DNA of 64,000 bases from Dysgonomonadaceae bacterium zrk40 (GTDB lineage: Bacteria > Bacteroidota > Bacteroidia > Bacteroidales > Dysgonomonadaceae): contig CP070277.1 of NCBI GenBank assembly GCA_016916535.1, forward strand, positions 1 to 64,000, in the 5' to 3' direction. The notes beneath the pieces are model-generated. The model was given only the letters and a program-made list of their open reading frames with translations, had not been told where the DNA came from and did not search any database. This document shows positions 1 to 64,000 of the stretch, one piece after another. Position numbers and translations under genes: made by a program. Each line of letters begins with the position of its first letter. Position 1 is the first letter of the stretch.

Positions 1-2
1 CG

Positions 3-92
3 TCTTTCGTGATCGGAGACGACCTCGTGCCCGGCTTTGTCGAACAGGATCAACTGGAGGCTCTGGTCGACAAGACACGGGAAAGCGACTGA
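3..92 (+). CDS. C-terminal fragment of a glutaredoxin-like protein
   Basis: An open frame enters from the left edge and ends in TGA at 90-92. The 29 visible residues (ending VDKTRESD) include VPGFVEQDQLEALVDK. That resembles the end of small glutaredoxin-fold proteins, where a V-x-G-F turn precedes the last helix. The rest of the gene is outside the window, so the active site cannot be checked. It lies just upstream of, and converges on, copZ, which would suit a thiol protein in a metal-resistance island. The family call rests only on this tail. Confidence 0.4.
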   Translation, partial: SFVIGDDLVPGFVEQDQLEALVDKTRESD

Positions 93-167
93 TCTCGCTC
101 GCCAGATCAGATGTTGGAATGGCGCCGGACCCGCCGGCGCCATTTTTCGTATCAGGTCGCTTTCGTA

Positions 168-374
168 TCAGGTCGCTGCCGGTGTTTTTGCATCATAGCC
201 GGCATCGCGAATTGCTTCGGACACGGCCCGCTCGCTTAGAAAGCTCTCCACCTCGACAATATGCGCCCCAAGGTCACAGGAAACCCTGGCGGTTGGATCA
301 ATTGCCTTGATCGCCTTCTCGATTGCAGCGGTGCAGTGCCCGCAGCTCATGTCCGGTACGCTCAATCTGGTCAT
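168..374 (-). CDS. copZ: CopZ-like copper chaperone (single HMA domain)
   Basis: This 68-residue protein is one heavy-metal-associated (HMA) domain. The metal-binding motif is MSCGHC near residues 9-14, followed by the usual beta-alpha-beta-beta-alpha-beta pattern. Proteins of this size bind Cu(I) in the cytoplasm and hand it to the CopA ATPase, whose gene diverges from this one. The start is supported by a GAAGGAGA ribosome site a few bases upstream. The divergent region carries MerR-type promoter elements on both strands, so copZ and copA are probably induced together by the regulator at 3037. Confidence 0.85.
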   Translation of the reverse strand: MTRLSVPDMSCGHCTAAIEKAIKAIDPTARVSCDLGAHIVEVESFLSERAVSEAIRDAGYDAKTPAAT

Positions 375-405
375 GCCTATCTCCTTCGAATTCCAGTTCA
401 GGTGA

Positions 406-429
406 GGTCTTCCACCGCAGGAAGGTCAA
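406..429 (-). promoter_or_regulatory. CueR/HmrR-type operator-promoter for copZ
   Basis: Read on the minus strand, TTGACC (429-424) is followed by TTCC-TGCGG-TGGAAG, an imperfect dyad like the CueR/HmrR operator. A weak -10 lies about 19 bp downstream. The dyad matches that in front of copA, supporting shared control. The -10 hexamer is not convincing. Confidence 0.55.
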
Positions 430-457
430 GGACGGAATGGAATATTTTTGAACCCTA

Positions 458-488
458 TTGACCTTCCATCAGGTGGAACCCCTATCTT
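458..488 (+). promoter_or_regulatory. MerR-family (CueR/HmrR) promoter of copA, 19-bp spacer
   Basis: TTGACC (458-463) and TATCTT (483-488) are separated by exactly 19 bp. This over-long spacing is typical of promoters that MerR-family activators distort. The spacer holds the dyad CTTCC-N6-GGAAC. The promoter lies just upstream of copA, and the likely activator gene follows copA. Confidence 0.8.
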
Positions 489-515
489 TCGGACAAATCC
501 AGACAGGAGTCCGCC

Positions 516-3023
<2,508 letters not shown>

Positions 3024-3036
3024 GGAGGATTTTGAG

Positions 3037-3456
3037 ATGAACATCGGAGATGTCGCGGAACGCTCCGGCCTGCCGGCCAAGACAATCCGCTATTACGAGG
3101 ATATCGGGCTGGTCAAGCCGCTGCGCAGCGCCAACGGCTATCGCAGCTTTCGCGACCGCGACGTGCACAAGCTGGCATTCCTCGGGCGCGCCCGCGCGCT
3201 CGGCTTCAGCATCGAGGATTGCCGCAATCTCCTGAAGCTCTACGAGGACGACGACCGCACCAGCTCCGAGGTCAAACAGATCGCCGAAGTGCAGCTTGAT
3301 CGGATTGACCGGAAGATCGCGGAGTTGACGGAGATGCGCGCGACGCTTGCGCATCTCGTCGATGCCTGCGCCGGAGACCACCGGCCCGACTGCCCTATCC
3401 TGGCCGATCTTGCAGCGAAAGAGGAAGAAATCGCTCTGCTGAATGAAGCCGGTTAA
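3037..3456 (+). CDS. cueR: Cu(I)-responsive MerR-family activator (CueR/HmrR type)
   Basis: This 139-residue regulator begins MNIGDVAERSGL, a MerR winged helix-turn-helix, followed by a dimerisation helix. A metal loop near the C-terminus has two cysteines spaced C-x7-C (CAGDHRPDC), the CueR Cu(I)/Ag(I) signature. The start at 3037 was preferred over an upstream in-frame ATG because it has TAAGGAGGA ahead of it and begins exactly where the family does. Likely targets are the three 19-bp-spaced promoters at 406-429, 458-488 and near 3925. Confidence 0.9.
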   Translation: MNIGDVAERSGLPAKTIRYYEDIGLVKPLRSANGYRSFRDRDVHKLAFLGRARALGFSIEDCRNLLKLYEDDDRTSSEVKQIAEVQLDRIDRKIAELTEMRATLAHLVDACAGDHRPDCPILADLAAKEEEIALLNEAG

Positions 3457-3471
3457 GAGGGACAGTCGCGT

Positions 3472-3888
3472 ATGACACTGGCTGCAGGGCTGGCCATCAT
3501 TCTTTTCGGATTGTGCGGCGGCCTGCATGCGCGTGCGATGGCATTCGCCATGCACCTTACCGACCGGAAGCACATCACCGGCACAGGTGCACTGTTGATC
3601 GCCCTTTACGTCCTGGCGGCCGCGCATATTGCCGAGGCAGGGCTCTACGCGGTCGGCTTCTTTATCGGCCAATCGACGGGCATTGGCGGTTTTGCGCAAT
3701 CTGACGTGAACTCGTTCATGGATGTGTTCTATTTCTCAGTGGTGAATTATTCTTCCCTTGGGCTGGGCGACATCTATCCGACAGGTCATCTGCGCTTTCC
3801 GGCGGGGATTGAGGCGCTGAACGGTTTCTTGCTGATCAGCTGTTCGGCTTCGACCATCTTTCTGGTCACGACCAGACGCCATTCCTGA
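3472..3888 (+). CDS. Small two-pore-helix potassium-channel-like membrane protein
   Basis: This 138-residue protein has hydrophobic segments at about 1-20, 38-65 and 110-132. Between the last two is a pore-like stretch (VVNYSSLGLGDIYPTG) resembling the selectivity-filter region of Ion_trans_2 channels, with GLGD in place of GYGD. It starts 15 bp after the copper regulator and probably shares its transcript. A role in metal or pH stress is inferred from context only. Confidence 0.65.
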   Translation: MTLAAGLAIILFGLCGGLHARAMAFAMHLTDRKHITGTGALLIALYVLAAAHIAEAGLYAVGFFIGQSTGIGGFAQSDVNSFMDVFYFSVVNYSSLGLGDIYPTGHLRFPAGIEALNGFLLISCSASTIFLVTTRRHS

Positions 3889-3918
3889 CGCCTGCCGCAT
3901 ATCTGGACTTTCCAAAGC

Positions 3919-3949
3919 TTGGGAACCCTCCAGCGCTGGAAGGTCGTTA
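3919..3949 (+). promoter_or_regulatory. Third CueR-type operator, ACCCTCC-N6-GGAAGGT
   Basis: The dyad ACCCTCC-AGCGCT-GGAAGGT (3925-3944) lies between TTGGGA (3919-3924) and a weak -10-like TCGTTA (3944-3949), which again leaves 19 bp between the elements. It sits 33 bp ahead of the DUF305 gene and probably brings that gene under the copper regulator. Confidence 0.65.
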
Positions 3950-3981
3950 CCTTGTTTTAACGCGAATCTGAAAGGTCACTC

Positions 3982-4863
3982 ATGTCATATTGGAGATTTG
4001 CCGCAATGATCGCGACCTCGACGGTCGTGATGTTCATTCTGATGTATCTCAATACCTACCTCTGGGCGCATGTCTTCTGGTCGGAGACGCGAGCCTACAT
4101 GGCGGTCCTGATGGGCGCGACAATGGCCTTCATCATGCTCGGATTCATGTTGTCGATGTATTCCAGCAAGGCGATCAATGCCGCGATCTTCGCGGGCGCG
4201 GTCCTTGCCTTCGCCGCCTCGCTCTGGCTGGTGCGCAGCCAGGTGACGGTGGGCGATACCAGCTTCATGCGCGCGATGATCCCGCATCATTCCATCGCCA
4301 TCATGACGTCGAGCCGGGCCAATATCGAGGATGTCCGCGTGCGCAAGCTGGCCGATGAAATCGTCTATGCCCAGGACAAGGAAATCGCCGAGATGCGTTA
4401 TCTCGTCGACGAGATCGAGGCGTCGGGCGTGGTGTCGGGATCGCAAGAAGCACCCGCCGGGGACGTGATGAACCTGGAGCAGGCGCTTTCCACGGCCAAT
4501 ATCGCGGTTCTCGATCCAGGGTTCATGACGGAAGCGGACATCGCCCGCCTGTTCCCCGATGGCCCCATCTGCACCTTCGCCTATACCTCGGACAGTCCCG
4601 CGGTTCTGGCGATCGGTTCGGTTGGCGACGGGATGGCCGGCCTGGTGAAACTCAGCGGCGATCTGGTGCGCCTCGACGTTTCCTCGGACGGCGACATCGC
4701 GACCGGCGCCGCGCCGCGCGCCGACGGCCTTGCCATGCATGTAAGCGCACCGGGTGGCGGTGCCCTGAACGCGGGCGGAACCATGCAGGAAGCCGACCTG
4801 ACGCTGGAGCTGGACGCGGGCCTGACCGCCGGCTTCCGCGGCTTCTACCGTTGTGCGGCGTGA
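3982..4863 (+). CDS. DUF305 membrane protein of the copper island
   Basis: This 293-residue protein has three N-terminal transmembrane helices (about 7-27, 37-58 and 65-83). A DUF305 region follows with the hallmark FMRAMIPHHSIAIMTS near 95-110. The C-terminal 120 residues form a second, soluble domain ending in FYRCAA. DUF305 proteins often accompany copper resistance genes and carry conserved histidine and methionine ligands. The copper operator directly upstream supports a copper role. The biochemical activity is not established. Confidence 0.75.
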   Translation: MSYWRFAAMIATSTVVMFILMYLNTYLWAHVFWSETRAYMAVLMGATMAFIMLGFMLSMYSSKAINAAIFAGAVLAFAASLWLVRSQVTVGDTSFMRAMIPHHSIAIMTSSRANIEDVRVRKLADEIVYAQDKEIAEMRYLVDEIEASGVVSGSQEAPAGDVMNLEQALSTANIAVLDPGFMTEADIARLFPDGPICTFAYTSDSPAVLAIGSVGDGMAGLVKLSGDLVRLDVSSDGDIATGAAPRADGLAMHVSAPGGGALNAGGTMQEADLTLELDAGLTAGFRGFYRCAA

Positions 4864-4978
4864 GCGTTGCTTCGGGTTGGCGCAGGCAGGCGCGATTGCA
4901 GCAGGATATGATCCTTCGCGAAAAGGGTGGTAAAGCGTCGGGAAAAACGCCGCATGGGATGTGAAGGAGGACAGCACG

Positions 4979-5308
4979 ATGACCGAGATTGCGATGCCAC
5001 TCATTCTTGTGCTGTTCGCCGTGGCCTTTGCGCTCGCGGTGCAGCGGATCGGGTCGCAGGACGGAGCGACATGGCCAGGGCGCGCGGCCTTTCTCGGGGG
5101 CGGCCAGCCGGAAGCCCATGCCTGGCAGCGGTTCCATGTGCGCTATTATCCGATGACGCTGCTCTTCATCGCGTTCGAGATGGAGATGATGTTCATGTAT
5201 CCGTAGGCCGTGGCCTATGTGGAGACCGGGGCGAAGGCGCTGGCGGAGATGGGGATGTTCCTCGGCATCCTCTACGGCTGGCGCGAGGGGGTGTTCCGGT
5301 GGCAATGA
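4979..5308 (+). pseudogene. NuoA-like subunit interrupted by an in-frame amber codon
   Basis: From ATG 4979, preceded by GAAGGAGG, the frame encodes a NuoA-type subunit of complex I: one N-terminal helix, then YYPMTLLFIAFEMEMMFMYP. At 5204-5206 there is TAG. Past it the same frame continues as AVAYVETGAKALAEMG up to TGA at 5308. NuoA proteins normally read P-W-A at this point, so TAG most simply replaces TGG (Trp). The full frame would be 109 codons with all expected segments. This is either a real nonsense mutation or a sequencing error. NuoA normally works in respiratory complex I, and isolated copies occur in accessory islands. Confidence 0.7.
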
Positions 5309-5677
5309 GGCTGCTCACCGCGCTGGCGCGCCGGGCCGAGGTACCGGTCTTTCCGGTCGTCGGCGCACGGGGCCTTGCGCGGGTCGAGACGCTGCGCCGC
5401 CGGCCCGGCCTGCGGCTGGTGGACAGTTCGCGCCACGCCCGCGTGCTGCTGGTGGCCGGAGAGGTGGCGCCGGCGCACAAGCGCGCGCTGGAGCGGCTGC
5501 ACGCCCAGCTTCCCGCCCCGCGCGGTACGGTCTGGTGGCAGGGGTCGCCTCTGGGGTCGCGTCTGTTCGAGCGCGGTGAAACGGTGGCTGGGGACGACCC
5601 GCTAGAGGCGATCCGCCGGGCGGCGCACGCGGGCGACCCCGACCAGCGCCCCGACGTGCCGCCGCACCCGTGGGAGA
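5305..5677 (+). pseudogene. NuoB-like protein truncated by an IS66 remnant
   Basis: ATG 5305 overlaps the end of the NuoA-like frame. The product resembles the NuoB/PSST fold, including SSRHARVLLVAGEVAP, the counterpart of the NuoB SPRHADVLLVSG segment. No cysteines for an iron-sulfur cluster are present. The frame stays open to 5754, but from about 5678 the DNA is the minus-strand start of an IS66 tnpB gene, so the last 25 codons are foreign and the natural end is lost. The family call is moderate. It is probably co-transcribed with the NuoA-like gene. Confidence 0.5.
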
Positions 5678-5867
5678 GGCCGCGAGCCACACCCGCGTAT
5701 TGCTCGGAACCGGGATCATGCCATCAGACCCTGCACGAGGCCGACAACCGATGACAGCGCCGTCGACCCTTCGACAACGACCCGTCGTCCATCCGACAGC
5801 GTGATGTCGACCCTATGCGCCAGAAGGCGGGCAGATGTCAAACCCGCTGTCGCGTTGCCCTTTAATC
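5678..5867 (-). mobile_element. IS66-family remnant (tnpA end and tnpB start)
   Basis: Read on the minus strand, a tnpA-like tail ending VEGSTALSSVVGLVQGLMA stops at 5716. It overlaps by ATGA the start of a second frame, MIPVPSNTRVWLAA, the characteristic opening of IS66 ORF2 (TnpB). Similarity ends abruptly at about 5678, where the NuoB-like gene begins, and at 5867, where the ISL3 end begins. Only about 190 bp survive, so the element is dead. Confidence 0.6.
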
Positions 5868-7490
5868 GGCTCTGCCTCACTTTGTGTGGCGCAACTATCC
5901 TGAAACTGGAAAATTCAGGAGGGATAATTGTGAGTTCGAAGCACCATTGGTCGCCCGGGGGCGAAGTTTCGGTTCAAAGCGTCGAGCGAAGTGATTCCGG
6001 CGGGTGGATTGTATCGGGCAGTCTGACACCAAACGGCATTTGCCCGGACTGTGGATTGCATTCACGCCGACGTCACGGATGGCGGCGTCGGCGGCTGCAG
6101 GATTACCCCGCCCATGGAGACGGGGTTACGGTGGCTCTCTGGGTTTGCCGTTGGCAATGTTTGACGCCCGCTTGCCCACGTCGGACGTTCTCGGACCAGA
6201 TCGCCTCGATTGCGCGTCCTTATGCGCGGCGCACCTCGCGTGTCGGGGGGATTGTCAGCCATCTTGGGCATGCGACCGGCGGGCGGCCGGCCGAGCGGCT
6301 CTTGCACCGTTTGGGCCTTGGGATCAGCGATGACACAGTGCTCAGGCAGTTGAAGAAGCGTGCTCAAGACACCGCCGCGCCGCCGACAGTCATCGGGATC
6401 GACGACTGGAGCTGGCGGAAGTCGCAGACCTACGGCACGATCATTGTCGATCTGGAGCGGCGCGTGGTCATCGATGTTCTCGAGGATCGAGATGTCGTCA
6501 CCTGCACCAACTGGCTGAAGCGACATCCCGAGGTGGAAGTGATCAGTAGAGATCGCTGCGGTCTTTACGCCCAGGCCGCACGGCAAGGGGCACCGCAGGC
6601 GAAGCAAGTCGCTGACCGGTTCCATATCGTACAAAACCTGCGGCAGGCCATAGAGGAGCAAATGAACCTTCATGGCCGTGCGACCGGCAGGGCGCTGCTG
6701 TCCGACGCCGACAACATCACCGCCGCCGGCAACCTTCTGAAGTCACGCCTTGCGCACAGGACGTCTCGGGAAGAGATTTTCGCCACCATTCATGCACTCC
6801 GAAATCAAGGGCTTTCCTGCAGCGAGATCGGGCGACGAACAGGGTTCCCGCGTCGTAGCATCGCGAAATGGCTGCAGTTCGAAACACCACCGGACCGCAG
6901 GCGGGCCGCTTTGAAACCAACTTCGCCGTGGTACTTTGAAGAGTTCCTGAGCCAAAGCTGGAAGGAGGGCATTCGAACTGGCAGCGCCCTGTTCCATATG
7001 ATCCAAGAGCGTGGTTACGAGGGGAGTCAGTCGCATTTGCAGCGGCTGCTGGCGGGTTGGCGCAGAGCCGAACAGCAAGCGAGCGACCCCAAGGTAGAGC
7101 ACGAAATCCTTAAGCCAGTCCGAGACCCGGAAACTGGGCACGCGATCTCCCCGGTCATCGCGGCCGCGCTGTGCATCAAGCCGCGCGGAAAGTTCACCCC
7201 GGATCAGGCGCGGAAAGTCGACACGCTCAAGACCGGCTCTCCCGCCTTCGCAACGATGCGCAGCCTCGCCATGCGGTTCAACGGTATCATGCGTGGCCGC
7301 CAAGCAGACCCGCTCCCTGCATGGATCGACGACGCGATCGAAACCAACCTGGCGCCCATCATGCGCTTCGCCCGCACCTTGAACCGGGACTTCGATGCGG
7401 TCAAAAACGCAATCGAGATGCCTTGGAGCAACGGCCAGGCGGAAGGTCAGATCAACCGCCTGAAAACCCTCAAACGCGCCATGTACGGCC
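5868..7490 (+). mobile_element. ISL3-family element, right end missing
   Basis: The left terminus is probably GGCTCTGCCTCACTTTGTG at 5868, the GGCTCT-type ISL3 inverted repeat. The transposase follows from 5930. The coding homology stops at about 7487-7492, and the DNA becomes part of a response-regulator gene with no right repeat. The element therefore lost its right end by a deletion that also removed the 5' end of the next gene. Confidence 0.7.
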
Positions 7491-7588
7491 GGACATCGTC
7501 CTTTTCAATTGGGTCGCACCGAATGATTATGGCTTCAACCTGTGCCGCAGCTTCAAACAGGACAGCGCCACGAGGCAGATGCCGCTGA
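5930..7588 (+). pseudogene. ISL3-family transposase, C-terminus replaced
   Basis: The frame starts at GTG 5930 behind a CAGGAGGG ribosome site. It begins with a zinc-finger region (CPDCGLHSRRRHG), then the ISL3 catalytic core: VIGIDDWSWRK, VISRDRCGLYA, VADRFHIVQNL and SNGQAEGQINRLKTLKRAMYGR. The expected ending after MYGR (usually a DLLRAR-like motif) is missing. Instead the frame runs about 30 codons out of phase through response-regulator DNA. Transposition by this copy is unlikely. Confidence 0.8.
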
Positions 7589-8031
7589 TTATTCTGTCCG
7601 GCAGTTCCGGCGAGGAAGACAAGGTCAAGGAGCTTGAACTGGGCGCAGACGATTACCTGTCCAAACCCTACTCTTCATCAGAGCTGGCGGCGCGGCTCCA
7701 TGTCCAGCTTCGTCGTATCGATTCCGGAAAGGTAAGGCCCTGCCTCACCTTTGAGCGCATCGCTCTGGATGAAGACGCGCTGCGGGTCTATATCGAAGGA
7801 CGCCCCGTGCATCTCGGTCCAACCGAATATCGCATGCTTGCGGCCTTCATGAGTCGTCCTGGACGACCCTTCACCAGGGAACAGTTGTTGGAACGCGCCG
7901 GACGGCGCAAAGGCGATGTCGATATTCGCAGTGTGGATGTGCATATCGGCCGTCTGCGCAAGGTGCTCAACCAGAAGAAAACGAACTACCCGCTCCGAAC
8001 AATCAGGGGAATAGGGTACGCCCTCGGCTAA
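7489..8031 (+). pseudogene. OmpR/PhoB-type response regulator lacking its N-terminus
   Basis: From about 7489 the frame reads PDIVLFNWVAPNDYG and continues through the second half of a receiver domain (LGADDYLSKPYSS) and a complete winged-helix output domain ending RTIRGIGYALG. About the first 45 residues are gone, replaced by ISL3 DNA, and there is no start signal. At the position of the usual phosphoacceptor aspartate (LLDW in relatives) the codon is AAT (Asn). PhoB-like genes often sit beside ars genes, which fits the arsR fusion 80 bp downstream. Confidence 0.7.
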
Positions 8032-8054
8032 ACCTTGCGGCTGACACAAAATCG

Positions 8055-8092
8055 TTGTCTCTTCCGGTCATAAGCATAAATCGGACTTATGA
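8055..8092 (+). promoter_or_regulatory. Promoter and ArsR-type operator of the arsR-arsC fusion
   Basis: TTGTCT (8055-8060) is a plausible -35, with an AT-rich -10 region near 8076-8082. The inverted repeat TCATAAG-N11-CTTATGA (8068-8092) covers the -10 region. It is placed as expected for an ArsR repressor released by arsenite. Confidence 0.55.
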
Positions 8093-8116
8093 CTGCACTG
8101 AAGAGGCATGCACGTA

Positions 8117-8944
8117 ATGATAGATGACATGGTCGGGATGCTCGATGCGCTCGGGCACGCCGAACGGCTCCACGTATTCCGCGTTCTGGTTCGACGATAT
8201 CCGCAATCAGTGGCAGCCGGTGAACTGGCCGAAACACTTGGCTATAAACGCTCGACGCTTTCTATCTATCTATCGGTTCTGCGGCGTGCGGGTCTCGTCC
8301 ATCAGGATCGCGACGGGAACTCGTTGTTGTACAGCGCCGATCTATCCGGCGCGAAGTCGCTGATAGGCTTCCTCTCGGAGGATTGTTGTCGGGGCCGAAC
8401 AAACAATGACCATCGCACGATAGATTTCGACGCGAACGATCACCGCAGATATAATGTCCTGTTCGTCTGTACGCGCAATTCAGCGCGGTCAATCTTTGCC
8501 GAAGTCATCCTGCGTGACACCGCGCCTGAGCGGTTTGCAGCCTATTCCGCAGGCACATCGTCACATGGCGCGGTCCATCCCTTGACCCTGCAGGTTCTTG
8601 AAGAAAACGGACACGAGATTTCAGAACTGGGGACAAGCTCGATCGCCGAGTTTCAGAAGCCGACCGCGCCGCAAATGGACTTCGTTTTCACTGTGTGCGA
8701 CCAGGCGGCCAATGAAGAATGCCCGGTCTGGCCCGGACAGCCGGTTACAGCGCATTGGGGTCACCCGGATCCTGCCGCGGGCGTTTTCAGCGATGAAGAA
8801 CGCCTCGAATTGTTTCGCCAGACCTATCAGGCCATGCGCCGGCGCATTCAACCCTTCGCTCAACTCCCGGGACCGACCCTCGATCGCGCCGCCCTTCAGG
8901 AGCATGTTGACGATATCGGTAGGCTGCGCCTGGCCCGAGTCTGA
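8117..8944 (+). CDS. Fused ArsR repressor and LMW-phosphatase-type arsenate reductase
   Basis: This protein of about 275 residues joins two functions. Residues 1-95 form an ArsR/SmtB winged helix ending near a Cys pair (SEDCCRG). After a 20-residue linker comes a low-molecular-weight tyrosine phosphatase fold with the catalytic loop CTRNSAR (C-x5-R), as in thioredoxin-coupled arsenate reductases. The product would sense arsenite and reduce arsenate in one polypeptide. An ATG at 8108 is also in frame. 8117 was chosen because AAGAGG is then correctly spaced. It converges on arsB, so the two ars units flank a 145-bp gap. Confidence 0.85.
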   Translation: MIDDMVGMLDALGHAERLHVFRVLVRRYPQSVAAGELAETLGYKRSTLSIYLSVLRRAGLVHQDRDGNSLLYSADLSGAKSLIGFLSEDCCRGRTNNDHRTIDFDANDHRRYNVLFVCTRNSARSIFAEVILRDTAPERFAAYSAGTSSHGAVHPLTLQVLEENGHEISELGTSSIAEFQKPTAPQMDFVFTVCDQAANEECPVWPGQPVTAHWGHPDPAAGVFSDEERLELFRQTYQAMRRRIQPFAQLPGPTLDRAALQEHVDDIGRLRLARV

Positions 8945-9089
8945 ATACTGTCGAAGAGCGGCGCTTTCACGCTGTCTTGGGCAGGATTCGCCTTCTGGCC
9001 AGGCGACCAACCGGCTATTACGACAGCGTCATCGTGCCGACGGCAACTTCCAGGCAGCGAAACTCACCGCGCCATGACCCAAGATGCAC

Positions 9090-10403
9090 CTATGGCGATG
9101 GCGGTAGAGCCGGTAGCCAGAAAGCCAGGGCGACCAGGCTTGCCAGCAATACCGGCGGTGTTATCAGAAGACCGATTTTCATATACTGGCCCCAGCCAAT
9201 CCTGTAGCCCTTTCCGGCCAGCACATGGAGCCAGAGCAAGGTCGCGAGACTGCCGATCGGGGTGAATTTGGGCCCCAGATCATTGCCAATGACGTTGGCG
9301 TAGATCATCAACTCCCGCGTTGCCGCAGGCACGTTGGCCCGATCGATAGACAATGCACCGACCAATGTCGAGGGCATATTGTTCATGATGGAGGCTGCGA
9401 TGGCGGAAAGCACGCCGGTGCCCAGCGTGGCGACAAACTCACCATGTTGCGCCAACCACTCAATCGCCAGGGCGCCGTAATTCGTCAGCCCCGCATTGCC
9501 AAACCCGTAGACGACGAGATACATGCCGATTGAGAACAGAACGATCTGCCAGGGGGCGCCGCGAAGCGCGTCCGATACGGAGACGATTGCACCGCGGCCG
9601 GCCTGCCACCAGCGCCCGGCAATTGCCATGAGCAGAACTGCGCCAGTACCTGTCACAAACGCGATGGGAATGCCTAGCGGGGCCGTCACGAAATAGGCGG
9701 CAAGCAGCACGGCCAGCAAGGGAAACGCAGCCCGGAAGACCAGTGGATCCTTGACGGCCATGTGCGGCGGGTCCAGGCTCTCGACGGAGTAGTGTTTGGG
9801 AATTCGACGGCCGAATGCCAACCAGAGCACGGCCAGTGTTGCTGCCAGGGAAACAAAATTCACAGGGACCATGACCGCCGCGTAGCGGTCGAACCCGATA
9901 TCAAAATAGTTGGCACTGACGATATTGACGAGGTTGGAGATCACCAGCGGCAGGCTTGCCGTGTCTGCGATGAACCCGGTCGCGATGATGAAGGCCAACG
10001 CCGCCGGCGGCCCAAAATTCAGGCGCAGGAGAATAGCGATGACAATGGGCGTCAGCAGAAGGGCTGCGCCGTCATTGGCAAAGAACGCAGCAATGATCGC
10101 CCCCAGTATAACGACAAGCGGGAAAAGCAAATGGCCGCGTCCGTTGCCCCAACGTGCCACATTCAGCGCTGCCCACGCGAAGAACCCAGCTTCGTCCAGG
10201 ATCAGCGAAATGATAATCAGCGCCACGAAAGTGAAAGTGGCATCCCAGACGATATCCCATACCACGACGATATCGTCCGGATGCACCACGCCCGTCAGCA
10301 GTGCCACCAAAGCGCCGCCGAGCGCGCTCCAACCAATCCCCAGACCTTTCGGCTGCCAGATCACCAGAACCAGGGTGACGACAAAAATAGCCAGTGCCAA
10401 CAT
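9090..10403 (-). CDS. arsB: ArsB-type arsenite efflux permease
   Basis: This 437-residue protein has about 11-12 membrane helices and the ArsB/NhaD pattern: [17 protein letters not shown] near 40, [15 protein letters not shown] near 106 and [13 protein letters not shown] near 342. ArsB exports arsenite and antimonite across the inner membrane. It is the last gene of the operon arsR-arsC-arsH-arsB and starts 15 bp after arsH. The length and motifs look intact. Confidence 0.92.
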
Positions 10404-10418
10404 GAAAAGACCTTATCG

Positions 10419-11147
10419 TCAGTGCGTGTTCTGGTTGACGCGTCGAGAGAGCTCCTCAGCACTCTCGACGCGCTCTGAATAACGGTCAGTGAGATAGGCA
10501 GACCTGCCGCGCGTCAGCCAGGTGAACTTCACGAGTTCCTCACACACATCGACGATACGCATATAGAGGGGGGAAGGCTTCATGCGCCCGGCTTCGTCAA
10601 ACTCGGTGAAAGCTTTGGGTACGGATGATTGATTGGGGATGGTGATCATACGCATCCAGCGCCCGAGGATTCGCATCTGGTTGACGGCATTGAAGCTCTG
10701 GCTGCCGCCCGAAACCTCCATGACCGCCAGTGTCTTGCCCTGGGTGGGCCGGATACCGCCCAGCGATAGCGGTATCCAGTCGATCTGCGTCTTCATGATG
10801 CCGGTCATCGCGCCATGCCGCTCGGGGCTGACCCACAGCATGCCCTCGGACCATTGGGCGAGATCGCGCAACTCCTGGACTTTCGGGTGGTCGGTATCCG
10901 CATCGTCAGGCAGAGGTAGACCCGAGGGTTTGAAGGTGCGCACTTCGCAGCCGTACCAGTGCAATAGTCTCATCGCCTCTTCGGAGGCCAGGCGTGAAAA
11001 GGAGCGCTCGCGCAGCGAGCCGTAAAGCACCAGAATCCTGGGGGGATGGCGAGGCGCATCCGGACCCGCCAGCAGATCGACGTCAATTGGACGTAACTTG
11101 TCCGGATCGATATTCGGCAGGTCATCGAGGCGTTCAGTCCCGCTCAT
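10419..11147 (-). CDS. arsH: ArsH NADPH-dependent FMN reductase
   Basis: This 242-residue flavodoxin-fold protein carries the FMN phosphate loop [12 protein letters not shown] near 41-52 and [12 protein letters not shown] near 104-115, both typical of ArsH. ArsH oxidises trivalent organoarsenicals and supports resistance in the cytoplasm. Its start overlaps the arsC stop (ATGA), so the two are translationally coupled. Confidence 0.93.
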
Positions 11148-11557
11148 TGAGTTGCCCCGCCGAAGCGTACCACATCGCCGTCTTCCTTGGTAAACACCGC
11201 CACCGGGTTTGCCAGCAGTTCAAGAACCCGCTCTGAAGGCCGGCATAACCGCGCACCTTTTTCTGTCACCACAATTGGACGATTGATCAGGATCGGGTGC
11301 GCCATCATTGCATCGATCAGTTGATCATCACTCAGCGTCGGATCATCAAGATTGAGTTCCTCAAAAGGCGTTCCCTTGCGGCGCAGCAACTCTCTTGGCG
11401 TGATCGCCATTATCGAAATCAGCTCGATCAGCCGTTCACGATTGGGTGGGGTCTTTAGGTATTCCATCACGGTCGGGGTTTCGCCTGACGCCTCGATCAT
11501 CGCTAGGGTATTTCGGGAGGTTCCGCATGCCGGATTGTGAAAGATTATCGCTTTCAA
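11144..11557 (-). CDS. arsC: Glutaredoxin-coupled arsenate reductase ArsC
   Basis: This 137-residue protein has the Spx/ArsC catalytic motif [10 protein letters not shown] with Cys12 and the conserved [10 protein letters not shown] segment near 87-96. It reduces arsenate to arsenite with glutathione and glutaredoxin. It is unrelated to the phosphatase-type reductase at 8117, so the locus has two independent arsenate reductases. Both ends overlap neighbours by 4 bp. Confidence 0.93.
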
Positions 11558-11916
11558 GCGTTCTCGCTCCTTCTTTTGTCGTTGAGGCCACCTTCACTCA
11601 GAGCCGCCGAAAACGGCTCGCAAACTTCTGGGTGGCCAGCGCAGCAGTCGCGGACCAGAAAACGCAGAGTTTCCTGCATGTGCTCGAGATTGGCGCGATA
11701 GATGATTGAGCGGCTCTGTCGGCGCGATATCACCCATCCTGCCCGTGAAAGCACCGCAAGATGTGCCGACATGGTGTTGTGCGGTACAGATAATTGACGC
11801 GCGATCTCCCCGGCAGGGAGCCCGTCGGGTTCATGGCGAACAAGGAGACGAAACGCCTCAAGACGGGTCTCTTGGGAAAGCGCGCTAAAACTCGCGGTGA
11901 CGATGCTTATTTCCAT
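11554..11916 (-). CDS. arsR: ArsR-family arsenic repressor
   Basis: This 120-residue winged-helix repressor starts at 11916 (MEISIVTASFSAL), where ArsR homology begins. A longer upstream frame exists but crosses the operator and has no homology. The C-terminal CCAGHPEVC cluster can bind As(III) and resembles the cysteine sites of alphaproteobacterial ArsR types. No ribosome site precedes the start, and the -10 box lies only 7 bases away, so the message is probably leaderless. Confidence 0.9.
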   Translation of the reverse strand: MEISIVTASFSALSQETRLEAFRLLVRHEPDGLPAGEIARQLSVPHNTMSAHLAVLSRAGWVISRRQSRSIIYRANLEHMQETLRFLVRDCCAGHPEVCEPFSAALSEGGLNDKRRSENA

Positions 11917-11917
11917 G

Positions 11918-11951
11918 TGTCCAATAATATGGACAAAATAAATACTGGCAA
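11918..11951 (-). promoter_or_regulatory. arsR operon promoter with overlapping operator
   Basis: On the minus strand TTGCCA (11951-11946) and TATTAT (11929-11924) are 16 bp apart. The perfect repeat TGTCCA-ATAATA-TGGACA (11918-11935) covers the -10, so bound ArsR would block RNA polymerase. The start codon begins 7 bases after the -10, implying leaderless transcription. Confidence 0.75.
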
Positions 11952-12528
11952 CCGAGTTTCGCCGATTATACGATCTGTCTTGCCCTGCCTGAAACCATCT
12001 TTGCCGAACTCGAAAATGGCGATATTTAGCCAAGAGTGACCGCGCTGGCAGCCTCCCTCAATCGGCCCGGTCTGTTCCTCTCCTATTCAGATTCTGTTTT
12101 TGACGAAGGACCCAATTTTCGTTTCGGGGGTGACCGTCTCCGTCGTGTTGTGTCGGGAATTTCCTCGCATCGAAGGAACAGAGCCCCTTTCGGATTCGCT
12201 GCGACAGGCCGTTTCGTGCTTTGTTGTCCATGCAGACTGTGTTCTTTGCCAGTATCGACACCCTGTTGCACAAAGCTGACGCGGGCTGCCATGGCGAAGG
12301 AATGTCCAGCCGTTGTTGTTTGCGAGCAATTGACGATGGGACTGTAAGGCCCGGGGTCTGTCAGCAACGTCTCCGTCCAAAAAAGACGGCTTCCACCTTC
12401 GGCGGACCCTCCGTCTTTTCCGGTCCTGCGCCGCCCTTCGCTTCGCTGCGGCCCTGAAGGGTGCAGTCATCCTCTTCCGGTGCTTCCTGGTGTCCCTGTC
12501 AATTCGATCAAACAACGGAGACATACCA
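11952..12528. other. Intergenic stretch with a hairpin ahead of the DUF736 gene
   Basis: No convincing gene was found in either strand. A perfect hairpin AAAAGACGG...CCGTCTTTT (12381-12419), followed by a short T run, could end upstream transcription or act as a leader structure. A CG-rich stretch and ACGGAGACATACC follow directly before the DUF736 start. The opening part probably carries divergent promoter DNA for the ars operon. Confidence 0.5.
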
Positions 12529-12849
12529 ATGGCAGACCTGATCAACTTCATCCGCTTCAACGACAACGGCACTTTGGAAGGCAACATCGCCGCACTGGAC
12601 TTCGACTTCGACATCACTGGCGAAGAGCTCAACAGCACGAACCCGAAGGCGCCTGTCTACCGCTTGTATGGCGTTTCCCCGCGAGGTCGGAAGATCGAGG
12701 TTGGCGGCATCTGGCGTCAGACGAACCAGAACGGTGAAGAGTACCTGCAGCTGACTGCTGCGACCCCGAGCCGGGCGTTCCGTGCAAACCTCGGAAAGTT
12801 TCCCGGCCAGGACGATGATGACCTCATGACCGTGATCCCCTGGAGCTAA
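12529..12849 (+). CDS. DUF736 plasmid protein
   Basis: This 106-residue soluble protein opens MADLINFIRFNDNGTLEG and contains a central region ending AFRANLGKFPGQ, matching the DUF736 family found on nearly all alphaproteobacterial conjugative plasmids and integrative elements. Its function is unknown. The ATG at 12529 was chosen over an upstream frame because ACGGAGACA lies at normal spacing. It is followed by a strong hairpin, so it is probably monocistronic. Confidence 0.85.
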   Translation: MADLINFIRFNDNGTLEGNIAALDFDFDITGEELNSTNPKAPVYRLYGVSPRGRKIEVGGIWRQTNQNGEEYLQLTAATPSRAFRANLGKFPGQDDDDLMTVIPWS

Positions 12850-12855
12850 GGCTCC

Positions 12856-12884
12856 ACCGGCGCGGCGGTATCCGCCGCGCCGGT
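12856..12884 (+). terminator. GC-rich hairpin after the DUF736 gene
   Basis: ACCGGCGCGGCGG and its exact complement form a 13-bp stem with a 3-base loop, 7 bp after the stop codon. No T run follows, so termination efficiency is uncertain. Confidence 0.6.
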
Positions 12885-13076
12885 TCTGGCAAATCCGCGC
12901 CGGCCTGAATAGTCCGCACTTGTGTCCCAGCCTCACACAAATTAAGTATCATGCATTGAGAAATGCCCGCCATTATCAAGTCAACGACCGATACCCGCGG
13001 GGGTGTCGTGGTTCATGACGGGCGTTGACGCATATAGACGAAGCACTATGTGGGCTTGAACAGCTGTCGCGAGAGA

Positions 13077-13508
13077 ATGACCAGAGACGAAATCATCAAA
13101 GGATTGGGCGCGCAACCGCATGACCCGTTTGTGTGGTTCGACGGACCACCCGTACTGGAGCAGATTCCGCCTGGTACAGTGGGCGTGAACTCAATCAAGA
13201 TTGTCAGTGTCATCGAGAACCGGCCGAGCCGGTATGTGAACCTGTTGCCCATGTTGCGCATGAGCCTGATCGGGCTGATCCATGATCCGCAGCTCGATGG
13301 CGGCATCCTGCCCCTCCAAATGCTTGCCGACCGTCTTGGCGTCAGCCGGTTTACGATCCCGCGCAACTGCGTTGTGCTCGAGGAAATGGGCCTCTTCTAT
13401 AAGGTCACGAAGAACGGTCGCTACGCTGTCGAGCCCGATACGGCGTTGGTCGTGTTTCATGACCTGTTCGTTCCGTTGCCAGCGAAACGGCTCCGCAGAG
13501 ACGACTGA
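13077..13508 (+). CDS. Winged-helix DNA-binding protein of unknown target
   Basis: This protein of about 143 residues has an N-terminal segment of unknown type and a C-terminal helix-turn-helix: MLADRLGVSRFTIPRNCVVLEEMGLF followed by a wing-like YKVTKNGRYAV. That is the layout of small replication or transfer regulators on plasmids. ATG 13077 follows GCGAGAG; an upstream GTG at 13050 is the alternative. It stands alone between the DUF736 gene and the Fic module, and no target is visible. Confidence 0.6.
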   Translation: MTRDEIIKGLGAQPHDPFVWFDGPPVLEQIPPGTVGVNSIKIVSVIENRPSRYVNLLPMLRMSLIGLIHDPQLDGGILPLQMLADRLGVSRFTIPRNCVVLEEMGLFYKVTKNGRYAVEPDTALVVFHDLFVPLPAKRLRRDD

Positions 13509-13567
13509 CGCACCCGATAGCCGGGTCAAACATATAAAAAACAAGAGAATTATTCTGCTGGTTCTGG

Positions 13568-13714
13568 TATAATGCGCGTGGTCAAGAGACCTATGCTGGA
13601 TCTATCGTCCAAGAGCGAGAGTGCATAGCAGGACCGTGCCGGTTCAAGGGTTGAGAGATTCCATGAAGACCAGCCTGACTGTAAAACCTCACCGATCTGA
13701 AGAAGGAAAAGACC
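13568..13714 (+). promoter_or_regulatory. Extended -10 promoter and structured leader of vbhA-fic
   Basis: TGGTATAAT (TATAAT at 13568-13573) is a good extended -10 with only a weak -35. The transcript would begin at about 13580 and carry a 135-base leader. That leader opens with hairpin GGTC-AAGA-GACC (13580-13591), and CTATGC...GCATAG (13591-13596 / 13623-13628) can form a second. GAAGGAAAAG precedes the vbhA start. Confidence 0.5.
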
Positions 13715-13924
13715 ATGGCGAGCACCCTTGAAAAGATGCGCATCTCCGATGCCGAGATGGAAAAGCGGCGCCGGCTGGTCAACAGCGCCGATCATTCCAA
13801 TGCCATGGAAGGCCTGAAGCGCGATCCTGCCACCGATCACATTTTCGAGGCTTTCATTCGTGGTGATATCGACGCCGATGATATCGACACCATGCTCGAT
13901 GAATTTCGCGCCGCCAACGGATGA
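13715..13924 (+). CDS. vbhA: VbhA-like antitoxin of a Fic toxin
   Basis: This 69-residue protein carries HSNAMEGLKRD near 28-38, with the class I Fic inhibitory pattern S/T-x-x-x-E-G/N (SNAMEG). The glutamate in that motif blocks ATP binding in the Fic active site. It overlaps the fic gene by 4 bp (ATGA), as expected for a VbhA/VbhT-type pair. The acidic C-terminus (DIDADDIDTML) resembles the antitoxin_VbhA family. Confidence 0.85.
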   Translation: MASTLEKMRISDAEMEKRRRLVNSADHSNAMEGLKRDPATDHIFEAFIRGDIDADDIDTMLDEFRAANG

Positions 13925-14835
13925 CGAACTACACCTACGAAAACGGCACCCTCAAGAACATCTATGGCATAACCGATGCTGACAAGCTGTCAGCTGTGGA
14001 GGCCGAACGCGTTGCTGCTCGTTTGGTTACCCTGCAATTTGGCGCCGGCCCGGCCCCGACATTCGATGGCCAATACTTGAAGGGTTTACATCAGCACCTC
14101 TTCGAGAAGGTCTACGAATGGGCCGGGCGAACCCGCGATGAGCTGGTTCAGCTTTCTGATGGCACTGTCGCGACCATGCCGACCATGCAGAAGATCGACG
14201 GTGAGCAATTTGCGATTGGCCCGGCCATTTCCAGCGCACTGGACCGGTTTTCCGAGGACCTGCGCGGTCAGAACTTCCTGCGCGGCCTGGACCGAGAGAC
14301 GTTTGCCGACCAGGCGGCAGGCTATTTCAATCGGCTCAACTCGATTCATCCGTTTCGCGAAGGCAATGGCCGGACGCAGAGGGCGTTCATGATCGCGCTG
14401 GCGAAGAACGCCGGTCACGAACTGAGCTTCGATGTCGTGTCGGCCGAGCGCATGGCGCAGGCCAGCATTGCCGGTCATGAACGCGGCGATGTCGATGCTT
14501 TCAAGCGAATGTTCCGCGAGATTTCTGATCCGGAACGCGTGCAGGCGTTGGAGAAGGCACAGAATTTCCTGACCTCGCAAGGCTTTGACTGGCAAAATCG
14601 CTATATGGCAACGACCGAGCCTGGCCGCCGCTATGATGGCGTTCTGGTCGGGGTCGGTGGCTCGGATTTCATGATGCATGACAAGCAGAATATTCTCGTC
14701 GGCAAGACAAAGGACCTGCCAAGGCCTCTGCCCGAGCAAGGGCAGCATGTGACGTTCGAAACGCCACAGAAGACCCCTGCGAACGCCCGAGAGAGTAGGG
14801 GGCGTGACGACGACTTTGGGCACGGCCTCAGCTAA
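13921..14835 (+). CDS. Fic-domain AMP-transferase toxin (VbhT/FicT-like)
   Basis: This 304-residue protein contains a Fic domain with the catalytic motif HPFREGNGRTQR (H-x-F-x-E-G-N-G-R-x-x-R) near residues 142-153. Glu replaces the common Asp. Fic toxins transfer AMP from ATP to targets such as gyrase and topoisomerase IV. The domain order, Fic core then a C-terminal region with GVLVGVGGSDFMMHD, resembles VbhT. VbhT also has a BID secretion signal, and this protein is too short for a full one. With vbhA it forms an addiction module. Confidence 0.88.
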   Translation: MTNYTYENGTLKNIYGITDADKLSAVEAERVAARLVTLQFGAGPAPTFDGQYLKGLHQHLFEKVYEWAGRTRDELVQLSDGTVATMPTMQKIDGEQFAIGPAISSALDRFSEDLRGQNFLRGLDRETFADQAAGYFNRLNSIHPFREGNGRTQRAFMIALAKNAGHELSFDVVSAERMAQASIAGHERGDVDAFKRMFREISDPERVQALEKAQNFLTSQGFDWQNRYMATTEPGRRYDGVLVGVGGSDFMMHDKQNILVGKTKDLPRPLPEQGQHVTFETPQKTPANARESRGRDDDFGHGLS

Positions 14836-14900
14836 AATCCCATCTTCGCGGTCTCGCTGCGTAGATTGCCGGCTGGACGCCGGATTCGGTCGCGGCCCTT

Positions 14901-14921
14901 GGGAACGCGGTTCTCTTTTTT
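14901..14921 (+). terminator. Rho-independent terminator downstream of fic
   Basis: GGGAAC-GCG-GTTCTC forms a 6-bp stem (one G-T pair) followed by six T residues, about 65 bp after the fic stop. Confidence 0.65.
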
Positions 14922-14972
14922 ATCTGCCGGGATAGCGTACGGCTCCTTGGTCAGCGTCAATGACGAACGGTT

Positions 14973-16338
14973 CCCCCATGTGTGGACGGCCCGTGGAATG
15001 CAAGACTTTATTTATGTTGGCGGCCAATAAGGTTCACTCATGTGTCCGGCCTTTTATCGCAGCTCATATGCTGCTGGCCCTGATGAAGTCCGCAGACGGA
15101 TTGCCAATCAATTTTGCGCGCTCGAGGCGCTGGGGGCACCTAGGCTTTCATCCATCCCCGGCCAAACCGGTTCGCCATCACAACTCAGTCCTTCATTCCA
15201 CCGCCCGGCCGGTGATGGCCGAACGGGATTCCCTCAGGCCGTTGCCGGCCGATACACTTCCTCCCGTCTGAGAATAGCCCACGCAATGCGCGCGGTTTTG
15301 TTGGCGATCGCCACGGACACTAGCCTTGCAGGTCTGCGATCCAGCAACCGTGCGATCCACGGAAATGAAGATGCGTCGAGGCGGGCTCGCCGAACAACCG
15401 CAGTCGCTCCGACCACCAGCAATCGCCTGATGGTTCGATCTCCCTGCTTGCTGATCCGGCCGAGCCGTTCTTTCCCGCCACTGCTGTTCTGTCGCGGCGT
15501 CAGACCGAGCCAGGCCGCGAATTGCCGTGCCGATCTGAATTCCGCAGCATCCCCAACCGAAGCGGCGATAGCCGCCGCCGTCAGTGAACCTACGCCAGGG
15601 ATGGTCATCAAGCGACGGGCGGCCGCGTCGCTCCTGCACCACGCAATGATAATGCGATCCAACTCGGCAATCTTCTGACTGAGTTCCTGTAGCTGGTTTC
15701 GAATGTGTTCCAGCGCCTGCACTGCTGGCGCGGGTAGCTCATCCCTTGCCGCATGCAGCGCTTCGAGCGCGGTCTTCACGCCCATCGCTCCTTGCGGAGC
15801 AATAATGCCAAATTCCGCGAGGTGGCCACGGAGAGCATTGATGAGCGCAGTTCGGTGACGAACGAGTAGATCTCGCGTCTTGTGTTGCATTAGCAGTGCT
15901 TGCCGCTCGCAGCTCTTGATCGGCACGAAACGCATCGTAGGGCGTGTGACCGCTTCGCAGATCGCCTCGGCGTCTGCAGCATCGTTCTTCCCGCGTTTGA
16001 CATAGGGCTTCACATATACTGGCGGCATCAGCTTGACCTCGAAGCCCAACTTGCCGAGTTCTCGCGCCCAGAAATGAGAAGTCGAGCAGGCTTCCATACC
16101 GACTAGGCAACGCGGGATCTGTTCAAAGAATTGCAGCAACTGATTTCGGCGGAGTTGGCGGCGAGCAACGACACACCCAGTGTCATCAACGGCATGTATC
16201 TGAAAAACGTTCTTGGCCAGATCAAGACCAACGACAGCGATATTCTCTAAAGACATGGTGCGGTTCCTTTGAATTGCTGGAGCGCGGTGATCGTATCATC
16301 TCGCGCTGCGGTTTCGGAGGGCCGTCCACACCATCAAT
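14973..16338 (-). mobile_element. IS110-family (IS1111-group) insertion sequence
   Basis: A complete IS110-type transposase (15234-16256) is flanked by a perfect 13-bp subterminal inverted repeat: GTGTGGACGGCCC at 14980-14992 and its complement at 16319-16331. Subterminal repeats a few bases inside the ends are the mark of the IS1111 group, so the outer limits given are approximate. About 240 non-coding bases lie between the transposase stop and the distal repeat, where IS1111-type elements are reported to encode the guide (bridge) RNA. No target duplication is expected in this family. Confidence 0.8.
15234..16256 (-). CDS. IS110-family transposase (DEDD recombinase)
   Basis: This 340-residue recombinase has a RuvC-like N-terminal domain with acidic residues in GLDLAKNVF (D11), GMEACSTSH (E near 54) and GKNDAADAEAI (D near 90). 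A C-terminal transposase_20 domain carries TIPGVGSLTAAAIAA and the catalytic serine region near RQNSSGGKE. No frameshift or stop was seen, so it may be active. Other IS110 enzymes recombine donor and target DNA with an element-encoded RNA. Confidence 0.92.
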   Translation of the reverse strand: MSLENIAVVGLDLAKNVFQIHAVDDTGCVVARRQLRRNQLLQFFEQIPRCLVGMEACSTSHFWARELGKLGFEVKLMPPVYVKPYVKRGKNDAADAEAICEAVTRPTMRFVPIKSCERQALLMQHKTRDLLVRHRTALINALRGHLAEFGIIAPQGAMGVKTALEALHAARDELPAPAVQALEHIRNQLQELSQKIAELDRIIIAWCRSDAAARRLMTIPGVGSLTAAAIAASVGDAAEFRSARQFAAWLGLTPRQNSSGGKERLGRISKQGDRTIRRLLVVGATAVVRRARLDASSFPWIARLLDRRPARLVSVAIANKTARIAWAILRREEVYRPATA

Positions 16339-16441
16339 TTTGCCGCAGTCCTGCGGGCAGCAACTAAATCGGCACCCCCATTCACCAGCCTTGCCGGTCG
16401 CTTCGCGATCATTGACGCCGGCCTGCGATCACCCGTGGCCG

Positions 16442-16469
16442 GTTTCCGTCAACAAAAGGAGACGGAAAC
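16442..16469 (+). promoter_or_regulatory. Hairpin holding the ribosome site, abutting the start codon
   Basis: GTTTCCGTC and GACGGAAAC form a perfect 9-bp stem around the loop AACAAAAGGA. The AAGGA ribosome site is in the loop and the ATG begins on the very next base. The same layout recurs ahead of genes at 56418, 58506, 60711 and 61454. Confidence 0.6.
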
Positions 16470-16643
16470 ATGACGACTATCGATCAGATCAACGAACTTC
16501 GCGCCGAGCTGATGAACTGCGACTTCTCGAAAGTCGAACGGCGGGATGCTGAAGCAGAACTTGAAAAGCTGGAGGCGCAGGCAGTGGCAGAGGAGCTGCA
16601 GTTTGAGCAGGACATGGCAGCCTGGAACGCTGACCTGGAATGA
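16470..16643 (+). CDS. Small acidic coiled-coil protein (57 residues)
   Basis: The product is almost entirely charged helix: MTTIDQINELRAELMNC, then repeated E/A/L heptad-like spacing with ERRDAEAELEKLEAQAVAEE. It ends with tryptophan and NADLE. No family is recognised. The start is supported by the AAGGA site in the leader hairpin and by a perfect terminator-like stem 9 bp after the stop. Small proteins of this kind are common in the backbone of alphaproteobacterial plasmids. Confidence 0.55.
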   Translation: MTTIDQINELRAELMNCDFSKVERRDAEAELEKLEAQAVAEELQFEQDMAAWNADLE

Positions 16644-16652
16644 GGTCAGTTT

Positions 16653-16675
16653 CAGGAAGGCTTTCAGCCTTCCTG
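16653..16675 (+). terminator. 9-bp hairpin after the small coiled-coil gene
   Basis: CAGGAAGGC-TTTCA-GCCTTCCTG is a perfect stem followed by the pyrimidine-rich TTCTCT. Confidence 0.6.
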
Positions 16676-16822
16676 TTCTCTAGCCGACACCCGAAAAGCC
16701 GAATATTTTGAGCGCTGAAGCCGCTATTCCGTGCGCCAGTTCAAAAAAGAAAGCTCGAAGCCAGGAATACCATTGAACCGACAAATCGAGCATTGCTGCA
16801 TGAACAGGTGACATGAGCAGGC

Positions 16823-16864
16823 TGTGACTTATAGTTTGCAATTTAGTCCAGTGTGACCTATAGT
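16823..16864 (+). promoter_or_regulatory. Promoter of the RelE/Xre module with direct repeats
   Basis: TTGCAA (16836-16841) and TATAGT (16859-16864) are 17 bp apart. TGTGACYTATAGT occurs twice (16823-16835 and 16852-16864). The second copy covers the -10, as expected for autorepression by the Xre antitoxin. Only 6 bases separate the -10 from the toxin ATG, so the message may be leaderless. Confidence 0.65.
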
Positions 16865-16870
16865 AGGCAT

Positions 16871-17167
16871 ATGGTCGAGTTAATCAAAACGGCAACATTT
16901 GATCACTGGCTTTCGAGCCTGAAGGATCGAACTGTGGCCGCAAAGGTCGCCGCCCGCCTCGTGCGACTTTCAATGGGCAATCCCGGTGATGTGGAGCCCG
17001 TGGGGTCGGGGATTTCCGAGCTCCGAATTCACTACGGCAAGGGATATCGAGTTTACTATATGAGGCGCGGCGAGTTGATTATCGTTTTGCTTTGCGGTGG
17101 CGACAAGTCGACGCAGAAAAAGGACATCAAGGCCGCAAAAATGCTGGCCGACGAATGGAAGGATTGA
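16871..17167 (+). CDS. RelE/HigB-type toxin (addiction module killer)
   Basis: This 98-residue protein matches the putative addiction-module killer branch of RelE/ParE toxins: FDHWLSSLKDRTVAAKVAARL at the N-terminus, and a C-terminal YGKGYRVYYMRRG then CGGDKSTQKKDIKAAK. Relatives cleave mRNA at the ribosome. The start at 16871 fits the family; a longer frame only crosses the promoter. It is followed after 4 bp by its antitoxin, so the order is toxin first. Confidence 0.85.
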   Translation: MVELIKTATFDHWLSSLKDRTVAAKVAARLVRLSMGNPGDVEPVGSGISELRIHYGKGYRVYYMRRGELIIVLLCGGDKSTQKKDIKAAKMLADEWKD

Positions 17168-17171
17168 AACT

Positions 17172-17513
17172 ATGGCAAAGGAAGTTTTTAGCCGTTTCGA
17201 TGCGGCCGATTACCTGAAAACCAACGAAGACATTGCGGCCTTCCTGGATGCCGCGATGGAAGAAGGCGGAGACGATCCTGAATATATCGCTGTCGTTCTT
17301 GGAACCATTGCGCGGTCGCGCAATATGAGCCAGCTGGCGCGTGACACCGGGCTTTCTCGGGAAGGTCTTTCACGCGCGCTGTCCGGCAACGGAAATCCGA
17401 CAATGGCAACCTTGATGAAAGTGGCCAAAGCGCTCGATCTTAAAATTCAGGTTGTTGCAGCACCGTCTGCAGGGGCAGCTTCGAGCGCTTCAGAACATCG
17501 AGCCGCTTCCTAA
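17172..17513 (+). CDS. Xre-family antitoxin partnering the RelE-type toxin
   Basis: This 113-residue protein has an N-terminal segment (SRFDAADYLKTNEDIAAFLDAAMEE) characteristic of the addiction-module antidote family. A helix-turn-helix follows, with MSQLARDTGLSREGLSRALS and NPTMATLMKVAKALDL. It should neutralise the toxin and repress the operon through the direct repeats at 16823-16864. The last 15 residues are low-complexity Ala/Ser. Confidence 0.85.
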   Translation: MAKEVFSRFDAADYLKTNEDIAAFLDAAMEEGGDDPEYIAVVLGTIARSRNMSQLARDTGLSREGLSRALSGNGNPTMATLMKVAKALDLKIQVVAAPSAGAASSASEHRAAS

Positions 17514-17591
17514 GTGTAGTTCGGCCGACCTGCAGCGCGGAAGGCCGTTTGATGCCTGTTGATGGCGTGACCACCGTGCGTGAACCACTGG

Positions 17592-17843
17592 TCAGTCGCG
17601 GTAGCCACGCTTGCGCTTGCTTTGCTCCAGAATGGCGAGTGCGTCATGGGCCTGTCCGGCCGAGGTGAACCAATCGAGCTTCAGCTGACCGCTGGTCCCG
17701 ATCCGGCCCCAGCGGCGCACAAGGCACCAGTCTCCGAACAGGCCGCCCTCAATGCTGAGATGATAGAACCGCCACTTATTCGTGGCCGGCTCGATGCGGC
17801 GCAGGAGCACTTCAGTCGGGAAAAGATCAAGCTGTCCCAGCAT
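17592..17843 (-). CDS. WGR-domain protein
   Basis: This 83-residue protein is a single WGR domain, with the motif VRRWGRIGTSGQ near residues 42-53 and a typical RRIEPATNKWRFYHLSIE strand pattern. WGR domains bind nucleic acid in eukaryotic PARPs. Single-domain versions are common beside transfer genes on alphaproteobacterial plasmids, and their job is unknown. It follows the coupling protein gene by 2 bp and ends the minus-strand transfer operon. Confidence 0.8.
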   Translation of the reverse strand: MLGQLDLFPTEVLLRRIEPATNKWRFYHLSIEGGLFGDWCLVRRWGRIGTSGQLKLDWFTSAGQAHDALAILEQSKRKRGYRD

Positions 17844-17845
17844 CT

Positions 17846-19711
17846 TCAGATCCCCGGCAGTTGCCCGTCGAACAGGTCGTGCGTGTCGCCTTCTATCATC
17901 GCTGTGTTCCTGGGCGTGTCGACCGGATCCATTCCCTTGAGAACGTCAATGGCCTCTTTCGGATAGTTTGCGTCACTGTCCGTCTGACCGGTCTCAGTAT
18001 CGTCGTCAGTCGTGAAACCTTCAAGTCGGCTGGCGGTGATAAGGTCGAGGGTCCATTGCGCTGGCGCTTGGGCATCGCGCGCATGCGGGAGGGTGGTATA
18101 GGGAACGCGCACCTTGTAGACGTCCTCGCCAACGCCGGTGACGAGGACATCGATACCGTTCTTGCGAGGCCCGAGCTGCGTCTCGAATTCGGAACGCTCA
18201 ATCGTGTTCTCGCGCCGCTCGTCGCGCACCCATTCCAGCCCGTTTCCACGTGGCTCACGACGGTTATAGACCACGGTGGCCTGACCGACATCGCTTTCAA
18301 GTCGCTGCGCGGTCGGTCCCGAATTCACTTTGGCGATGATCTTTGTTCCGACGATCGACATCCACGCGTCGGCGCGTTCGCGCCCATAGGTGTCACGGAT
18401 CTGTGCAATATCCTGCACGCCGAGACACACGCAAACCCCCTTCGATCGTCCGATATCCAGTAGCGCGGAAAACCGGCTGATCTTCGGCAGTTGGGCAAAC
18501 TCATCCACGAAAAACCAGATGCGACGGAGCTTGGCATCGCCAAGTTCCGGATCGGACACGATGCCGGAGGCAATGGTAAGAAACGCGCTGATCCAGCCGT
18601 CAGATTGGTCAGAAAACCGGCCAGACTTCTGCAGGATGACGGTGCGCCGATCTGTTTTGTAGAGCAGCCAGTCGCGCAACGAAAAACGTTCCAGACCTTC
18701 ATAATTCGCCCACGCCGTTGCCAGCAGACGCAGCGTGTTCGTATCAGCGGTGAGCGTCGAAAGCGTCGAGGCGACTTGTCGATAGTCAGCATCCAGAAAG
18801 CGAACCGCGTCGGGGTGATAGCGATGCGCGACCTCAAGAAGTTCAAGGTGGTCACGGCGCGTCTCTGCTACCAGATCGGCCCACGTCCACCTTCCGGGGT
18901 TCTCATGCATAAGGCGTATGGTGCACGCGGCCAGCACGGCACGGGCCGAGTTGGAAAAGAACCGATCTCTTGATTCAGGGATCAGTCGCGTGGCCAGCTC
19001 AACGGCATCCTCTGCAATGCGCAGATCCTTGGCGATATCCCAAACATGGGAACGCCGATCCTGTGGAGCGATGATGATTGGCTGCACCCTGGAACCATCT
19101 CCCTTGTCCGTTGGAGGCAGCTTCTCGGTAAAGTCTCCCTTGATATCGAAGACGAGAACCTTGTCATGTCGCGCGATTGCAGAGACGATCAGCCCGATCA
19201 TGGTCTGTGTCTTGCCGCCGCCAATGGAGCCAAAGATGATGAAGTGTCGCACCTCGCGTTCGAGCGCCAGCCGCCATCCATTGAACCAATGAAGGCCGTC
19301 CCTCTTGTCGATCTTTTCGGCTTTTGCGGCTCGTAGCAGTTCGGGCATGCCTGCGACGGTCCGGCCGGACTTGATCCATTTATCCGGTGGCATGAGGAAG
19401 GCAATATAGCCGCCGATCGCAATGGCAAGGTTTCCTGCCACAAGCATGGCAGCCAACAACCATTGCAGTTTAGCCAGATCGGCCGGGACGTAGCCGAGTG
19501 CCTGAATGAAGTGACTTCGGCAAAGATCGGAGGACCAGAATGTGAGGCAGTCGATCGCCTGCGAAACTGATAGGCGGTAGGCCGATCCGTTCGGGGCGTT
19601 CCATGAACGAAGCGCAAAAAAACAAACCCAGACAAGTGCCGAGATGCCCACAAGGAAGAGACCGGCATAGAGCAGAATAGCAAATTCGGAACGTCTGGGT
19701 TTGGTGATCAT
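17846..19711 (-). CDS. Type IV coupling protein (VirD4/TraD-type DNA-pumping ATPase)
   Basis: This 621-residue membrane ATPase has two transmembrane segments (about 11-33 and 84-106). A Walker A GSIGGGKT follows at 161-168, then DIKGDF, and a Walker B WFFVDEFAQLPK near 397. It couples the relaxase-DNA complex to the secretion channel. Its start overlaps the traD stop by 4 bp. It resembles the TraD/TraG enzymes found with MOBQ relaxases rather than the DotL/TrbC type that usually goes with type IVB systems, so the module looks composite. Confidence 0.88.
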   Translation of the reverse strand: MITKPRRSEFAILLYAGLFLVGISALVWVCFFALRSWNAPNGSAYRLSVSQAIDCLTFWSSDLCRSHFIQALGYVPADLAKLQWLLAAMLVAGNLAIAIGGYIAFLMPPDKWIKSGRTVAGMPELLRAAKAEKIDKRDGLHWFNGWRLALEREVRHFIIFGSIGGGKTQTMIGLIVSAIARHDKVLVFDIKGDFTEKLPPTDKGDGSRVQPIIIAPQDRRSHVWDIAKDLRIAEDAVELATRLIPESRDRFFSNSARAVLAACTIRLMHENPGRWTWADLVAETRRDHLELLEVAHRYHPDAVRFLDADYRQVASTLSTLTADTNTLRLLATAWANYEGLERFSLRDWLLYKTDRRTVILQKSGRFSDQSDGWISAFLTIASGIVSDPELGDAKLRRIWFFVDEFAQLPKISRFSALLDIGRSKGVCVCLGVQDIAQIRDTYGRERADAWMSIVGTKIIAKVNSGPTAQRLESDVGQATVVYNRREPRGNGLEWVRDERRENTIERSEFETQLGPRKNGIDVLVTGVGEDVYKVRVPYTTLPHARDAQAPAQWTLDLITASRLEGFTTDDDTETGQTDSDANYPKEAIDVLKGMDPVDTPRNTAMIEGDTHDLFDGQLPGI

Positions 19712-19962
19712 TGGCGTAACGCCTCGCGACCTAGCTTGATCATTTGTTCGCGAAGTCGAGCGTCGCCCTTTCTCCGATTTCCTGTCAGCAGAACGCCAAG
19801 AATGTAGGCGCGGTCCTCATCTCCGAGGCTTGCTTTGATGACCAATCCACCAAGCTCGATCTTGTGACGGGTGTCTTCGCTTCGTTCGCGCTTGCGCATT
19901 TTTCTAAACTCGCTTTGCAGGTTGCTAAGCGTTCTGCGCAAGGTCAGAAGGTCGCTGCTCAT
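19708..19962 (-). CDS. traD: Conjugal transfer protein TraD (relaxosome accessory)
   Basis: This 84-residue, highly charged protein (RKMRKRERSEDTRHKIELGGLVIKASL) matches the small TraD family of Agrobacterium-type transfer operons, thought to assist the relaxase at oriT. The start at 19962 was chosen because homology begins there. The gene overlaps traC by 38 bp. It is part of the minus-strand operon traC-traD-coupling protein-WGR diverging from traA. Confidence 0.82.
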   Translation of the reverse strand: MSSDLLTLRRTLSNLQSEFRKMRKRERSEDTRHKIELGGLVIKASLGDEDRAYILGVLLTGNRRKGDARLREQMIKLGREALRQ

Positions 19963-20164
19963 TCTCCCGCACGGAACGAAAGGAATGAACCATCTCGGCA
20001 AATGCCGCCTCAAGTTCATTCTCCGAAAGATCAAGGGTTTCGACGCCAGCTTTCATGGCGATTTGTCCAATCCTGATTGCTTCCTTTTCTTCAGCTTCGC
20101 GCAACTGCTTTTGCAGAGTTCTGATCTGGTCACGGATCGCGGAAGGGGATTTTGCGCGTGCCAT
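19925..20164 (-). CDS. traC: Conjugal transfer protein TraC (relaxosome accessory)
   Basis: This 79-residue protein is mostly coiled coil: IRDQIRTLQKQLREAEEKEAIRIGQIAMKAG, then an acidic LSENELEAAFAEM. This matches TraC of MOBQ transfer regions, which helps form the relaxosome. The start at 20164 has AAAAGGAGAAAG upstream. It is the first gene leftward from the oriT candidate. Confidence 0.82.
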   Translation of the reverse strand: MARAKSPSAIRDQIRTLQKQLREAEEKEAIRIGQIAMKAGVETLDLSENELEAAFAEMVHSFRSVRENEQRPSDLAQNA

Positions 20165-20373
20165 GTGCTTTCTCCTTTTCGGCATCAAACGATGAGAAGA
20201 TTGCAGAGATGTTCTGTGTTTGTAAACACCGATGATGCGTGAAAAAGAGCCCATACTGTATAAGATGAATCGGCGGAGCCGATGCCGCACTCCGTCATGC
20301 GAACAAAACGATCGTTTTGTTAAATGCGCACTTATACATTGTTTTCAACAATGTAAGATGGTAGGTCCGTTTC
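20165..20373 (+). other. Candidate origin of transfer (oriT), MOBQ type
   Basis: This 209-bp gap separates divergent traC and traA, the usual oriT position in Agrobacterium-type systems. It holds the perfect 20-bp palindrome AACAAAACGATCGTTTTGTT (20302-20321). Immediately after come TAAATGCGCACTTATAC (20321-20337) and a second repeat TACATTGTT-TTC-AACAATGTA (20335-20355). GCGCACTTATAC differs at one position from the Ti-type nic-region GCGCAATTATAC, and TAAATGCG also occurs at the RSF1010 nick region. The exact nick is inferred. Promoters for both operons must overlap it. Confidence 0.7.
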
Positions 20374-23300
20374 ATGGCGATCTATCATTTGCGCGCTCAT
20401 CAGATATCCCGTGGCAAAGGGCAGAGTGCGGTCGCTGCCGCTGCATACCGCCACGCGACACATATGAACGTCGCGCGCTCCGGAGAGATTGCCGACTACA
20501 GTCGAAAGAAGGGTTGTATCCACAGTGAAGTCGTGTTGCCCGAAGCTGCCCCGCGGTGGATAAATGCCTGGCATGATCGATATTCGCCACATGAGTTTGC
20601 CGAGCGTTTCTGGAACCGTGTGGAAGCCAGTGAAAAGCGCGATGACGCCCAGCTCGCGCATGAGTTTGTCGTCGCACTGCCCGTTGAGTTGTCCGTAGAG
20701 CAGAACAAGGCTCTGGTTCGTGACTTTGTGCGCAATCAGTTTGCGGCGCGTGGGCAGGTCGCAGATTGGAACTATCACGATGCTACAGGGAATCCGCATG
20801 TTCACATCATGGTGGCGTTGCGACCGCTGACCGAGACAGGCTTTGGCTCAAAGCGGGTTCCGGTTCTTGATGGTGACGGTGAACCGGTCCGAAGGCCGCC
20901 AAAGGTGGAGGGCCAAAAGGGGGAAATCGTCTATCAGCACTTCGCGGGTTGGAAGGACCGCCTGCCCGAGATCCGCGCTGCCTGGTCGCAGGTGGTCAAT
21001 CGTCATTTGGTCCAGCATGGATATGACACGACAGTTGATCATCGCAGCTTCGAAGATCGGAAAATTCCGCTGGAGCCGACGACGCATCGCGGCCCCGCCG
21101 TCGACGACATGGAGGCGCGCGGCATTCAGACCGAGATGGTCCAGCAGCACCAGCAGGTCATGCGTGAGAATTTCCGCAGGCTGGCGGAAGATCCTGCGCT
21201 TGTTCTGAAAATGATCACTGCGGAAAAGTCCGTTTTCGATGAACGTGATGTTGCAAAGTTCATCCACCGGTATGCGTCAACGTCTGAAGAATTTTCCGGG
21301 CTTTTCCTCCGGGTCGGTGCGCTCGAAAACCTTGTGACGCTTTCCCAGGAAATCCGCGACCCGTTCACGAACAAACTTCTTGAACGGGAGAAGATGACCA
21401 CGCGAGAAGTCCTGCAGATGGAAGCGCAGATGATCGATGGCGTCCGTCAGCGCGCGACGGATCAGTCTTTCGGTGCCCCGCCGCGTCAGGTTGAAAAGGC
21501 GATCGCGGACTTCTCGAAGTCGCACGGGTTTTCCCTTTCCGGCGAACAGGCGATGGTCGTTCACGCCGTCACGTCCGATCGCGGCGTATCGACGGTGGTC
21601 GGCTATGCGGGAGCGGGTAAATCCACGGTCATGGACGTCGTGCGGGAGGTTTACGAAGGGCAGGGGCGTCGTGTGGTTGGCGGAGCGCTTGCCGGAAAGG
21701 CAGCCGAGGGCCTGTTTGAATCGGCTGGTATCGAGAGCCGGACGCTGGCGTCCTGGCGCTTGTCGTGGGAACACGACAAGCGCCGACTTCAGAAAGGCGA
21801 CGTGTTCGTTCTGGATGAGGCAGGAATGGTCTCTTCGAGCGACATGGTGATGTTGGTTGATGCGGTTAACGCGGCGCAGGCCAAGCTTATTCTTGTCGGG
21901 GACGCGCGGCAGCTTCAGCCTATTCAGGCTGGCGCTGCGTTTCGCGCCATTGCGGATAATACCGGGTTTGTCGAGTTGACGGAGGTGCGCCGGCAAAGGG
22001 AAACATGGATGCGGGACGCTTCTCTCGCATTCGGGCGCGGTGAGAGCCGCGCGGCGCTTCAAACTTATGCAGACAACGGGCACATTCGTCTTAAGGGCCA
22101 TCGTGACGATGCCATGTCTGAGTTGGTTGGTGCGTGGGGAGCTGATTGGCGCGCCGGCGCCGATACGCTGATGCTGGCGCACACCAAGGCCGCGGTGTTC
22201 AGTCTGAATGAGCGGGCACGCCTGACCATCAAAGCCCACGGGGGGCTTCAAAATGAAGTGACGTTTGACGCGGTTCGTGGCCCGCGCGCTTTCGCCGTTG
22301 GCGATCGGCTGTTGTTCCTGGAAAACAATCGTGACCTTGGCGTCAAGAACGGAATGCTGGCAACCGTGGAAAAGGCGAATGACGGCATTCTTGACGTTAG
22401 GCTCGACAACGGCAGGATCGTTGCGGTCAACCATGAGCATTACAACAACGTTGATTATGGCTACGCGACGACGATCCATAAGTCGCAAGGGGCGACCGTC
22501 GATCGGGTGCATGTGCTTGCCACACAGATGATGGATGCCCAGCTTTCCTATGTCGCGCTTTCGCGTCATCGCGAGGCGGTCACACTTTATGCCGGCCGGA
22601 ATGACTTTCCTGAAATCAAGGATTTGCTGAACACGCTGTCGCGCGACCGGCTCAAGGATTCAACGCTGGCCTATGCGCATACGCCCGACTATCAGCTCGA
22701 ACGTGACGCGTTTGTGCGTCGGCGCGACCTTCCGGACATTGGCGAACTGCGCGATCTTTGGCGTCGATCGCTCGATGCCATGCGTTCGCGGTTCGCGGCT
22801 ATTGCGGAACGGTTCAGAGCAATTTCCGAACGGCTTTCGCTTGCGCGTCCGCAAGCGGTTGACGTCTCGCCGAATGTCCCGCCTGCCGACGGCGCGCGGC
22901 CTGTTGAAGCTGAAAAAGAGATCAGGCTTCCTGAACTGACGCCAGCGGTCAGCCAGGCGCTTTCGCGGCTTTCGGAAGTGGACCGCAACACGAACGGCTA
23001 CAGCGGCAAACGGGGGCGCTGGTTCCGCGCTGCCGAAACCGAGCTGACGCAGATGTCATCAGCGACCGATCTGGTGATGTTCAATGACCAGATCGCAGCG
23101 CTCGTTTCCCCGGTGGAAGTTCGATCTCTTGGTCGCGATCCGGATGACGACAAGCTTCAGTCGCTTGTCGCGCATCTTCCGCCATCGGCGCAGACCTTCA
23201 TCAAGAGAAACTGGCAGCTCGTGCATGTCGGTCAGCTGGCCGCCGACGACAAGAGCCGCGTTGATGTTGCGTCGGTCATGGTCACGGAGCGGCGCGATGC

Positions 23301-24129
23301 TGGCCTTGAGGCCGATTATGAAAAGGAGCGGGCACGTTATCGCCTTCCCGATGTTCCGCTTGTTCCGTCCGTGACGCAATGGCCCGTTTCGGTCGAAGCC
23401 GTTGCCCGTGATCCGGCCAATTACGCGGCGGTTACCAAGTCGCTGCACCGGTCTGCGCTTCAGAACATGGGCAAGGTCTGGCGCGATCCGGCCGCGATCC
23501 TCGACAAGCTGGTGGCGGCGGTGACGGATGGCTCCGATGTCATTCAGGTATTGAAAACGATGGACCAGAGCCCGGCATCGCTAGGCGATTTGAACGGCAA
23601 AACAAACTTCCTGGGGCGCCCTGATGAGGAGCGGAAAGCGGCACTTGCGGCAGTGATGCCGGCGATCAGTAGTGCTGATAATTTTGCCGGATCATTAAAG
23701 GTGAGCATTGAGGGTGCCGAAAAGTCGGAGAGAAAGCTGCGTAGCCAGATGGCCGCGCCAATCGACGGACTGTCGCCGGCCGCCAAAGATGTGCTGGCCT
23801 CTCTGTCGAAAGCGTCCAGTCTTCCGGAACGCTCTGACGAACGTCGCGCTCTTGAAAGGGCGGCGATCGAAGACAGGGAAGCCATCGGCCAGCTGCGGGG
23901 TGTCGCTCATGATATCAGGGCGCGTTTTGGCGATAGCAGCGGCGCGCCGGCGCAGGAACTGATTGCACGGGCAATGCCGGAGCTTTCTCCAGAAGCAAGA
24001 TCGAGGGTTCATCGTGATGCCCGCCAGATCTGCGCTGCCTATGACAGGTGTGTCGAGATCGATCGGACACAGCGGCGCGAAACTCGTCTCGAGCACGAGA
24101 AGTCGCAGTATCATTCTATCGGGAGATAA
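20374..24129 (+). CDS. traA: TraA relaxase-helicase (MOBQ)
   Basis: This 1251-residue protein starts with a MobA/MobL relaxase domain (about 1-230): catalytic-region AIYHLRAHQISRG, the metal-binding histidines NPHVH at 140-144, and ADWNYHDATG. A RecD/TraI-like helicase follows: Walker A GYAGAGKS at 410-417, LDEAGMVSS, and GYATTIHKSQGATVDR near 695. The C-terminal 450 residues have no clear domain. It should nick oriT, attach to the 5' end and unwind the transferred strand. The length is in the upper range for TraA. Confidence 0.95.
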   Translation: MAIYHLRAHQISRGKGQSAVAAAAYRHATHMNVARSGEIADYSRKKGCIHSEVVLPEAAPRWINAWHDRYSPHEFAERFWNRVEASEKRDDAQLAHEFVVALPVELSVEQNKALVRDFVRNQFAARGQVADWNYHDATGNPHVHIMVALRPLTETGFGSKRVPVLDGDGEPVRRPPKVEGQKGEIVYQHFAGWKDRLPEIRAAWSQVVNRHLVQHGYDTTVDHRSFEDRKIPLEPTTHRGPAVDDMEARGIQTEMVQQHQQVMRENFRRLAEDPALVLKMITAEKSVFDERDVAKFIHRYASTSEEFSGLFLRVGALENLVTLSQEIRDPFTNKLLEREKMTTREVLQMEAQMIDGVRQRATDQSFGAPPRQVEKAIADFSKSHGFSLSGEQAMVVHAVTSDRGVSTVVGYAGAGKSTVMDVVREVYEGQGRRVVGGALAGKAAEGLFESAGIESRTLASWRLSWEHDKRRLQKGDVFVLDEAGMVSSSDMVMLVDAVNAAQAKLILVGDARQLQPIQAGAAFRAIADNTGFVELTEVRRQRETWMRDASLAFGRGESRAALQTYADNGHIRLKGHRDDAMSELVGAWGADWRAGADTLMLAHTKAAVFSLNERARLTIKAHGGLQNEVTFDAVRGPRAFAVGDRLLFLENNRDLGVKNGMLATVEKANDGILDVRLDNGRIVAVNHEHYNNVDYGYATTIHKSQGATVDRVHVLATQMMDAQLSYVALSRHREAVTLYAGRNDFPEIKDLLNTLSRDRLKDSTLAYAHTPDYQLERDAFVRRRDLPDIGELRDLWRRSLDAMRSRFAAIAERFRAISERLSLARPQAVDVSPNVPPADGARPVEAEKEIRLPELTPAVSQALSRLSEVDRNTNGYSGKRGRWFRAAETELTQMSSATDLVMFNDQIAALVSPVEVRSLGRDPDDDKLQSLVAHLPPSAQTFIKRNWQLVHVGQLAADDKSRVDVASVMVTERRDAGLEADYEKERARYRLPDVPLVPSVTQWPVSVEAVARDPANYAAVTKSLHRSALQNMGKVWRDPAAILDKLVAAVTDGSDVIQVLKTMDQSPASLGDLNGKTNFLGRPDEERKAALAAVMPAISSADNFAGSLKVSIEGAEKSERKLRSQMAAPIDGLSPAAKDVLASLSKASSLPERSDERRALERAAIEDREAIGQLRGVAHDIRARFGDSSGAPAQELIARAMPELSPEARSRVHRDARQICAAYDRCVEIDRTQRRETRLEHEKSQYHSIGR

Positions 24130-24208
24130 GCGCTCCAAAATCGGCAAGAATGGTGACTGAACGCCCTTTTGTTCTCTTGGATGTTGCATCAAGGCGGCCA
24201 TTGTGGTG

Positions 24209-24234
24209 AATTGCAGATGTAATACGCTGCAATT
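24209..24234 (+). promoter_or_regulatory. 8-bp inverted repeat upstream of dotD
   Basis: AATTGCAG-N10-CTGCAATT lies 24 bp before the dotD start. Its position suggests an operator or a leader structure for the dotD-dotC-dotB operon. No clear promoter hexamers were seen around it. Confidence 0.4.
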
Positions 24235-24257
24235 TCCGCACCGCAAGAGGTTTCCCT

Positions 24258-24761
24258 ATGCGCATCGCGATCAGCCTGGCACTGGCTGTGCTCGCTGGCT
24301 GTACCAGCACAAGAGACGTTCCGTCGGATTCCCCTACGATCAATTACATCGACAATCAAGTCCATCTCGTTCGAAGCGAGTTGAACGATGCAGCGCTCTA
24401 TCAAAATGTCCTGGAAGCGCGTGCTACGAATACGGTTGAGGTGCGCAATCCGGGGATTGCCCAAGACCCGATTATGAAGATCGTTGATGCCGAATGGCAG
24501 GGAACGTTGGATGAGCTGACAACGCGGGTTGCCAGCGAAGTGGACTACAGCGTGTCGGCGTCCGGGGAAAAGTCCGGCGCTCCGATTTTGATCTCGACCA
24601 ATTTCTACAATCTGACGGCCTTGGGATTGCTTCGGGAAGCCTATGGGCAGGCGAAGGGACGTGCGCGCCTCGTGATCGATCAAGGCGCCAGACACATGAC
24701 AATCTATTACGCTCGCCCTGAGCAAAGCCCGATCCCGCATCAGGAGGACCTCAAGCCGTGA
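24258..24761 (+). CDS. dotD: DotD-like outer-membrane lipoprotein of a type IVB secretion system
   Basis: This 167-residue lipoprotein has a signal peptide and lipobox (VLAGC, Cys15). The mature part has the DotD/TraH layout: a short N-terminal region, then a small alpha/beta domain ending LVIDQGARHMTIYYA. DotD, DotC and DotH form the outer-membrane ring. The next gene starts at GTG inside its stop codon, so the pair is coupled. Confidence 0.78.
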   Translation: MRIAISLALAVLAGCTSTRDVPSDSPTINYIDNQVHLVRSELNDAALYQNVLEARATNTVEVRNPGIAQDPIMKIVDAEWQGTLDELTTRVASEVDYSVSASGEKSGAPILISTNFYNLTALGLLREAYGQAKGRARLVIDQGARHMTIYYARPEQSPIPHQEDLKP

Positions 24762-25672
24762 GCCAGACCCTTTCTCACCGTCGCCTTCGTGCCATGACGC
24801 TGACAGGCATTCTTATGGCCGCGTTTTTGTCTTCATGCGCAACAATGAAGGACGAAACCCCGGAACCGCCGCCCATCCCGCAGCTCGGCGGCCCTGACGA
24901 CCTTACCAGTCCGCGATATGCGCCCTTGTCCTACAAGCAGTTTGCTTCCCGGGCCAAACGCGGAAAGCTTGGTGGGACCGAGGTTGAGGAGCAGCGCTAT
25001 TCGGTCCTTCGGGACGCAGCCCTTGCCTATGGGGCACAAGCAGGATTTGAGCGGCGCAGCTGGGAGATCATGAATGATCTGGAGCGTGAATCGATCAAAC
25101 TCTCTGAAACCTTCAATTTCAACCGGGTCGCATTCAAGGCGCCGCGGGAAACAGGCTACGTGTTGCCGCCGGTGATCACCCGCGCCACGGCGGCGATCAA
25201 CGTCACTGACAATGGCCGCAAGAGCGTTGCCGCCGACGAATACTACCGCATCGAGGAGCCAGGCCGACTGGTCGCCATTCTGCCGACCTGGCGCGACTAT
25301 CTTGTGCTCCCGCTCGATACGCCGCGTGAGCCTGACGATCGCCTATTGCCCCAGGATGACGATGAAACCAAAGTCTGGTCGCAGTATCTCGATGAAGGCT
25401 GGTCACAGGGCGAGCAGCAGGCCGACGCTGCTTTGCAGGAAAACATGAACCTGTTGCGGCGCGACTATCTCGGCATGGTCGAGTATCGCAAGGCGGTGGA
25501 AGCCGGCCTTATTACCAACCTCGTGCTGAAGTCGAGCGAGACGCGCGCGGCCGGTGATGTCGACGAGCTCTATATCGGGGAGCGCCGTGTCGAGATCGAC
25601 GATGCCGCCCGGTTCGTCAAGAACCCTGCCCGATGGAAGCCAATCCAGAGACGTTTTCAGGTGGCCAAGTAA
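24758..25672 (+). CDS. dotC: DotC-like outer-membrane lipoprotein (TraI of IncI systems)
   Basis: This 304-residue protein begins at GTG 24758 with CAGGAGG upstream. The lipobox is AFLSSCA (Cys near 28). The mature protein includes RYSVLRDAALAYGAQAGFERR near 80-100, YVLPPVITRA and WRDYLVLPLDTPREP, all DotC landmarks. Its stop overlaps the dotB start (TAATG). Confidence 0.88.
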   Translation: MSQTLSHRRLRAMTLTGILMAAFLSSCATMKDETPEPPPIPQLGGPDDLTSPRYAPLSYKQFASRAKRGKLGGTEVEEQRYSVLRDAALAYGAQAGFERRSWEIMNDLERESIKLSETFNFNRVAFKAPRETGYVLPPVITRATAAINVTDNGRKSVAADEYYRIEEPGRLVAILPTWRDYLVLPLDTPREPDDRLLPQDDDETKVWSQYLDEGWSQGEQQADAALQENMNLLRRDYLGMVEYRKAVEAGLITNLVLKSSETRAAGDVDELYIGERRVEIDDAARFVKNPARWKPIQRRFQVAK

Positions 25673-26880
25673 TGCCGGCGGTTGATCTCTCGAATTTGAT
25701 GGAAGACGCCTATGATCCGAAGGAGCCCTATGCTCGCGTCCTGAACCATGAGCCGTTGCGTTTTGACGGCGACATGGACCCGTTTCAACAGTTGCTGGTC
25801 GGGGCCTCCATCAAAGGGGCGTCGGACATCCGGATACAGACCGACAGTCGTATCCGGATCAAGATGCACGGCACCCAGCATTTTGCGACGGCAAGGCCCC
25901 TGAACGCCTCCGAGGTCCTGAGTATCCTGAGCCATATGTGGCGGTCGGAAGATGCCTTCAGCATTCTGCGTCAAGGGCGGCCGCTGGACTTCTCGTTCGA
26001 GGTGCCGATCGATCGCCACCGACGTCAGCGTTTCCGCGTGAACGCCAAGGGCGTGATGAAAGGTGCCGGCGACGGCATTTCCATGACGATGCGGCCGCTG
26101 CCGACAAAGACGCCGACGATCGATGATGTCGGTCTCGACACTGAAGTGCGCCCGTACATGTCGCCTCAGAATGGCATTGTCGTGGTCGCCGGGGCGACCG
26201 GCCAGGGAAAGTCCACGACGCTTGCCGGGATCACGCGCTTTCATCTTGAGAACACGGCCGATCCGAAAGCGATCGTCGATCTGCAGGCGCCTATCGAGTT
26301 CACCTATTCCGACGTGCTGACAGATCATAGCGACTGCGCGTCTTCCATTGAGCAGTCGGAGATCGGCGAAGGGCGCAACCTGCCGTCGTTCGGCGACGGA
26401 GTGTGGGCGGCACTGCGCTGTGCGCCTGATATTATTTCGCTGGGAGAGGCCCGCGACAAAGCCTCCCTCGAGGGTTGCCTGGAAGCCAGTCTGACCGGCC
26501 ACTTGGTTTACACCACCACGCATGCCGGATCGGTCGCGGAAGGCTTGCGGCGCATGGTCGTGAACTTCCCGGCCGAAGAACGCGATGCACGCGCGTTCGA
26601 CCTGATCACGTCGCTCCAGCTCTTCGTCGTTCAGCACCTGGTCCGCACAAGCGACCATCGCGGCCGCGTGCCGCTGCGCGAGTATCTGTTGTTTGATGAC
26701 TATGTGCGCGATCAGTTTGTTTCCGCGCCTATCGGGGATTGGCCGAAGGTCGTGAGCCGCCTGATGCTTGAGTCGGCCGACCGTGTTCTTGCCCGCTCCA
26801 TGCATGATGCGGCCCAACAGAAGGTTGATGAGGGCAAAGTTTCGTATGACGACGTCAGGCGATTGCTGCCGCGCCACTGA
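25672..26880 (+). CDS. dotB: DotB-like secretion ATPase (TraJ)
   Basis: This 402-residue cytoplasmic ATPase of the PilT/VirB11 superfamily has Walker A GATGQGKST near residue 175, with Gln where Ser or Thr is common. It also has a DLQAPIEFTY Asp-box region and SLGEARDKASLEGCLEASLTGHLV as the Walker B/His box. DotB powers assembly and substrate transfer at the channel base. ATG 25672 is used because it overlaps the dotC stop. Confidence 0.9.
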   Translation: MPAVDLSNLMEDAYDPKEPYARVLNHEPLRFDGDMDPFQQLLVGASIKGASDIRIQTDSRIRIKMHGTQHFATARPLNASEVLSILSHMWRSEDAFSILRQGRPLDFSFEVPIDRHRRQRFRVNAKGVMKGAGDGISMTMRPLPTKTPTIDDVGLDTEVRPYMSPQNGIVVVAGATGQGKSTTLAGITRFHLENTADPKAIVDLQAPIEFTYSDVLTDHSDCASSIEQSEIGEGRNLPSFGDGVWAALRCAPDIISLGEARDKASLEGCLEASLTGHLVYTTTHAGSVAEGLRRMVVNFPAEERDARAFDLITSLQLFVVQHLVRTSDHRGRVPLREYLLFDDYVRDQFVSAPIGDWPKVVSRLMLESADRVLARSMHDAAQQKVDEGKVSYDDVRRLLPRH

Positions 26881-26906
26881 CGGCCGCTGATCATGAAGGA
26901 GAAAAA

Positions 26907-27212
26907 ATGCTGGTCCCTAAATACCTTCGACCCGTCAGGGACAAAAAAAGCTACGAGGCAAGCTTCGGGGAGCGGATCGTTCGCATAGTGGTCAACTGGC
27001 CGATCGTCTTTCTTCTTTGCGTGCCGGCTATCGCTGTGATCGCGAGCATGTTTCTGTCCTTCGGCCTGTTGTTCCTGAAGCTTTTGAATGTTGTCGAGAA
27101 TGCCATCGTTGCCCACGACTGGTTAATGCTGGCTTTGATCGCTCTCGCCTCGGCGGCGATCCTGTCGCTTTGGAAGCTGGCTTACGTCGTGCATCGATAC
27201 TTTATCATTTAG
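26907..27212 (+). CDS. Small two-helix membrane protein at the end of the dotDCB operon
   Basis: This 101-residue protein has hydrophobic helices at about 30-58 and 70-92 and a basic N-terminus. A ribosome site (GAAGGAG) precedes the ATG and a terminator-like hairpin follows. The position after dotB suggests a minor channel component, but no Dot/Icm family is recognised. Confidence 0.6.
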   Translation: MLVPKYLRPVRDKKSYEASFGERIVRIVVNWPIVFLLCVPAIAVIASMFLSFGLLFLKLLNVVENAIVAHDWLMLALIALASAAILSLWKLAYVVHRYFII

Positions 27213-27218
27213 GGTAAG

Positions 27219-27244
27219 CATCCGCCTTCGCCTGCGGGTGGATG
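27219..27244 (+). terminator. Hairpin closing the dotD-dotC-dotB operon
   Basis: CATCCGCC and GGTGGATG form an 8-bp stem with one G-T pair, followed by TCTTTCC. It lies 7 bp after the last stop codon. Confidence 0.5.
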
Positions 27245-27342
27245 TCTTTCCGACCAAAGGCCTGCCGCTCCGCCAGAGCATGACCGACCCGCAGATACTT
27301 GCGCGACATCGACATGAAAACCAAATACACCATGATTTAGAG

Positions 27343-28785
27343 TCAGTAGAGTGCAAGCGACTTAGTCATACCACTCGTTTCCAGGTCCCAGCGCGCTGAC
27401 CAGGTCCCGGATGATCGCTCAAGGAGCAAATAGTTGCGTTCGGCTGTGTAGCGCTCGCTTTGACCAGGCACCGTATTGATTCGGATAGGATGCTCAGGAA
27501 GCGGTTGCTCGCCGAGCGATGCGAGAGCGCCAAGGAAGCGAGCCCAAGCCTTGGGCGGCGCACGATGTGCAATGCCTGACGCGACAAGCTGATTGAGATG
27601 AAGGCCGTGTCCTAAGTCCATAACGGCACGGGCGGCAAGGTGAATTTCTCCTGAGATCGCGGTCAGTTGATGGCCGTCACGTTGACCTATCTGGATCACG
27701 AGCTTTAGCATCCGCTGCCATTCCTCGCGATGCGCACGGCTTTGCCACTGGTCTCGCAAGTCGTCCTCGTATTTCTGCATCCGCGGAATGACGGCCATCA
27801 GAGCCTCAAGCAGTGACAGCCTCGGCCCGAGCAATGGGACGCTCGACATCAGCAACGTGTGCCCTTCCATCTTGCGCAAAGCTTCTGCCGTCATCATTGC
27901 CCAACCACCAGTCCCCATGATCTGGTCTCGCGTCCGCTCCGAACGCAGATCCGGAGCGAGAATGCGCAGTCCGGGCGCGGAAATGCCCCAACCGAGATGT
28001 CGCCCCGAGCGGTCCGCGAACCGGAACGGCAGGTCACCCTCCCTGGCCGCTTGCTGGAAGATCAGAAAGCTCTCCCGCGCGACTGAAAAAACCGTCTGGC
28101 CCACCTGAGATTCTGTCAGGGAGTGATGCAACGATCCCCACCCGTCGCAGATGTCGTGATCGTCCCACTGCATGAGCGAGGGTGCTCGAGCGGCCAGCCA
28201 CGCAAGCTCAGGTGTTGAATAAATCGCGGCATATCGAGCGAAGAAACCCTCGCGGAGATGGTGTCGCAAATCGGCCAACTCCGGAGGTGACGGATCGTCC
28301 GGTTTGCGGTCGGGCCAATCATGGCTCAACCTGTGACCGAGCGTGATCTCGTCGGCATAGACCTGATCACCGCCGTGAAGCATGAGCGCGAAGGGCTTGG
28401 CCTGATAGCTTTCGCGCAGGCGCGCCCACATGGCGTTGCGCTCTGAGCCCTCACGTTCCATGTCGGCTATTTCTTCGCCATTGCACGAGACATAAGCCAG
28501 ACGAATATCACCCGTGAGATCGCCGGCGACCTCATAGCTCACGCCATCCCAGGCGTAGGCGGAGGTCCGATCGGCCGGTAGTGAGAACCGCGCCCTCCAA
28601 GCGATCGCATGATCATACTCCGCCAAAGCCATTGCATGGACCTCGGCATCTCCGAGAATGATCGGTGGCGGCACATAACCCCGTGCGGCAATGAAAAGGG
28701 CCGAAAGGCTTAATCGCCCCTCCCGCACACCATCAAGGAAAAGGATAGGCCCGATGGGTGATGTGACAAGAATAGACATGCTCAA
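27343..28785 (-). CDS. PhoD-like metallophosphatase
   Basis: This 480-residue protein belongs to the PhoD/calcineurin-like metallophosphatases, with metal-binding motifs LHGGDQVYAD near 150 and QWDDHDICDGWGS near 217 and a later SGEIHLAAR near 388. There is no obvious signal peptide, unlike secreted PhoD enzymes, so it may be cytoplasmic and act on nucleotides or lipids. It opens a cargo block lying inside the secretion locus, transcribed opposite to dotDCB. Confidence 0.82.
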   Translation of the reverse strand: MSMSILVTSPIGPILFLDGVREGRLSLSALFIAARGYVPPPIILGDAEVHAMALAEYDHAIAWRARFSLPADRTSAYAWDGVSYEVAGDLTGDIRLAYVSCNGEEIADMEREGSERNAMWARLRESYQAKPFALMLHGGDQVYADEITLGHRLSHDWPDRKPDDPSPPELADLRHHLREGFFARYAAIYSTPELAWLAARAPSLMQWDDHDICDGWGSLHHSLTESQVGQTVFSVARESFLIFQQAAREGDLPFRFADRSGRHLGWGISAPGLRILAPDLRSERTRDQIMGTGGWAMMTAEALRKMEGHTLLMSSVPLLGPRLSLLEALMAVIPRMQKYEDDLRDQWQSRAHREEWQRMLKLVIQIGQRDGHQLTAISGEIHLAARAVMDLGHGLHLNQLVASGIAHRAPPKAWARFLGALASLGEQPLPEHPIRINTVPGQSERYTAERNYLLLERSSGTWSARWDLETSGMTKSLALY

Positions 28786-28885
28786 GAGCTTCTGCGGGTT
28801 GCCTCGGACATAACACGGGCAATCGGAACCTTTACCGTCTCAAGTCCGATCATTTCAGTCCCAAAAACAATTCCAATCTTCATGC

Positions 28886-29851
28886 TTAAGCCGATAGGCC
28901 GTTGGAGAACAGGAATATCATGTAGGCCGCATAGAGAGCCAGCATGAGCACACCCCATATCCGCCCGATGGATTTGGCCGCAAACAGCAGCGTCAGCAGC
29001 AACAACGCGGCTCCAAGCATCACCGGCGCGTCGATCTGGCGAAACCGCGCTGCAACCTCGATTGGATGTATCAGTACTGTTACGCCAAGGATTGCGAGGA
29101 TGTTGAAAATGTTCGAACCTATCACATTGCCCAGAACCACATCGGAATGACGTCGGACAGCGGCGACGACGGCCGTGGCGAGTTCCGGCAGGGAGGTTCC
29201 GATGGCGACGAGTGACAGCCCGATGACCGCATCCGGCACACCGAAATCACGAGCAATGTTGACAGCTCCTTCGACCAACAAGTCAGCTCCGAATACCAGC
29301 GCAGCTATTCCACCGATTGCCAAGACCGGTGCCAGCCAAGGTCGTGTCAGGGGGATATCTTTCAATTCGTCGGTCTGATGCTGGAAGGCCTTTGCCTTGC
29401 GATCCCGCCGTTCCAACCAGTAGCTTGCGCCAAGGTAGCCAGCGAGTACAACCAGCATTGCGCCGCCTTCCAGACGGGTGATGACCGCGCCCTGGACCAG
29501 CGCAAATGCGGCAAGCGTTACGAGGGACGCAATCACCGCCTCGCGAACGGCTGTTCGCTCCCAGTTCGCTATGGGAGCGATCACGGCCGCTATGCCTACG
29601 ATCAGCAGCACGTTGGCGATGTTCGAACCCACCACATTTCCGAGCGCTATTTCCGGCGCGCCATCAAGGGCAGCGTTTACCGATACAAGCAGTTCAGGCG
29701 TGGATGTCCCGAACCCGACAATGACCAGTCCAATCAAAAGTTTGGATATACCCAGTCGTTCGGCGATGGCTACCGAGCCTCGCACCAAGCCCTCACCACC
29801 GATGAAAAGAAGAAAGAGACCTGCCACAACGAGCACAAGATCAGGGAGCAT
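28886..29851 (-). CDS. Calcium/sodium antiporter of the CaCA family (YrbG-like)
   Basis: This 321-residue membrane protein has about ten helices in two homologous halves. Each half carries an alpha repeat: GTSTPELLVSVNA plus GNVVGSNIANVLLIVG near 48-88, and GTSLPELATAVVA plus GNVIGSNIFNILAILG near 216-256. These bind the exchanged cations. It is the usual size for bacterial K-independent exchangers and looks intact. Confidence 0.92.
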   Translation of the reverse strand: MLPDLVLVVAGLFLLFIGGEGLVRGSVAIAERLGISKLLIGLVIVGFGTSTPELLVSVNAALDGAPEIALGNVVGSNIANVLLIVGIAAVIAPIANWERTAVREAVIASLVTLAAFALVQGAVITRLEGGAMLVVLAGYLGASYWLERRDRKAKAFQHQTDELKDIPLTRPWLAPVLAIGGIAALVFGADLLVEGAVNIARDFGVPDAVIGLSLVAIGTSLPELATAVVAAVRRHSDVVLGNVIGSNIFNILAILGVTVLIHPIEVAARFRQIDAPVMLGAALLLLTLLFAAKSIGRIWGVLMLALYAAYMIFLFSNGLSA

Positions 29852-29956
29852 TCGAGTCCTCGTCTTTCAAAACTTATTCTGGTTCTGTAAACATCTTAGA
29901 CGTCAACAGGCACGTGCGAAACGGCCAGACAAACCCAAGCGATTGTCTTCACAACG

Positions 29957-30238
29957 TCAAAAATCGAACAAATCACTGAGGAACGATTCCTTTTTCTTTT
30001 TTTTGTAAGACCTCGATCCGTCACTGGCTCGGTCGTCATCGTGGTCGCGCCCAAATGAAGGCGCCTCGCGACTGTCGCGCCCCCGCTGGGGTTTCATCGC
30101 AGCTTGGCCCGATCGTTCGATAATCTTGTCCAGTTCGCCACGGTCCAGCCAAACTCCGCGGCATTTGGGGCAGTAATCAATCTCTATACCGCTACGTTCG
30201 GCAATGACGAGGGTTTGACCGTCCAGCGGACACTGCAT
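29957..30238 (-). CDS. TFIIB-type zinc-ribbon protein
   Basis: This 93-residue protein starts MQCPLDGQTLVIAERSG and has a second half-site YCPKCRGVWLDRGELDKII. Only one Cys lies in the first half (MQCPLDG), the pattern of the zf-TFIIB family in bacteria. The tail is very charged (SYKKKKKES) and ends FLSDLFDF. The start at 30238 was chosen by homology within a longer open frame. Confidence 0.75.
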   Translation of the reverse strand: MQCPLDGQTLVIAERSGIEIDYCPKCRGVWLDRGELDKIIERSGQAAMKPQRGRDSREAPSFGRDHDDDRASDGSRSYKKKKKESFLSDLFDF

Positions 30239-30414
30239 GCGTTTTCTCCTGCTCTCGAGTTCAGGTTCAAGCATCCAATTGGGCATTGGAGGCGGGATTA
30301 CAACCCTTGCCAGAGGGATCCGGTCTTGGCACCTCCTATTCCATAGCTTGGCACAAAATCGTGAAGTGAAACGGTCCGATCGATCAGGTGTCAGGATTTC
30401 CAGTTGGACGCTCC

Positions 30415-30918
30415 TCACGTAGGCAGGATATCAATGTAACGAGATATCTCTCCGACCACCACCCTGAGAGATTCAGACGCCGTGAGCAGAAAGCCGCCAG
30501 CCGCCACGACCAAGAAAGCCGCCATGGCGGCGGCTCGACCATGACCATGTGCATCACGGGGTGATCTTGACAACGAAATACAAATAAAGACCGAAGCCTG
30601 TAGCGCGATCGTTGCAACCAACCTTGGCGCCAGCGAGGACCAGTCCGTTTCGACCCCCCAAAACGTCCAGCCGAGGGTAAACAGATAAGAAAGAAGATAG
30701 GCCCACATGCCGGCGCTGGACGTATTGGCCATCCCCGTGCCGGAGATCACAAGACCAAGCCCGCCAAGCAGATCGAACCAGGTCTCACCCAGCGCGATGA
30801 GCCAGAGGCCGCCGATGCCCAACACGATCCCGAGCAAAGTCATCAAGATCTTAAGACTGACGCAGTACCAGTACGCCGGATCTTTGAGGCGGTGGTGGGT
30901 GCTCTCGTTCACTATCAT
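30415..30918 (-). CDS. Stand-alone membrane domain of a PQQ glucose dehydrogenase
   Basis: This 167-residue protein has five hydrophobic segments. It matches only the N-terminal anchor of membrane-bound quinoprotein dehydrogenases (GIVLGIGGLWLIALGETW, GLGLVISGTGM, TLGWTFWGVETDWSSLAPRL). The catalytic PQQ beta-propeller is absent, and the gene stops where the periplasmic part would begin. Start 30918 has GAGGAAAAG upstream. It may be a relic or a separate small membrane protein family derived from the anchor. Confidence 0.65.
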   Translation of the reverse strand: MIVNESTHHRLKDPAYWYCVSLKILMTLLGIVLGIGGLWLIALGETWFDLLGGLGLVISGTGMANTSSAGMWAYLLSYLFTLGWTFWGVETDWSSLAPRLVATIALQASVFICISLSRSPRDAHGHGRAAAMAAFLVVAAGGFLLTASESLRVVVGEISRYIDILPT

Positions 30919-31653
30919 CTTTTCCTCGCACTTCATCGAGACTGCGTTTGTCGCCGACCTGCGAGTGGCCGGCGAGCGGCTCCTGAGCTTCGAACTGACG
31001 AATGCGGTGATTGTTCCAAGGGATGAACGGTCTCCGCTTTGGCACGCGGCGGCCGCTCGGAGCCTCCCCGAACCCTCCACTCGCACCGCTGCATTGAGTG
31101 GCCTTCATCTCGATGACGCGCCTCTTTCATTCCGAGGCTGTTCCGTTCCACGAGGCAACACCCGCCGTCGGTTACGTCGCCATTCAAAAAAACAGCGTTG
31201 CCCTGAACTGAAGACGAGCTTTTGTCGTTCCGTCACCGCAGCAACAGGCTGTCGTCCGCCCTCTGAAACCTCTATGCGAAAGCAAAAGGCCGATCTCTCC
31301 TATTGTTACGAGGAAGTCTGTGCCCATTATTATATGACGCTGACGCGCAAACCCGCCACCGCATTACAGGAGAACGGCTCGATCGAGGATTTACACGGCC
31401 ATCTGCAGAATCCGATCTAGTCGCCTAGCAGACACTGATTCGAATGAGCAAGCGATTGCTGCGCGCGATATCGAGGCTCTCGTGCCGCCGTGGAACTTCA
31501 TGTCAAACATGGTCCTCTAGGCGCTTTCCTCTCACCTCACATTCAGCTTCTGACCTTCTTCCGTGACATGGTGTCCACCTATCTTTGGTGGACACCTCAT
31601 GCATGACTGCCCTCAACGGCAAAAGGTACAGCAGAGATCGCGCTTGGAGATGA
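30919..31653. other. 735-bp gap with one long inverted repeat
   Basis: No frame with recognisable homology or good start signals was found. At 31570-31596 a perfect 10-bp repeat GGTGTCCACC-N7-GGTGGACACC lies 58 bp beyond the degP stop. It could terminate degP transcription or be an insertion-sequence end. The rest may hold promoters for the leftward cargo genes. Confidence 0.5.
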
Positions 31654-33180
31654 TTAGCTCTGCTGAACCGGCAAGGCCACAAAACGGCTGCCTCGCTCCC
31701 CTTCAATCTGGAAGAGGGCGTGCTCTCTGTTAGACTTTTGAACGTCGTTCAAGATGGCCTTGGCATCATCAATGTCGCTTACCTTCCGGTTATTGATTGA
31801 GGCGATGCGTTCGCCTTCGAAGATGCCCTGCAACGCAGCATCGGATTCTGGATCGACTTTGGCGATCACCAGGCCATTGCCTTCCTGGGCAGGGGCAACC
31901 GTCAGTCCAACACTTGGCAGCGCCTGAAATGTGCTCGGCGCTATCGTGTCCTGGCTTTCGGCTGTATTGACATCAGCTTTCGCCAGATTCCCAAGCGTTA
32001 GATCGATCGATTTCGTTTCTCCGTCTCTCCATACCGAGAGCTGGACCTTGCTTGAAGGGCCGGCGGACGCGATCTTGACTGAGAGATCGCTGGCGTCCTC
32101 GATCGGCTCATCATTCAAGGCTACAATGACATCTCCTGTCTCGATACCAGCTCTGGCCGCTGGAGAGCCTTGCATGGGTTCGACAACAAGCGCGCCTCGG
32201 TCCGCCTGAAGGCCAAGCGATTCTGCAATCTCGGCGTCCACCGGCTGGATCTGCACGCCAAGCCAGCCGCGCTCGACCTTGCCGTCATCGATGAGGTCCT
32301 GCACAACGTCCTGCGCCACGTACGCTGGAATTGCGAAAGCGATTCCGACATTGCCACCAGAGGGTGAGAAGATCGCAGTGTTGATGCCCACGACTTCTCC
32401 ATTCAAATTGAATGCCGGACCGCCGGAGTTACCACGATTCACTGCGGCGTCGATCTGGATGTAATCGTCATAAGGGCCGGTTCCGATATCGCGACCAAGT
32501 GCTGATACGATACCGGCGGTCACGGAACCGCCAAGTCCAAAGGGATTGCCAACCGCGACCACCCAGTCGCCCACGCGCACGTCCTCGTCTTCGGCAAAAT
32601 CGACATACGTAAAATTCCGCTTGTCGTCGACCTTGAGTACCGCCAAATCCGTTCGGCTGTCTTTGCCGACAAGCTTCGCATCGAGTTCGGTCCCGTCATC
32701 AAGAAGAATACTAAACTCAGATCCGTTATCTACGACATGGTTGTTTGTGACGACATAACCGTCGTCAGAGATGAAGAAGCCCGAGCCTTGTGAGATTGGG
32801 TGAACTTCTCGCGGAGCTTCGCCTTTCCCTTGATAGGGGGTGGCAAAGCCTGGTCCACCAAATTGGTCGAAGAAACGCCGTAGAGGATGATTCTCGGGCA
32901 GTCTGTCGAGACCATTCCCAAAACCGTAGCCAGGTAGATTGTCTGAAACCTGTTTGACTTCGCCTCTGACCCGAACCGACACCACTGCTGGCGACACCGC
33001 GCTGACGACATCGGCGAAGCCAGGGTTCTCTGCCGGGGCTTCAATTTGAACCGGATCAGCAAAAGCGTTGATCGCGGAGCCAGTGATACCTCCATAGACG
33101 ACCGCAGCTACAAGTCCTGCTGCCGCTGAGCCTTTGAGAATGGTTTTGAGTCGTGTCGAGTTATTGGCTTCGTTCATCAA
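31654..33180 (-). CDS. degP: Periplasmic Do/DegP-type serine protease
   Basis: This 508-residue HtrA-family protease has an N-terminal signal anchor (about 18-40). The trypsin-like domain has catalytic triad H148 (TNNHVV), D178 (SRTDLA) and S252 (GNSGGP). Two PDZ domains follow at about 290-385 and 405-500. It degrades or refolds misfolded envelope proteins. Such plasmid copies often accompany metal or heat resistance. It is complete. Confidence 0.93.
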   Translation of the reverse strand: MMNEANNSTRLKTILKGSAAAGLVAAVVYGGITGSAINAFADPVQIEAPAENPGFADVVSAVSPAVVSVRVRGEVKQVSDNLPGYGFGNGLDRLPENHPLRRFFDQFGGPGFATPYQGKGEAPREVHPISQGSGFFISDDGYVVTNNHVVDNGSEFSILLDDGTELDAKLVGKDSRTDLAVLKVDDKRNFTYVDFAEDEDVRVGDWVVAVGNPFGLGGSVTAGIVSALGRDIGTGPYDDYIQIDAAVNRGNSGGPAFNLNGEVVGINTAIFSPSGGNVGIAFAIPAYVAQDVVQDLIDDGKVERGWLGVQIQPVDAEIAESLGLQADRGALVVEPMQGSPAARAGIETGDVIVALNDEPIEDASDLSVKIASAGPSSKVQLSVWRDGETKSIDLTLGNLAKADVNTAESQDTIAPSTFQALPSVGLTVAPAQEGNGLVIAKVDPESDAALQGIFEGERIASINNRKVSDIDDAKAILNDVQKSNREHALFQIEGERGSRFVALPVQQS

Positions 33181-33332
33181 TCAAGTTCTCCTATCCGCTT
33201 ATGGCCGGTGGCTCTTTTGCCACAGGATAAAAGCTGCCGCATTACGAGGAGATTGAAAGTTGATGAAAGATTGTTAAGGCGATCAGAAGGTTGCCGATGA
33301 CTTGAGCCAATGCAAATTTCGTGCAGCTTGAT

Positions 33333-33857
33333 TCAATTGATAGCCTCGCCAGGGTATACGCCCCACAAAGCAAGCTGATTGACATAACCTTCCACGGAAG
33401 GATCGCCTGCCGAAACGTTGCACCAGGCCGTGTTACATGAATTGACGTTGACCAAAACTTTGCTCTCCAGCTTCGCCCTTACGTCTCCGTCAAAGGACGG
33501 ACGCTCGCGCAGAGCCGTATACCCCTTCTTCCACGGCGCAACCACTGCTGTCCGCTTTCCGGATAACAGTACCTCATGCATCCAGCCGACGTCGGCAGAA
33601 TAATCTCTGACCTGTCTCCAGTTCCCGTATTCAGCCAGCACCTCCAATGGAAAGCCGGGCTCAGTGTAGACCAACTTAATCCGATATTGCAGGCCGGGCC
33701 CGACCCGCATGTTTGCTTTCTCTGACTTGAGAGAAACAAAGCGAGGAAGCGGGAACCCCGTTTCCTGGCCTTTTTCCTCAAGCGCTTGAGCGCCATTAGG
33801 CAGTACTGATGCAGCAATATAGAGGGAAGCGAAGAGCGATAGGAAATTCAACTTCAT
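33333..33857 (-). CDS. Secreted bacterial SH3-domain protein
   Basis: This 174-residue protein has a signal peptide (MKLNFLSLFASLYIAASVLP). Two SH3_4-like repeats follow: LKSEKANMRVGPGLQYRIKLVY near 44-65, and KKGYTALRERPSFDGDVRAKLE near 111-132. Such proteins bind peptidoglycan or act as envelope adaptors. It is separated from degP by 150 bp and read in the same direction. Confidence 0.8.
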   Translation of the reverse strand: MKLNFLSLFASLYIAASVLPNGAQALEEKGQETGFPLPRFVSLKSEKANMRVGPGLQYRIKLVYTEPGFPLEVLAEYGNWRQVRDYSADVGWMHEVLLSGKRTAVVAPWKKGYTALRERPSFDGDVRAKLESKVLVNVNSCNTAWCNVSAGDPSVEGYVNQLALWGVYPGEAIN

Positions 33858-33977
33858 TATAGTTGTTTCTCAAAAAATGGCGGCTTTTGATCACCGACCA
33901 AAGCCACCATCTAAATAAGAACTAGTTGAGAATGTCGGAGTTTGATAATATTGTCCCACATCCCACTGGTTAGCTTT

Positions 33978-34340
33978 TTAACTTTCTGCTGCGGCAAGTA
34001 ATTGCTCGGCGCATGCTTCAGCGACTTCGTCGTTGGGTTCTTCGCTACCGGGAAGCGTTGCCCAGCCCTTTTCTTCTATCCAATCACCTTGGCTCCAGGC
34101 GCTCTCTTGCTCAAGGGCGGCTATATATTTCTCTTGCTGCGTCTCAGCGACCTTATTGAACCGCGCAACGCAAATCGGCGTTAGAGCGGCAATGACCGCA
34201 CGGTCAGCCTCATTCGCGGCTTGTTCTTCCGCAGCGCCGCTGGTCACCAGCCAACCGGCACTCATCGTGAAAATCGTTATGGCAGCGGCACCACATACCG
34301 CGCCCCAAGCTGCGGGCTTTATCCAGGATGGTATAGTCAT
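33978..34340 (-). CDS. Membrane-anchored hypothetical protein (120 residues)
   Basis: One transmembrane helix (about 12-34) is followed by an acidic periplasmic helix-rich region: EEQAANEADRAVIAALTPIC, ending EACAEQLLAAAES. Two cysteines (near 57 and 111) could pair. No family is recognised, but small plasmid proteins with this layout often sit next to metal-stress genes. Confidence 0.6.
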   Translation of the reverse strand: MTIPSWIKPAAWGAVCGAAAITIFTMSAGWLVTSGAAEEQAANEADRAVIAALTPICVARFNKVAETQQEKYIAALEQESAWSQGDWIEEKGWATLPGSEEPNDEVAEACAEQLLAAAES

Positions 34341-35044
34341 GTTTCATGATCTCCTTCCTCGGGAAGCCTAACATGCGGTGGCTGAGAGTCAAAACTCGGT
34401 GATTCAGACCCTCGGATGGGAAGATATTTGGTAGCAATGAAGCACCGTATCACGTTGGGGTAGCCGACTTGTCTCTGCTCAACCTAGTCAATGGATACCT
34501 GTCGAGCTTCAGTCGCAGTGTGAGGCCTGCCGGTTCTAGAGACCGTTTGCCTTATTCTGGGCAACCACTCCGGATTGAGCTTCGCCTTGCATTGGGTTCA
34601 GACGGACGCAGGTGCGCTGGGCGAGTGCCGCTGCTGCTTAGCCAATACGGTGTCGAAGAACAATTGCCGACAATAATAATAGGGAGGTCGCATTGGAGGG
34701 ATCGATTTTGCAATTGAAGTGAACCGCCAACTATTGATGCCCTTCATGGTCCCAAGCGCCGTTCTGTTTGTGGTAGGTTGCTTATCGCTGCCCAATGATG
34801 TTACCGAGGGCGCGATGGCAAATGCTCCGTTTGAGATAGCGGATTTCCTCGCTGAGACCATCCACTGAGACTCTCTCGGGTGGCGCCGGAAGATCGCCGA
34901 ACGAGATCGAAATGAAGCACAGGATTTTTCCTCCTGCAGCAACTATCCAAATGGTTCGATTTTGACGACCAAGCTCGACGGTGACGGATTCCAAAAGACT
35001 GTGCCGGAAGACCGATACCGTCGCGCCAAGGGAGATAACAACGT
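34341..35044. other. 704-bp gap without a convincing gene
   Basis: Short frames on both strands lack homology. The only mildly interesting one is 34719-34868 (+, GTG start, 49 codons), whose product has a lipobox-like FVVGC after a hydrophobic stretch but no ribosome site at proper spacing. Confidence 0.4.
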
Positions 35045-35764
35045 ATGAAATTTCTCGCATTTCGGCTCTTTCTGGTGGTCGTGGCCGCAGGACTGTCAGC
35101 CTGCGCATCGACTAGGGATGTGCCTCGACCCGAAAAGCCGAAGCCAGTGGTGTACGATGCCCGCTATGACGCCGTCACCGATGAACCGTTCATTGTGCCG
35201 GCTGTCAATATGAGACAATTCGACCCTGAATTCCGGCGCAGGATCGTTGATGATCCGACCGGCGAGCAGCCGGGAACGCTGGTCGTCGATCCGGAAAAAC
35301 GGTTCCTCTATCTCGTTATGGATGACGGCAAGGCCATGCGCTACGGAGTGGGCGTTGGTCGTGCAGGCATGGATTGGTCCGGTACGGCCACCGTTGCTTA
35401 CAAACGCGAATGGCCGACATGGACACCCACGCAGGACATGATCAGACGAGATCCCGAAACCTATCAGAAATGGGCAGATGGAATGGATGGAGGGCCGATG
35501 AATCCGCTCGGTGCCCGGGCGCTCTATCTGTTCGAGGATGGCAAGGATACGCTGTACCGAATCCACGGCACCAACGAACCATGGTCAATCGGCAAGGCCA
35601 TGTCTTCGGGCTGCATTCGAATGATGAACCAAGACGTCATGGATCTTTATCGCCGTGTGCCTGACGGATCAAAGGTCGTCGTGCTGCCTACCGGAGAGGA
35701 AAAATCCGTCGCGCGGAACACTACAACCCAGACCCGCTGGAGAGGGCTCGATAGCGGAGCCTAA
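35045..35764 (+). CDS. L,D-transpeptidase lipoprotein (YkuD domain)
   Basis: This 239-residue lipoprotein has lipobox LSAC (Cys20) followed by ASTRDVP. The YkuD domain spans about 75-205 and has the catalytic motif HGTNEPWSIGKAMSSGCIRM, with the nucleophilic Cys in SGCIRM near 185. It forms 3-3 cross-links in peptidoglycan or attaches proteins to it. The residues after the lipid cysteine repeat the STRDVP of DotD. Confidence 0.9.
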   Translation: MKFLAFRLFLVVVAAGLSACASTRDVPRPEKPKPVVYDARYDAVTDEPFIVPAVNMRQFDPEFRRRIVDDPTGEQPGTLVVDPEKRFLYLVMDDGKAMRYGVGVGRAGMDWSGTATVAYKREWPTWTPTQDMIRRDPETYQKWADGMDGGPMNPLGARALYLFEDGKDTLYRIHGTNEPWSIGKAMSSGCIRMMNQDVMDLYRRVPDGSKVVVLPTGEEKSVARNTTTQTRWRGLDSGA

Positions 35765-36143
35765 GGGCAAGGAAGCGGAACCCTCTTGGCGCCGCAGTCA
35801 AGCGCACACAATCAGGAGATGACGTCGGCGGTATGCGTATTTCGAAGGAACGGGAGAGTCTTTTCGTTAATTCCGGAACAGTCTAGCCTGGTCGATTATC
35901 GCTTGTCGGGCAGGACTCGTCGGCGATTGAGTTCGCCTTCTTCAGCGCCGGTCAAATTGGATGATGTTTTCTGCCGCCGCATGCTGTCTCCTTGGAGCGT
36001 AAGCGCCGTGCGTTTTGGACCCGATCGAGGCGTTGTTCTGGGATCATGTCGTGCCACTGGAAGCCGGGCAGAAGCCGGAACTTTCGAGAATTTGTGTTGA
36101 GGCTTCGGCGAAATCCTCAAGTCGATGGGATGCTGCAGCTTCA
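35765..36143. other. 379-bp gap, no gene seen
   Basis: The region between the convergent L,D-transpeptidase and RHH genes has only short frames without homology or ribosome sites. No strong hairpin was found. It marks the right border of the cargo block inside the secretion locus. Confidence 0.4.
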
Positions 36144-36353
36144 TCAAGGTTTCTGGATATGCGTATCATCGGTTATCCGCTGCTCTAGTTTGGTATCGAA
36201 GCTGAAACCGCCGTGATTGTCTTCGATAAACCCTGCAACCGCTTGGCGTATCAGCGCATGTGGTGTGCTGTTCAGACGATTGGCCAGTGCGTTTAGTTTG
36301 CCGCGCGTATCGACATCCAACCGAACAGAAACGGGAGAGTTGGTGTCAGGCAT
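36144..36353 (-). CDS. Ribbon-helix-helix DNA-binding protein
   Basis: This 69-residue protein has SVRLDVDTRGKLNALANRLNSTPHALIRQAVAGFI, the strand-helix-helix pattern of CopG/Arc-type regulators. It starts 13 bp after dotA as the last gene of the minus-strand secretion operon. It may regulate transfer or act as an antitoxin without a visible toxin. Confidence 0.75.
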   Translation of the reverse strand: MPDTNSPVSVRLDVDTRGKLNALANRLNSTPHALIRQAVAGFIEDNHGGFSFDTKLEQRITDDTHIQKP

Positions 36354-36366
36354 TTCGGCTCCTTCC

Positions 36367-38586
36367 TTAATCGTTATTTTTCGCTGCGTTGCCAGCGATG
36401 CGTCTATTTAGAGAATGGCCTCCCGAAGTTGTCAGGCTACCCATCGAGCCAGCTGTTCCACCAGCGGCAACATTGGCCCGCATGGCTGCATGCGTGTCGA
36501 GATCGCTGACAGCATCCGGTTCGATCAATCGGAACACCTTGCCAGGGAATTCGGCGATCAAGGCAAAAGAACGTTCCAGCATGACGACATATGCGAAGAG
36601 CATGAACACCATGATGGCCAAAATGCCGATGAACCAGGTGATTTGGGTGTAGCTGTCACCAGACAGAGCCTGCGCTGCAGTGATGGCATAATAGAAGCCC
36701 CCGTTGAGAAGCGTTCCACCAATCCGGAAGATGATCATGCCCACGAGAAGCCCGAAGAGCATGAGCACTGGTGTTGCCGTCAGCGCCAGCAACATGACGT
36801 ATCCGCGTCTGGCCTGCCGACCGCCCAAACCTTCGCCTTCCATCGACAAGTGAGCGATCGCCCACAGTGGTGCGGCAAAAATCATCTCGACAACCAACAG
36901 GAAGAAGGCCGTCACGCCGATGACCCAAATCACGGTGGGGATCATCGGTAGCACAAACGCCATGAAGTAGCCGGCGACTGAGATCCCGCTCAAGACCCAG
37001 CCGAGAAAGCCGGCGAACGCGATCACGGACTGTCCAAGAAAAGGCACCGCTGCCAGCACCGCGAGCGAAATCATGATGACGCCGCTATAGAACGCCAGCT
37101 GATTACCGACGGCGATCAGGCCCACCATAGGGTCGCCGTCATTGGCAGCCGGGTTTAGAAAGTCGAAGGCTTCGTACAGATTGCCGGCAGACACCATATA
37201 GGATGTCATATCGGCCGTTGAATCTGCAAACGCTGCACGCTCGTTGGTAAAGGCCCGTACATCGCTTCGGGCGACGCTCTCGTTCCACCATTCGACGACA
37301 CCATTGTAGGTGCCGGCGAAACTCTCAAGAAATTTTGTGGCGTCTCCCTGGGCTGAACCGAACAGATACCAATTGGCGTCGTCATACTGCGAGGCAATAG
37401 ACTCTCCGACCCGACCTTTCGGATTAGCCGTCGCTCCGATCGCGCCGCCGGGTGTTGTCTGCGGAATTCCTCCCGCGACGGCCGATGCGTCGGCGGTAAA
37501 GCGGCTGATCAGCTGATAGTAGTAGCCGGCTTGCAGCCATCCGCCATCCTTCAGACTGGCAGAGAGGTCGATGTTCTGCTCCTTGTCGCCTATGCCGTTG
37601 ATGTTGATCGTTTCTGTTTCGGATGCCGCGGATTGCACGTCCTTTTGCAACTTAACGGTTGCGATATAGTCCTTGAGGATGTTGGCATGAAGTTCGCGCC
37701 ATTCCGCAAGGTCATCTGCAAGGCCCCTATAATCGGGTAAAGGCTGCCTTTGCGAAACCGCCAGGGCGACTGAATCCGCCGTCGGCGCATAGTTGTTGGT
37801 GACCTGAGTAACCGCGTCACGCATGGCCTTTGCATAATCGGCATATGTTTTGTTCGATGACGCAGCAATCCTCTGGAAACCTTTGGTTTCGGAGGGAAGC
37901 GTGATCGTGCCGCACGCACCCCGATAGTTGGGCATGTCATAGGAGAGCGCCAAGCTGCCGCTGGCCGTTGTACGCCAGTTTTTGGTAATGCCGGCAATGT
38001 CGCCACCACCCTTTGCAGCTTCAGCGTTGTAGACAGCCCGGCACATCTCCATGCGCCAAACAGCCTGAATGAACTGACCGTCCTTTTGGGACATATCCGT
38101 GCCAACGATCGGCATGTGGTCGTTGAAGACGAGATCCACACTTTTCTGCCAGAAATACGATGCCGTGCCCGTACCAAACTGCACCAGATAGGCCGCTGCG
38201 TGCTGCACGCCATTGTACCCCGTCGCAGGTATGGGAATGAGCAGCGCTGCTGCGACCAGTGTGCGGATCGGCGCCCACAGGGATGAATGACGTCGGCCGA
38301 GGACTTCGCCGTGGTGCGCCGATTCCATCGTCCCGATAATAATGTTGTAGGTCAGCAGGATCGCGCCGAGGGCGAAGAACAGAATATTGAAGTCCGAGAT
38401 CAGCACCGAGATCAGGGTTTTGTCGTTCGGGCCGGGAAAAAGCGGACCAAAAATCATGTTCAGATAGGTGTTCGTCCGTTCGTCGCCGCCGCCGGACAGA
38501 ATGTCCACGACATCGATTTCCTGTGCGAACGCGCCGGAGCTGGTAAAGATGAAGGCCAGGGGCAGACCTTTGAAAAATCGCCGCAA
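36367..38586 (-). CDS. dotA: DotA/TraY-like polytopic membrane protein
   Basis: This 739-residue protein has a signal peptide (cleavage near FAQ22). It has a large periplasmic loop (about 150-440) and membrane clusters near 60-85, 105-120 and 495-680. SSLWAPIRTLVAAALLIPIP and the C-terminal multi-helix block match DotA of Legionella and TraY of IncI plasmids, an inner-membrane channel component. It is intact and ends the operon before the RHH gene. Confidence 0.88.
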   Translation of the reverse strand: MRRFFKGLPLAFIFTSSGAFAQEIDVVDILSGGGDERTNTYLNMIFGPLFPGPNDKTLISVLISDFNILFFALGAILLTYNIIIGTMESAHHGEVLGRRHSSLWAPIRTLVAAALLIPIPATGYNGVQHAAAYLVQFGTGTASYFWQKSVDLVFNDHMPIVGTDMSQKDGQFIQAVWRMEMCRAVYNAEAAKGGGDIAGITKNWRTTASGSLALSYDMPNYRGACGTITLPSETKGFQRIAASSNKTYADYAKAMRDAVTQVTNNYAPTADSVALAVSQRQPLPDYRGLADDLAEWRELHANILKDYIATVKLQKDVQSAASETETININGIGDKEQNIDLSASLKDGGWLQAGYYYQLISRFTADASAVAGGIPQTTPGGAIGATANPKGRVGESIASQYDDANWYLFGSAQGDATKFLESFAGTYNGVVEWWNESVARSDVRAFTNERAAFADSTADMTSYMVSAGNLYEAFDFLNPAANDGDPMVGLIAVGNQLAFYSGVIMISLAVLAAVPFLGQSVIAFAGFLGWVLSGISVAGYFMAFVLPMIPTVIWVIGVTAFFLLVVEMIFAAPLWAIAHLSMEGEGLGGRQARRGYVMLLALTATPVLMLFGLLVGMIIFRIGGTLLNGGFYYAITAAQALSGDSYTQITWFIGILAIMVFMLFAYVVMLERSFALIAEFPGKVFRLIEPDAVSDLDTHAAMRANVAAGGTAGSMGSLTTSGGHSLNRRIAGNAAKNND

Positions 38587-38589
38587 GGT

Positions 38590-39105
38590 TCAATCCTTCC
38601 TGATTATCTGCATGTCGTAAGGAAGACGGTGCTGGAGGTAGTCCGCAAAGGGGCCGAAACGGCCCTGTCGGATTTGCCAGTAGGCAAAGTCAGCTTTCAT
38701 GGCCTTGGCCGCTAACAAAAGTGCCAAAACGATGAGTGCTATGAGTGTGAAAATGCTGAAAATGCCGAAGGCAAACATGGCCGGGATCACAGCGAGACAA
38801 AGAAACGCGATGATCGTGTAAACCGTTCGCTCCCGTAGCCAGGCGCGGGCATCGTCGTCGATTTCCTTTTGGCTCATTCCAGATGTCTGGGCCTTGAAGC
38901 GGGAGATGCCGCCGTCTTCGTCCGTCTTGAAGAACCTGTCACGCGAATAGCGCTTCGGTCGCATCGTGCTGGAGATAATATCCCATGCCGCCATGCCGAC
39001 CGAAAACCCGGACGTGACGATGAAGGCAAGCTGGTGCATGCCGCCGCGTCGGGCAAGCCAGCCAGTCTTGTGCGGATCATCCTGTCGGTTCCGCCGTCTT
39101 TTCAT
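38590..39105 (-). CDS. Inner-membrane protein of the type IVB operon
   Basis: This 171-residue protein is basic at the N-terminus (MKRRRNRQDDPHKTG), has one helix near 28-46 and a helical hairpin near 92-132. It lies 3 bp before dotA and overlaps the upstream gene by one base. The position matches TraX or IcmV-type small membrane partners of DotA, but the sequence does not settle which. Confidence 0.6.
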   Translation of the reverse strand: MKRRRNRQDDPHKTGWLARRGGMHQLAFIVTSGFSVGMAAWDIISSTMRPKRYSRDRFFKTDEDGGISRFKAQTSGMSQKEIDDDARAWLRERTVYTIIAFLCLAVIPAMFAFGIFSIFTLIALIVLALLLAAKAMKADFAYWQIRQGRFGPFADYLQHRLPYDMQIIRKD

Positions 39106-40217
39106 CAGTCGTTCACCGGGATTACGGTTGTCCTGCTGTCGCGATCGTCAAGCTGAAGAGCGAGCAGTGCAGACAGAGCGGCCGCCTGTCGCCGTTCGAG
39201 ACCGAAACGCTCCCATGAGACGTAGAGCTGCAGGGCATTGGTCAGAAGGTTTTCGCGCTCAACGGCCTCTGGTGACATCTTGGCAACCGCCTGATGCCAT
39301 TCCGGATTCGGGAAGCGACTTTCAACGAAGATATCCAAAGCCTGAAGCTTCGAAACCTTGTCTCCGATTTCATAGGGGTAGTTGGTCGGTGCAGCCTTTT
39401 TGGCCCAATCGGCGAGCTCGCTGCTGCCGGTCGGCGCGCTCAGGTCGCCAAGGTAGGAGAGAATGGCGTGGGAGGCCGACCGGCGTGTCGCGTCGACCTG
39501 GCGCGCCGCCATTTGGGCCTTTCCTGCCGGCGTTTTCGCTTCACCTTCCGTGATTGGCTTTGCCGGGATCGGGTCGACCATGTTGTTGACCATGCGCGCA
39601 TATGCCTGGGCTACCTTGCCTTCGGATGTATCCAACGTCTGCGCGTCGGTGAGGAAGCGAATGTCAGATGTGGGATCTTTGAAACCGCCAACATCTTCCA
39701 GCTCGTCCCGGTCCTTGATAATCGCATTGGCGATCGCAAGCCCACCCTGGGACACTGCCTGTCCCTCAGCACCGTTTCCACGCGAGCGATTGCGCGACAG
39801 GTTCGAGACGTCAGTCCCGCCGACGCCATAGGAAGCGGTTCCGCCGCCGAATTGCATCAGACCGGAAAGGTCGAAGCACGCTGATGCGGCCGGATCGTAG
39901 CGGCCGCCTTCCGCCTTGCCGCGGGCCTCCTGACGCGCCCGCAACGTGTCATTCAACTGTGCTGCGTCCTCGATGCGCTTTTGCGCCTCCACGGAGCGAT
40001 CGGAATAGGCGCTCAGCTGTGCGACGCCTTTCAGGATCGTATCCGCAATCTGCTGCCCGACATCTGTCGTGTGGTCGTTGACGTCCTGGATGGTCTTGTT
40101 GCTGTATTGAGCAACAATGTTGCGCACGCCACCGCAAGAGCATGCCGCCTCAGCCGACTGCGCCAGACCGACACTCGCAACCGAAACCAACAGGCCGTAA
40201 ATCAAATGTTTCATCAC
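39105..40217 (-). CDS. Secreted type IVB operon protein (TraW-like position)
   Basis: This 370-residue protein has a signal peptide cleaved after AEA, then ACSCGGVRNIVAQYSNKTIQ. The rest is largely helical: NDHTTDVGQQIADTILKGV and repeated KAQMAARQVDATRRSA. Three N-terminal-half cysteines could form a disulfide or be lipidated. It occupies the TraW place in IncI-type operons, but homology is not certain. The start overlaps the upstream stop (ATGA). Confidence 0.55.
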   Translation of the reverse strand: MMKHLIYGLLVSVASVGLAQSAEAACSCGGVRNIVAQYSNKTIQDVNDHTTDVGQQIADTILKGVAQLSAYSDRSVEAQKRIEDAAQLNDTLRARQEARGKAEGGRYDPAASACFDLSGLMQFGGGTASYGVGGTDVSNLSRNRSRGNGAEGQAVSQGGLAIANAIIKDRDELEDVGGFKDPTSDIRFLTDAQTLDTSEGKVAQAYARMVNNMVDPIPAKPITEGEAKTPAGKAQMAARQVDATRRSASHAILSYLGDLSAPTGSSELADWAKKAAPTNYPYEIGDKVSKLQALDIFVESRFPNPEWHQAVAKMSPEAVERENLLTNALQLYVSWERFGLERRQAAALSALLALQLDDRDSRTTVIPVND

Positions 40218-40807
40218 TGTCCTCCGGTGCCATAGAGCTTCTGATAGGTGTCGCGCAGCAGCGAATTCGCGCCAGCATCTCTCACGCCCGCGTCGCCGCC
40301 ATAGTCGCCGCCCTGTGACAGGCCCATGTTGACGGACCCGAAGTCGAGCACGTCACTGGAACCGCCGGTAAAGCTGTCTACCGAGATGCCATCGAAGGAC
40401 GGCAGCTGAAGCGCCGATGTCAGGGGCTCCGTGGCCTTGTCCCAGGCTTCTTGTGCAAAGGAGCAGATTTGTTGTTCTGCGTTGGACAATGCAGAATCGA
40501 ACAGGCCCTGCACGTCAGGAACCTGAATGGCGATATCCAGGTCCAGATTCATGAGGTTGTCCAGGCAACCAAGGCCATCAACGGGCTTCGGCTGTTGAAG
40601 CGCCGCTTCCTTTCGCGCCACCTCAGTGTCGATCCCTGCGCGGATTGCGTCGGTCAAACTGATTTTAACGGTGTCAGTACATGCGCCGCTTTGACCGCCG
40701 AGCATGGAATCGAATAGCTGTTCGATCTGGTCGGTTCCCTCTGCGGCATGGGTCAATCCCGCGTGCAGCATCAGGGCAGGTGCAAAAAACAATACAAGCT
40801 TCTTCAT
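40214..40807 (-). CDS. Secreted hypothetical protein of the type IVB operon
   Basis: This 197-residue protein has a signal peptide (cleavage after THA). It contains GACTDTVKISLTDAIRAG and CLDNLMNLDLDIAIQVPDV, with cysteines near 42, 80 and 116. The C-terminal third is glycine-rich. It is coupled to both neighbours by 4-bp overlaps, so it is probably an apparatus or surface component. No family is recognised. Confidence 0.55.
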   Translation of the reverse strand: MKKLVLFFAPALMLHAGLTHAAEGTDQIEQLFDSMLGGQSGACTDTVKISLTDAIRAGIDTEVARKEAALQQPKPVDGLGCLDNLMNLDLDIAIQVPDVQGLFDSALSNAEQQICSFAQEAWDKATEPLTSALQLPSFDGISVDSFTGGSSDVLDFGSVNMGLSQGGDYGGDAGVRDAGANSLLRDTYQKLYGTGGQ

Positions 40808-41523
40808 AGCGTTTTCTTTTCTCCCTGATATGGCGGCACTTCCTGAATGAGAACGGGCCGCTTAGATCCAAAGCCGGGAAAGTCGCTGGTGGCGCCATAC
40901 ATTCCCCCGACGGAATAGGTGTTCGTATATCCGAAGCCGTCGTATGAGTTGCCGTTGATGGATGCCATGCGCTTCAGGATGAGATCTTGCAGCTCCGCGT
41001 AGGATGACAGGCCATTGGCCGCGAGATAGCTCTCGGGTAGCGCGTTGGGATCGAAACCGCTTGCGACCCAATCATTCAGGGCGCCGGAGCCAAGAAAATG
41101 CGCCGCGTCCAGAAGGCTTTCCTGTGTGATCTGCACGCCATTGACTGTCTGACCCACAAGCCCTCGTGTTTGGGAACTCATTGAATTCCAGTTGCTGATG
41201 GTCAGCTCGTTCACGGCGCGCTCTTGCAGTGCCTTGCCGGCTTCGGAATACCGCAGATCGTCGAGTGAAGAGACGCCGGCGGCGCGTGCCTTGTCTGTGA
41301 AGGTGTAGTTTGACCAGTCACCACCAGATCCCTGGGTATATCCGAGCGTGGCCCATGTACCAGCCGTGATCTGGTACTTGCCGAGCGCGGTGCCCTTCTT
41401 GTTGATGACCGAGTAGCTGTCGCCTCCCTCATGTCCCTTGAGAGCATCCAGATATCCCGCATGTGCCGCTACCGACGCCAGGCCGAGCGAAAAAGCGGAT
41501 AAGCACAAGATAACCTGTTTCAT
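40804..41523 (-). CDS. Secreted lysozyme-like/transglycosylase protein
   Basis: This 239-residue protein has a signal peptide (cleavage after AHA). A lysozyme-fold core follows: DALKGHEGGDSYSVINKKG and ALGKYQITAGTWATLGY near 28-65, with Glu32 the likely catalytic acid. Conjugation systems use such enzymes to open peptidoglycan. It overlaps both neighbours by 4 bp. The C-terminus (FGSKRPVLIQEVPPY) is extra to the fold. Confidence 0.65.
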   Translation of the reverse strand: MKQVILCLSAFSLGLASVAAHAGYLDALKGHEGGDSYSVINKKGTALGKYQITAGTWATLGYTQGSGGDWSNYTFTDKARAAGVSSLDDLRYSEAGKALQERAVNELTISNWNSMSSQTRGLVGQTVNGVQITQESLLDAAHFLGSGALNDWVASGFDPNALPESYLAANGLSSYAELQDLILKRMASINGNSYDGFGYTNTYSVGGMYGATSDFPGFGSKRPVLIQEVPPYQGEKKTL

Positions 41524-42356
41524 AGCGGCTTCTCCCGACCAGCCTCCAGGACAGGCATAAGACCGATTGTCTTGACCCGTTCACCACTGCCGACGCTGTA
41601 AACGCCGATGCCGTCGTCGATCGACAATTCGATCAGGCGGTAACCTTCCTCGTCGCGATCTGGCTCGAGAGCGAAATCCTCGGCATAGGTCCGGAAGTTG
41701 GCGATCGCCTTGTTATCGCCGTCGAGGACAATCAGTGGGCAAGGACCGTTGCCGCAATAGTAAAGGGAACGCGCTGTAATGACGGTTTCGTCGCCGCTCT
41801 TCAGGTCCACGTCAAATGCGAGAAACTCAGGCGGATCGACGCCCTCGGGAGGTGCCGATCGAGCATTCAGGACGCCATAGGCGGCGCGCTTCTCATCTTC
41901 CGTGGCAACGCGGGACTCGTAAACATCACCTAGTACCTGGGGCGAGTAGGACGTGCTGAACCATTTCCAAACACGACCGTCGTCGCCATGGATGGAGCGA
42001 ATGCCATCCATGCCGACGTCTCCAATACCAACCGCATCGCCAAGGCCCCGCCAGACTTCAAGCCACATTGCGTCCGGCTCGCTGTAATAAAGAGCAACAA
42101 CGCCGCAGTTTGGATCGCATTTGCGGTTGTCGCCGAGGCGCACCACCATCTGGTCATAGCTTTCGGTCGGCTCTTCCAGCCAGACGCGCTCGGCCTCGAC
42201 CATGCGATAGAAGCGCCCATACATCTTGCGAGCGACCTGTGTCGCATCCGCATCCACATCGTTGAAGGTGATGTATGTGGTCGCTACATCCGTATCTTGC
42301 GCGACAGCTGCCGATGACGACAACAGAAGCGCCAGCGCCAAGTTTCGAAAACTCAT
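41520..42356 (-). CDS. Secreted hypothetical protein next to dotO
   Basis: This 278-residue protein has a signal peptide (cleavage after AVA) and a globular, acidic mature region with paired cysteines KCDPNCG near 79-85 and YCGNGPCP near 201-208. No family is recognised. It overlaps the dotO stop by 4 bp, so it belongs to the same transcript. The two C-x3-4-C motifs suggest disulfides in the periplasm. Confidence 0.55.
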   Translation of the reverse strand: MSFRNLALALLLSSSAAVAQDTDVATTYITFNDVDADATQVARKMYGRFYRMVEAERVWLEEPTESYDQMVVRLGDNRKCDPNCGVVALYYSEPDAMWLEVWRGLGDAVGIGDVGMDGIRSIHGDDGRVWKWFSTSYSPQVLGDVYESRVATEDEKRAAYGVLNARSAPPEGVDPPEFLAFDVDLKSGDETVITARSLYYCGNGPCPLIVLDGDNKAIANFRTYAEDFALEPDRDEEGYRLIELSIDDGIGVYSVGSGERVKTIGLMPVLEAGREKPL

Positions 42357-44352
42357 GCTACTGCCTCCTTCACAATTTGATCTGCGAGATCGCGGATGAC
42401 ATCGCCTCTTTTGCCCTCGTCAACGGCAACGCCCCGATCTTCCAGCTCACCGAGCCGGCGTTCGATCGTTGCCTTTGCAGATCCGTCGGGAAAGCGGGCG
42501 GCCAGAATGGCGCGCGCGCGCTTCGAGCCGAGACGGTCATAGAGCATGGACCGCAAGGCCGTGTCCTCGGATGTGGTGGACAGCGCCCATAGCTCGATCG
42601 GGCCGAGCTCATTGATCAGATATTGGGTGTAAACACCGCTCTTCAGCGTCAGATAAGCCATGACCGGAGCGCCCTCGCCAGGGACGGGGCCATGGAGCGT
42701 TCGGAGGATCGATCGAGCAGAGGCTGAAAGATTGTAGGTTTCGGAGACCTCTGAAATCGCGCTTTCCGTAGGCACGTTGCAGAACCAAATATTGGTGACG
42801 AGCTTCTGGATGGCCTCATCGAAGTCATCCATCAGCTGCGATGCCAAGGCGATCTGGACACCCGCTTTCCGGCACACTCGAACGTCATTGATGACCTGCT
42901 GGCGAATACCAAGCCCACCAGTCATGTGGTACTCGTCAAAGCACAGTCGTTTGTGCATCTGACGGTTATTTTTCCAACGGCGCAGATGGTAGTCGATGTA
43001 GACTTGCGGTGCCTTCAGGCCCCGCAACTCGTCTTCGTCCAACCAGAAGTCAGAGGTGACGGCATGGTGGGCCAGCATATACATGATAGCGGTATGTCGT
43101 TTCGCTTGCGGCCCGACCGTCGCGGTCACGTCCGACAGATCAAAGGCTATGATGCGCGCGCCGGAGACATCGAAACGCGTCGGGCGAGCGAGGATGGGGA
43201 AATCCTTGGTCGCGGAGCTGACCATGCGCTGAAATGCTTTAAGTACCGGCTCCTGGGTCCGCGTCACCATTTCTCTGAATGGTTCTCGCACAGTCTCGGA
43301 ATTCGATACCAAGATGAGATCGGACAGCGTCGGAACAGCAAAGCGCTGCGCCAGTGCAGCCTCATGCCGTCGACCGTTTTCCATCAGAATGTCGGTCACC
43401 TCCCACCAGGTCGAGGACTGGTCGGCGACATAGCCGACCTCACCGAGAGCGGCGTCGACTTCATAACTCTCCGATGGGACGTATTTCTTCGGCTCTCGGT
43501 CGTCCGAAAACCGCTCATAGGCTTCGTTAATGCAGCTTGCTGCCAGCGCGGAAATGCCGTCATAGGCCGATTCAGCCCCGTCCGGCGTGCATAGCAAGGT
43601 CACAAGATTGACGAGGTATCCGCGCTCGTGAGCCAGAGGAAACCGCAATGCGAGCTGGGTGTCGAACGGATTGACCGAATACTGTTCTTCCATCCGAAGC
43701 CGGTGATAGACGACCTCGTGACGCCGGTTCGCCGGCAGGCTGTCACGCAGGAGCGAAATCAATCCGGCCGAAGACGGGCCGACATCGATGATCGAAATGC
43801 GTGGCAACAATCCGCTACCATCATCTGACTGGCCACTTTGCGGTGACAACGCCACGCCAAGGTTCATCGAGTTCAGCAGGACCGACTTGCCGGAGCCCGG
43901 CGTTCCGACGATGACGTCGACCCACGACGTCTGCTTGGATGATCCCGGCTGATAGGGCCACAGCTTTCCGTCCGAAGTTCTGAACAGCACAGCACCATGG
44001 TCCCAGCATTTCGCCGGGCGCGAAATCGGGCTCATCGCCAGCGCGTGTGACAGGCTCGCCGCCATGGGCGGCGCGGTCGACGCGCAGTTCATCGCGAGCG
44101 CCGACGACATGACGTTCTCGACGGGATCGCCAATCAGCGCATCGGTTTGCGCTGATCCCCAGCGCTCGACCGCGCGCCGTAGATTGGCAACCTGTCTCAT
44201 GAGCACGTCCTTGTGGGTTTTCGGAGCCCAGGCCGCAAAGGAGACACGGAAGCGAACGGCCGTATCGTCGATGCCGTCGGCTTCGCGCAACGTCGGCACG
44301 GTTTTCCTGAAAAATGAGTATGCCGCGACTTCAAGTGTTGGTGGCCAAAAGG
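42353..44352 (-). pseudogene. dotO: DotO/IcmB-like ATPase, N-terminal third missing
   Basis: From about residue 1 (AATFWPPTLEVAAYSFFRKTVP) this matches the middle of DotO/TraU. The ATPase domain has Walker A GTPGSGKS (about 155-162) and Walker B LCFDEYHMTGG, and runs to a normal C-terminus. Full relatives are about 1000 residues; about 660 remain. The only in-frame start is TTG 44374 without a ribosome site. The homology ends where a DsbC-like fragment begins on the other strand, so the 5' third was deleted. The ATPase may be non-functional or supplied elsewhere. Confidence 0.75.
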
Positions 44353-44540
44353 TTGCTGCAATCGCTTCCGACAAAATCGACGATCAGACGGCTGATATTC
44401 TTCGCAGAAACGTGTTGTGGATGCGCCAGAACGGGATCAAGGGCGTTCCCTTTTTCATTTACAAGACACCCGAGGGCGGACAGTTCGCTTTTGGCAACCT
44501 CACTCAACAAGCGCTCGATACAGCGCTCACGATGGAGTGA
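44349..44540 (+). pseudogene. C-terminal fragment of a DsbC-like thiol-disulfide protein
   Basis: The plus-strand frame reads ASDKIDDQTADILRRN, then WMRQNGIKGVPFFIYKTPEG up to the stop at 44540. The GVPFFIYKT segment is the cis-Pro region and beta-hairpin of thioredoxin-fold DsbC/DsbG proteins. The CxxC site and about two thirds of the protein are missing. IncI-type systems include such a protein to fold disulfide-rich channel parts, and it sits directly before icmL. Confidence 0.65.
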
Positions 44541-44543
44541 GGC

Positions 44544-45185
44544 ATGAGCGAGCAATCCTACGGCGCACTCGAAACCGTCATGAAGCGCACACAGACGTAT
44601 CGGACGGCTTTCCGGGTGATGTCGGTAATCAGCTGTGCGCTTCTGGTCACAACCGTCGTTTCGGTGGGCGCAGCGGCCTATCTTGCCACCCATAGGCCCG
44701 AGCCCCGCTACTTTGCGACAACAACCAACGGCCAAATCTTGCCATTGGTGGCTTTGGATAAACCGCACCTCAATGCAAACGAAGTCGCCAACTTCGCCAC
44801 CCAGGCCGTGACCGCCGCGCTGACCTACTCGTTCACCAACTATCGCGCCGACCTCACAGCCGTGCAGAAGTATTTCACGCAGCCCGCCGGATGGAACTCG
44901 TTCATCGACGCTCTCGACAAGAGCGGTCAGCTCGAAATGGTGAAGGAGCGCAGGCTGAATACCACGGCGGTTGCTCAAGACGCAGTGATCCTTTCACAGG
45001 GGCCAAATGCTCGTGGCGTCTATCAGTGGGTCGTGCAGATTCCGCTCCGCATCACCTATGAATCCGCAAGTGAAGTATCGGGGCAGGATCTTCTTGTGAC
45101 AGTTACCATCAATCGGATGGAAACCTATCAGACCCCTGAAGCCGTCGCGATCAACCGCTTTATCGCAGCGCGTGGAGGCGCCTAA
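44544..45185 (+). CDS. icmL: IcmL/DotI-like inner-membrane protein (TraM)
   Basis: This 213-residue protein has one transmembrane helix (about 28-50) and a periplasmic NTF2-like domain: ANFATQAVTAALTYSFTNYRADL near 85-107, ending IPLRITYES...LLVTVTINRME. It matches DotI/IcmL, part of the inner-membrane complex. It starts 3 bp after the DsbC-like fragment and overlaps icmK. Confidence 0.85.
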   Translation: MSEQSYGALETVMKRTQTYRTAFRVMSVISCALLVTTVVSVGAAAYLATHRPEPRYFATTTNGQILPLVALDKPHLNANEVANFATQAVTAALTYSFTNYRADLTAVQKYFTQPAGWNSFIDALDKSGQLEMVKERRLNTTAVAQDAVILSQGPNARGVYQWVVQIPLRITYESASEVSGQDLLVTVTINRMETYQTPEAVAINRFIAARGGA

Positions 45186-46204
45186 TGACAATGCGTACTT
45201 CAGGCGCCCTTCTATGCGTTCTTCTGGCGACCACGACACCCGCTCGCGCGCAGGACGCGCCGAGCGGACTTGCCCAGGCGGCTGCACAAGGCACGCAGCG
45301 CGCCGAACAGATTAATCAGCAGCGCGCCGACCAGCAACAATACGAGCAGCCCGACAGCGAGTTTCCTGTCATTGGGTCCGACCACCTACTCAAGTCGCTG
45401 GATGAGTTGGATCGCCCGCTTTCGCCGGAAGAAATCACGGCTTACGGCGCTGCGGTTCAATCTCAAATGCCGATGGCCCCCGAGTTGATCCGCGACTACA
45501 AGCGGCGAGTGAATGAAAGCCAGAAAGCCGCAGCTCAACCCGCGGCTGGATTTCGGCCGAAGGCGATCTCTGATCAGGTTCAGGTTTCGCTTGAGGCATC
45601 CGCACAAACCACCGCTATCAAAACCTCGCCTGGAACGATCTCCAACCTTGCCTTCTTTGACCGCACCGGAAAGGCTTGGCCTATTGCCAGCTATGGCGTC
45701 GGTCGCCCCAATGCGTTTCAGGTCTATGCGATGCAGGAGGGGAGCAATCAGCTCATGATCACGCCGCTTCTCCCGCATGCCTTCACAAACCTGACCGTTT
45801 CTCTGGTCGGTGAGGACCGGCCATTAATTATCGACGTCGAAACAAACGAAAAGGTCACGCAATATCGGCGCGACTATCAGGTCGACGGTCTTGGCCCGAA
45901 TGCGCATGTTTCCACGGCCGTCAGCGCTCCGCCGAGCCGCGCCTCCAACCAGGTCATGATGGCGTTCGTCCAAGGCGCCGGCATTCCACAAAATGCCACG
46001 AGGCTTTCCACGGACGAACCGTCCGTATCGGCATGGCGATACGGAAAGGATCTCTACATCCGCACGACCAGCACGCTGCTTTCACCATCCTGGACTGAAA
46101 GCCTGACCGGTCCTGGCTCGGTGCACGCCTACAAGCTCAAACCGACGCCCGTTGCACTGATCTCGTCCGATGGCTCTGTCAAGAAAGTGAGAATTTTCCA
46201 ATGA
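45185..46204 (+). CDS. icmK: IcmK/DotH-like outer-membrane protein (TraN)
   Basis: This 339-residue exported protein has a signal peptide (ARA near 22), a Gln-rich N-terminal region (QINQQRADQQQYEQ) and a C-terminal beta domain with PGTISNLAFFDRTGKAWPIASYGVG near 148-172. DotH has the same design and forms the outer-membrane core with DotC and DotD. Start and stop overlap its neighbours. Confidence 0.88.
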   Translation: MTMRTSGALLCVLLATTTPARAQDAPSGLAQAAAQGTQRAEQINQQRADQQQYEQPDSEFPVIGSDHLLKSLDELDRPLSPEEITAYGAAVQSQMPMAPELIRDYKRRVNESQKAAAQPAAGFRPKAISDQVQVSLEASAQTTAIKTSPGTISNLAFFDRTGKAWPIASYGVGRPNAFQVYAMQEGSNQLMITPLLPHAFTNLTVSLVGEDRPLIIDVETNEKVTQYRRDYQVDGLGPNAHVSTAVSAPPSRASNQVMMAFVQGAGIPQNATRLSTDEPSVSAWRYGKDLYIRTTSTLLSPSWTESLTGPGSVHAYKLKPTPVALISSDGSVKKVRIFQ

Positions 46205-47493
46205 CCGATGCAGAAAACCGATCTGACGAGATCCACAACAACCCCGATACCAGCGAAACGCCCCAGGCCGCACCGGAAGTCGAGACTGAATCGCCCATGA
46301 ACGATGAACGGCGTTCCACGATCGATCGGAGCGCGCAGCGCAACAATCGCATTGTCTACGGCGGTATTCTCGTGATCGCGGTCGGTCTTGGTTTCGTTCT
46401 GTGGCAGAGCTATTCGTCTTCGCCCGTTCCATCGTCGAGCGTTGCACGCCCACCGAATGTCGAGAGTACACCCGGCGGCGAACAGCAAGGAAGGTCGGAG
46501 CGCTACCAGAATACGCTCGATCAGTCGAACGAGCTCGGTGCCAAGACCGCTTTCGAAAACGACGAAAGCTTCATCGCGACACCTGACGAAGCCATGCGGT
46601 CGATCGACACGATTGGGCAGAGGAAAGATCCGCCGCCGGTCAAACGGCCCGTCGCGCCCGCCAATGTCATTGAGCGTCGCGTCCAGCCTGTTGAGTACCG
46701 AACCGCCGATCGGCGGCAGCCCCCCAAACCGCAGACTGACTATCGACGCATCGATCAGCTTGCGAGCGCCATGAGCGCGCAACAGCAAGGATTGCTTCAG
46801 TCCTGGCAGCCTGTGGCCTCACAGGCAACGGTTGTCATTGAACAGGACCTGTATACGCCGCCTGAACCGCTCGCAGCCAGCAATGGACAGGGCGGTGGCA
46901 ATGGTTCTGCCCAGGCGTCCGGATCTTCGTCGGTTCAAACCTATGCGGTCGCCGGCGACACTGTCATGGCGCGTATCCAGAACGCTTCCGATTCCGATAC
47001 GCCCGGACCGGTGATCGCCGAGATCATCAGTGGCCCCCTTGATGGCGCCCGCGCCATTGGCGCTTTTGAGGTGAACAAGACGCAGAGCGCGCTCGTCATC
47101 CAGTTCGATCGGATCGTGATGCCCGATGGCGCAAACTACGACACCAGCGCCTACGCGATCGATGCACAGCAGTCGACCATCGCCGTGAAAACTGACATCG
47201 ACCGTCGTTATTTTCAGCGCTACGGCGGTAAACTGGCGGCCGCGTTCATATCCGGTCTGAGCGGCTCTCTGTCTCAACCGCAACAGCAATATGTCGGCAT
47301 TTCCGACAATATTGGCTCCATCATCACCAACAAGCCGACGGTGAACGAAAGCATCTATGCCGGCTTCGCCGCAGCTGGCGACGCCATTTCCAGCGACCTC
47401 AACAACAACGCGCCGAACGGACCCCTGGTCAAGGTTCGGGCCGGTCAAATGATCGGCATCCTGTTCCTTGAAAATGTCGGAGTGGCGAACTGA
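46201..47493 (+). CDS. icmE: IcmE/DotG-like core protein (TraO)
   Basis: This 430-residue protein has a short cytoplasmic N-terminus, a transmembrane helix (about 48-67) and a proline-rich spacer. The C-terminal VirB10/TrbI-like domain has AVAGDTVMARIQNASDSDTPGPV and RIVMPDGANYDTSAYAID. Legionella DotG has a long repeat array between these parts; here it is absent, as in plasmid TraO. It bridges inner and outer membrane. Confidence 0.88.
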   Translation: MTDAENRSDEIHNNPDTSETPQAAPEVETESPMNDERRSTIDRSAQRNNRIVYGGILVIAVGLGFVLWQSYSSSPVPSSSVARPPNVESTPGGEQQGRSERYQNTLDQSNELGAKTAFENDESFIATPDEAMRSIDTIGQRKDPPPVKRPVAPANVIERRVQPVEYRTADRRQPPKPQTDYRRIDQLASAMSAQQQGLLQSWQPVASQATVVIEQDLYTPPEPLAASNGQGGGNGSAQASGSSSVQTYAVAGDTVMARIQNASDSDTPGPVIAEIISGPLDGARAIGAFEVNKTQSALVIQFDRIVMPDGANYDTSAYAIDAQQSTIAVKTDIDRRYFQRYGGKLAAAFISGLSGSLSQPQQQYVGISDNIGSIITNKPTVNESIYAGFAAAGDAISSDLNNNAPNGPLVKVRAGQMIGILFLENVGVAN

Positions 47494-47813
47494 TGGCGGA
47501 AAGCAGCTTCAACATCTACGGCACGCCGGTTTACTGGCGGGAAACAGTGCGAACGCCGCGCCTGCTTATCTTCGATGCCCGCCTGATATTCTTCTTCCTG
47601 CTTTTGACATTGCACCTGCGGCTATGGACCTTCATCGCACTGGTCCTCGCGTGTTGCGGGTTCTGGCTCATCGAGCGCTATGGGTATGCTTTCCCGAATG
47701 CACTGAGGGCCATTCGCAGCCTTGTTGCTGGCCGCCAACACCCCGCCCTGCCCGGCTACAGATACCGCTCAATGATCGACTATGGCTTTGAGACGCGTGA
47801 GGTTCAGGGATGA
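47493..47813 (+). CDS. icmT: IcmT-like membrane protein (TraK)
   Basis: This 106-residue protein has the IcmT pattern: YWRETVRTPRLLIFDARLIF, two helices at about 29-42 and 47-65, then RYGYAFPNALRAIRSLVAGR. IcmT is needed for transfer and, in Legionella, for egress. Its start overlaps the icmE stop (TGATG). Confidence 0.88.
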   Translation: MAESSFNIYGTPVYWRETVRTPRLLIFDARLIFFFLLLTLHLRLWTFIALVLACCGFWLIERYGYAFPNALRAIRSLVAGRQHPALPGYRYRSMIDYGFETREVQG

Positions 47814-48016
47814 GCATAGCTCGAGAAACCACCGCCAAAGCTCCCGTTTGCGCATGTGTGTTCTCGGAAGGCATTGCCGGCGGCAGCGCAATTTGCGCTG
47901 TGGGTGGCGACTATAGCCTGATCAACGCGAGACAGAACCAGTTGGCGGATGCCGCTGAATCTATTTTGGCTTCGGTGAAGTCAAACTCAGCGCGACAAAA
48001 AGGAGAGAAAAGTTGA
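47810..48016 (+). CDS. Small protein coupled to icmT
   Basis: This 68-residue frame starts at the ATGA overlap with icmT. Contents include ETTAKAPVCACVFSEGIAGGS and a polar helix INARQNQLADAAESILASVKS. The coupling and an intact frame support a real gene closing the operon; there is no recognised family. Confidence 0.45.
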   Translation: MSIARETTAKAPVCACVFSEGIAGGSAICAVGGDYSLINARQNQLADAAESILASVKSNSARQKGEKS

Positions 48017-48031
48017 GGTAGCCTCAGAACG

Positions 48032-48094
48032 ACAAAGCCCCGCGCGGCTGCAACCGGCGGGGGCTTAGTGCTAAAAATAGCCAAGACGTTGATA
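48032..48094 (-). ncRNA. Candidate antisense RNA controlling repC (ctRNA)
   Basis: In repABC plasmids a small counter-transcribed RNA is encoded on the opposite strand just upstream of repC. Here the minus strand has TTGCCC (48129-48124) and CTAAAA (48106-48101) 17 bp apart. An RNA of about 60 bases would end in the hairpin AAGCCCC...GGGGCTT (48035-48066). TGCTAAAAA/TTTTTAGCA (48069-48108) can form a competing stem on the repC message, as in the known control switch. Confidence 0.55.
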
Positions 48095-48198
48095 GGCCCT
48101 TTTTAGCATTCACCCGACATCGTGGGCAAGAGGAAAAACGCAGTTTCTGCGCACGATACCCCTTTGCCTGCTTCCTGCTCGAAAGCAAGGAAAACGGA

Positions 48199-49485
48199 AT
48201 GTTAAAATCATCGACCGGGTGGCGAAAACAGACACCCGAGCGCGCCTATTTTTCCGATCTCGCGGCCAAGGCCCCGATCGGAGACCATAGCCGCGCCGAA
48301 ATCAGGCGGCTCCTGAACCGCATACGTCCCGTTCTGAAAACGAATACCACGCAGATGCTGCTCCTCAATATCCTGTTCGACGCCACCTATTACCAGGACT
48401 GGAAAAACGGATCTCAGCCGATCGTTTGGCTGTCCAACGAGGCCATGGCCCGCCAGCTCAATATCAGCGTCAACGCGACACGCGCCGCGCTACGGTCACT
48501 GACCGACATGGGCATCATCTCGCATTACGACAGCGCCAATTGCCGGCGATCCGGCCAGCGCGATCGTTCCGGCCGCATCGTTCATGCTCACGGCATCAGC
48601 CTCGCTTTGCTCGAAGCGCGGTTTGATGAGCTGACAGCGAAAGCCGACAGGTACGACCTGGACAATCAGCGCCGCCGCGTCCTCCGCAACGACATTACGT
48701 CACTGCGCCGCGATATCATGGCAACGCTCGAAATCGCCAAGGAGACGGTCAAGCCGTCGCGCTGGCATTCGATTGCCCAGCGCTTCGACCAGCTCAGGGC
48801 CTTTCTCGGAAAGATCGGCCGCGCCAGCGTCGAGCATCTGGAGCGGATGCACCGCGATTTCGAACGCCTTTGGAAGACGCTCAATGCCCTCGTCATGAGT
48901 GACTTGGACAAGAAAACTGACACCAAGGTGTCCCTGAGCGGACACCTATTAGAACCTACAACCCAACCTGAAAACGTATCTTGTAATGACGAATGGAGTT
49001 GCGCTGACGCGCAACGCTCTGGTTTTCACGCTGACAGCGCCTACGGCGCTGAAAGAATGGCTCTTGAAAATGAGCCTCGGCAAGCTGAGGGGCATGAGCA
49101 ACCCGAAAAATCAGTGAAATCCGGCCGACGGATAGATCTGCGAACCGTGCTGACGGCATGCCCGATTATCACCGAGCTTTCCACCGAGCCGCTGCGAAGC
49201 TGGCGCGATCTCGACGCATACGCCGCTGAACTTCGCCCGATGCTCGGCGTGTCGGCCCATGCCTGGGCGGAAATGCGAACGGTCGCAGGGCAAGGGCTCG
49301 CTGCGCTCGCCCTTGCCATCACCGCCCAAAAACAAGCGGACGGCGAAGTCAGTTCGCCGGGCGGCTATCTTCGGGGAATGGCCAGGAAGGCGAAGGCCGG
49401 CGATTTGCATCTCGAAAAATCCCTGAACGGGCTGCTAGCTCGAAAATTGGCCGCGCAGCAGACGTGCGCGGCGCCGATCCAGTAG
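48199..49485 (+). CDS. repC: RepC-family plasmid replication initiator
   Basis: This 428-residue protein opens with GWRKQTPERAYFSDLAAK and LLNILFDATYYQDWKNGSQPIVWLSNEAMARQLNIS, the RepC winged-helix domain. The C-terminal domain has LTACPIITELSTEPLRSWRDL and SPGGYLRGMARKAKAGDL. RepC acts in cis, and in studied repABC plasmids the origin lies inside repC; the AT-rich part near 48945-48995 is the matching spot. No repA or repB lies upstream: the neighbour is icmT. Confidence 0.9.
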   Translation: MLKSSTGWRKQTPERAYFSDLAAKAPIGDHSRAEIRRLLNRIRPVLKTNTTQMLLLNILFDATYYQDWKNGSQPIVWLSNEAMARQLNISVNATRAALRSLTDMGIISHYDSANCRRSGQRDRSGRIVHAHGISLALLEARFDELTAKADRYDLDNQRRRVLRNDITSLRRDIMATLEIAKETVKPSRWHSIAQRFDQLRAFLGKIGRASVEHLERMHRDFERLWKTLNALVMSDLDKKTDTKVSLSGHLLEPTTQPENVSCNDEWSCADAQRSGFHADSAYGAERMALENEPRQAEGHEQPEKSVKSGRRIDLRTVLTACPIITELSTEPLRSWRDLDAYAAELRPMLGVSAHAWAEMRTVAGQGLAALALAITAQKQADGEVSSPGGYLRGMARKAKAGDLHLEKSLNGLLARKLAAQQTCAAPIQ

Positions 49486-49510
49486 GAACTTAGGAGGCTG
49501 AAACGCTGAC

Positions 49511-50023
49511 ATGAAACGCATGCGATCCAAATTTTTGCTCGGTCTTGCCGGCGCCATCGCCATCATTGCCGCCATTCCGGAGGCCGGCAGCATTGCCCAA
49601 TCGATCGGCGTCCCGAAATCGGTCCTTCGGGAGATCGGCCGGCAGGCTGAAAAATACGGCCGGCAAACAACGATCGTGACCAGCGCCGGCGAAATCAGCG
49701 TCTACGACGGGGACACCATCAAAATTGATGGTCAGCGTATGCGGTTGCTTGATATCGACACGCCCGAAATCTCAAAGCCGCGGTGCAGCTACGAGGAAAA
49801 GGTGGGGTATCAGGCCCGAGACAGATTGCGGGCGCTGATCGGTCAGGCCGGGACCGTCGAAATCATCGACAGCGGGACAACCGACAAATACGGTCGGAAT
49901 TTGATCCATGTCGAGGTTGACGGAAGGGACGCTGGGCAAATTCTCGTCAGAGAGGGGCTTGCACTTCGATATCGGGGCGGGTCGGCCGCCTGGAACGAGC
50001 GGAAGCGCCATTGGTGCGGGTGA
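49511..50023 (+). CDS. Thermonuclease-family (SNase) exported nuclease
   Basis: This 170-residue protein has an N-terminal signal anchor. Its staphylococcal-nuclease core has VYDGDTIKIDGQRMRLLDIDTPE near 65-87 (calcium-binding aspartates and catalytic Arg), KYGRNLIHVEVDG near 121-133 and ILVREGLALRYRGG. Plasmid SNases are common, perhaps for DNA uptake or defence. It follows repC by 25 bp. Confidence 0.9.
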   Translation: MKRMRSKFLLGLAGAIAIIAAIPEAGSIAQSIGVPKSVLREIGRQAEKYGRQTTIVTSAGEISVYDGDTIKIDGQRMRLLDIDTPEISKPRCSYEEKVGYQARDRLRALIGQAGTVEIIDSGTTDKYGRNLIHVEVDGRDAGQILVREGLALRYRGGSAAWNERKRHWCG

Positions 50024-50076
50024 TCTGTTTGTATATATGAAATCGATAGTGTCGAATGTGTACTTGGAGTAGAGGA

Positions 50077-50721
50077 ATGTCCTGGAAGATCACCCTTATC
50101 ATGCTTGGCGTTAGCATGTTTGCTCTTGGTAGTTCGGCCACTGGCGCCAGCGCCGCGCCGATCACAATCAAAGGCGTAAATCTGAAAATGTCGCTAGTTG
50201 ACCAAGTCGCGGAATTTAACCGCAGAGGTTTGGTTTGCTATCAGGAGACCAACTCGCTCAATGCCCCGCTGCGAGTTCTTGACGGAGCATCATCTCCCGC
50301 AGATGAAAGAGTGATATGCATCGATGCGGGTGATTTCAAAACCCATCGTGCAGAAATTGAACAACTGTTACGGTCAGTTCCTGACTACTGCGAAAACGCG
50401 ATAAGGACCGAAACCGAAGCATCGAATTGCCTAGATGCTCGGGGCGATCTGTTTCAGGCAACTAGCCCGTTGATGAAGGCGATTATTTCGCCTGATGGTC
50501 GTGTTTCTTTTGAGTGCGATTTTGTGAAAACGTGCATGTTCGACCTTGAACAAATTGTTCATGTTTTTCAGAGGCAAGTGCTCAATAAACCTTTTGAAAC
50601 ATTGCATTCCTATCCATTCAAGGCATGTGCCGCCGGCGATGACGGCGATGAAGTCTGTATCGGAGGCGATGGTGGTATACTTTTGCGTTGGTCAGCAGGA
50701 AGGGTAATGAATTTCAACTGA
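50077..50721 (+). CDS. Secreted hypothetical protein
   Basis: This protein of about 214 residues has a signal peptide (MSWKITLIMLGVSMFALG, cleaved after ASA). The mature part has eight cysteines and a Gly/Asp-rich end (AAGDDGDEVCIGGDGGILLRW). GGAGTAGAGGA supports ATG 50077 over 50056. Lower GC than its neighbours suggests recent acquisition. No family is recognised. Confidence 0.6.
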   Translation: MSWKITLIMLGVSMFALGSSATGASAAPITIKGVNLKMSLVDQVAEFNRRGLVCYQETNSLNAPLRVLDGASSPADERVICIDAGDFKTHRAEIEQLLRSVPDYCENAIRTETEASNCLDARGDLFQATSPLMKAIISPDGRVSFECDFVKTCMFDLEQIVHVFQRQVLNKPFETLHSYPFKACAAGDDGDEVCIGGDGGILLRWSAGRVMNFN

Positions 50722-50961
50722 CCAAGCATTGTCATCATGCGAAATCTTGGCCGTTCGGCCGATGGCCGACCGCGCTCTATGCCTGCGGCACGAAGCCGCC
50801 CAAAGGCCGTCTTCGCCCATGCGGGTCACGATCGCTCGTCCGGAAAGACTTTCAGTCTTTCGCTTCGTGCCGATTGCGGGAAGAGGTTCGACTAGATGCC
50901 GAGACCGCCAAGCGCAAAAAGCGCCGCGATATCCGACTCTCAAATAAATTCTGCGGGTGTT
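50722..50961. other. Gap at the broken edge of the RIT element
   Basis: Frames here lack homology. A hairpin GAAAGACTT-TC-AGTCTTTC (near 50848-50868) is visible. Neither an intact RIT terminus nor the expected 5' part of ardC was found, so the left side of the RIT insertion appears to have been deleted. Confidence 0.35.
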
Positions 50962-51753
50962 TCAATTGAATGGAAACCGGTTCGAAATCGGCACCTTCAG
51001 AAGGTCGTGATCGCTATGCCCTCCATCATTCAGACGGTAATGCTTGCGAACCAGATGCTCCAATGCATCCCGGCTGAGCCGGTCACCCCGGATCGAGGGG
51101 AACAGCGGTCCATCGCTCTCGCGCCGTTCGCCGATCCAGGTCTGGATAAGCTTGGCCGTGTCGCGGCGAAGAGGCGTACTGCGTTCTTTTCGGCCTTTGC
51201 CGATGCAACGGATATGGGCGCCGGTGCCAAGGATCACATCCTTGCAGCGCAGGTTGACCAATTCGGAAGCGCGTAAACCGGTTTGAAGTGCAAGCACCAG
51301 CAGGACATGATCCCGCCGCCCCGCCCACGTCGCCCGATCCGGCGCAGCCAGCAAAGCCGCGATCTCATCCGCGTCGAGGAACGTGACACTCCTCTTTACA
51401 TACCGCTTGTTCGGCATCGAGAGTATCCGCTGGCAATGAAGAAGCCAGCTTGGCTCGGTTAATGCGACGTAGCGGAAGAATGAGCGGATGGCGGCAAGCC
51501 TTGTATTGCGGGTGCGCGCCGTATTACCGCGAACCGTCTCGACATGGACCAGGAAGTCGGCGACGAGATCGGCATCGAGGTCCCCAATTGTCAGCCTGGT
51601 GGGCGGCTTTTCACACCGTGCGCTTGCGTACCGGATCAACAGCCGGAACGTGTCGCGGTAGCCGGCAATGGTATTTTGGCTTGCCTCCATCTGGGTGCAG
51701 AGACGGTCAGTGAAGAAGCGCTGGATCAGCGCAGGGAAGTTACTCGTTTTCAT
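50962..51753 (-). CDS. Third recombinase of a RIT trio, catalytic end missing
   Basis: This 263-residue tyrosine recombinase has an intact N-terminal SAM-like DNA-binding domain (MEASQNTIAGYRDTFRLLI) and the first catalytic Arg (QTGLRASELVNL). The conserved HxLRHxxA and the nucleophilic tyrosine are absent: after HLVRKHYRLND (about 51010) unrelated residues lead to a stop. Its ATG overlaps the stop of the middle recombinase. It is therefore C-terminally truncated and probably inactive. Confidence 0.75.
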   Translation of the reverse strand: MKTSNFPALIQRFFTDRLCTQMEASQNTIAGYRDTFRLLIRYASARCEKPPTRLTIGDLDADLVADFLVHVETVRGNTARTRNTRLAAIRSFFRYVALTEPSWLLHCQRILSMPNKRYVKRSVTFLDADEIAALLAAPDRATWAGRRDHVLLVLALQTGLRASELVNLRCKDVILGTGAHIRCIGKGRKERSTPLRRDTAKLIQTWIGERRESDGPLFPSIRGDRLSRDALEHLVRKHYRLNDGGHSDHDLLKVPISNRFPFN

Positions 51754-52694
51754 CGGGTTTCCTCCTCCGCTACTGCGCCGGTTATTCGGGCCGAGGCCAG
51801 TTCCAGCAGTTCTGGTACCGCTTCCAGATACCAGTATGTGTGGGCGGGGTTCGCATGACCTAGCCATGTCGTCAGCTTGATCATCTCGCGGCCGACGTCT
51901 TTGCCTGATCTATACCAGCTCAGCATGGTCCGCACCGCGAAGGTATGACGAAGATCGTGGATGCGCGGGCGACGACCGTGCCGAAGATAAAGCTGCGATT
52001 CTCGCAGTCCGATCTGCTGGCAGACATGCGCGAAGTTGTAGCGTGCACTGCAGTCGCCAAATCGACGCCCTTCACAGTTCACGAAGAATGCCTCCGGCCT
52101 GCCCCCGAGCAGCCGGTCCCGCTCGCGACCATAGCTTTCCAGCCGTAGTACGACGCTTGGGTCCAGCGGCAGCAACCGTTCCTTGCCAAGCTTGCCTTGC
52201 CGGATGCGAAGCACGCCGGATTCTACATCAAGGTCGGCAGGGTCAAGAGCAAGAGCTTCGCTGATCCTAAGCCCGGTCACGGCGATCAGGCCGAACAGCG
52301 TCGAGCAGGTCAGCCCGCGAAGGCCGTAGACCGAAGGCAGCATTCGCGCATGCTCGATGATCGCAACGATTTCGGCATCGCTGTAGATATAGGGGTGAGA
52401 ACGCTGAACGCGGCCTGGCACCAATCCCCGTGGTGGAGTTTCGTGCCTTGGGTCAATGCCGTGCAACCATTCGGCAAACTGGCGGGCGACCCTGAAGCGT
52501 GTCGCCCTTGTTCCGGCGCTGGCGGAAGGCAGGCTTTCGAGCCAGCGCATGACGAGGCTTGTGCTGACGTGTTGCGCCCCATCACGGTCGGCAAACGTGA
52601 CGAAGCGGCGCAATATCCGTTCATCGGTGCTGAGATCGGCGCCGAGCTGCCGTCTGATGGTGAGGTATCGGTCCATTTCGGTGAGGAAGCTCAT
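51750..52694 (-). CDS. Second recombinase of a RIT trio
   Basis: This 314-residue tyrosine recombinase has the catalytic residues R (VTGLRISEALAL), H-x-x-R (HDLRHTFAVR) and the C-terminal HANPAHTYWYL, where the tyrosine is expected. It is coupled by ATGA overlaps to both neighbours, the defining arrangement of recombinase-in-trio elements. Confidence 0.85.
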   Translation of the reverse strand: MSFLTEMDRYLTIRRQLGADLSTDERILRRFVTFADRDGAQHVSTSLVMRWLESLPSASAGTRATRFRVARQFAEWLHGIDPRHETPPRGLVPGRVQRSHPYIYSDAEIVAIIEHARMLPSVYGLRGLTCSTLFGLIAVTGLRISEALALDPADLDVESGVLRIRQGKLGKERLLPLDPSVVLRLESYGRERDRLLGGRPEAFFVNCEGRRFGDCSARYNFAHVCQQIGLRESQLYLRHGRRPRIHDLRHTFAVRTMLSWYRSGKDVGREMIKLTTWLGHANPAHTYWYLEAVPELLELASARITGAVAEEETR

Positions 52695-53911
52695 CGTGCC
52701 GCCTCCGCGACCGGCCAGGGCTGGGCAATGGAACGCAGACCCTCCGTGTCGAGCTTTGCGTAGATCATCTTCGTCGCCCGCGACCTATGTCGCAGCAGAT
52801 CGCCGATCTCCTCCAGCGACGCCCCGGCACGGACCATGTTCGTTGCCAGGCTGTGGCGTAGAACATGTGATCCGACGTAGGGTGTTGGCGGCTTCACGCC
52901 CGTCGCCGCGAATGCCTCCTTCAATATGGCGTTGATGACCTGGCTGTCCTTGAACGGGCGATTGGGTGCTCGATGCGTCACGAACAGCGTGCGTGTGGTT
53001 GCGGAGGAGCGATCCTCACGTAGGTATTCGCTGATCGCTTCGCCGACGTCCGGCGGGATAGGCAGCCGATCATGTTGCTGGCCTTTCCCACGAACCATCA
53101 GTTCGCCGGCGCGCCAGTCGATGTCATCCAACTGGATTGCGATGATCTCCGGCGCATGCAGGCCGAGGCGCGCCATCAGCAACAGCATGGCGTAGTCACG
53201 GGTGCCGCGCCGTGGATTGCCGCGCACCGAGGTCACAACGGCCTCCACCTCCTCAGGCGACAGGTATCGAGGGAGCCTTGCGCCCCAGGATCTATGCACG
53301 CGAGGGACGCAGAGCGACAGGTTGGTCGTCGTGAGGCCCTGAGCGAACAGATACTGGAAGAAGCTGCGCAGATGCGTGGCCGGTGTCTTGTCGCGGAACG
53401 GCCGCTTGCGCGTCAAAAGATACTCCATGAACGCCACGATATCCTTGACGTTCAGCGCTGGTAGATCGAGCAGGTTCTCGCCGAAGCGATAATCAAGGAA
53501 GCGGTCCGCGAACCGGAGCACATGATAGATCGTGCGCGGGCTGAGACCCCGCTGCCGGACGAGATAGATTTCGAAGTTGCCCAGCAGTTCTGCGCGGTCG
53601 GCCTGCGCGGGCGTCAGAGGCGGTCGTGTCGCAACACCTATTTCAATCAGGTGCGTGACGAACAGCCTTGCGAGATTGGGGATCTTCACCTGGCTCTTCG
53701 GCGTGGCCGGCAATCTCTGCCCCAACTCGACGGCAAGGTCTGGCGTCAACGCCGACGGAGTGATGCCCTCGGCGTCGAGCAAGCGACCGAACCGCCGAAG
53801 CAGGCAACGATAGTTGTTCAGCGTGGTTGGCTTGTAGTTTTGGAATGAAAGACTTTTCTCGAACGATTCGAGATAGCAATCGAGGCAGGTAGTTTCCTTG
53901 GATATTTCCAT
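52691..53911 (-). CDS. First recombinase of a RIT trio
   Basis: This tyrosine recombinase of about 406 residues was started at 53911 (MEISKETTCLDCYLESFEKSL), with GGAG 8 bases upstream. It has a duplicated N-terminal core-binding region, then the catalytic domain with RLGLHAPEIIA (Leu-His at the usual R site), HVLRHSLATNM and the terminal MIYAKLDTEGL Tyr. RIT genes act together on the element ends. Confidence 0.85.
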   Translation of the reverse strand: MEISKETTCLDCYLESFEKSLSFQNYKPTTLNNYRCLLRRFGRLLDAEGITPSALTPDLAVELGQRLPATPKSQVKIPNLARLFVTHLIEIGVATRPPLTPAQADRAELLGNFEIYLVRQRGLSPRTIYHVLRFADRFLDYRFGENLLDLPALNVKDIVAFMEYLLTRKRPFRDKTPATHLRSFFQYLFAQGLTTTNLSLCVPRVHRSWGARLPRYLSPEEVEAVVTSVRGNPRRGTRDYAMLLLMARLGLHAPEIIAIQLDDIDWRAGELMVRGKGQQHDRLPIPPDVGEAISEYLREDRSSATTRTLFVTHRAPNRPFKDSQVINAILKEAFAATGVKPPTPYVGSHVLRHSLATNMVRAGASLEEIGDLLRHRSRATKMIYAKLDTEGLRSIAQPWPVAEAAR

Positions 53912-54045
53912 TTCGTGTGCTCCATGTTCTTGGAACACTATCTTGGTGGAAAATCCGGGCTGTTTGACCAGCCCTGCGGCGGATTTCGACGAGACCCCGT
54001 GCGTCCTCGGCAATGAAGTTGTCCGCTTCGAACCCAAATCCGCAT

Positions 54046-54975
54046 TCAGGCGGACCTCACTCCGAGTTCAGTCGCTATTTGTTTTCGTGAATAAGGCATC
54101 GTGATGATGCCAAGGCATCCCACGACCAATGCCACGCCGACCCATCCGAGGACTGGCAAGCGCTCGCCCACGATGATCACGGCCAGAACTGCGGCAATGA
54201 CAGGCTCCAGCAGCGTAATTGTGGTTGCCATGCTAGATCGCACACGAGCAAGGCCATAGCCGAAACACAGATATCCTAGGAACATTGGCACGGTAGCCAT
54301 ATACATTCCGACTGCCGCATTTTCCCACGACGCGAGGAATGGCCCACCTGTCGCGACAAGCACTGGCATCAGCAGAAGGCCACCAAGTCCGAAGGTTGCA
54401 CCCATCGCTACGGATGATCTCATGCCCCGGAGCATCATCCTGCGCGCGGTCCAGGAGTATAGGGCGTAGGTTAGCCCTCCGATAAGGCCTAGGGTCACAC
54501 CAAGGGGGACGTTGTCCCCGCCGACCACCTCGCTATGCGACGCGCTTTCCGCCACACAGATGAAAGTCATGCCAATCAGTCCGACCAAGGCTCCGATGGC
54601 CCAGCGTGCTGTCAGATCTGTCCGATCCAAAACATATTCAATGAGAGCTGATAGCAGCGGCGCGGACCCGATGGTGATGACTGTTCCAATCGTCACTCCC
54701 GCCAACCTCATCGAGGCATAGAAGGCCAAAGGATAGGCTGCGACCGCAACCGCCCCGATCATGAGCAACCTGCGTTGATCCCATAATGCTGCGTGGGAAC
54801 GGCTGATGCCGCGCAGGGCGATCAAGGCTTGCGCCATCCCACCAATCCCCATTGCTGCCGCGCCGATGGCTGCAGGGCTGACATCTGGCGCAAAGGTTGC
54901 AGCAGTCCCGGTTGTGCCCCAGACAACGGCTGCGAACAGGATCGCGACAACTCCCCCGACATATCCTTGCGTCAT
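54046..54975 (-). CDS. EamA/DMT-family exporter
   Basis: This 309-residue membrane protein has ten helices in two EamA repeats (about 10-140 and 155-290), ending VGVALVVGCLGIITM. Such carriers export metabolites or drugs. It follows the TetR regulator by 1 bp, so the pair forms an autoregulated efflux operon riding inside the RIT element. Confidence 0.85.
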   Translation of the reverse strand: MTQGYVGGVVAILFAAVVWGTTGTAATFAPDVSPAAIGAAAMGIGGMAQALIALRGISRSHAALWDQRRLLMIGAVAVAAYPLAFYASMRLAGVTIGTVITIGSAPLLSALIEYVLDRTDLTARWAIGALVGLIGMTFICVAESASHSEVVGGDNVPLGVTLGLIGGLTYALYSWTARRMMLRGMRSSVAMGATFGLGGLLLMPVLVATGGPFLASWENAAVGMYMATVPMFLGYLCFGYGLARVRSSMATTITLLEPVIAAVLAVIIVGERLPVLGWVGVALVVGCLGIITMPYSRKQIATELGVRSA

Positions 54976-54976
54976 A

Positions 54977-55567
54977 TCAAAGCGCCTTCAGCATGTCGGA
55001 CACCATGGCCCGTGCCGATATGACCCTTGCACTGTTGCCCTCAAGCCCCGCCCGCGTCATAGCACCTTCCAGCAAGAAGGCGATGTGTGCTGCAAGGCTT
55101 GACACACGGTGAAAGTCATCCGGTACAATCTCGGAAAGATGTTGAGCGACGATGTTTTCTACCTGTTCCTTGTGCCGCCGAACGGCCTCGCGACCGGCAT
55201 CGCCCGCCTCAAGTTCGGCCGCCGCATTTAACAGCCCACACCCGCGAAATCCACGCTCATAGGCGTGTTCAGCGTGATCCTGATAGGCGTCAAAGACGGC
55301 TAGGATGCGTTCTTTCGGATGGGATGCCGTAGCTTCTCGCGCAGCGTAAAGTGCCAGCCATTCCGCATGCCTCGCTTCGATATACTGGTTCACCAGATCA
55401 GCCTTCGAGGCGAAATTATTGTAAAGGCTCTTTTTCGCCACCCCCGCGCGTTCCACGATGGCGTCTATGCCGGTCCCGCCGATGCCATGATTGTAGAATA
55501 GGATCATCGCGGCCTGTATGAGGCGGTCGTGAGCACTGATTTTCGGTGTGGCGTCTGGCATGGTCAT
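54977..55567 (-). CDS. TetR-family repressor
   Basis: This 196-residue regulator has the TetR helix-turn-helix near 12-55 (AAMILFYNHGIGGTGIDAIVERAGVAKKSLYNNF). Its ligand domain has RILAVFDAYQDHAEHAYERGFRGCGLLNAAAEL, of the YxaF/LmrA-like branch. It likely represses itself and the exporter by binding the dyad at 55585-55604. Confidence 0.9.
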   Translation of the reverse strand: MTMPDATPKISAHDRLIQAAMILFYNHGIGGTGIDAIVERAGVAKKSLYNNFASKADLVNQYIEARHAEWLALYAAREATASHPKERILAVFDAYQDHAEHAYERGFRGCGLLNAAAELEAGDAGREAVRRHKEQVENIVAQHLSEIVPDDFHRVSSLAAHIAFLLEGAMTRAGLEGNSARVISARAMVSDMLKAL

Positions 55568-55584
55568 TAGTTGCTCCTAGAATA

Positions 55585-55604
55585 TAGGTAGACCAGTATA
55601 CCTA
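55585..55604 (-). promoter_or_regulatory. TetR-type operator
   Basis: The perfect dyad TAGGTA-N8-TACCTA lies 18 bp before the tetR start. It sits where a TATACT or TATATT -10 for the operon would be read on the minus strand. Confidence 0.65.
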
Positions 55605-55733
55605 CAAAACAGAGGTGGGCACAAGGGCAAAGTCCATGGTGGACGAATGTTGGGAATGTCCGCAGTGACTGACAGTCAGACTTCGAGAACGGTGCACTTA
55701 ATCAGAACTTCTGAGTTCCTCGAAACGCTCTGA

Positions 55734-55841
55734 TTATGCCGAACTGCTGCAAGGCAGAACGCAGGTGCGAAAGCCACCAAACCGGCCATGCGGCATAACC
55801 CGTCTTACGGCATAATGACCCTTATGCCGATATCGGCATAA
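55734..55841. repeat. Right terminus of the RIT element: five CGGCATAA octamers
   Basis: The octamer CGGCATAA occurs three times on the plus strand (55791, 55808, 55834) and twice inverted as TTATGCCG (55734, 55822). The last pair forms the perfect 20-bp palindrome TTATGCCGATATCGGCATAA (55822-55841). Clustered direct and inverted sites fit binding of several tyrosine recombinases. The ardC homology resumes directly after it. Confidence 0.6.
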
Positions 55842-55842
55842 G

Positions 55843-56127
55843 TCTCACGCTACCAGCCATGCAGGCCGGCTTGATCGGAATCAGAGGTTTTGCCGCAAAG
55901 CCGACCTCGCCTTCGAGGAGCTTTGTGCCGAAATCGGTTCCGCCATGCTTTGCGTTTCACTGGATCTGGTCCCCGACTTTTCACAATCGGCGGCCTATGT
56001 GGAGAGTTGGCTTCGATCACTGAAGAACGACAAGAAGTACATCTTCCGCGCCGCGAGCGAGGCCCAGAAAGCAGCGGACTATCTTCTGCAGGCGTCTTGC
56101 GAACAAACCACCCAACATGCGGCATGA
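55843..56127 (+). pseudogene. C-terminal remnant of an ArdC-type antirestriction protein
   Basis: The frame from about 55843 reads SHATSHAGRLDRN, then KADLAFEELCAEIGSAMLC and AAYVESWLRSLKNDKKYIFRAA, ending QTTQHAA. This is the end of the ArdC metallopeptidase-like domain that protects incoming plasmid DNA. The zinc motif HExxH at its start is destroyed and everything upstream is RIT DNA. The 5' part was not found in the window. Confidence 0.7.
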
Positions 56128-56151
56128 GGTGCCCGAAAATCTTAGCAAATC

Positions 56152-56187
56152 AAACGGGCTTCGCCGCCGCGCGAAGCCCGTTTTTTT
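56152..56187 (+). terminator. Strong rho-independent terminator
   Basis: AAACGGGCTTCGC and GCGAAGCCCGTTT make a 13-bp perfect stem with a 6-base loop, followed by further T residues. It lies 24 bp after the ardC remnant. Confidence 0.9.
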
Positions 56188-56349
56188 GTTGCGGCACCTG
56201 CCTCGAACAGGGGTTTCGCCAAAGTGGGGGCCTTGGCTGCGAAATGTCCGCAACAAGACTTATGCAACATATGAAAGAACAAAAAACAACCGAAACGTTG
56301 ATTTTGCCAGCTGTGTCGGTTTCACTGATCGATAGAGCAAGAGTTCAGC

Positions 56350-56417
56350 GAAGCCCGGTTGCCGGGCTTCCAAAAGGAGAGAAAGTCTTTCCTCCCGGCC
56401 GATACCGGAGAACAGCA
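56350..56417 (+). promoter_or_regulatory. Dual-hairpin leader of the parB-like gene
   Basis: Tight hairpin GAAGCCCGG-TTG-CCGGGCTTC (56350-56370), then GAGAAAG (56379-56385), then a second stem CTCC(C)GG...CCGGAG (56392-56410). The 3' arm of that second stem contains the GGAG ribosome site. The ATG follows 7 bases later. The layout is shared with the leaders at 58438 and 61385. Confidence 0.6.
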
Positions 56418-58379
56418 ATGACCTCGAACGCCATCAAGATCATCCCCGTCAGGCAGCTCGCGCTCAGCCCGCTCAACGTTCGCAAGACCGAGGCCGGCGC
56501 AGCCGCCGACGCGGAACTGAAAGCCTCGATTAAGGCCGACGGCGGCATCAAGCAAAACCTGCTCGTCTATCCCGCAGGCAAGAACAAGTTCCTGGTTCAT
56601 GGCGGCGGTCGTCGGCTGAAGCAGCTGCAGGTGCTGATCGACGAAGGCGCATTGCCGGCCGAAACGGCTGTACCCTGCAAGGTCGAGACCGAAAAGCAGG
56701 CTATCATCAGCTCGACCACGGAAAACGTCGTGCGTGCCAATATGCACCCCGCTGACCAGTATGAAGCCTTCGCGGCGATGATCGAAAAGGGCTTTAGGAC
56801 CACCGAAATCGCCAATCAGTTCGGCGTGACCGAAAACCTCGTGCAGCGCCGCCTCAAACTGGCCGAGGTCGATCCGGTTCTTCTCACTGCTTTCCGCAAC
56901 GACGAGCTCTCCCTGGACGCGCTGACGGCGTTCACGATCTGCAAGGACCGGAGCCGGCAGGTCGAGATCTTCGAGCAGCTCAAGTCTACCTATCACGGCA
57001 TCAACGCCTATCAGGTTCGCCACCTGGCTACGGAGGACGAAGTGTCGGCGAGCGATAATGTCGCCCAATTTGTCGGCGTCGATGCTTACACGGCTGCCGG
57101 GGGAACGGTGCGCAGGGATCTGTTTTCCGAAGCTGACAACGTTGTTCTTGAAGATGTTGCATTGTTGCATCGTCTGGCGACCGAGGCATTGAACGCCGAG
57201 GCGGAGAAGCTGACGGGAAAGTGGAAATGGGTCGATGTGCATCTGTCGGTCACCTATGACCAGTATATGCGCTATGGTCGCGAATACCCGCTCCCCGTCG
57301 AGCCGGCCCCCGAGGATCAGGCCAAGCTCGATGCCTTGAACGGCGAGATCGAGGAGATGGAGGAGATCGGCGAGGAGGCTTGGACCGACGAGGTGCAGGC
57401 GCGCTGGGATCAACTCCATAACGATCTGGAGGCGCTATCCGCAGACGTGAAGCGGTCGGAATACACCGATGAACAGCGCGCCCGGGCAGGCTGCGTTGTG
57501 TCCATCGATCACCGCGGGGCGTTGAGGGTTGAGACCGGTCTGGTGCATCCGGACGACAAGCGGCAGCAGATTCGCTCCGGCGGCTCTGAAACGATGTCGG
57601 CCGAGGAAAAACGCAAGGAGGCCGGCGTGTCGAATTCGCTTTCGGCGGATCTGCGTGCGATCCGGCATCAGAACCTACAGGCCCACCTTGCCAGCGACTA
57701 TCAAACTGCCTTCGACGCGATGCTCTATTCGATGATCGTCCGCCTGCCCATCGCCTATGCCGCCGCGCCGATCGATATCTCGATGCGTCAGGCGGAGGTC
57801 TTCAAGAGCCGTGAATATCTGGAGGATACGATCGCGGCTGCCATGCTTGAGGAAATCAAGAACACGCTCGACCTGTCGTGGATCTCGCTCGAAAGTCCGC
57901 AGGACTTCATCACGATGTCGGCTCTGCCGATGGAAAAGAAGCAGGCGCTGTTCGCCTGGGCGACGGCGCAGGCTGTTCAGCAGCAATTGGCCAACGATGA
58001 CCATAGCTCGCCGGTTCTTGAGGAGATCGGCCGCCGTTGCAGCACTGATGTTGCAAATTGCTGGCGTCCGGACGCGAAAAACTACTGGTCGCGCGTCCCG
58101 AAAAAGCATGCCCTTTCCGTCGCCGCGGAAGTTATCGGTCAGAAGTGGGCCGATGAGCGCCGCGACTTCAAGAAAGACGCGCTCGCCGCCTCGATGGAAG
58201 CGGCTTTCCGGGAGGGCGCTGACGAACGGGTCGGCATCGATCCGGAAACGGCCAGGCGCACCGCGCGCTGGCTGCCCGACGGCATGGCCTTCGAAAGTTC
58301 TGATGAGCAGCCGCAGGGCGAGGTCGAAAACCCGAAGCCCGATGTGCTGCCGGCGTTCCTGAAAGCCGCCGCTGAATAG
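56418..58379 (+). CDS. Large orphan ParB/RepB-like plasmid protein
   Basis: This 653-residue protein has an N-terminal ParB/Srx nuclease-type domain (KIIPVRQLALSPLNVRKTE, then FLVHGGGRRLKQLQVL near 60-75 and ENVVRANMHPADQYEAF) and a helix-turn-helix TTEIANQFGVTENLVQRRL near 130-148. The remaining 450 residues are of unknown fold. No ParA is nearby. ParB-like proteins of this length are common in plasmid leading regions, where partition, nuclease or anti-defence roles are suggested. The start is 56418, not the longer open frame. Confidence 0.85.
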   Translation: MTSNAIKIIPVRQLALSPLNVRKTEAGAAADAELKASIKADGGIKQNLLVYPAGKNKFLVHGGGRRLKQLQVLIDEGALPAETAVPCKVETEKQAIISSTTENVVRANMHPADQYEAFAAMIEKGFRTTEIANQFGVTENLVQRRLKLAEVDPVLLTAFRNDELSLDALTAFTICKDRSRQVEIFEQLKSTYHGINAYQVRHLATEDEVSASDNVAQFVGVDAYTAAGGTVRRDLFSEADNVVLEDVALLHRLATEALNAEAEKLTGKWKWVDVHLSVTYDQYMRYGREYPLPVEPAPEDQAKLDALNGEIEEMEEIGEEAWTDEVQARWDQLHNDLEALSADVKRSEYTDEQRARAGCVVSIDHRGALRVETGLVHPDDKRQQIRSGGSETMSAEEKRKEAGVSNSLSADLRAIRHQNLQAHLASDYQTAFDAMLYSMIVRLPIAYAAAPIDISMRQAEVFKSREYLEDTIAAAMLEEIKNTLDLSWISLESPQDFITMSALPMEKKQALFAWATAQAVQQQLANDDHSSPVLEEIGRRCSTDVANCWRPDAKNYWSRVPKKHALSVAAEVIGQKWADERRDFKKDALAASMEAAFREGADERVGIDPETARRTARWLPDGMAFESSDEQPQGEVENPKPDVLPAFLKAAAE

Positions 58380-58405
58380 ATCCCATCACCACCAGGTCTC
58401 CGGTG

Positions 58406-58441
58406 GACGGTCGCTCTCAAGTTAGAGGGCGGCCGTCTTTT
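58406..58441 (+). terminator. Terminator of the parB-like gene
   Basis: GACGGTCGCTCT pairs with AGGGCGGCCGTC over 12 positions (three G-T pairs) around an 8-base loop, followed by four T. It overlaps the start of the next leader hairpin. Confidence 0.75.
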
Positions 58442-58505
58442 CCGTGAACGGAAAACAAGAGCGAGAAAGTTGTTTTCTCCGCCGTTCGATACGGAGACAA
58501 AACCC
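58438..58505 (+). promoter_or_regulatory. Dual-hairpin leader of the gene at 58506
   Basis: Tight hairpin TTTTCCGT-GA-ACGGAAAA (58438-58455), GAGAAAG (58463-58469), then stem GTTTT-CTCCG...CGGAG-AC-AAAAC (58472-58503) with the ribosome site in its 3' arm. The ATG is 2 bases later. Confidence 0.6.
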
Positions 58506-59063
58506 ATGCGAGCTTACAGACCGAAACGAGAAGACTTCATCCCCGAAGGTGCTGACGTGCGTTCCGATCCGGAATCCGATGCCGTCGCCTATCTGTTCGA
58601 AAACCGCGGCAGGCCCTGCGCCAAGCTGTTCGTCGACAAGCGCGCGCGCCCCGAGTGGCATTACTGGTTCAAAAGCCCGGAAGCGCGCGAGAAGCGGATC
58701 GAAGAAGGCTTCCAGGACCGCCGCAGGACGCTTGCGTGCAAAAAGCGCTATCGGCCGTCAAACGCCGGCATCGAGATTGGCCATATCTTCGTGGCGTCCT
58801 GGGGCTATGATCAGACAAACGTCGATTTCTGGCAGGTCACAAAGCTCATCGGCAAGTCCATGGCCGAGGTCCGACCGATCGGATCGATCGACGCGTCGAG
58901 CGAGAATGAGGCGCCGATGACCGAGCATGTCGTTCCGTATGCCGACCACTTTATCGGTCCTGCCCGTCGCGTCAGAATCTCCAACAGCGGTTTCAACCCG
59001 GAATCCTTCATTCATGCCCGTCTGTGGGATGGAAAGCCGTGCTACGCTTCGCACTACGCTTGA
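58506..59063 (+). CDS. Conserved-looking plasmid protein of unknown function
   Basis: This 185-residue soluble protein starts MRAYRPKREDFIPEGADV. It contains AYLFENRGRPCAKLFVDKRARPEWHYWF and ASWGYDQTNVDFWQVTKLIG, a repeated Trp/Tyr pattern suggestive of a compact beta fold. It ends HARLWDGKPCYASHYA. No named family is recognised. Its last 35 codons are duplicated at 59890-59997 beyond the VapBC pair. ATG 58506 is set by the leader. Confidence 0.65.
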   Translation: MRAYRPKREDFIPEGADVRSDPESDAVAYLFENRGRPCAKLFVDKRARPEWHYWFKSPEAREKRIEEGFQDRRRTLACKKRYRPSNAGIEIGHIFVASWGYDQTNVDFWQVTKLIGKSMAEVRPIGSIDASSENEAPMTEHVVPYADHFIGPARRVRISNSGFNPESFIHARLWDGKPCYASHYA

Positions 59064-59081
59064 AATCTCACATCCGGCCTA

Positions 59082-59101
59082 GTATATGCTTCTGTATATA
59101 C
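59082..59101 (+). promoter_or_regulatory. VapBC operator-like inverted repeat
   Basis: GTATAT-N8-ATATAC lies 22 bp before vapB in an AT-rich stretch that could also supply the -10. AGGAGG precedes vapB. Confidence 0.5.
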
Positions 59102-59123
59102 AAAATTCTGACAGGAGGTTATC

Positions 59124-59384
59124 ATGCCCCAGCCCCAAGCGTCCGAAGCACGCGAAGCCAAGTTGTTTCGCAACAACAAGAGTCAGGCGGTTCGTATCCC
59201 GGCCGATTTCGAACTTCCGGGCGACCGTGTGCTGATACATCGGGAGGGAAGCCGACTTGTGATCGAACCTGCCCCCAACAAAAATCTTCTGAACATTCTG
59301 GCGCGACTGAAGCCGCTCGGCCCTGATGACCAGTTCCCCGACGTCGATGAGACCCTGCTGCCAGCAAGGGAAATCGACCTTTGA
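59124..59384 (+). CDS. vapB: VapB-type antitoxin (AbrB/SpoVT fold)
   Basis: This 86-residue protein has the swapped-hairpin AbrB domain: AKLFRNNKSQAVRIPADFELPGD near 12-34 and REGSRLVIEPAP. The tail KNLLNILARLKPLGPDDQFP would wrap the PIN toxin. A perfect AGGAGG site is upstream. Its stop overlaps the TTG start of vapC. Confidence 0.9.
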   Translation: MPQPQASEAREAKLFRNNKSQAVRIPADFELPGDRVLIHREGSRLVIEPAPNKNLLNILARLKPLGPDDQFPDVDETLLPAREIDL

Positions 59385-59785
59385 GCCGCCTTTACATGCT
59401 CGACACGAATATCGTGTCGGATCTCGCGCGTAATCCGGCCGGCGCCGTCGTCGGCCATATCGCTGATGTCGGGCAGGATATGATCTGCGTCAGCATTATC
59501 ACCGCGGCTGAGCTATGCTATGGCTGCGAACGCAAGGGGTCTGCCAAGCTGACAGCCCAGGTCGAGGCCATTCTTGGCGGCATGCAAATACTCGCATTGG
59601 ATGCGCCAGCACATGCCCGGTACGGCCGCATCAGAGCAGGCCTCGAAGCAGCCGGTACGCCCATCGGTCCAAATGATCTTCTGATTGCAGCCCATGCCTT
59701 GGCTGTCGATGCTGTTCTGGTGACAGCCAATACGCGCGAGTTTTTGCGAGTGCCCGGCCTCGAGGTTGAGAACTGGATAGCATGA
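59381..59785 (+). CDS. vapC: VapC PIN-domain RNase toxin
   Basis: This 134-residue PIN nuclease has the acidic metal-binding residues in MLDTNIVSDLAR (D8), SIITAAELCYG (E near 43), GPNDLLIAAHAL (D near 96) and TANTREF. VapC toxins cut tRNA or rRNA. The frame begins with TTG overlapping the vapB stop (TTGA); ATG 59396 is the alternative. Confidence 0.9.
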   Translation: MSRLYMLDTNIVSDLARNPAGAVVGHIADVGQDMICVSIITAAELCYGCERKGSAKLTAQVEAILGGMQILALDAPAHARYGRIRAGLEAAGTPIGPNDLLIAAHALAVDAVLVTANTREFLRVPGLEVENWIA

Positions 59786-59848
59786 GCTCAATCCCGGAAA
59801 ATGCCAGATCGTTGCTGCTAAGCTCTTGAGGAGGCCTCGCAACCTTTC

Positions 59849-59997
59849 CTGAGCATACAGCCAAGGCCAGCCTGGCAGGCCAGCTCATCGGGTAGGCCCG
59901 GCGCGTCAGAATCTCCAACAGTGGCTTCAGCCCGGAATCCTTCATTCATGCCCGTCTGTGGTATGGAAAGCCGTGCTACGCATCGCACTATGCGTAG
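59849..59997 (+). pseudogene. Duplicated 3' end of the gene at 58506
   Basis: The frame reads SEHTAKASLAGQLIG, a TAG stop, then ARRVRISNSGFSPESFIHAR and LWYGKPCYASHYA. The last 100 bp are nearly identical to the end of the 58506 gene, while the part before is diverged. It is a remnant of a second copy left on the far side of VapBC. Confidence 0.75.
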
Positions 59998-60011
59998 GTG
60001 TAATCTATCGG

Positions 60012-60040
60012 TTGACATATGTAATCAGATTGATTACGGT
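60012..60040 (+). promoter_or_regulatory. higBA promoter with operator palindrome
   Basis: TTGACA (60012-60017) is 17 bp from TACGGT (60035-60040). The dyad GTAATCA-GAT-TGATTAC (60021-60037) fills the spacer and overlaps the -10. The toxin ATG is only 6 bases after the -10, suggesting a leaderless message. Confidence 0.7.
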
Positions 60041-60046
60041 TCTGTC

Positions 60047-60322
60047 ATGATAAAAGGCTTCGCCAACAAGCAACTCAAGGCGCTGTGGGAGACGGGAAAG
60101 TCGAAAATAGACGCCCGTCTTCACAAGCGAATCCTGCTGCGCCTCGATGCTTTGGACGCGGCTTCAAGGCCGGAGGATCTAAACATTCCCGGCTTCAATT
60201 TTCATAGCCTCACCGGTTTTAGCCCAACCCGCTATACGGTGCATGTCAATGGCCCCTGGTGCGTGACATTCGAGTTCGAGAATGGTGACGCCTATGTGGT
60301 CGACTTTGAACAATATCACTGA
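60047..60322 (+). CDS. higB: HigB-type toxin
   Basis: This 91-residue RelE-superfamily toxin has IKGFANKQLKALWETGKS, LLRLDALDAASRPEDLNIPG, RYTVHVNGPWCVTFEFENGDAYVVDFEQYH, the usual HigB pattern. It cleaves translated mRNA at the ribosome. It begins at ATG 60047 and is followed after 12 bp by higA. Confidence 0.92.
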   Translation: MIKGFANKQLKALWETGKSKIDARLHKRILLRLDALDAASRPEDLNIPGFNFHSLTGFSPTRYTVHVNGPWCVTFEFENGDAYVVDFEQYH

Positions 60323-60334
60323 GAGGTGACGATT

Positions 60335-60634
60335 ATGGCCCGCAATCCTGACCGCTGCCCGTCGCATCCGGGCGAATTGTTGCGTGAAACCGTTATCCCG
60401 GCCACGGGCAAGTCCATCAGCGAGATCGCCCGTCTTCTTGGCATATCGCGTCAGCAGCTCCATGCCATCCTGGCAGAGCGAAAACCGGTCAGCCCTGAAG
60501 TTGCTGTTCGACTTGGCAAACTGTTCGGTAATGGCGCCGGCCTCTGGCTGCGCATGCAGAGTGCCTATGATACCTGGCACGCCGAACGCACCGTCGACGT
60601 ATCCAGCATTCCGACGCTCGATACGGCAGCATAG
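60335..60634 (+). CDS. higA: HigA-type antitoxin
   Basis: This 99-residue Xre-fold antitoxin has HPGELLRETVIPATGKSISEIARLLGISRQQLHAIL and KPVSPEVAVRLGKLFGNGAGLWLRMQSAYD, the diagnostic HigA block. It should bind the dyad at 60021-60037. The start follows GAGAGG; a GTG at 60326 is possible. Confidence 0.93.
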   Translation: MARNPDRCPSHPGELLRETVIPATGKSISEIARLLGISRQQLHAILAERKPVSPEVAVRLGKLFGNGAGLWLRMQSAYDTWHAERTVDVSSIPTLDTAA

Positions 60635-60648
60635 AAGTTGCCTTGCAA

Positions 60649-60710
60649 AAAGCGCCGCCTCGATGTTCGAGGACGGCGCTTTCGCCGTGCATCTGAACAA
60701 GGAGCACGGC
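60649..60710 (+). promoter_or_regulatory. Two hairpins between higA and the gene at 60711
   Basis: AAAGCGCCG-C-CTCGA-TGT-TCGAG-GA-CGGCGCTTT (60649-60682) is a long stem that could end higA transcription. GCCGTGC-N13-GCACGGC (60684-60710) has AAGGA in its loop and abuts the next ATG, as in the other leaders of this window. Confidence 0.6.
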
Positions 60711-61289
60711 ATGTTTGAACTGCACCGCGAAACCCTCAATGACAAGACAATCCGGATCATCCCCGATCCCGATCCGATGAACCCGCGTGTCGAGTGCGAC
60801 ACGCTGGGCACGATGATCTGCTGGCATCCCCGCTATAACCTTGGAGACAAGCACAGCTATCGCAACAATCAGGAGCTGTTCATCGCTCTTGCCGGCTATG
60901 AAGATGAAGCACCTTTCGATCTGGAAGCGATCGAAAAACGCGCTCTGCGAAACGCGATCATCCTGCCGCTGTACCTCTATGACCATAGCGGCCTAACGAT
61001 GAACACCAATGGATTTTCCTGCCCGTGGGACAGCGGTCAGGTCGGATACGTTTTCGTCACACTCGAAGACGCCAGGACTGAATTCAGCGCCAAGCGGCTA
61101 TCCTCCAAAATGCGCGAGCGCGCGATCGACATTTTGCGGGCGGAAGTGGATGTTTACGACGCCTATCTTCGTGGAGACTATTGCGGTTTTGAGATCATGG
61201 GCGACGACGATGAAGTCATCGATTCATGCTGGGGCTTTTCAACAATGGCTGACTGCCTGACGGAAGCGCGTAGCGTTCTCGCCGCATAG
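60711..61289 (+). CDS. Acidic plasmid protein of unknown function
   Basis: This 192-residue acidic protein has ICWHPRYNLGDKHSY, IILPLYLYDHSGLTMNT, WDSGQVGYVFVTLEDARTEF and a last segment DVYDAYLRGDYCGFEIMG. This is the pattern of a widespread family on plasmids and phages without known activity. It is acidic overall, as DNA-mimic anti-restriction proteins are, but that is only a guess. ATG 60711 is set by the leader. Confidence 0.7.
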   Translation: MFELHRETLNDKTIRIIPDPDPMNPRVECDTLGTMICWHPRYNLGDKHSYRNNQELFIALAGYEDEAPFDLEAIEKRALRNAIILPLYLYDHSGLTMNTNGFSCPWDSGQVGYVFVTLEDARTEFSAKRLSSKMRERAIDILRAEVDVYDAYLRGDYCGFEIMGDDDEVIDSCWGFSTMADCLTEARSVLAA

Positions 61290-61309
61290 GCATCTATCAA
61301 TCGAAAATC

Positions 61310-61340
61310 AAAAGCCGTCCGAACAACCGGGCGGCTTTTT
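61310..61340 (+). terminator. Rho-independent terminator
   Basis: AAAAGCCGTCCG and CGGGCGGCTTTT form a 12-bp stem (one G-T) with a 6-base loop and a T run, 20 bp after the stop. Confidence 0.88.
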
Positions 61341-61384
61341 CTATGTTGCGGTTCGCCTTCGAAGCCAAAAGCAAGAGGGGGACC

Positions 61385-61453
61385 GGGAAGGTTTGAACCT
61401 TCCCAGGACAGAGAAAGGGGAGGTCTCAACCGTCAACCAAGCCGGAGATCCCC
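61385..61453 (+). promoter_or_regulatory. Dual-hairpin leader of the methyltransferase-helicase gene
   Basis: Tight hairpin GGGAAGGTT-TG-AACCTTCCC (61385-61404), GAGAAAG (61411-61417), then stem GGGGA-GG-TCTC...GAGA-TCCCC (61417-61453). The GGAG site lies in its 3' arm, and the ATG starts on the next base. Confidence 0.6.
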
Positions 61454-64000
61454 ATGACCATCGTCGAAGCCTTTACGACCGGAACCCCCGTCACCGATGA
61501 TCCCGCCGCCATTTTGAACGCAGGAAGGGTCTTGTTGCCAATCCTCGAAAGCGGGACCAGCATCTCGTCATCTGCGTTGCGTGATGCCATGGAACGAGCC
61601 TCAGGTGGTTCCGATACAGACGGAACCTGGCTGTGGAAGCACGCCTACGAAGCTGCCGAATGCGCCCAGGTTCTGTTCCTGCAAAAGTACGGCGCCACCA
61701 TGCGCAAGCAGGCGAAGACGCCGCAGCAACTGGTGACGATGATCGAGACCATCGCCAGCCTGTCGCCGAGCCAGACGAAGCGCTCCGATGAATCTCAGGC
61801 CCTTCAACAATTTTCCACTCCCCTGCCCATAGCATTCGCCGCCGCGCACGCGGCGGCGATCACCGCCGACGACCATGTTCTCGAACCATCGGCCGGCACG
61901 GGACTTTTGGCTGCTTTCGCCGCCATAGCCGGCGCAGACCTGCATCTCAACGAGATTTCGCAAACGCGCGCAGCCTTGCTGACTGAGCTGTTCGCCGGAT
62001 CAGACGTTACCCGCCATGATGCCGGCACAATCCATGACCGGCTCAACCCGTCGGTCGATCCGTCGGTCATTCTCATGAACCCGCCATTTTCGGCCGCCCC
62101 GGGCGTCACTCGCCGTTACAGGGCCGCGACCGCGCATCATTTGCGCTCTGCCCTCGCCCGACTTCGCCCTGGCGGCCGCCTTGTGTTGATTTCCGGCGCT
62201 TCCTTTACGGCGCAGTCGCATTCGTGGCGCTCGTTCTTCAACGACCTGCAGCAAACGGCTTCAGTTGTCTTCACCGCTTCGATTTCGGGCAAAGCCTATG
62301 CCCGGCATGGCACGACCGTCGAGACGCGCCTGACCGTGTTCGACAAGGTGCCGCAGACGGTCGAGCCGCTAGCGTTTGCGCGCTGCGAAACCGCGGGCGA
62401 GCTGCTGGACCTTGTGGTTGAGCACTGCCCTGCCCGACTGGCAACGACGACTTCCTCGACAACGCCGCACCCGGCTCCGGCCGCCCCGGCATTGGCACAG
62501 ATCCGCGCCAAGGCACGCGCGACCGTTAAAACCTCGACAGCGCATCCCCTGGACAACGCCGAGATCTGCGACGTCGCCTATCAGGCCCGCGACGACATCA
62601 GCGCTGGCGGTCAGGGCTCCGATGAAATCTATGAGCCCTACGAGGTTCAGACGATCGCGATCGATCACGCCAAGCCGCATCCTGGCGAACTGGTTCAGTC
62701 GGCCGCCATGGCGTCCGTACAGGCCCCGCTTCCTTCTTATCGGCCCCGCCTTCCAGCGCAGCTGATAGCCGATGGCGTCTTGTCAGCCCCTCAGCTCGAA
62801 ACCGTGATCTATGCCGGCGAGGCCCATGAGACGTTTCTGAAAGGCACTTACGATGTGGTCGACGACTTTGCGTCGATCCAGCCGGCAAAGGTTGAAGCCA
62901 GCGCGTTTTCGGTCGAAGCGCTGCCGGAGGACGCCTCGAAGACCGTCCTGAAAAGCGCACGGTTCCGGCGCGGTTTCTTTCTCGGTGATGGGACCGGTTG
63001 CGGCAAGGGTCGACAGGTCGCGGCCGTCATTCTCGACAACTGGTTGAAGGGGCGCCGTAAGGCGCTGTGGATCTCGCGCAGCGACAAGCTCATCGAGGAT
63101 GCCCGGCGTGACTGGCAGGCGCTCGGCGGCGTGGCCGCCGATATCATTCCGATTTCAAGTTTTCCGCAAGGACGGTCGATCCCTGATCAGCCGGGTATTC
63201 TGTTCGTGACCTATGCCACGCTTCGCAGCCAGGCCAGGCAGGACAAGAAAAGCCGCCTTGCGCAGATCCTCGACTGGATCGGTCATGACTTCGACGGTGT
63301 GATCGCGTTCGATGAAGCCCATGCAATGGCCAATGCCGTCAGCGCCAAAGGCGAGCGCGGCGAACGCAAGCCATCGGAGCAGGGTCGCGTTGGGCTTCTC
63401 CTGCAGAATGCCGTTCCGAGCGCGCGCGTGCTCTATGTGTCGGCGACCGGAGCCACAACGGTCAGCAATTTGGCCTATGCCTCACGGCTCGGCCTTTGGC
63501 AGACCGGCGACTTTCCGTTCAGCACGCGGGCCGATTTCATCGCCTCCATGGAAGACGGCGGGATCGCCGCCATGGAGGTGATTTCACGCGACCTGAAGGC
63601 GCTTGGCCTCTATACGGCTCGCCTGCTTTCGTTCAAGGATGTCGAGTATGAGATGCTCGTACATGAGCTGACCGAGGCACAGACCGAGATCTATGACGCC
63701 TATGCCAACGCGTATCAGATCATTCACCAGAACCTTGAGAAGGCGCTGGAAGCCGTCGGTATCACGGCGGACGGAGCAACGCTTAATCCGCGCGCCAAAA
63801 GCGCCGCGCGATCGGCGTTCGAGGGCAACAAACAGCGGTTCTTCAACCATCTGATCACCGCGATGAAATGCCCTTCGGTGTTGCGGGCGATCCAGGCGGA
63901 CATCGATGATGGTCATGCGCCCGTCGTCCAGATCGTCTCGACCGGCGAGGCGCTGATGGAGCGCCGTATCGCGGAAATCCCGCCATCGGAGTGGAACGAC
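61454..64000 (+). CDS. DarB/strawberry-notch-like methyltransferase-helicase (runs off window)
   Basis: The first 849 codons are visible. Residues about 110-290 form a class I SAM-dependent methyltransferase: motif I VLEPSAGTGLL and motif IV LMNPPFS, as in N6-adenine enzymes. From about 430 an SF2 helicase of the strawberry-notch type follows: FFLGDGTGCGKGRQ (Walker A-like) and IAFDEAHAM (DEAH). The same fusion is found in phage P1 DarB, an anti-restriction protein, and in many plasmid genes. A long C-terminal part presumably follows. Confidence 0.85.
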   Translation, partial: MTIVEAFTTGTPVTDDPAAILNAGRVLLPILESGTSISSSALRDAMERASGGSDTDGTWLWKHAYEAAECAQVLFLQKYGATMRKQAKTPQQLVTMIETIASLSPSQTKRSDESQALQQFSTPLPIAFAAAHAAAITADDHVLEPSAGTGLLAAFAAIAGADLHLNEISQTRAALLTELFAGSDVTRHDAGTIHDRLNPSVDPSVILMNPPFSAAPGVTRRYRAATAHHLRSALARLRPGGRLVLISGASFTAQSHSWRSFFNDLQQTASVVFTASISGKAYARHGTTVETRLTVFDKVPQTVEPLAFARCETAGELLDLVVEHCPARLATTTSSTTPHPAPAAPALAQIRAKARATVKTSTAHPLDNAEICDVAYQARDDISAGGQGSDEIYEPYEVQTIAIDHAKPHPGELVQSAAMASVQAPLPSYRPRLPAQLIADGVLSAPQLETVIYAGEAHETFLKGTYDVVDDFASIQPAKVEASAFSVEALPEDASKTVLKSARFRRGFFLGDGTGCGKGRQVAAVILDNWLKGRRKALWISRSDKLIEDARRDWQALGGVAADIIPISSFPQGRSIPDQPGILFVTYATLRSQARQDKKSRLAQILDWIGHDFDGVIAFDEAHAMANAVSAKGERGERKPSEQGRVGLLLQNAVPSARVLYVSATGATTVSNLAYASRLGLWQTGDFPFSTRADFIASMEDGGIAAMEVISRDLKALGLYTARLLSFKDVEYEMLVHELTEAQTEIYDAYANAYQIIHQNLEKALEAVGITADGATLNPRAKSAARSAFEGNKQRFFNHLITAMKCPSVLRAIQADIDDGHAPVVQIVSTGEALMERRIAEIPPSEWND

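Follow-up and report, generated by a model that had tools for sequence, protein, structure and literature searches.

A family of structured 5' leaders with AGAG boxes before ParB-like, DarB-like and anti-restriction genes of alphaproteobacterial plasmids

Several genes in the Martelella plasmid stretch analysed here (64,000 nucleotides, hereafter the window) are preceded by hairpins that extend to the start codon or close to it. Whether these leaders constitute one RNA element, and what such an element would do, is the question raised by this locus. The original prediction treated five leaders (A to E) as one group, which actually breaks up into three plus two. We found that A, B and C, the three main leaders of the window, are genuine, and that they represent a widely distributed family of folded 5' leaders. 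The family leaders are about 85-100 nt long, carry a conserved AGAGNNAGAG (box 1) at the 5' end and finish 3' at the start codon. Between these ends lie a long, covarying hairpin with a GA-rich apex (GAGARAG, box 2) and, at its 3' foot, the Shine-Dalgarno sequence (SD). Each leader holds two or three AGAG copies. Predicted folds of the DarB class place GAGARAG in the apical loop or close to it; in the ParB/ArdC class it occupies one arm of the apical hairpin together with the loop. Alternative folds of the leaders are 1.9 to 4.3 kcal/mol apart. The family matches none of the families of Rfam 15: no family reached the gathering score in the window or in loci L023-L026, and lax scans of positions 55500-64000 and eight loci returned no relevant family. 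Likewise, a literature search of open-licence papers found no printed description of it, and the passages of PMC8632094 in which the sought terms occurred deal with reporter plasmids only.

All features of the window described here lie on the plus strand. Leader A, of the ParB/ArdC class, spans positions 56334..56420 including the start codon, and comprises box 1 (AGAGCAAGAG, 56334-56343), a local hairpin (56350-56370), box 2 (GAGAAAG, 56379-56385) and the SD (GGAG, 56407-56410). It precedes a ParB-like gene of 653 aa (56418..58379), which matches NCBIfam ParB models below their cut-offs and no Pfam family at E 0.001. The RefSeq start of this gene is located 147 nt upstream and would swallow the leader. 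Leader B (58418..58508), of the same class, has a weak box 1 (CAAGTTAGAG, 58418-58427), box 2 (GAGAAAG, 58463-58469) and the SD (GGAG, 58493-58496). Its minimum free energy (MFE) fold holds the family helix H1, in which GAACGG is predicted to pair with CCGTTC, and UCCGU with the ACGGA of the SD. The gene that follows (185 aa, 58506..59063) belongs to no family, and its homologues, at about 40% identity, are found on Agrobacterium and Rhizobium plasmids. Leader C (61368..61456), of the DarB class, consists of box 1 (AAAGCAAGAG, 61368-61377), a local hairpin (61385-61404), box 2 (GAGAAAG, 61411-61417) and the SD (GGAG, 61444-61447). It serves a DarB-like gene (methyltransferase plus AAA_34 helicase, "strawberry notch family") that starts at 61454 and continues past the window end at 64000. 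The elements originally described for A-C, namely hairpins, GAGAAAG (from 56379, 58463 and 61411) and a GGAG-bearing 3' part, are present in the sequence. The leaders reach further 5' than originally drawn, up to a box 1 of the AGAGNNAGAG type in A (56334) and C (61368) and a weaker counterpart in B (58418). Folding-energy z-scores are uneven, with -3.8 for A, an unremarkable -0.95 for B and -1.9 for C.

Membership of A, B and C in the family was established with two covariance models, R1 and R2, built solely from sequences outside the window; the structures supplied to these models and used for the pair counts below come from those very alignments, which favours both. In the window, R2 detected leader A (28.4 bits, E 9.7e-6) and leader B (24.3 bits, E 1.2e-4), and R1 detected leader C (24.7 bits, E 0.0027), each match ending at the start codon. 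A clear gap follows, the next matches having E-values of 0.87 and 1.9. With 24-28 bits, the window members are remote. Across the 3.47 Mb assembly, A and B were the sole R2 matches with E <= 1 among the 150 of 921 first-look candidates that were scored. A simple box pattern (box 1 AGAGNNAGAG, with A or G accepted at four positions, plus box 2 GAGARAG) is found in A and C; B has box 2 and a weak box 1. In 1.43 Mb this pattern gave 148 matches on the coding strand and none on the opposite one. The models behave similarly: every one of the 158 R1 matches at E <= 1 lies on the coding strand, as does every one of the 113 R2 matches with E <= 0.05; minus-strand matches emerge at weaker E-values (from 0.99). 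A looser pattern (GAGAAAG...GGAG...ATG) was discarded as too weak, with 49 places in the assembly versus 24 for the reversed pattern.

Leaders D and E are likewise hairpins kept in homologues; they represent a different class from A-C, and their support is weaker. The perfect stems with the SD in the loop and ATG on the next base are there as predicted; however, neither leader contains GAGAAAG or appears among the R1 and R2 window matches at E <= 10. In D (60684..60713), GCCGTG (60684-60689) pairs with CACGGC (60705-60710) around AAGGAG, and the ATG at 60711 opens a gene of 192 aa without known family (60711..61289), whose RefSeq start (60663) falls inside leader D as originally outlined (60649-60710). 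In E (16442..16472), GTTTCCGT (16442-16449) pairs with ACGGAAAC (16462-16469), again around AAGGAG, and the ATG at 16470 opens a gene of 57 aa without known family (16470..16643). In homologues the pairing persists although the letters differ. Three of four Agrobacterium/Sinorhizobium homologues of E form the stem GTTGACGTC:GACG-a-TCAAC, and the fourth (L167) has one mismatch. For D, the stem GTCGAT:ATCGAC is complete in one of three Rhodobacterales sequences (L168), with five pairs in L170 and four in L169; two further sequences of D context (L032 and L036) carry a 7-bp stem. Perfect flush stems of at least 7 bp with the SD in the loop occur at 22 of 2955 ORF starts versus 6 in shuffles.

Selection on structure, claimed at first for all five leaders, is borne out for A, B and C by covariation in their relatives, as is a common RNA-level element; D and E remain outside as another class. 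In the ParB/ArdC class (55 leaders), 92.6% of pair cells hold a pair, a share that falls to 37-55% on sliding, and 53 cells show double changes. The compensatory changes sought in relatives are present in the helices of this class and in the DarB inner helix. RNAalifold on its own recovers the two helices for the ParB/ArdC class, amounting to 15 pairs of which 9 are compensatory; the four outer pairs extending to the SD are not among them. For the DarB class it recovers the inner helix (6 pairs, 5 compensatory). Pair counts in A3 (ParB/ArdC) and A2 (DarB) are above nearly all shuffles and above every slide. In the DarB-class middle helix 80.7% of cells pair, and the structure that includes it has no more double-change pairs than shuffles (146 of 500 as high). 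Compared with 169 other gene starts taken from the same loci, the leaders show more structure, their MFE per nt being about -0.43 against -0.35 (p about 1e-11). Sequestration of the SD was considered as a general mechanism, and pairing probabilities do not support it: the median unpaired SD probability is 0.25 in the 90 non-DarB leaders, 0.47 in the 58 DarB leaders and 0.30 in the 169 controls. The SD-reaching pairs of the ParB/ArdC class vary mostly on one side, and SD pairing is no family-wide signature.

The kind of mismatch tolerated in the helices can hint at which strand folds. Cells of A3 contain 23 A·C and 141 G·U, versus 50 and 162 when shuffled, and those of the A2 inner helix 3 and 40, versus 18 and 49; in P2, A·C is scarcely avoided (7 versus 9 shuffled). 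Because A·C is rarer than G·U and no promoter signal is shared, a role of the sense-strand RNA fits. The original prediction named single-strand promoters for expression right after conjugative entry as one possibility; in this view the leaders would be promoters or priming sites on single-stranded DNA, of the Frpo/ssi type. The genes served do resemble leading-region genes (ArdC, ArdB, ParB), and passages of PMC11541004 describe Frpo elements, a secondary structure, before such anti-defence genes of plasmids. However, Frpo/ssi elements are defined by -35/-10 hexamers in folded single-stranded DNA; such hexamers are absent from the leader consensus, and the 75 nt that precede box 1 in 148 leaders have a flat composition with no column conserved. 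The single promoter-like site in 5.4 kb (versus 1.6 in shuffles) is not at a leader, avoidance on the coding strand is stronger for A·C than for G·U, the leaders contain the SD and finish at the start codon, and A-C lie 36-41 kb from the likely oriT, whose position was deduced from gene order. Hence, we regard single-strand promoters as most improbable.

The link to plasmids, on the other hand, is supported. Downstream of the 148 pattern matches, to which the tally is confined (a wider one that took in loci L113-L149, of unconfirmed strand, was discarded), we found 65 DarB-like, 51 ParB-like, 14 ArdC, 5 DUF6878, 4 ArdB, 3 RadC and 6 other genes. A ParB leader query matched 276 plasmid records, 155 of them typed as conjugative. 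Some copies are located on chromosome-sized contigs and are perhaps integrated elements. The leader is repeated several times on many elements, and the family is present in at least five alphaproteobacterial orders, judged by names. Under stricter filters, R2 matched none of three records of beta- or gammaproteobacterial plasmids with ParB homologues, versus 8 of the 12 other records. In a phylum sample of genomes without taxonomic placement, R2 matches occur in 34 of 398, and the family may reach beyond Alphaproteobacteria.

Leaders precede single genes, often shortly after an upstream stop codon. An upstream open frame of at least 60 codons terminates no more than 15 nt from box 1 in 50 of 144 leaders; for random places the figure is 12% (3000 sampled), and for sites taken 90 nt before other starts it is 33 of 176. 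In the window, terminator-like hairpins lie upstream of leader A (56152..56183) and, ahead of leader C, 28 nt from its box 1 (61310..61339); such a hairpin is found within 100 nt upstream of 18 of the 148 leaders versus 2.4% of random places. Such a disposition might suggest processive antitermination or read-through elements between cistrons. Nevertheless, the scan was negative for the other 130 leaders, and a leader placed behind the terminator and reaching to the start codon is better explained by translational control, which makes antitermination very unlikely.

Altogether, leaders A-C are probably cis-acting RNA leaders that control translation at the mRNA level, most likely via a shared trans factor. 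As read from sequence, the element would act on the mRNA after transcription, for each gene separately, setting translation initiation. A putative trans factor, probably a protein, would read the AGAG boxes and shift the leader between two folds, so that a switch is possible, and ParB-like, DarB-like and anti-restriction genes would thereby be controlled jointly. DUF736 was evaluated as this factor and rejected: it is encoded in 13 of the 16 R2-positive genomes of the class sample and missing from G068, G073 and G074, so that it marks plasmids rather than being a required partner.

The boxes could also be read without a dedicated factor. The 3' tail of 16S rRNA is CU-rich, and AGAG boxes might serve as ribosome standby sites that pair with it, the hairpin juxtaposing the SD. 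Two features agree with this arrangement: the boxes at the apex and 5' end are rich in purines, and the SD lies at the hairpin foot near box 1. Yet among 141 distinct pattern matches AGAGAG occurs 133 times and the better tail complement AGAAAG only 8 times, and standby would not call for one precise box confined to a limited set of genes; we consider this explanation unlikely. Small RNAs with anti-SD loops occur in Alphaproteobacteria, and the AGAG copies, two or three in each leader, could act as seeds for a small RNA with CUCUC loops that regulates all these mRNAs. Boxes of merely 6-10 nt each speak against it, and we find such a regulator quite unlikely.

Comparison with known systems yields partial likenesses. 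The radC motif stands before radC and anti-restriction genes, and some leaders of this family also precede radC, ardB and ardC. Passages of PMC2864571 present this motif (RF01754) as a candidate cis-regulatory RNA of Proteobacteria, and the STAXI motif (RF01728) as located near ssb, antirestriction and integrase genes, with an argued RNA role. No radC match exceeded the Rfam gathering cut-off in nine genomes or records holding our leaders, and the lax scans of the window stretch and eight loci contained none; sub-threshold matches occur in eight of these nine and also in 6 of the 14 control genomes. One radC match in G001 (33 bits) was dismissed, lying inside an open frame without boxes, and the best pMM259 match is likewise boxless. 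STAXI, which consists of tandem pseudoknots of Enterobacteriales, had no Rfam match in the window or the scanned loci. A further parallel concerns EGeRS1 of pLS20-family plasmids, portrayed in passages of PMC8708921 as one conserved element with strong structure that precedes several genes for establishment, ardC included. According to the same passages, EGeRS1 is a multi-branched Bacillus element of 400-600 bp, whereas our leaders measure about 90 nt, belong to Alphaproteobacteria and form one long hairpin with AGAG boxes; here the conserved stretch covers 85-100 nt and the preceding 75 nt lack conserved columns.

Structured RNAs before establishment and anti-restriction genes of plasmids are already known in other groups. 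The leader also bears on gene starts, as the annotated ParB start lies upstream of it in the window plasmid. We tentatively put forward, as a possibility that we hold with some doubt, that alphaproteobacterial plasmids and integrative elements harbour an RNA regulon in which one trans factor, through the AGAG boxes, has scattered genes translated together. If so, ParB-like, DarB-like, ArdC, ArdB and RadC proteins would be co-translated, for instance as the element establishes itself in a new host, and no promoter would be needed for each gene. The leader could give a plasmid joint control of its genes at the RNA level, and this short, repeated family offers a compact system on how an incoming element may time its anti-defence genes.

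The original prediction described five structured leaders in the window, and its motifs are indeed present in the sequence. The closest relatives, five Martelella plasmids with 94-100% identity, are too similar for a pairing test. Leaders of homologues in Agrobacterium, Phaeobacter, Methylocystis and Blastomonas plasmids carry a GA-rich box, a hairpin, GAGAGAG and a Shine-Dalgarno (SD) sequence, a pattern that was absent by eye at other starts of those plasmids and at the ParB starts of loci L027-L029. A DarB-like protein alignment search gave 571 confirmed stretches, the best 80 of which were taken as loci; judged from the names in record titles, they come from Hyphomicrobiales, Rhodobacterales, Sphingomonadales, Caulobacterales and Rhodospirillales. 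We located 78 DarB starts (L057 and L069 were excluded), aligned 60 of their leaders (A2; the other 18 were divergent or duplicate) and built a covariance model, R1, from A2. At E <= 1, R1 recovers 16 of the 18 excluded leaders (L038 and L109 are missed; L085 duplicates a training sequence) and additionally matches many genes beyond DarB starts, all 158 matches lying on the coding strand. A pattern of box 1 (AGAG-type), box 2 (GAGARAG), SD and start codon has 90 matches elsewhere than the located DarB starts. Alignment A3 consists of 55 distinct matches among these, none longer than 92 nt; it excludes the window, L001, L002, L023, L024, L031-L033, L038, L040 and L041, and model R2 was built from it.

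Neither alignment contains sequences from the window, L001 (plasmid pMM259) or L002. In whole-window scans, R2 matches the + strand leaders A (56334-56419, before a ParB-like gene; 28.4 bits, E 9.7e-6) and B (58418-58507, before gene B, of unknown family; 24.3 bits, E 1.2e-4), and R1 matches leader C (61368-61456, +, before the DarB-like gene C; 24.7 bits, E 0.0027). Covariance models built from outside sequences therefore recover these three. The best remaining window match has E 0.87 with R2 and E 1.9 with R1; over the whole assembly, where 150 of 921 candidates were scored, R2 at E <= 1 finds leaders A and B only. Among the five Martelella relatives, pMM259 carries an extra leader copy before ardC (L001 18816-18902); its full record has seven R2 matches versus two in the window plasmid. 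Unlike in pMM259, ardC was not seen at the matching place in the window plasmid.

Leaders D (60684-60713) and E (16442-16472) are matched by neither R1 nor R2 in the whole-window scans. The five leaders had been proposed as one set; A, B and C remain together, and D and E are a second kind of leader, with the SD in the loop and the stem flush with the ATG. Their pairing is retained with different letters in homologues. For E this holds in two groups, although one of the four Agrobacterium/Sinorhizobium sequences has a single mismatch; for D, one of the three Rhodobacterales sequences fetched keeps the full stem, and the other two keep 5 and 4 pairs. This homologue pairing gives modest support for conserved hairpins. 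Flush stems of at least 7 bp with an SD in the loop number 22 in these loci versus 6 in shuffles, the 22 including D, E and several mutual homologues or family members.

The compensatory changes that would indicate selection on structure are seen in homologues. In the ParB/ArdC class, helix H1 pairs YYCGYGACGGG with CCCGUCGCGGA and extends into the SD, and the apical H2 consists of CCGAGAG, the loop AGAGR and CUCUCGG. In these helices 92.6% of cells pair, versus 37-55% in slides, and double changes occur at 12 of 20 pairs (53 double-change cells versus 13 shuffled). RNAalifold alone recovers H1 and H2, minus the four outer pairs reaching the SD, which change mostly one-sidedly, the outermost being unpaired in 19 of 55. 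The DarB class has an inner helix, GAGCCGG:CCGGCUC, formed between the loop of its first hairpin and a downstream stretch; this helix is 89% paired, shows double changes at 6 of 7 pairs and is also recovered by RNAalifold alone. In the middle helix, GGGACGGG:CCCGUUCC, 80.7% of cells pair and 3 of 8 pairs show double changes. Together, the inner and middle helices have 49 double-change cells versus 23 shuffled; their number of double-change pairs (9) was matched in 146 of 500 shuffles. Folded singly, all 60 A2 leaders have predicted energies of -38.2 to -58.1 kcal/mol; by eye, the predicted fold of most is a single long hairpin that carries GAGAGA close to its apex. There is also a second pairing, GAGAGCG:CGCUCUC, which is 91.8% kept and has double changes at 3 of 7 pairs. 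It crosses the long hairpin, which implies an alternative fold or a pseudoknot. In the window, predicted energies are -32.3 for the family-type H1 versus -35.0 for the local hairpin in leader A; -23.8 for the family H1 versus -21.9 (local hairpin 1) or -20.1 (both hairpins originally described) in leader B; and -32.4 for the best fold versus -28.1 with the local hairpin forced in leader C.

Over 1,432,477 bases from 91 sources, the box 1-box 2-SD-start pattern has 148 coding-strand matches (141 distinct), and the opposite strand has none. Spacing is 25-37 nt (median 34) from the end of box 1 to box 2 and 18-37 (median 28) from the end of box 2 to the SD. Box counts from these matches are not independent, since the pattern itself fixes the boxes; in A2, which was not pattern-selected, eight box 1 AGAG positions and the box 2 AGAGAG are invariant or at least 90% conserved. 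Both A3 (141 G·U and 23 A·C cells; shuffled 162 and 50) and the A2 inner helix (40 and 3; shuffled 49 and 18) avoid A·C more than G·U, as expected of a coding-strand fold. The stronger A·C avoidance is absent from P2 (14 and 7; shuffled 22 and 9). No promoter-like columns precede box 1 across the 148 leaders. In 50 of 144 leaders, box 1 is overlapped by an open frame of at least 60 codons or has the end of one no more than 15 nt away; this is so for 12% of random places and for 33 of 176 positions set at the corresponding distance before other starts. These upstream ends fit elements inside putative operons that would act after transcription.

The window covers 64 kb of a 166,348-base contig. 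A plasmid record of equal length, plas-001 of Martelella lutilitoris ZRK001 (NZ_CP066787.1), matches it at 100% across the stretches used as queries; subtracting the record coordinate from 104588 gives the window coordinate. On the + strand, genes A, B, D and C follow one another in a row, preceded by a terminator-like hairpin (56152-56183), and two toxin-antitoxin pairs, MazE/PIN and HigB/helix-turn-helix, lie between B and D. By eye, the 3' end of gene B (58960-59063) has a degraded copy at 59896-60006, between the PIN and HigB toxins, which looks like insertion of the toxin-antitoxin block accompanied by duplication of the gene's tail. RefSeq starts the ParB-like gene 147 nt upstream of the ATG at 56418 (56271-56418), so the annotated protein would take in leader A; 56418 is the start that the leader family favours. 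Gene order places the likely oriT in the traA-traC gap (20164-20374) of the Ti-type transfer region, with leaders A-C 36-41 kb away and leader E at a distance of about 4 kb. Although the window contig is the same as a plasmid record from Martelella, relatives in the phylum assigned to its assembly nearly lack R2, with one weak match (E 0.002) among 147 other genomes. The main contig, of 3.06 Mb, may therefore come from something other than Martelella, through a mixed assembly or a label conflict.

The genes after the 148 pattern matches are DarB-like (65, a count that reflects DarB-based sampling), ParB-like (51), ArdC (14), DUF6878 (5), ArdB (4), RadC (3) and other (6); labels come from one Pfam-scanned member per cluster, with DarB labelled separately, and the tally includes a few near-duplicate loci. 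The presumed plasmid link is supported: the leader precedes plasmid and anti-restriction genes, and a ParB leader query (147 bases, 65 coding) matches 276 plasmid records, 155 typed conjugative, with at least 80% coverage in 210. Contigs of 4.9-5.4 Mb also carry some matches, so free plasmids are not the only place where the element occurs. In the class of the sampled genome G001, R2 at E <= 1e-4 matches 16 of 240 genomes and R1 nine, all within those 16, in scans that used stricter filters and scored no more than 17 or 18 candidates in each genome; in the phylum sample, R2 is present in 34 of 398. Rfam 15 gave no matches for the family, and a literature search of open-licence papers found no printed description. 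A further repeated plasmid leader, nearly identical over ~110 nt and devoid of AGAG boxes, precedes three different genes of Ancylobacter plasmid pLGM (upstream of 8992, 13841 and 15398 in locus L029).

SD accessibility is slightly lower in non-DarB leaders (0.25 versus 0.30 in controls, p 0.004), and DarB-class leaders exceed the controls (0.47 versus 0.30, p 0.0004); simple masking of the SD therefore does not suffice as an explanation. Altogether, our results show conserved boxes, a covarying hairpin, a position at the start codon and repeated use before plasmid and anti-restriction genes. A shared factor may read the boxes and would thereby control translation.
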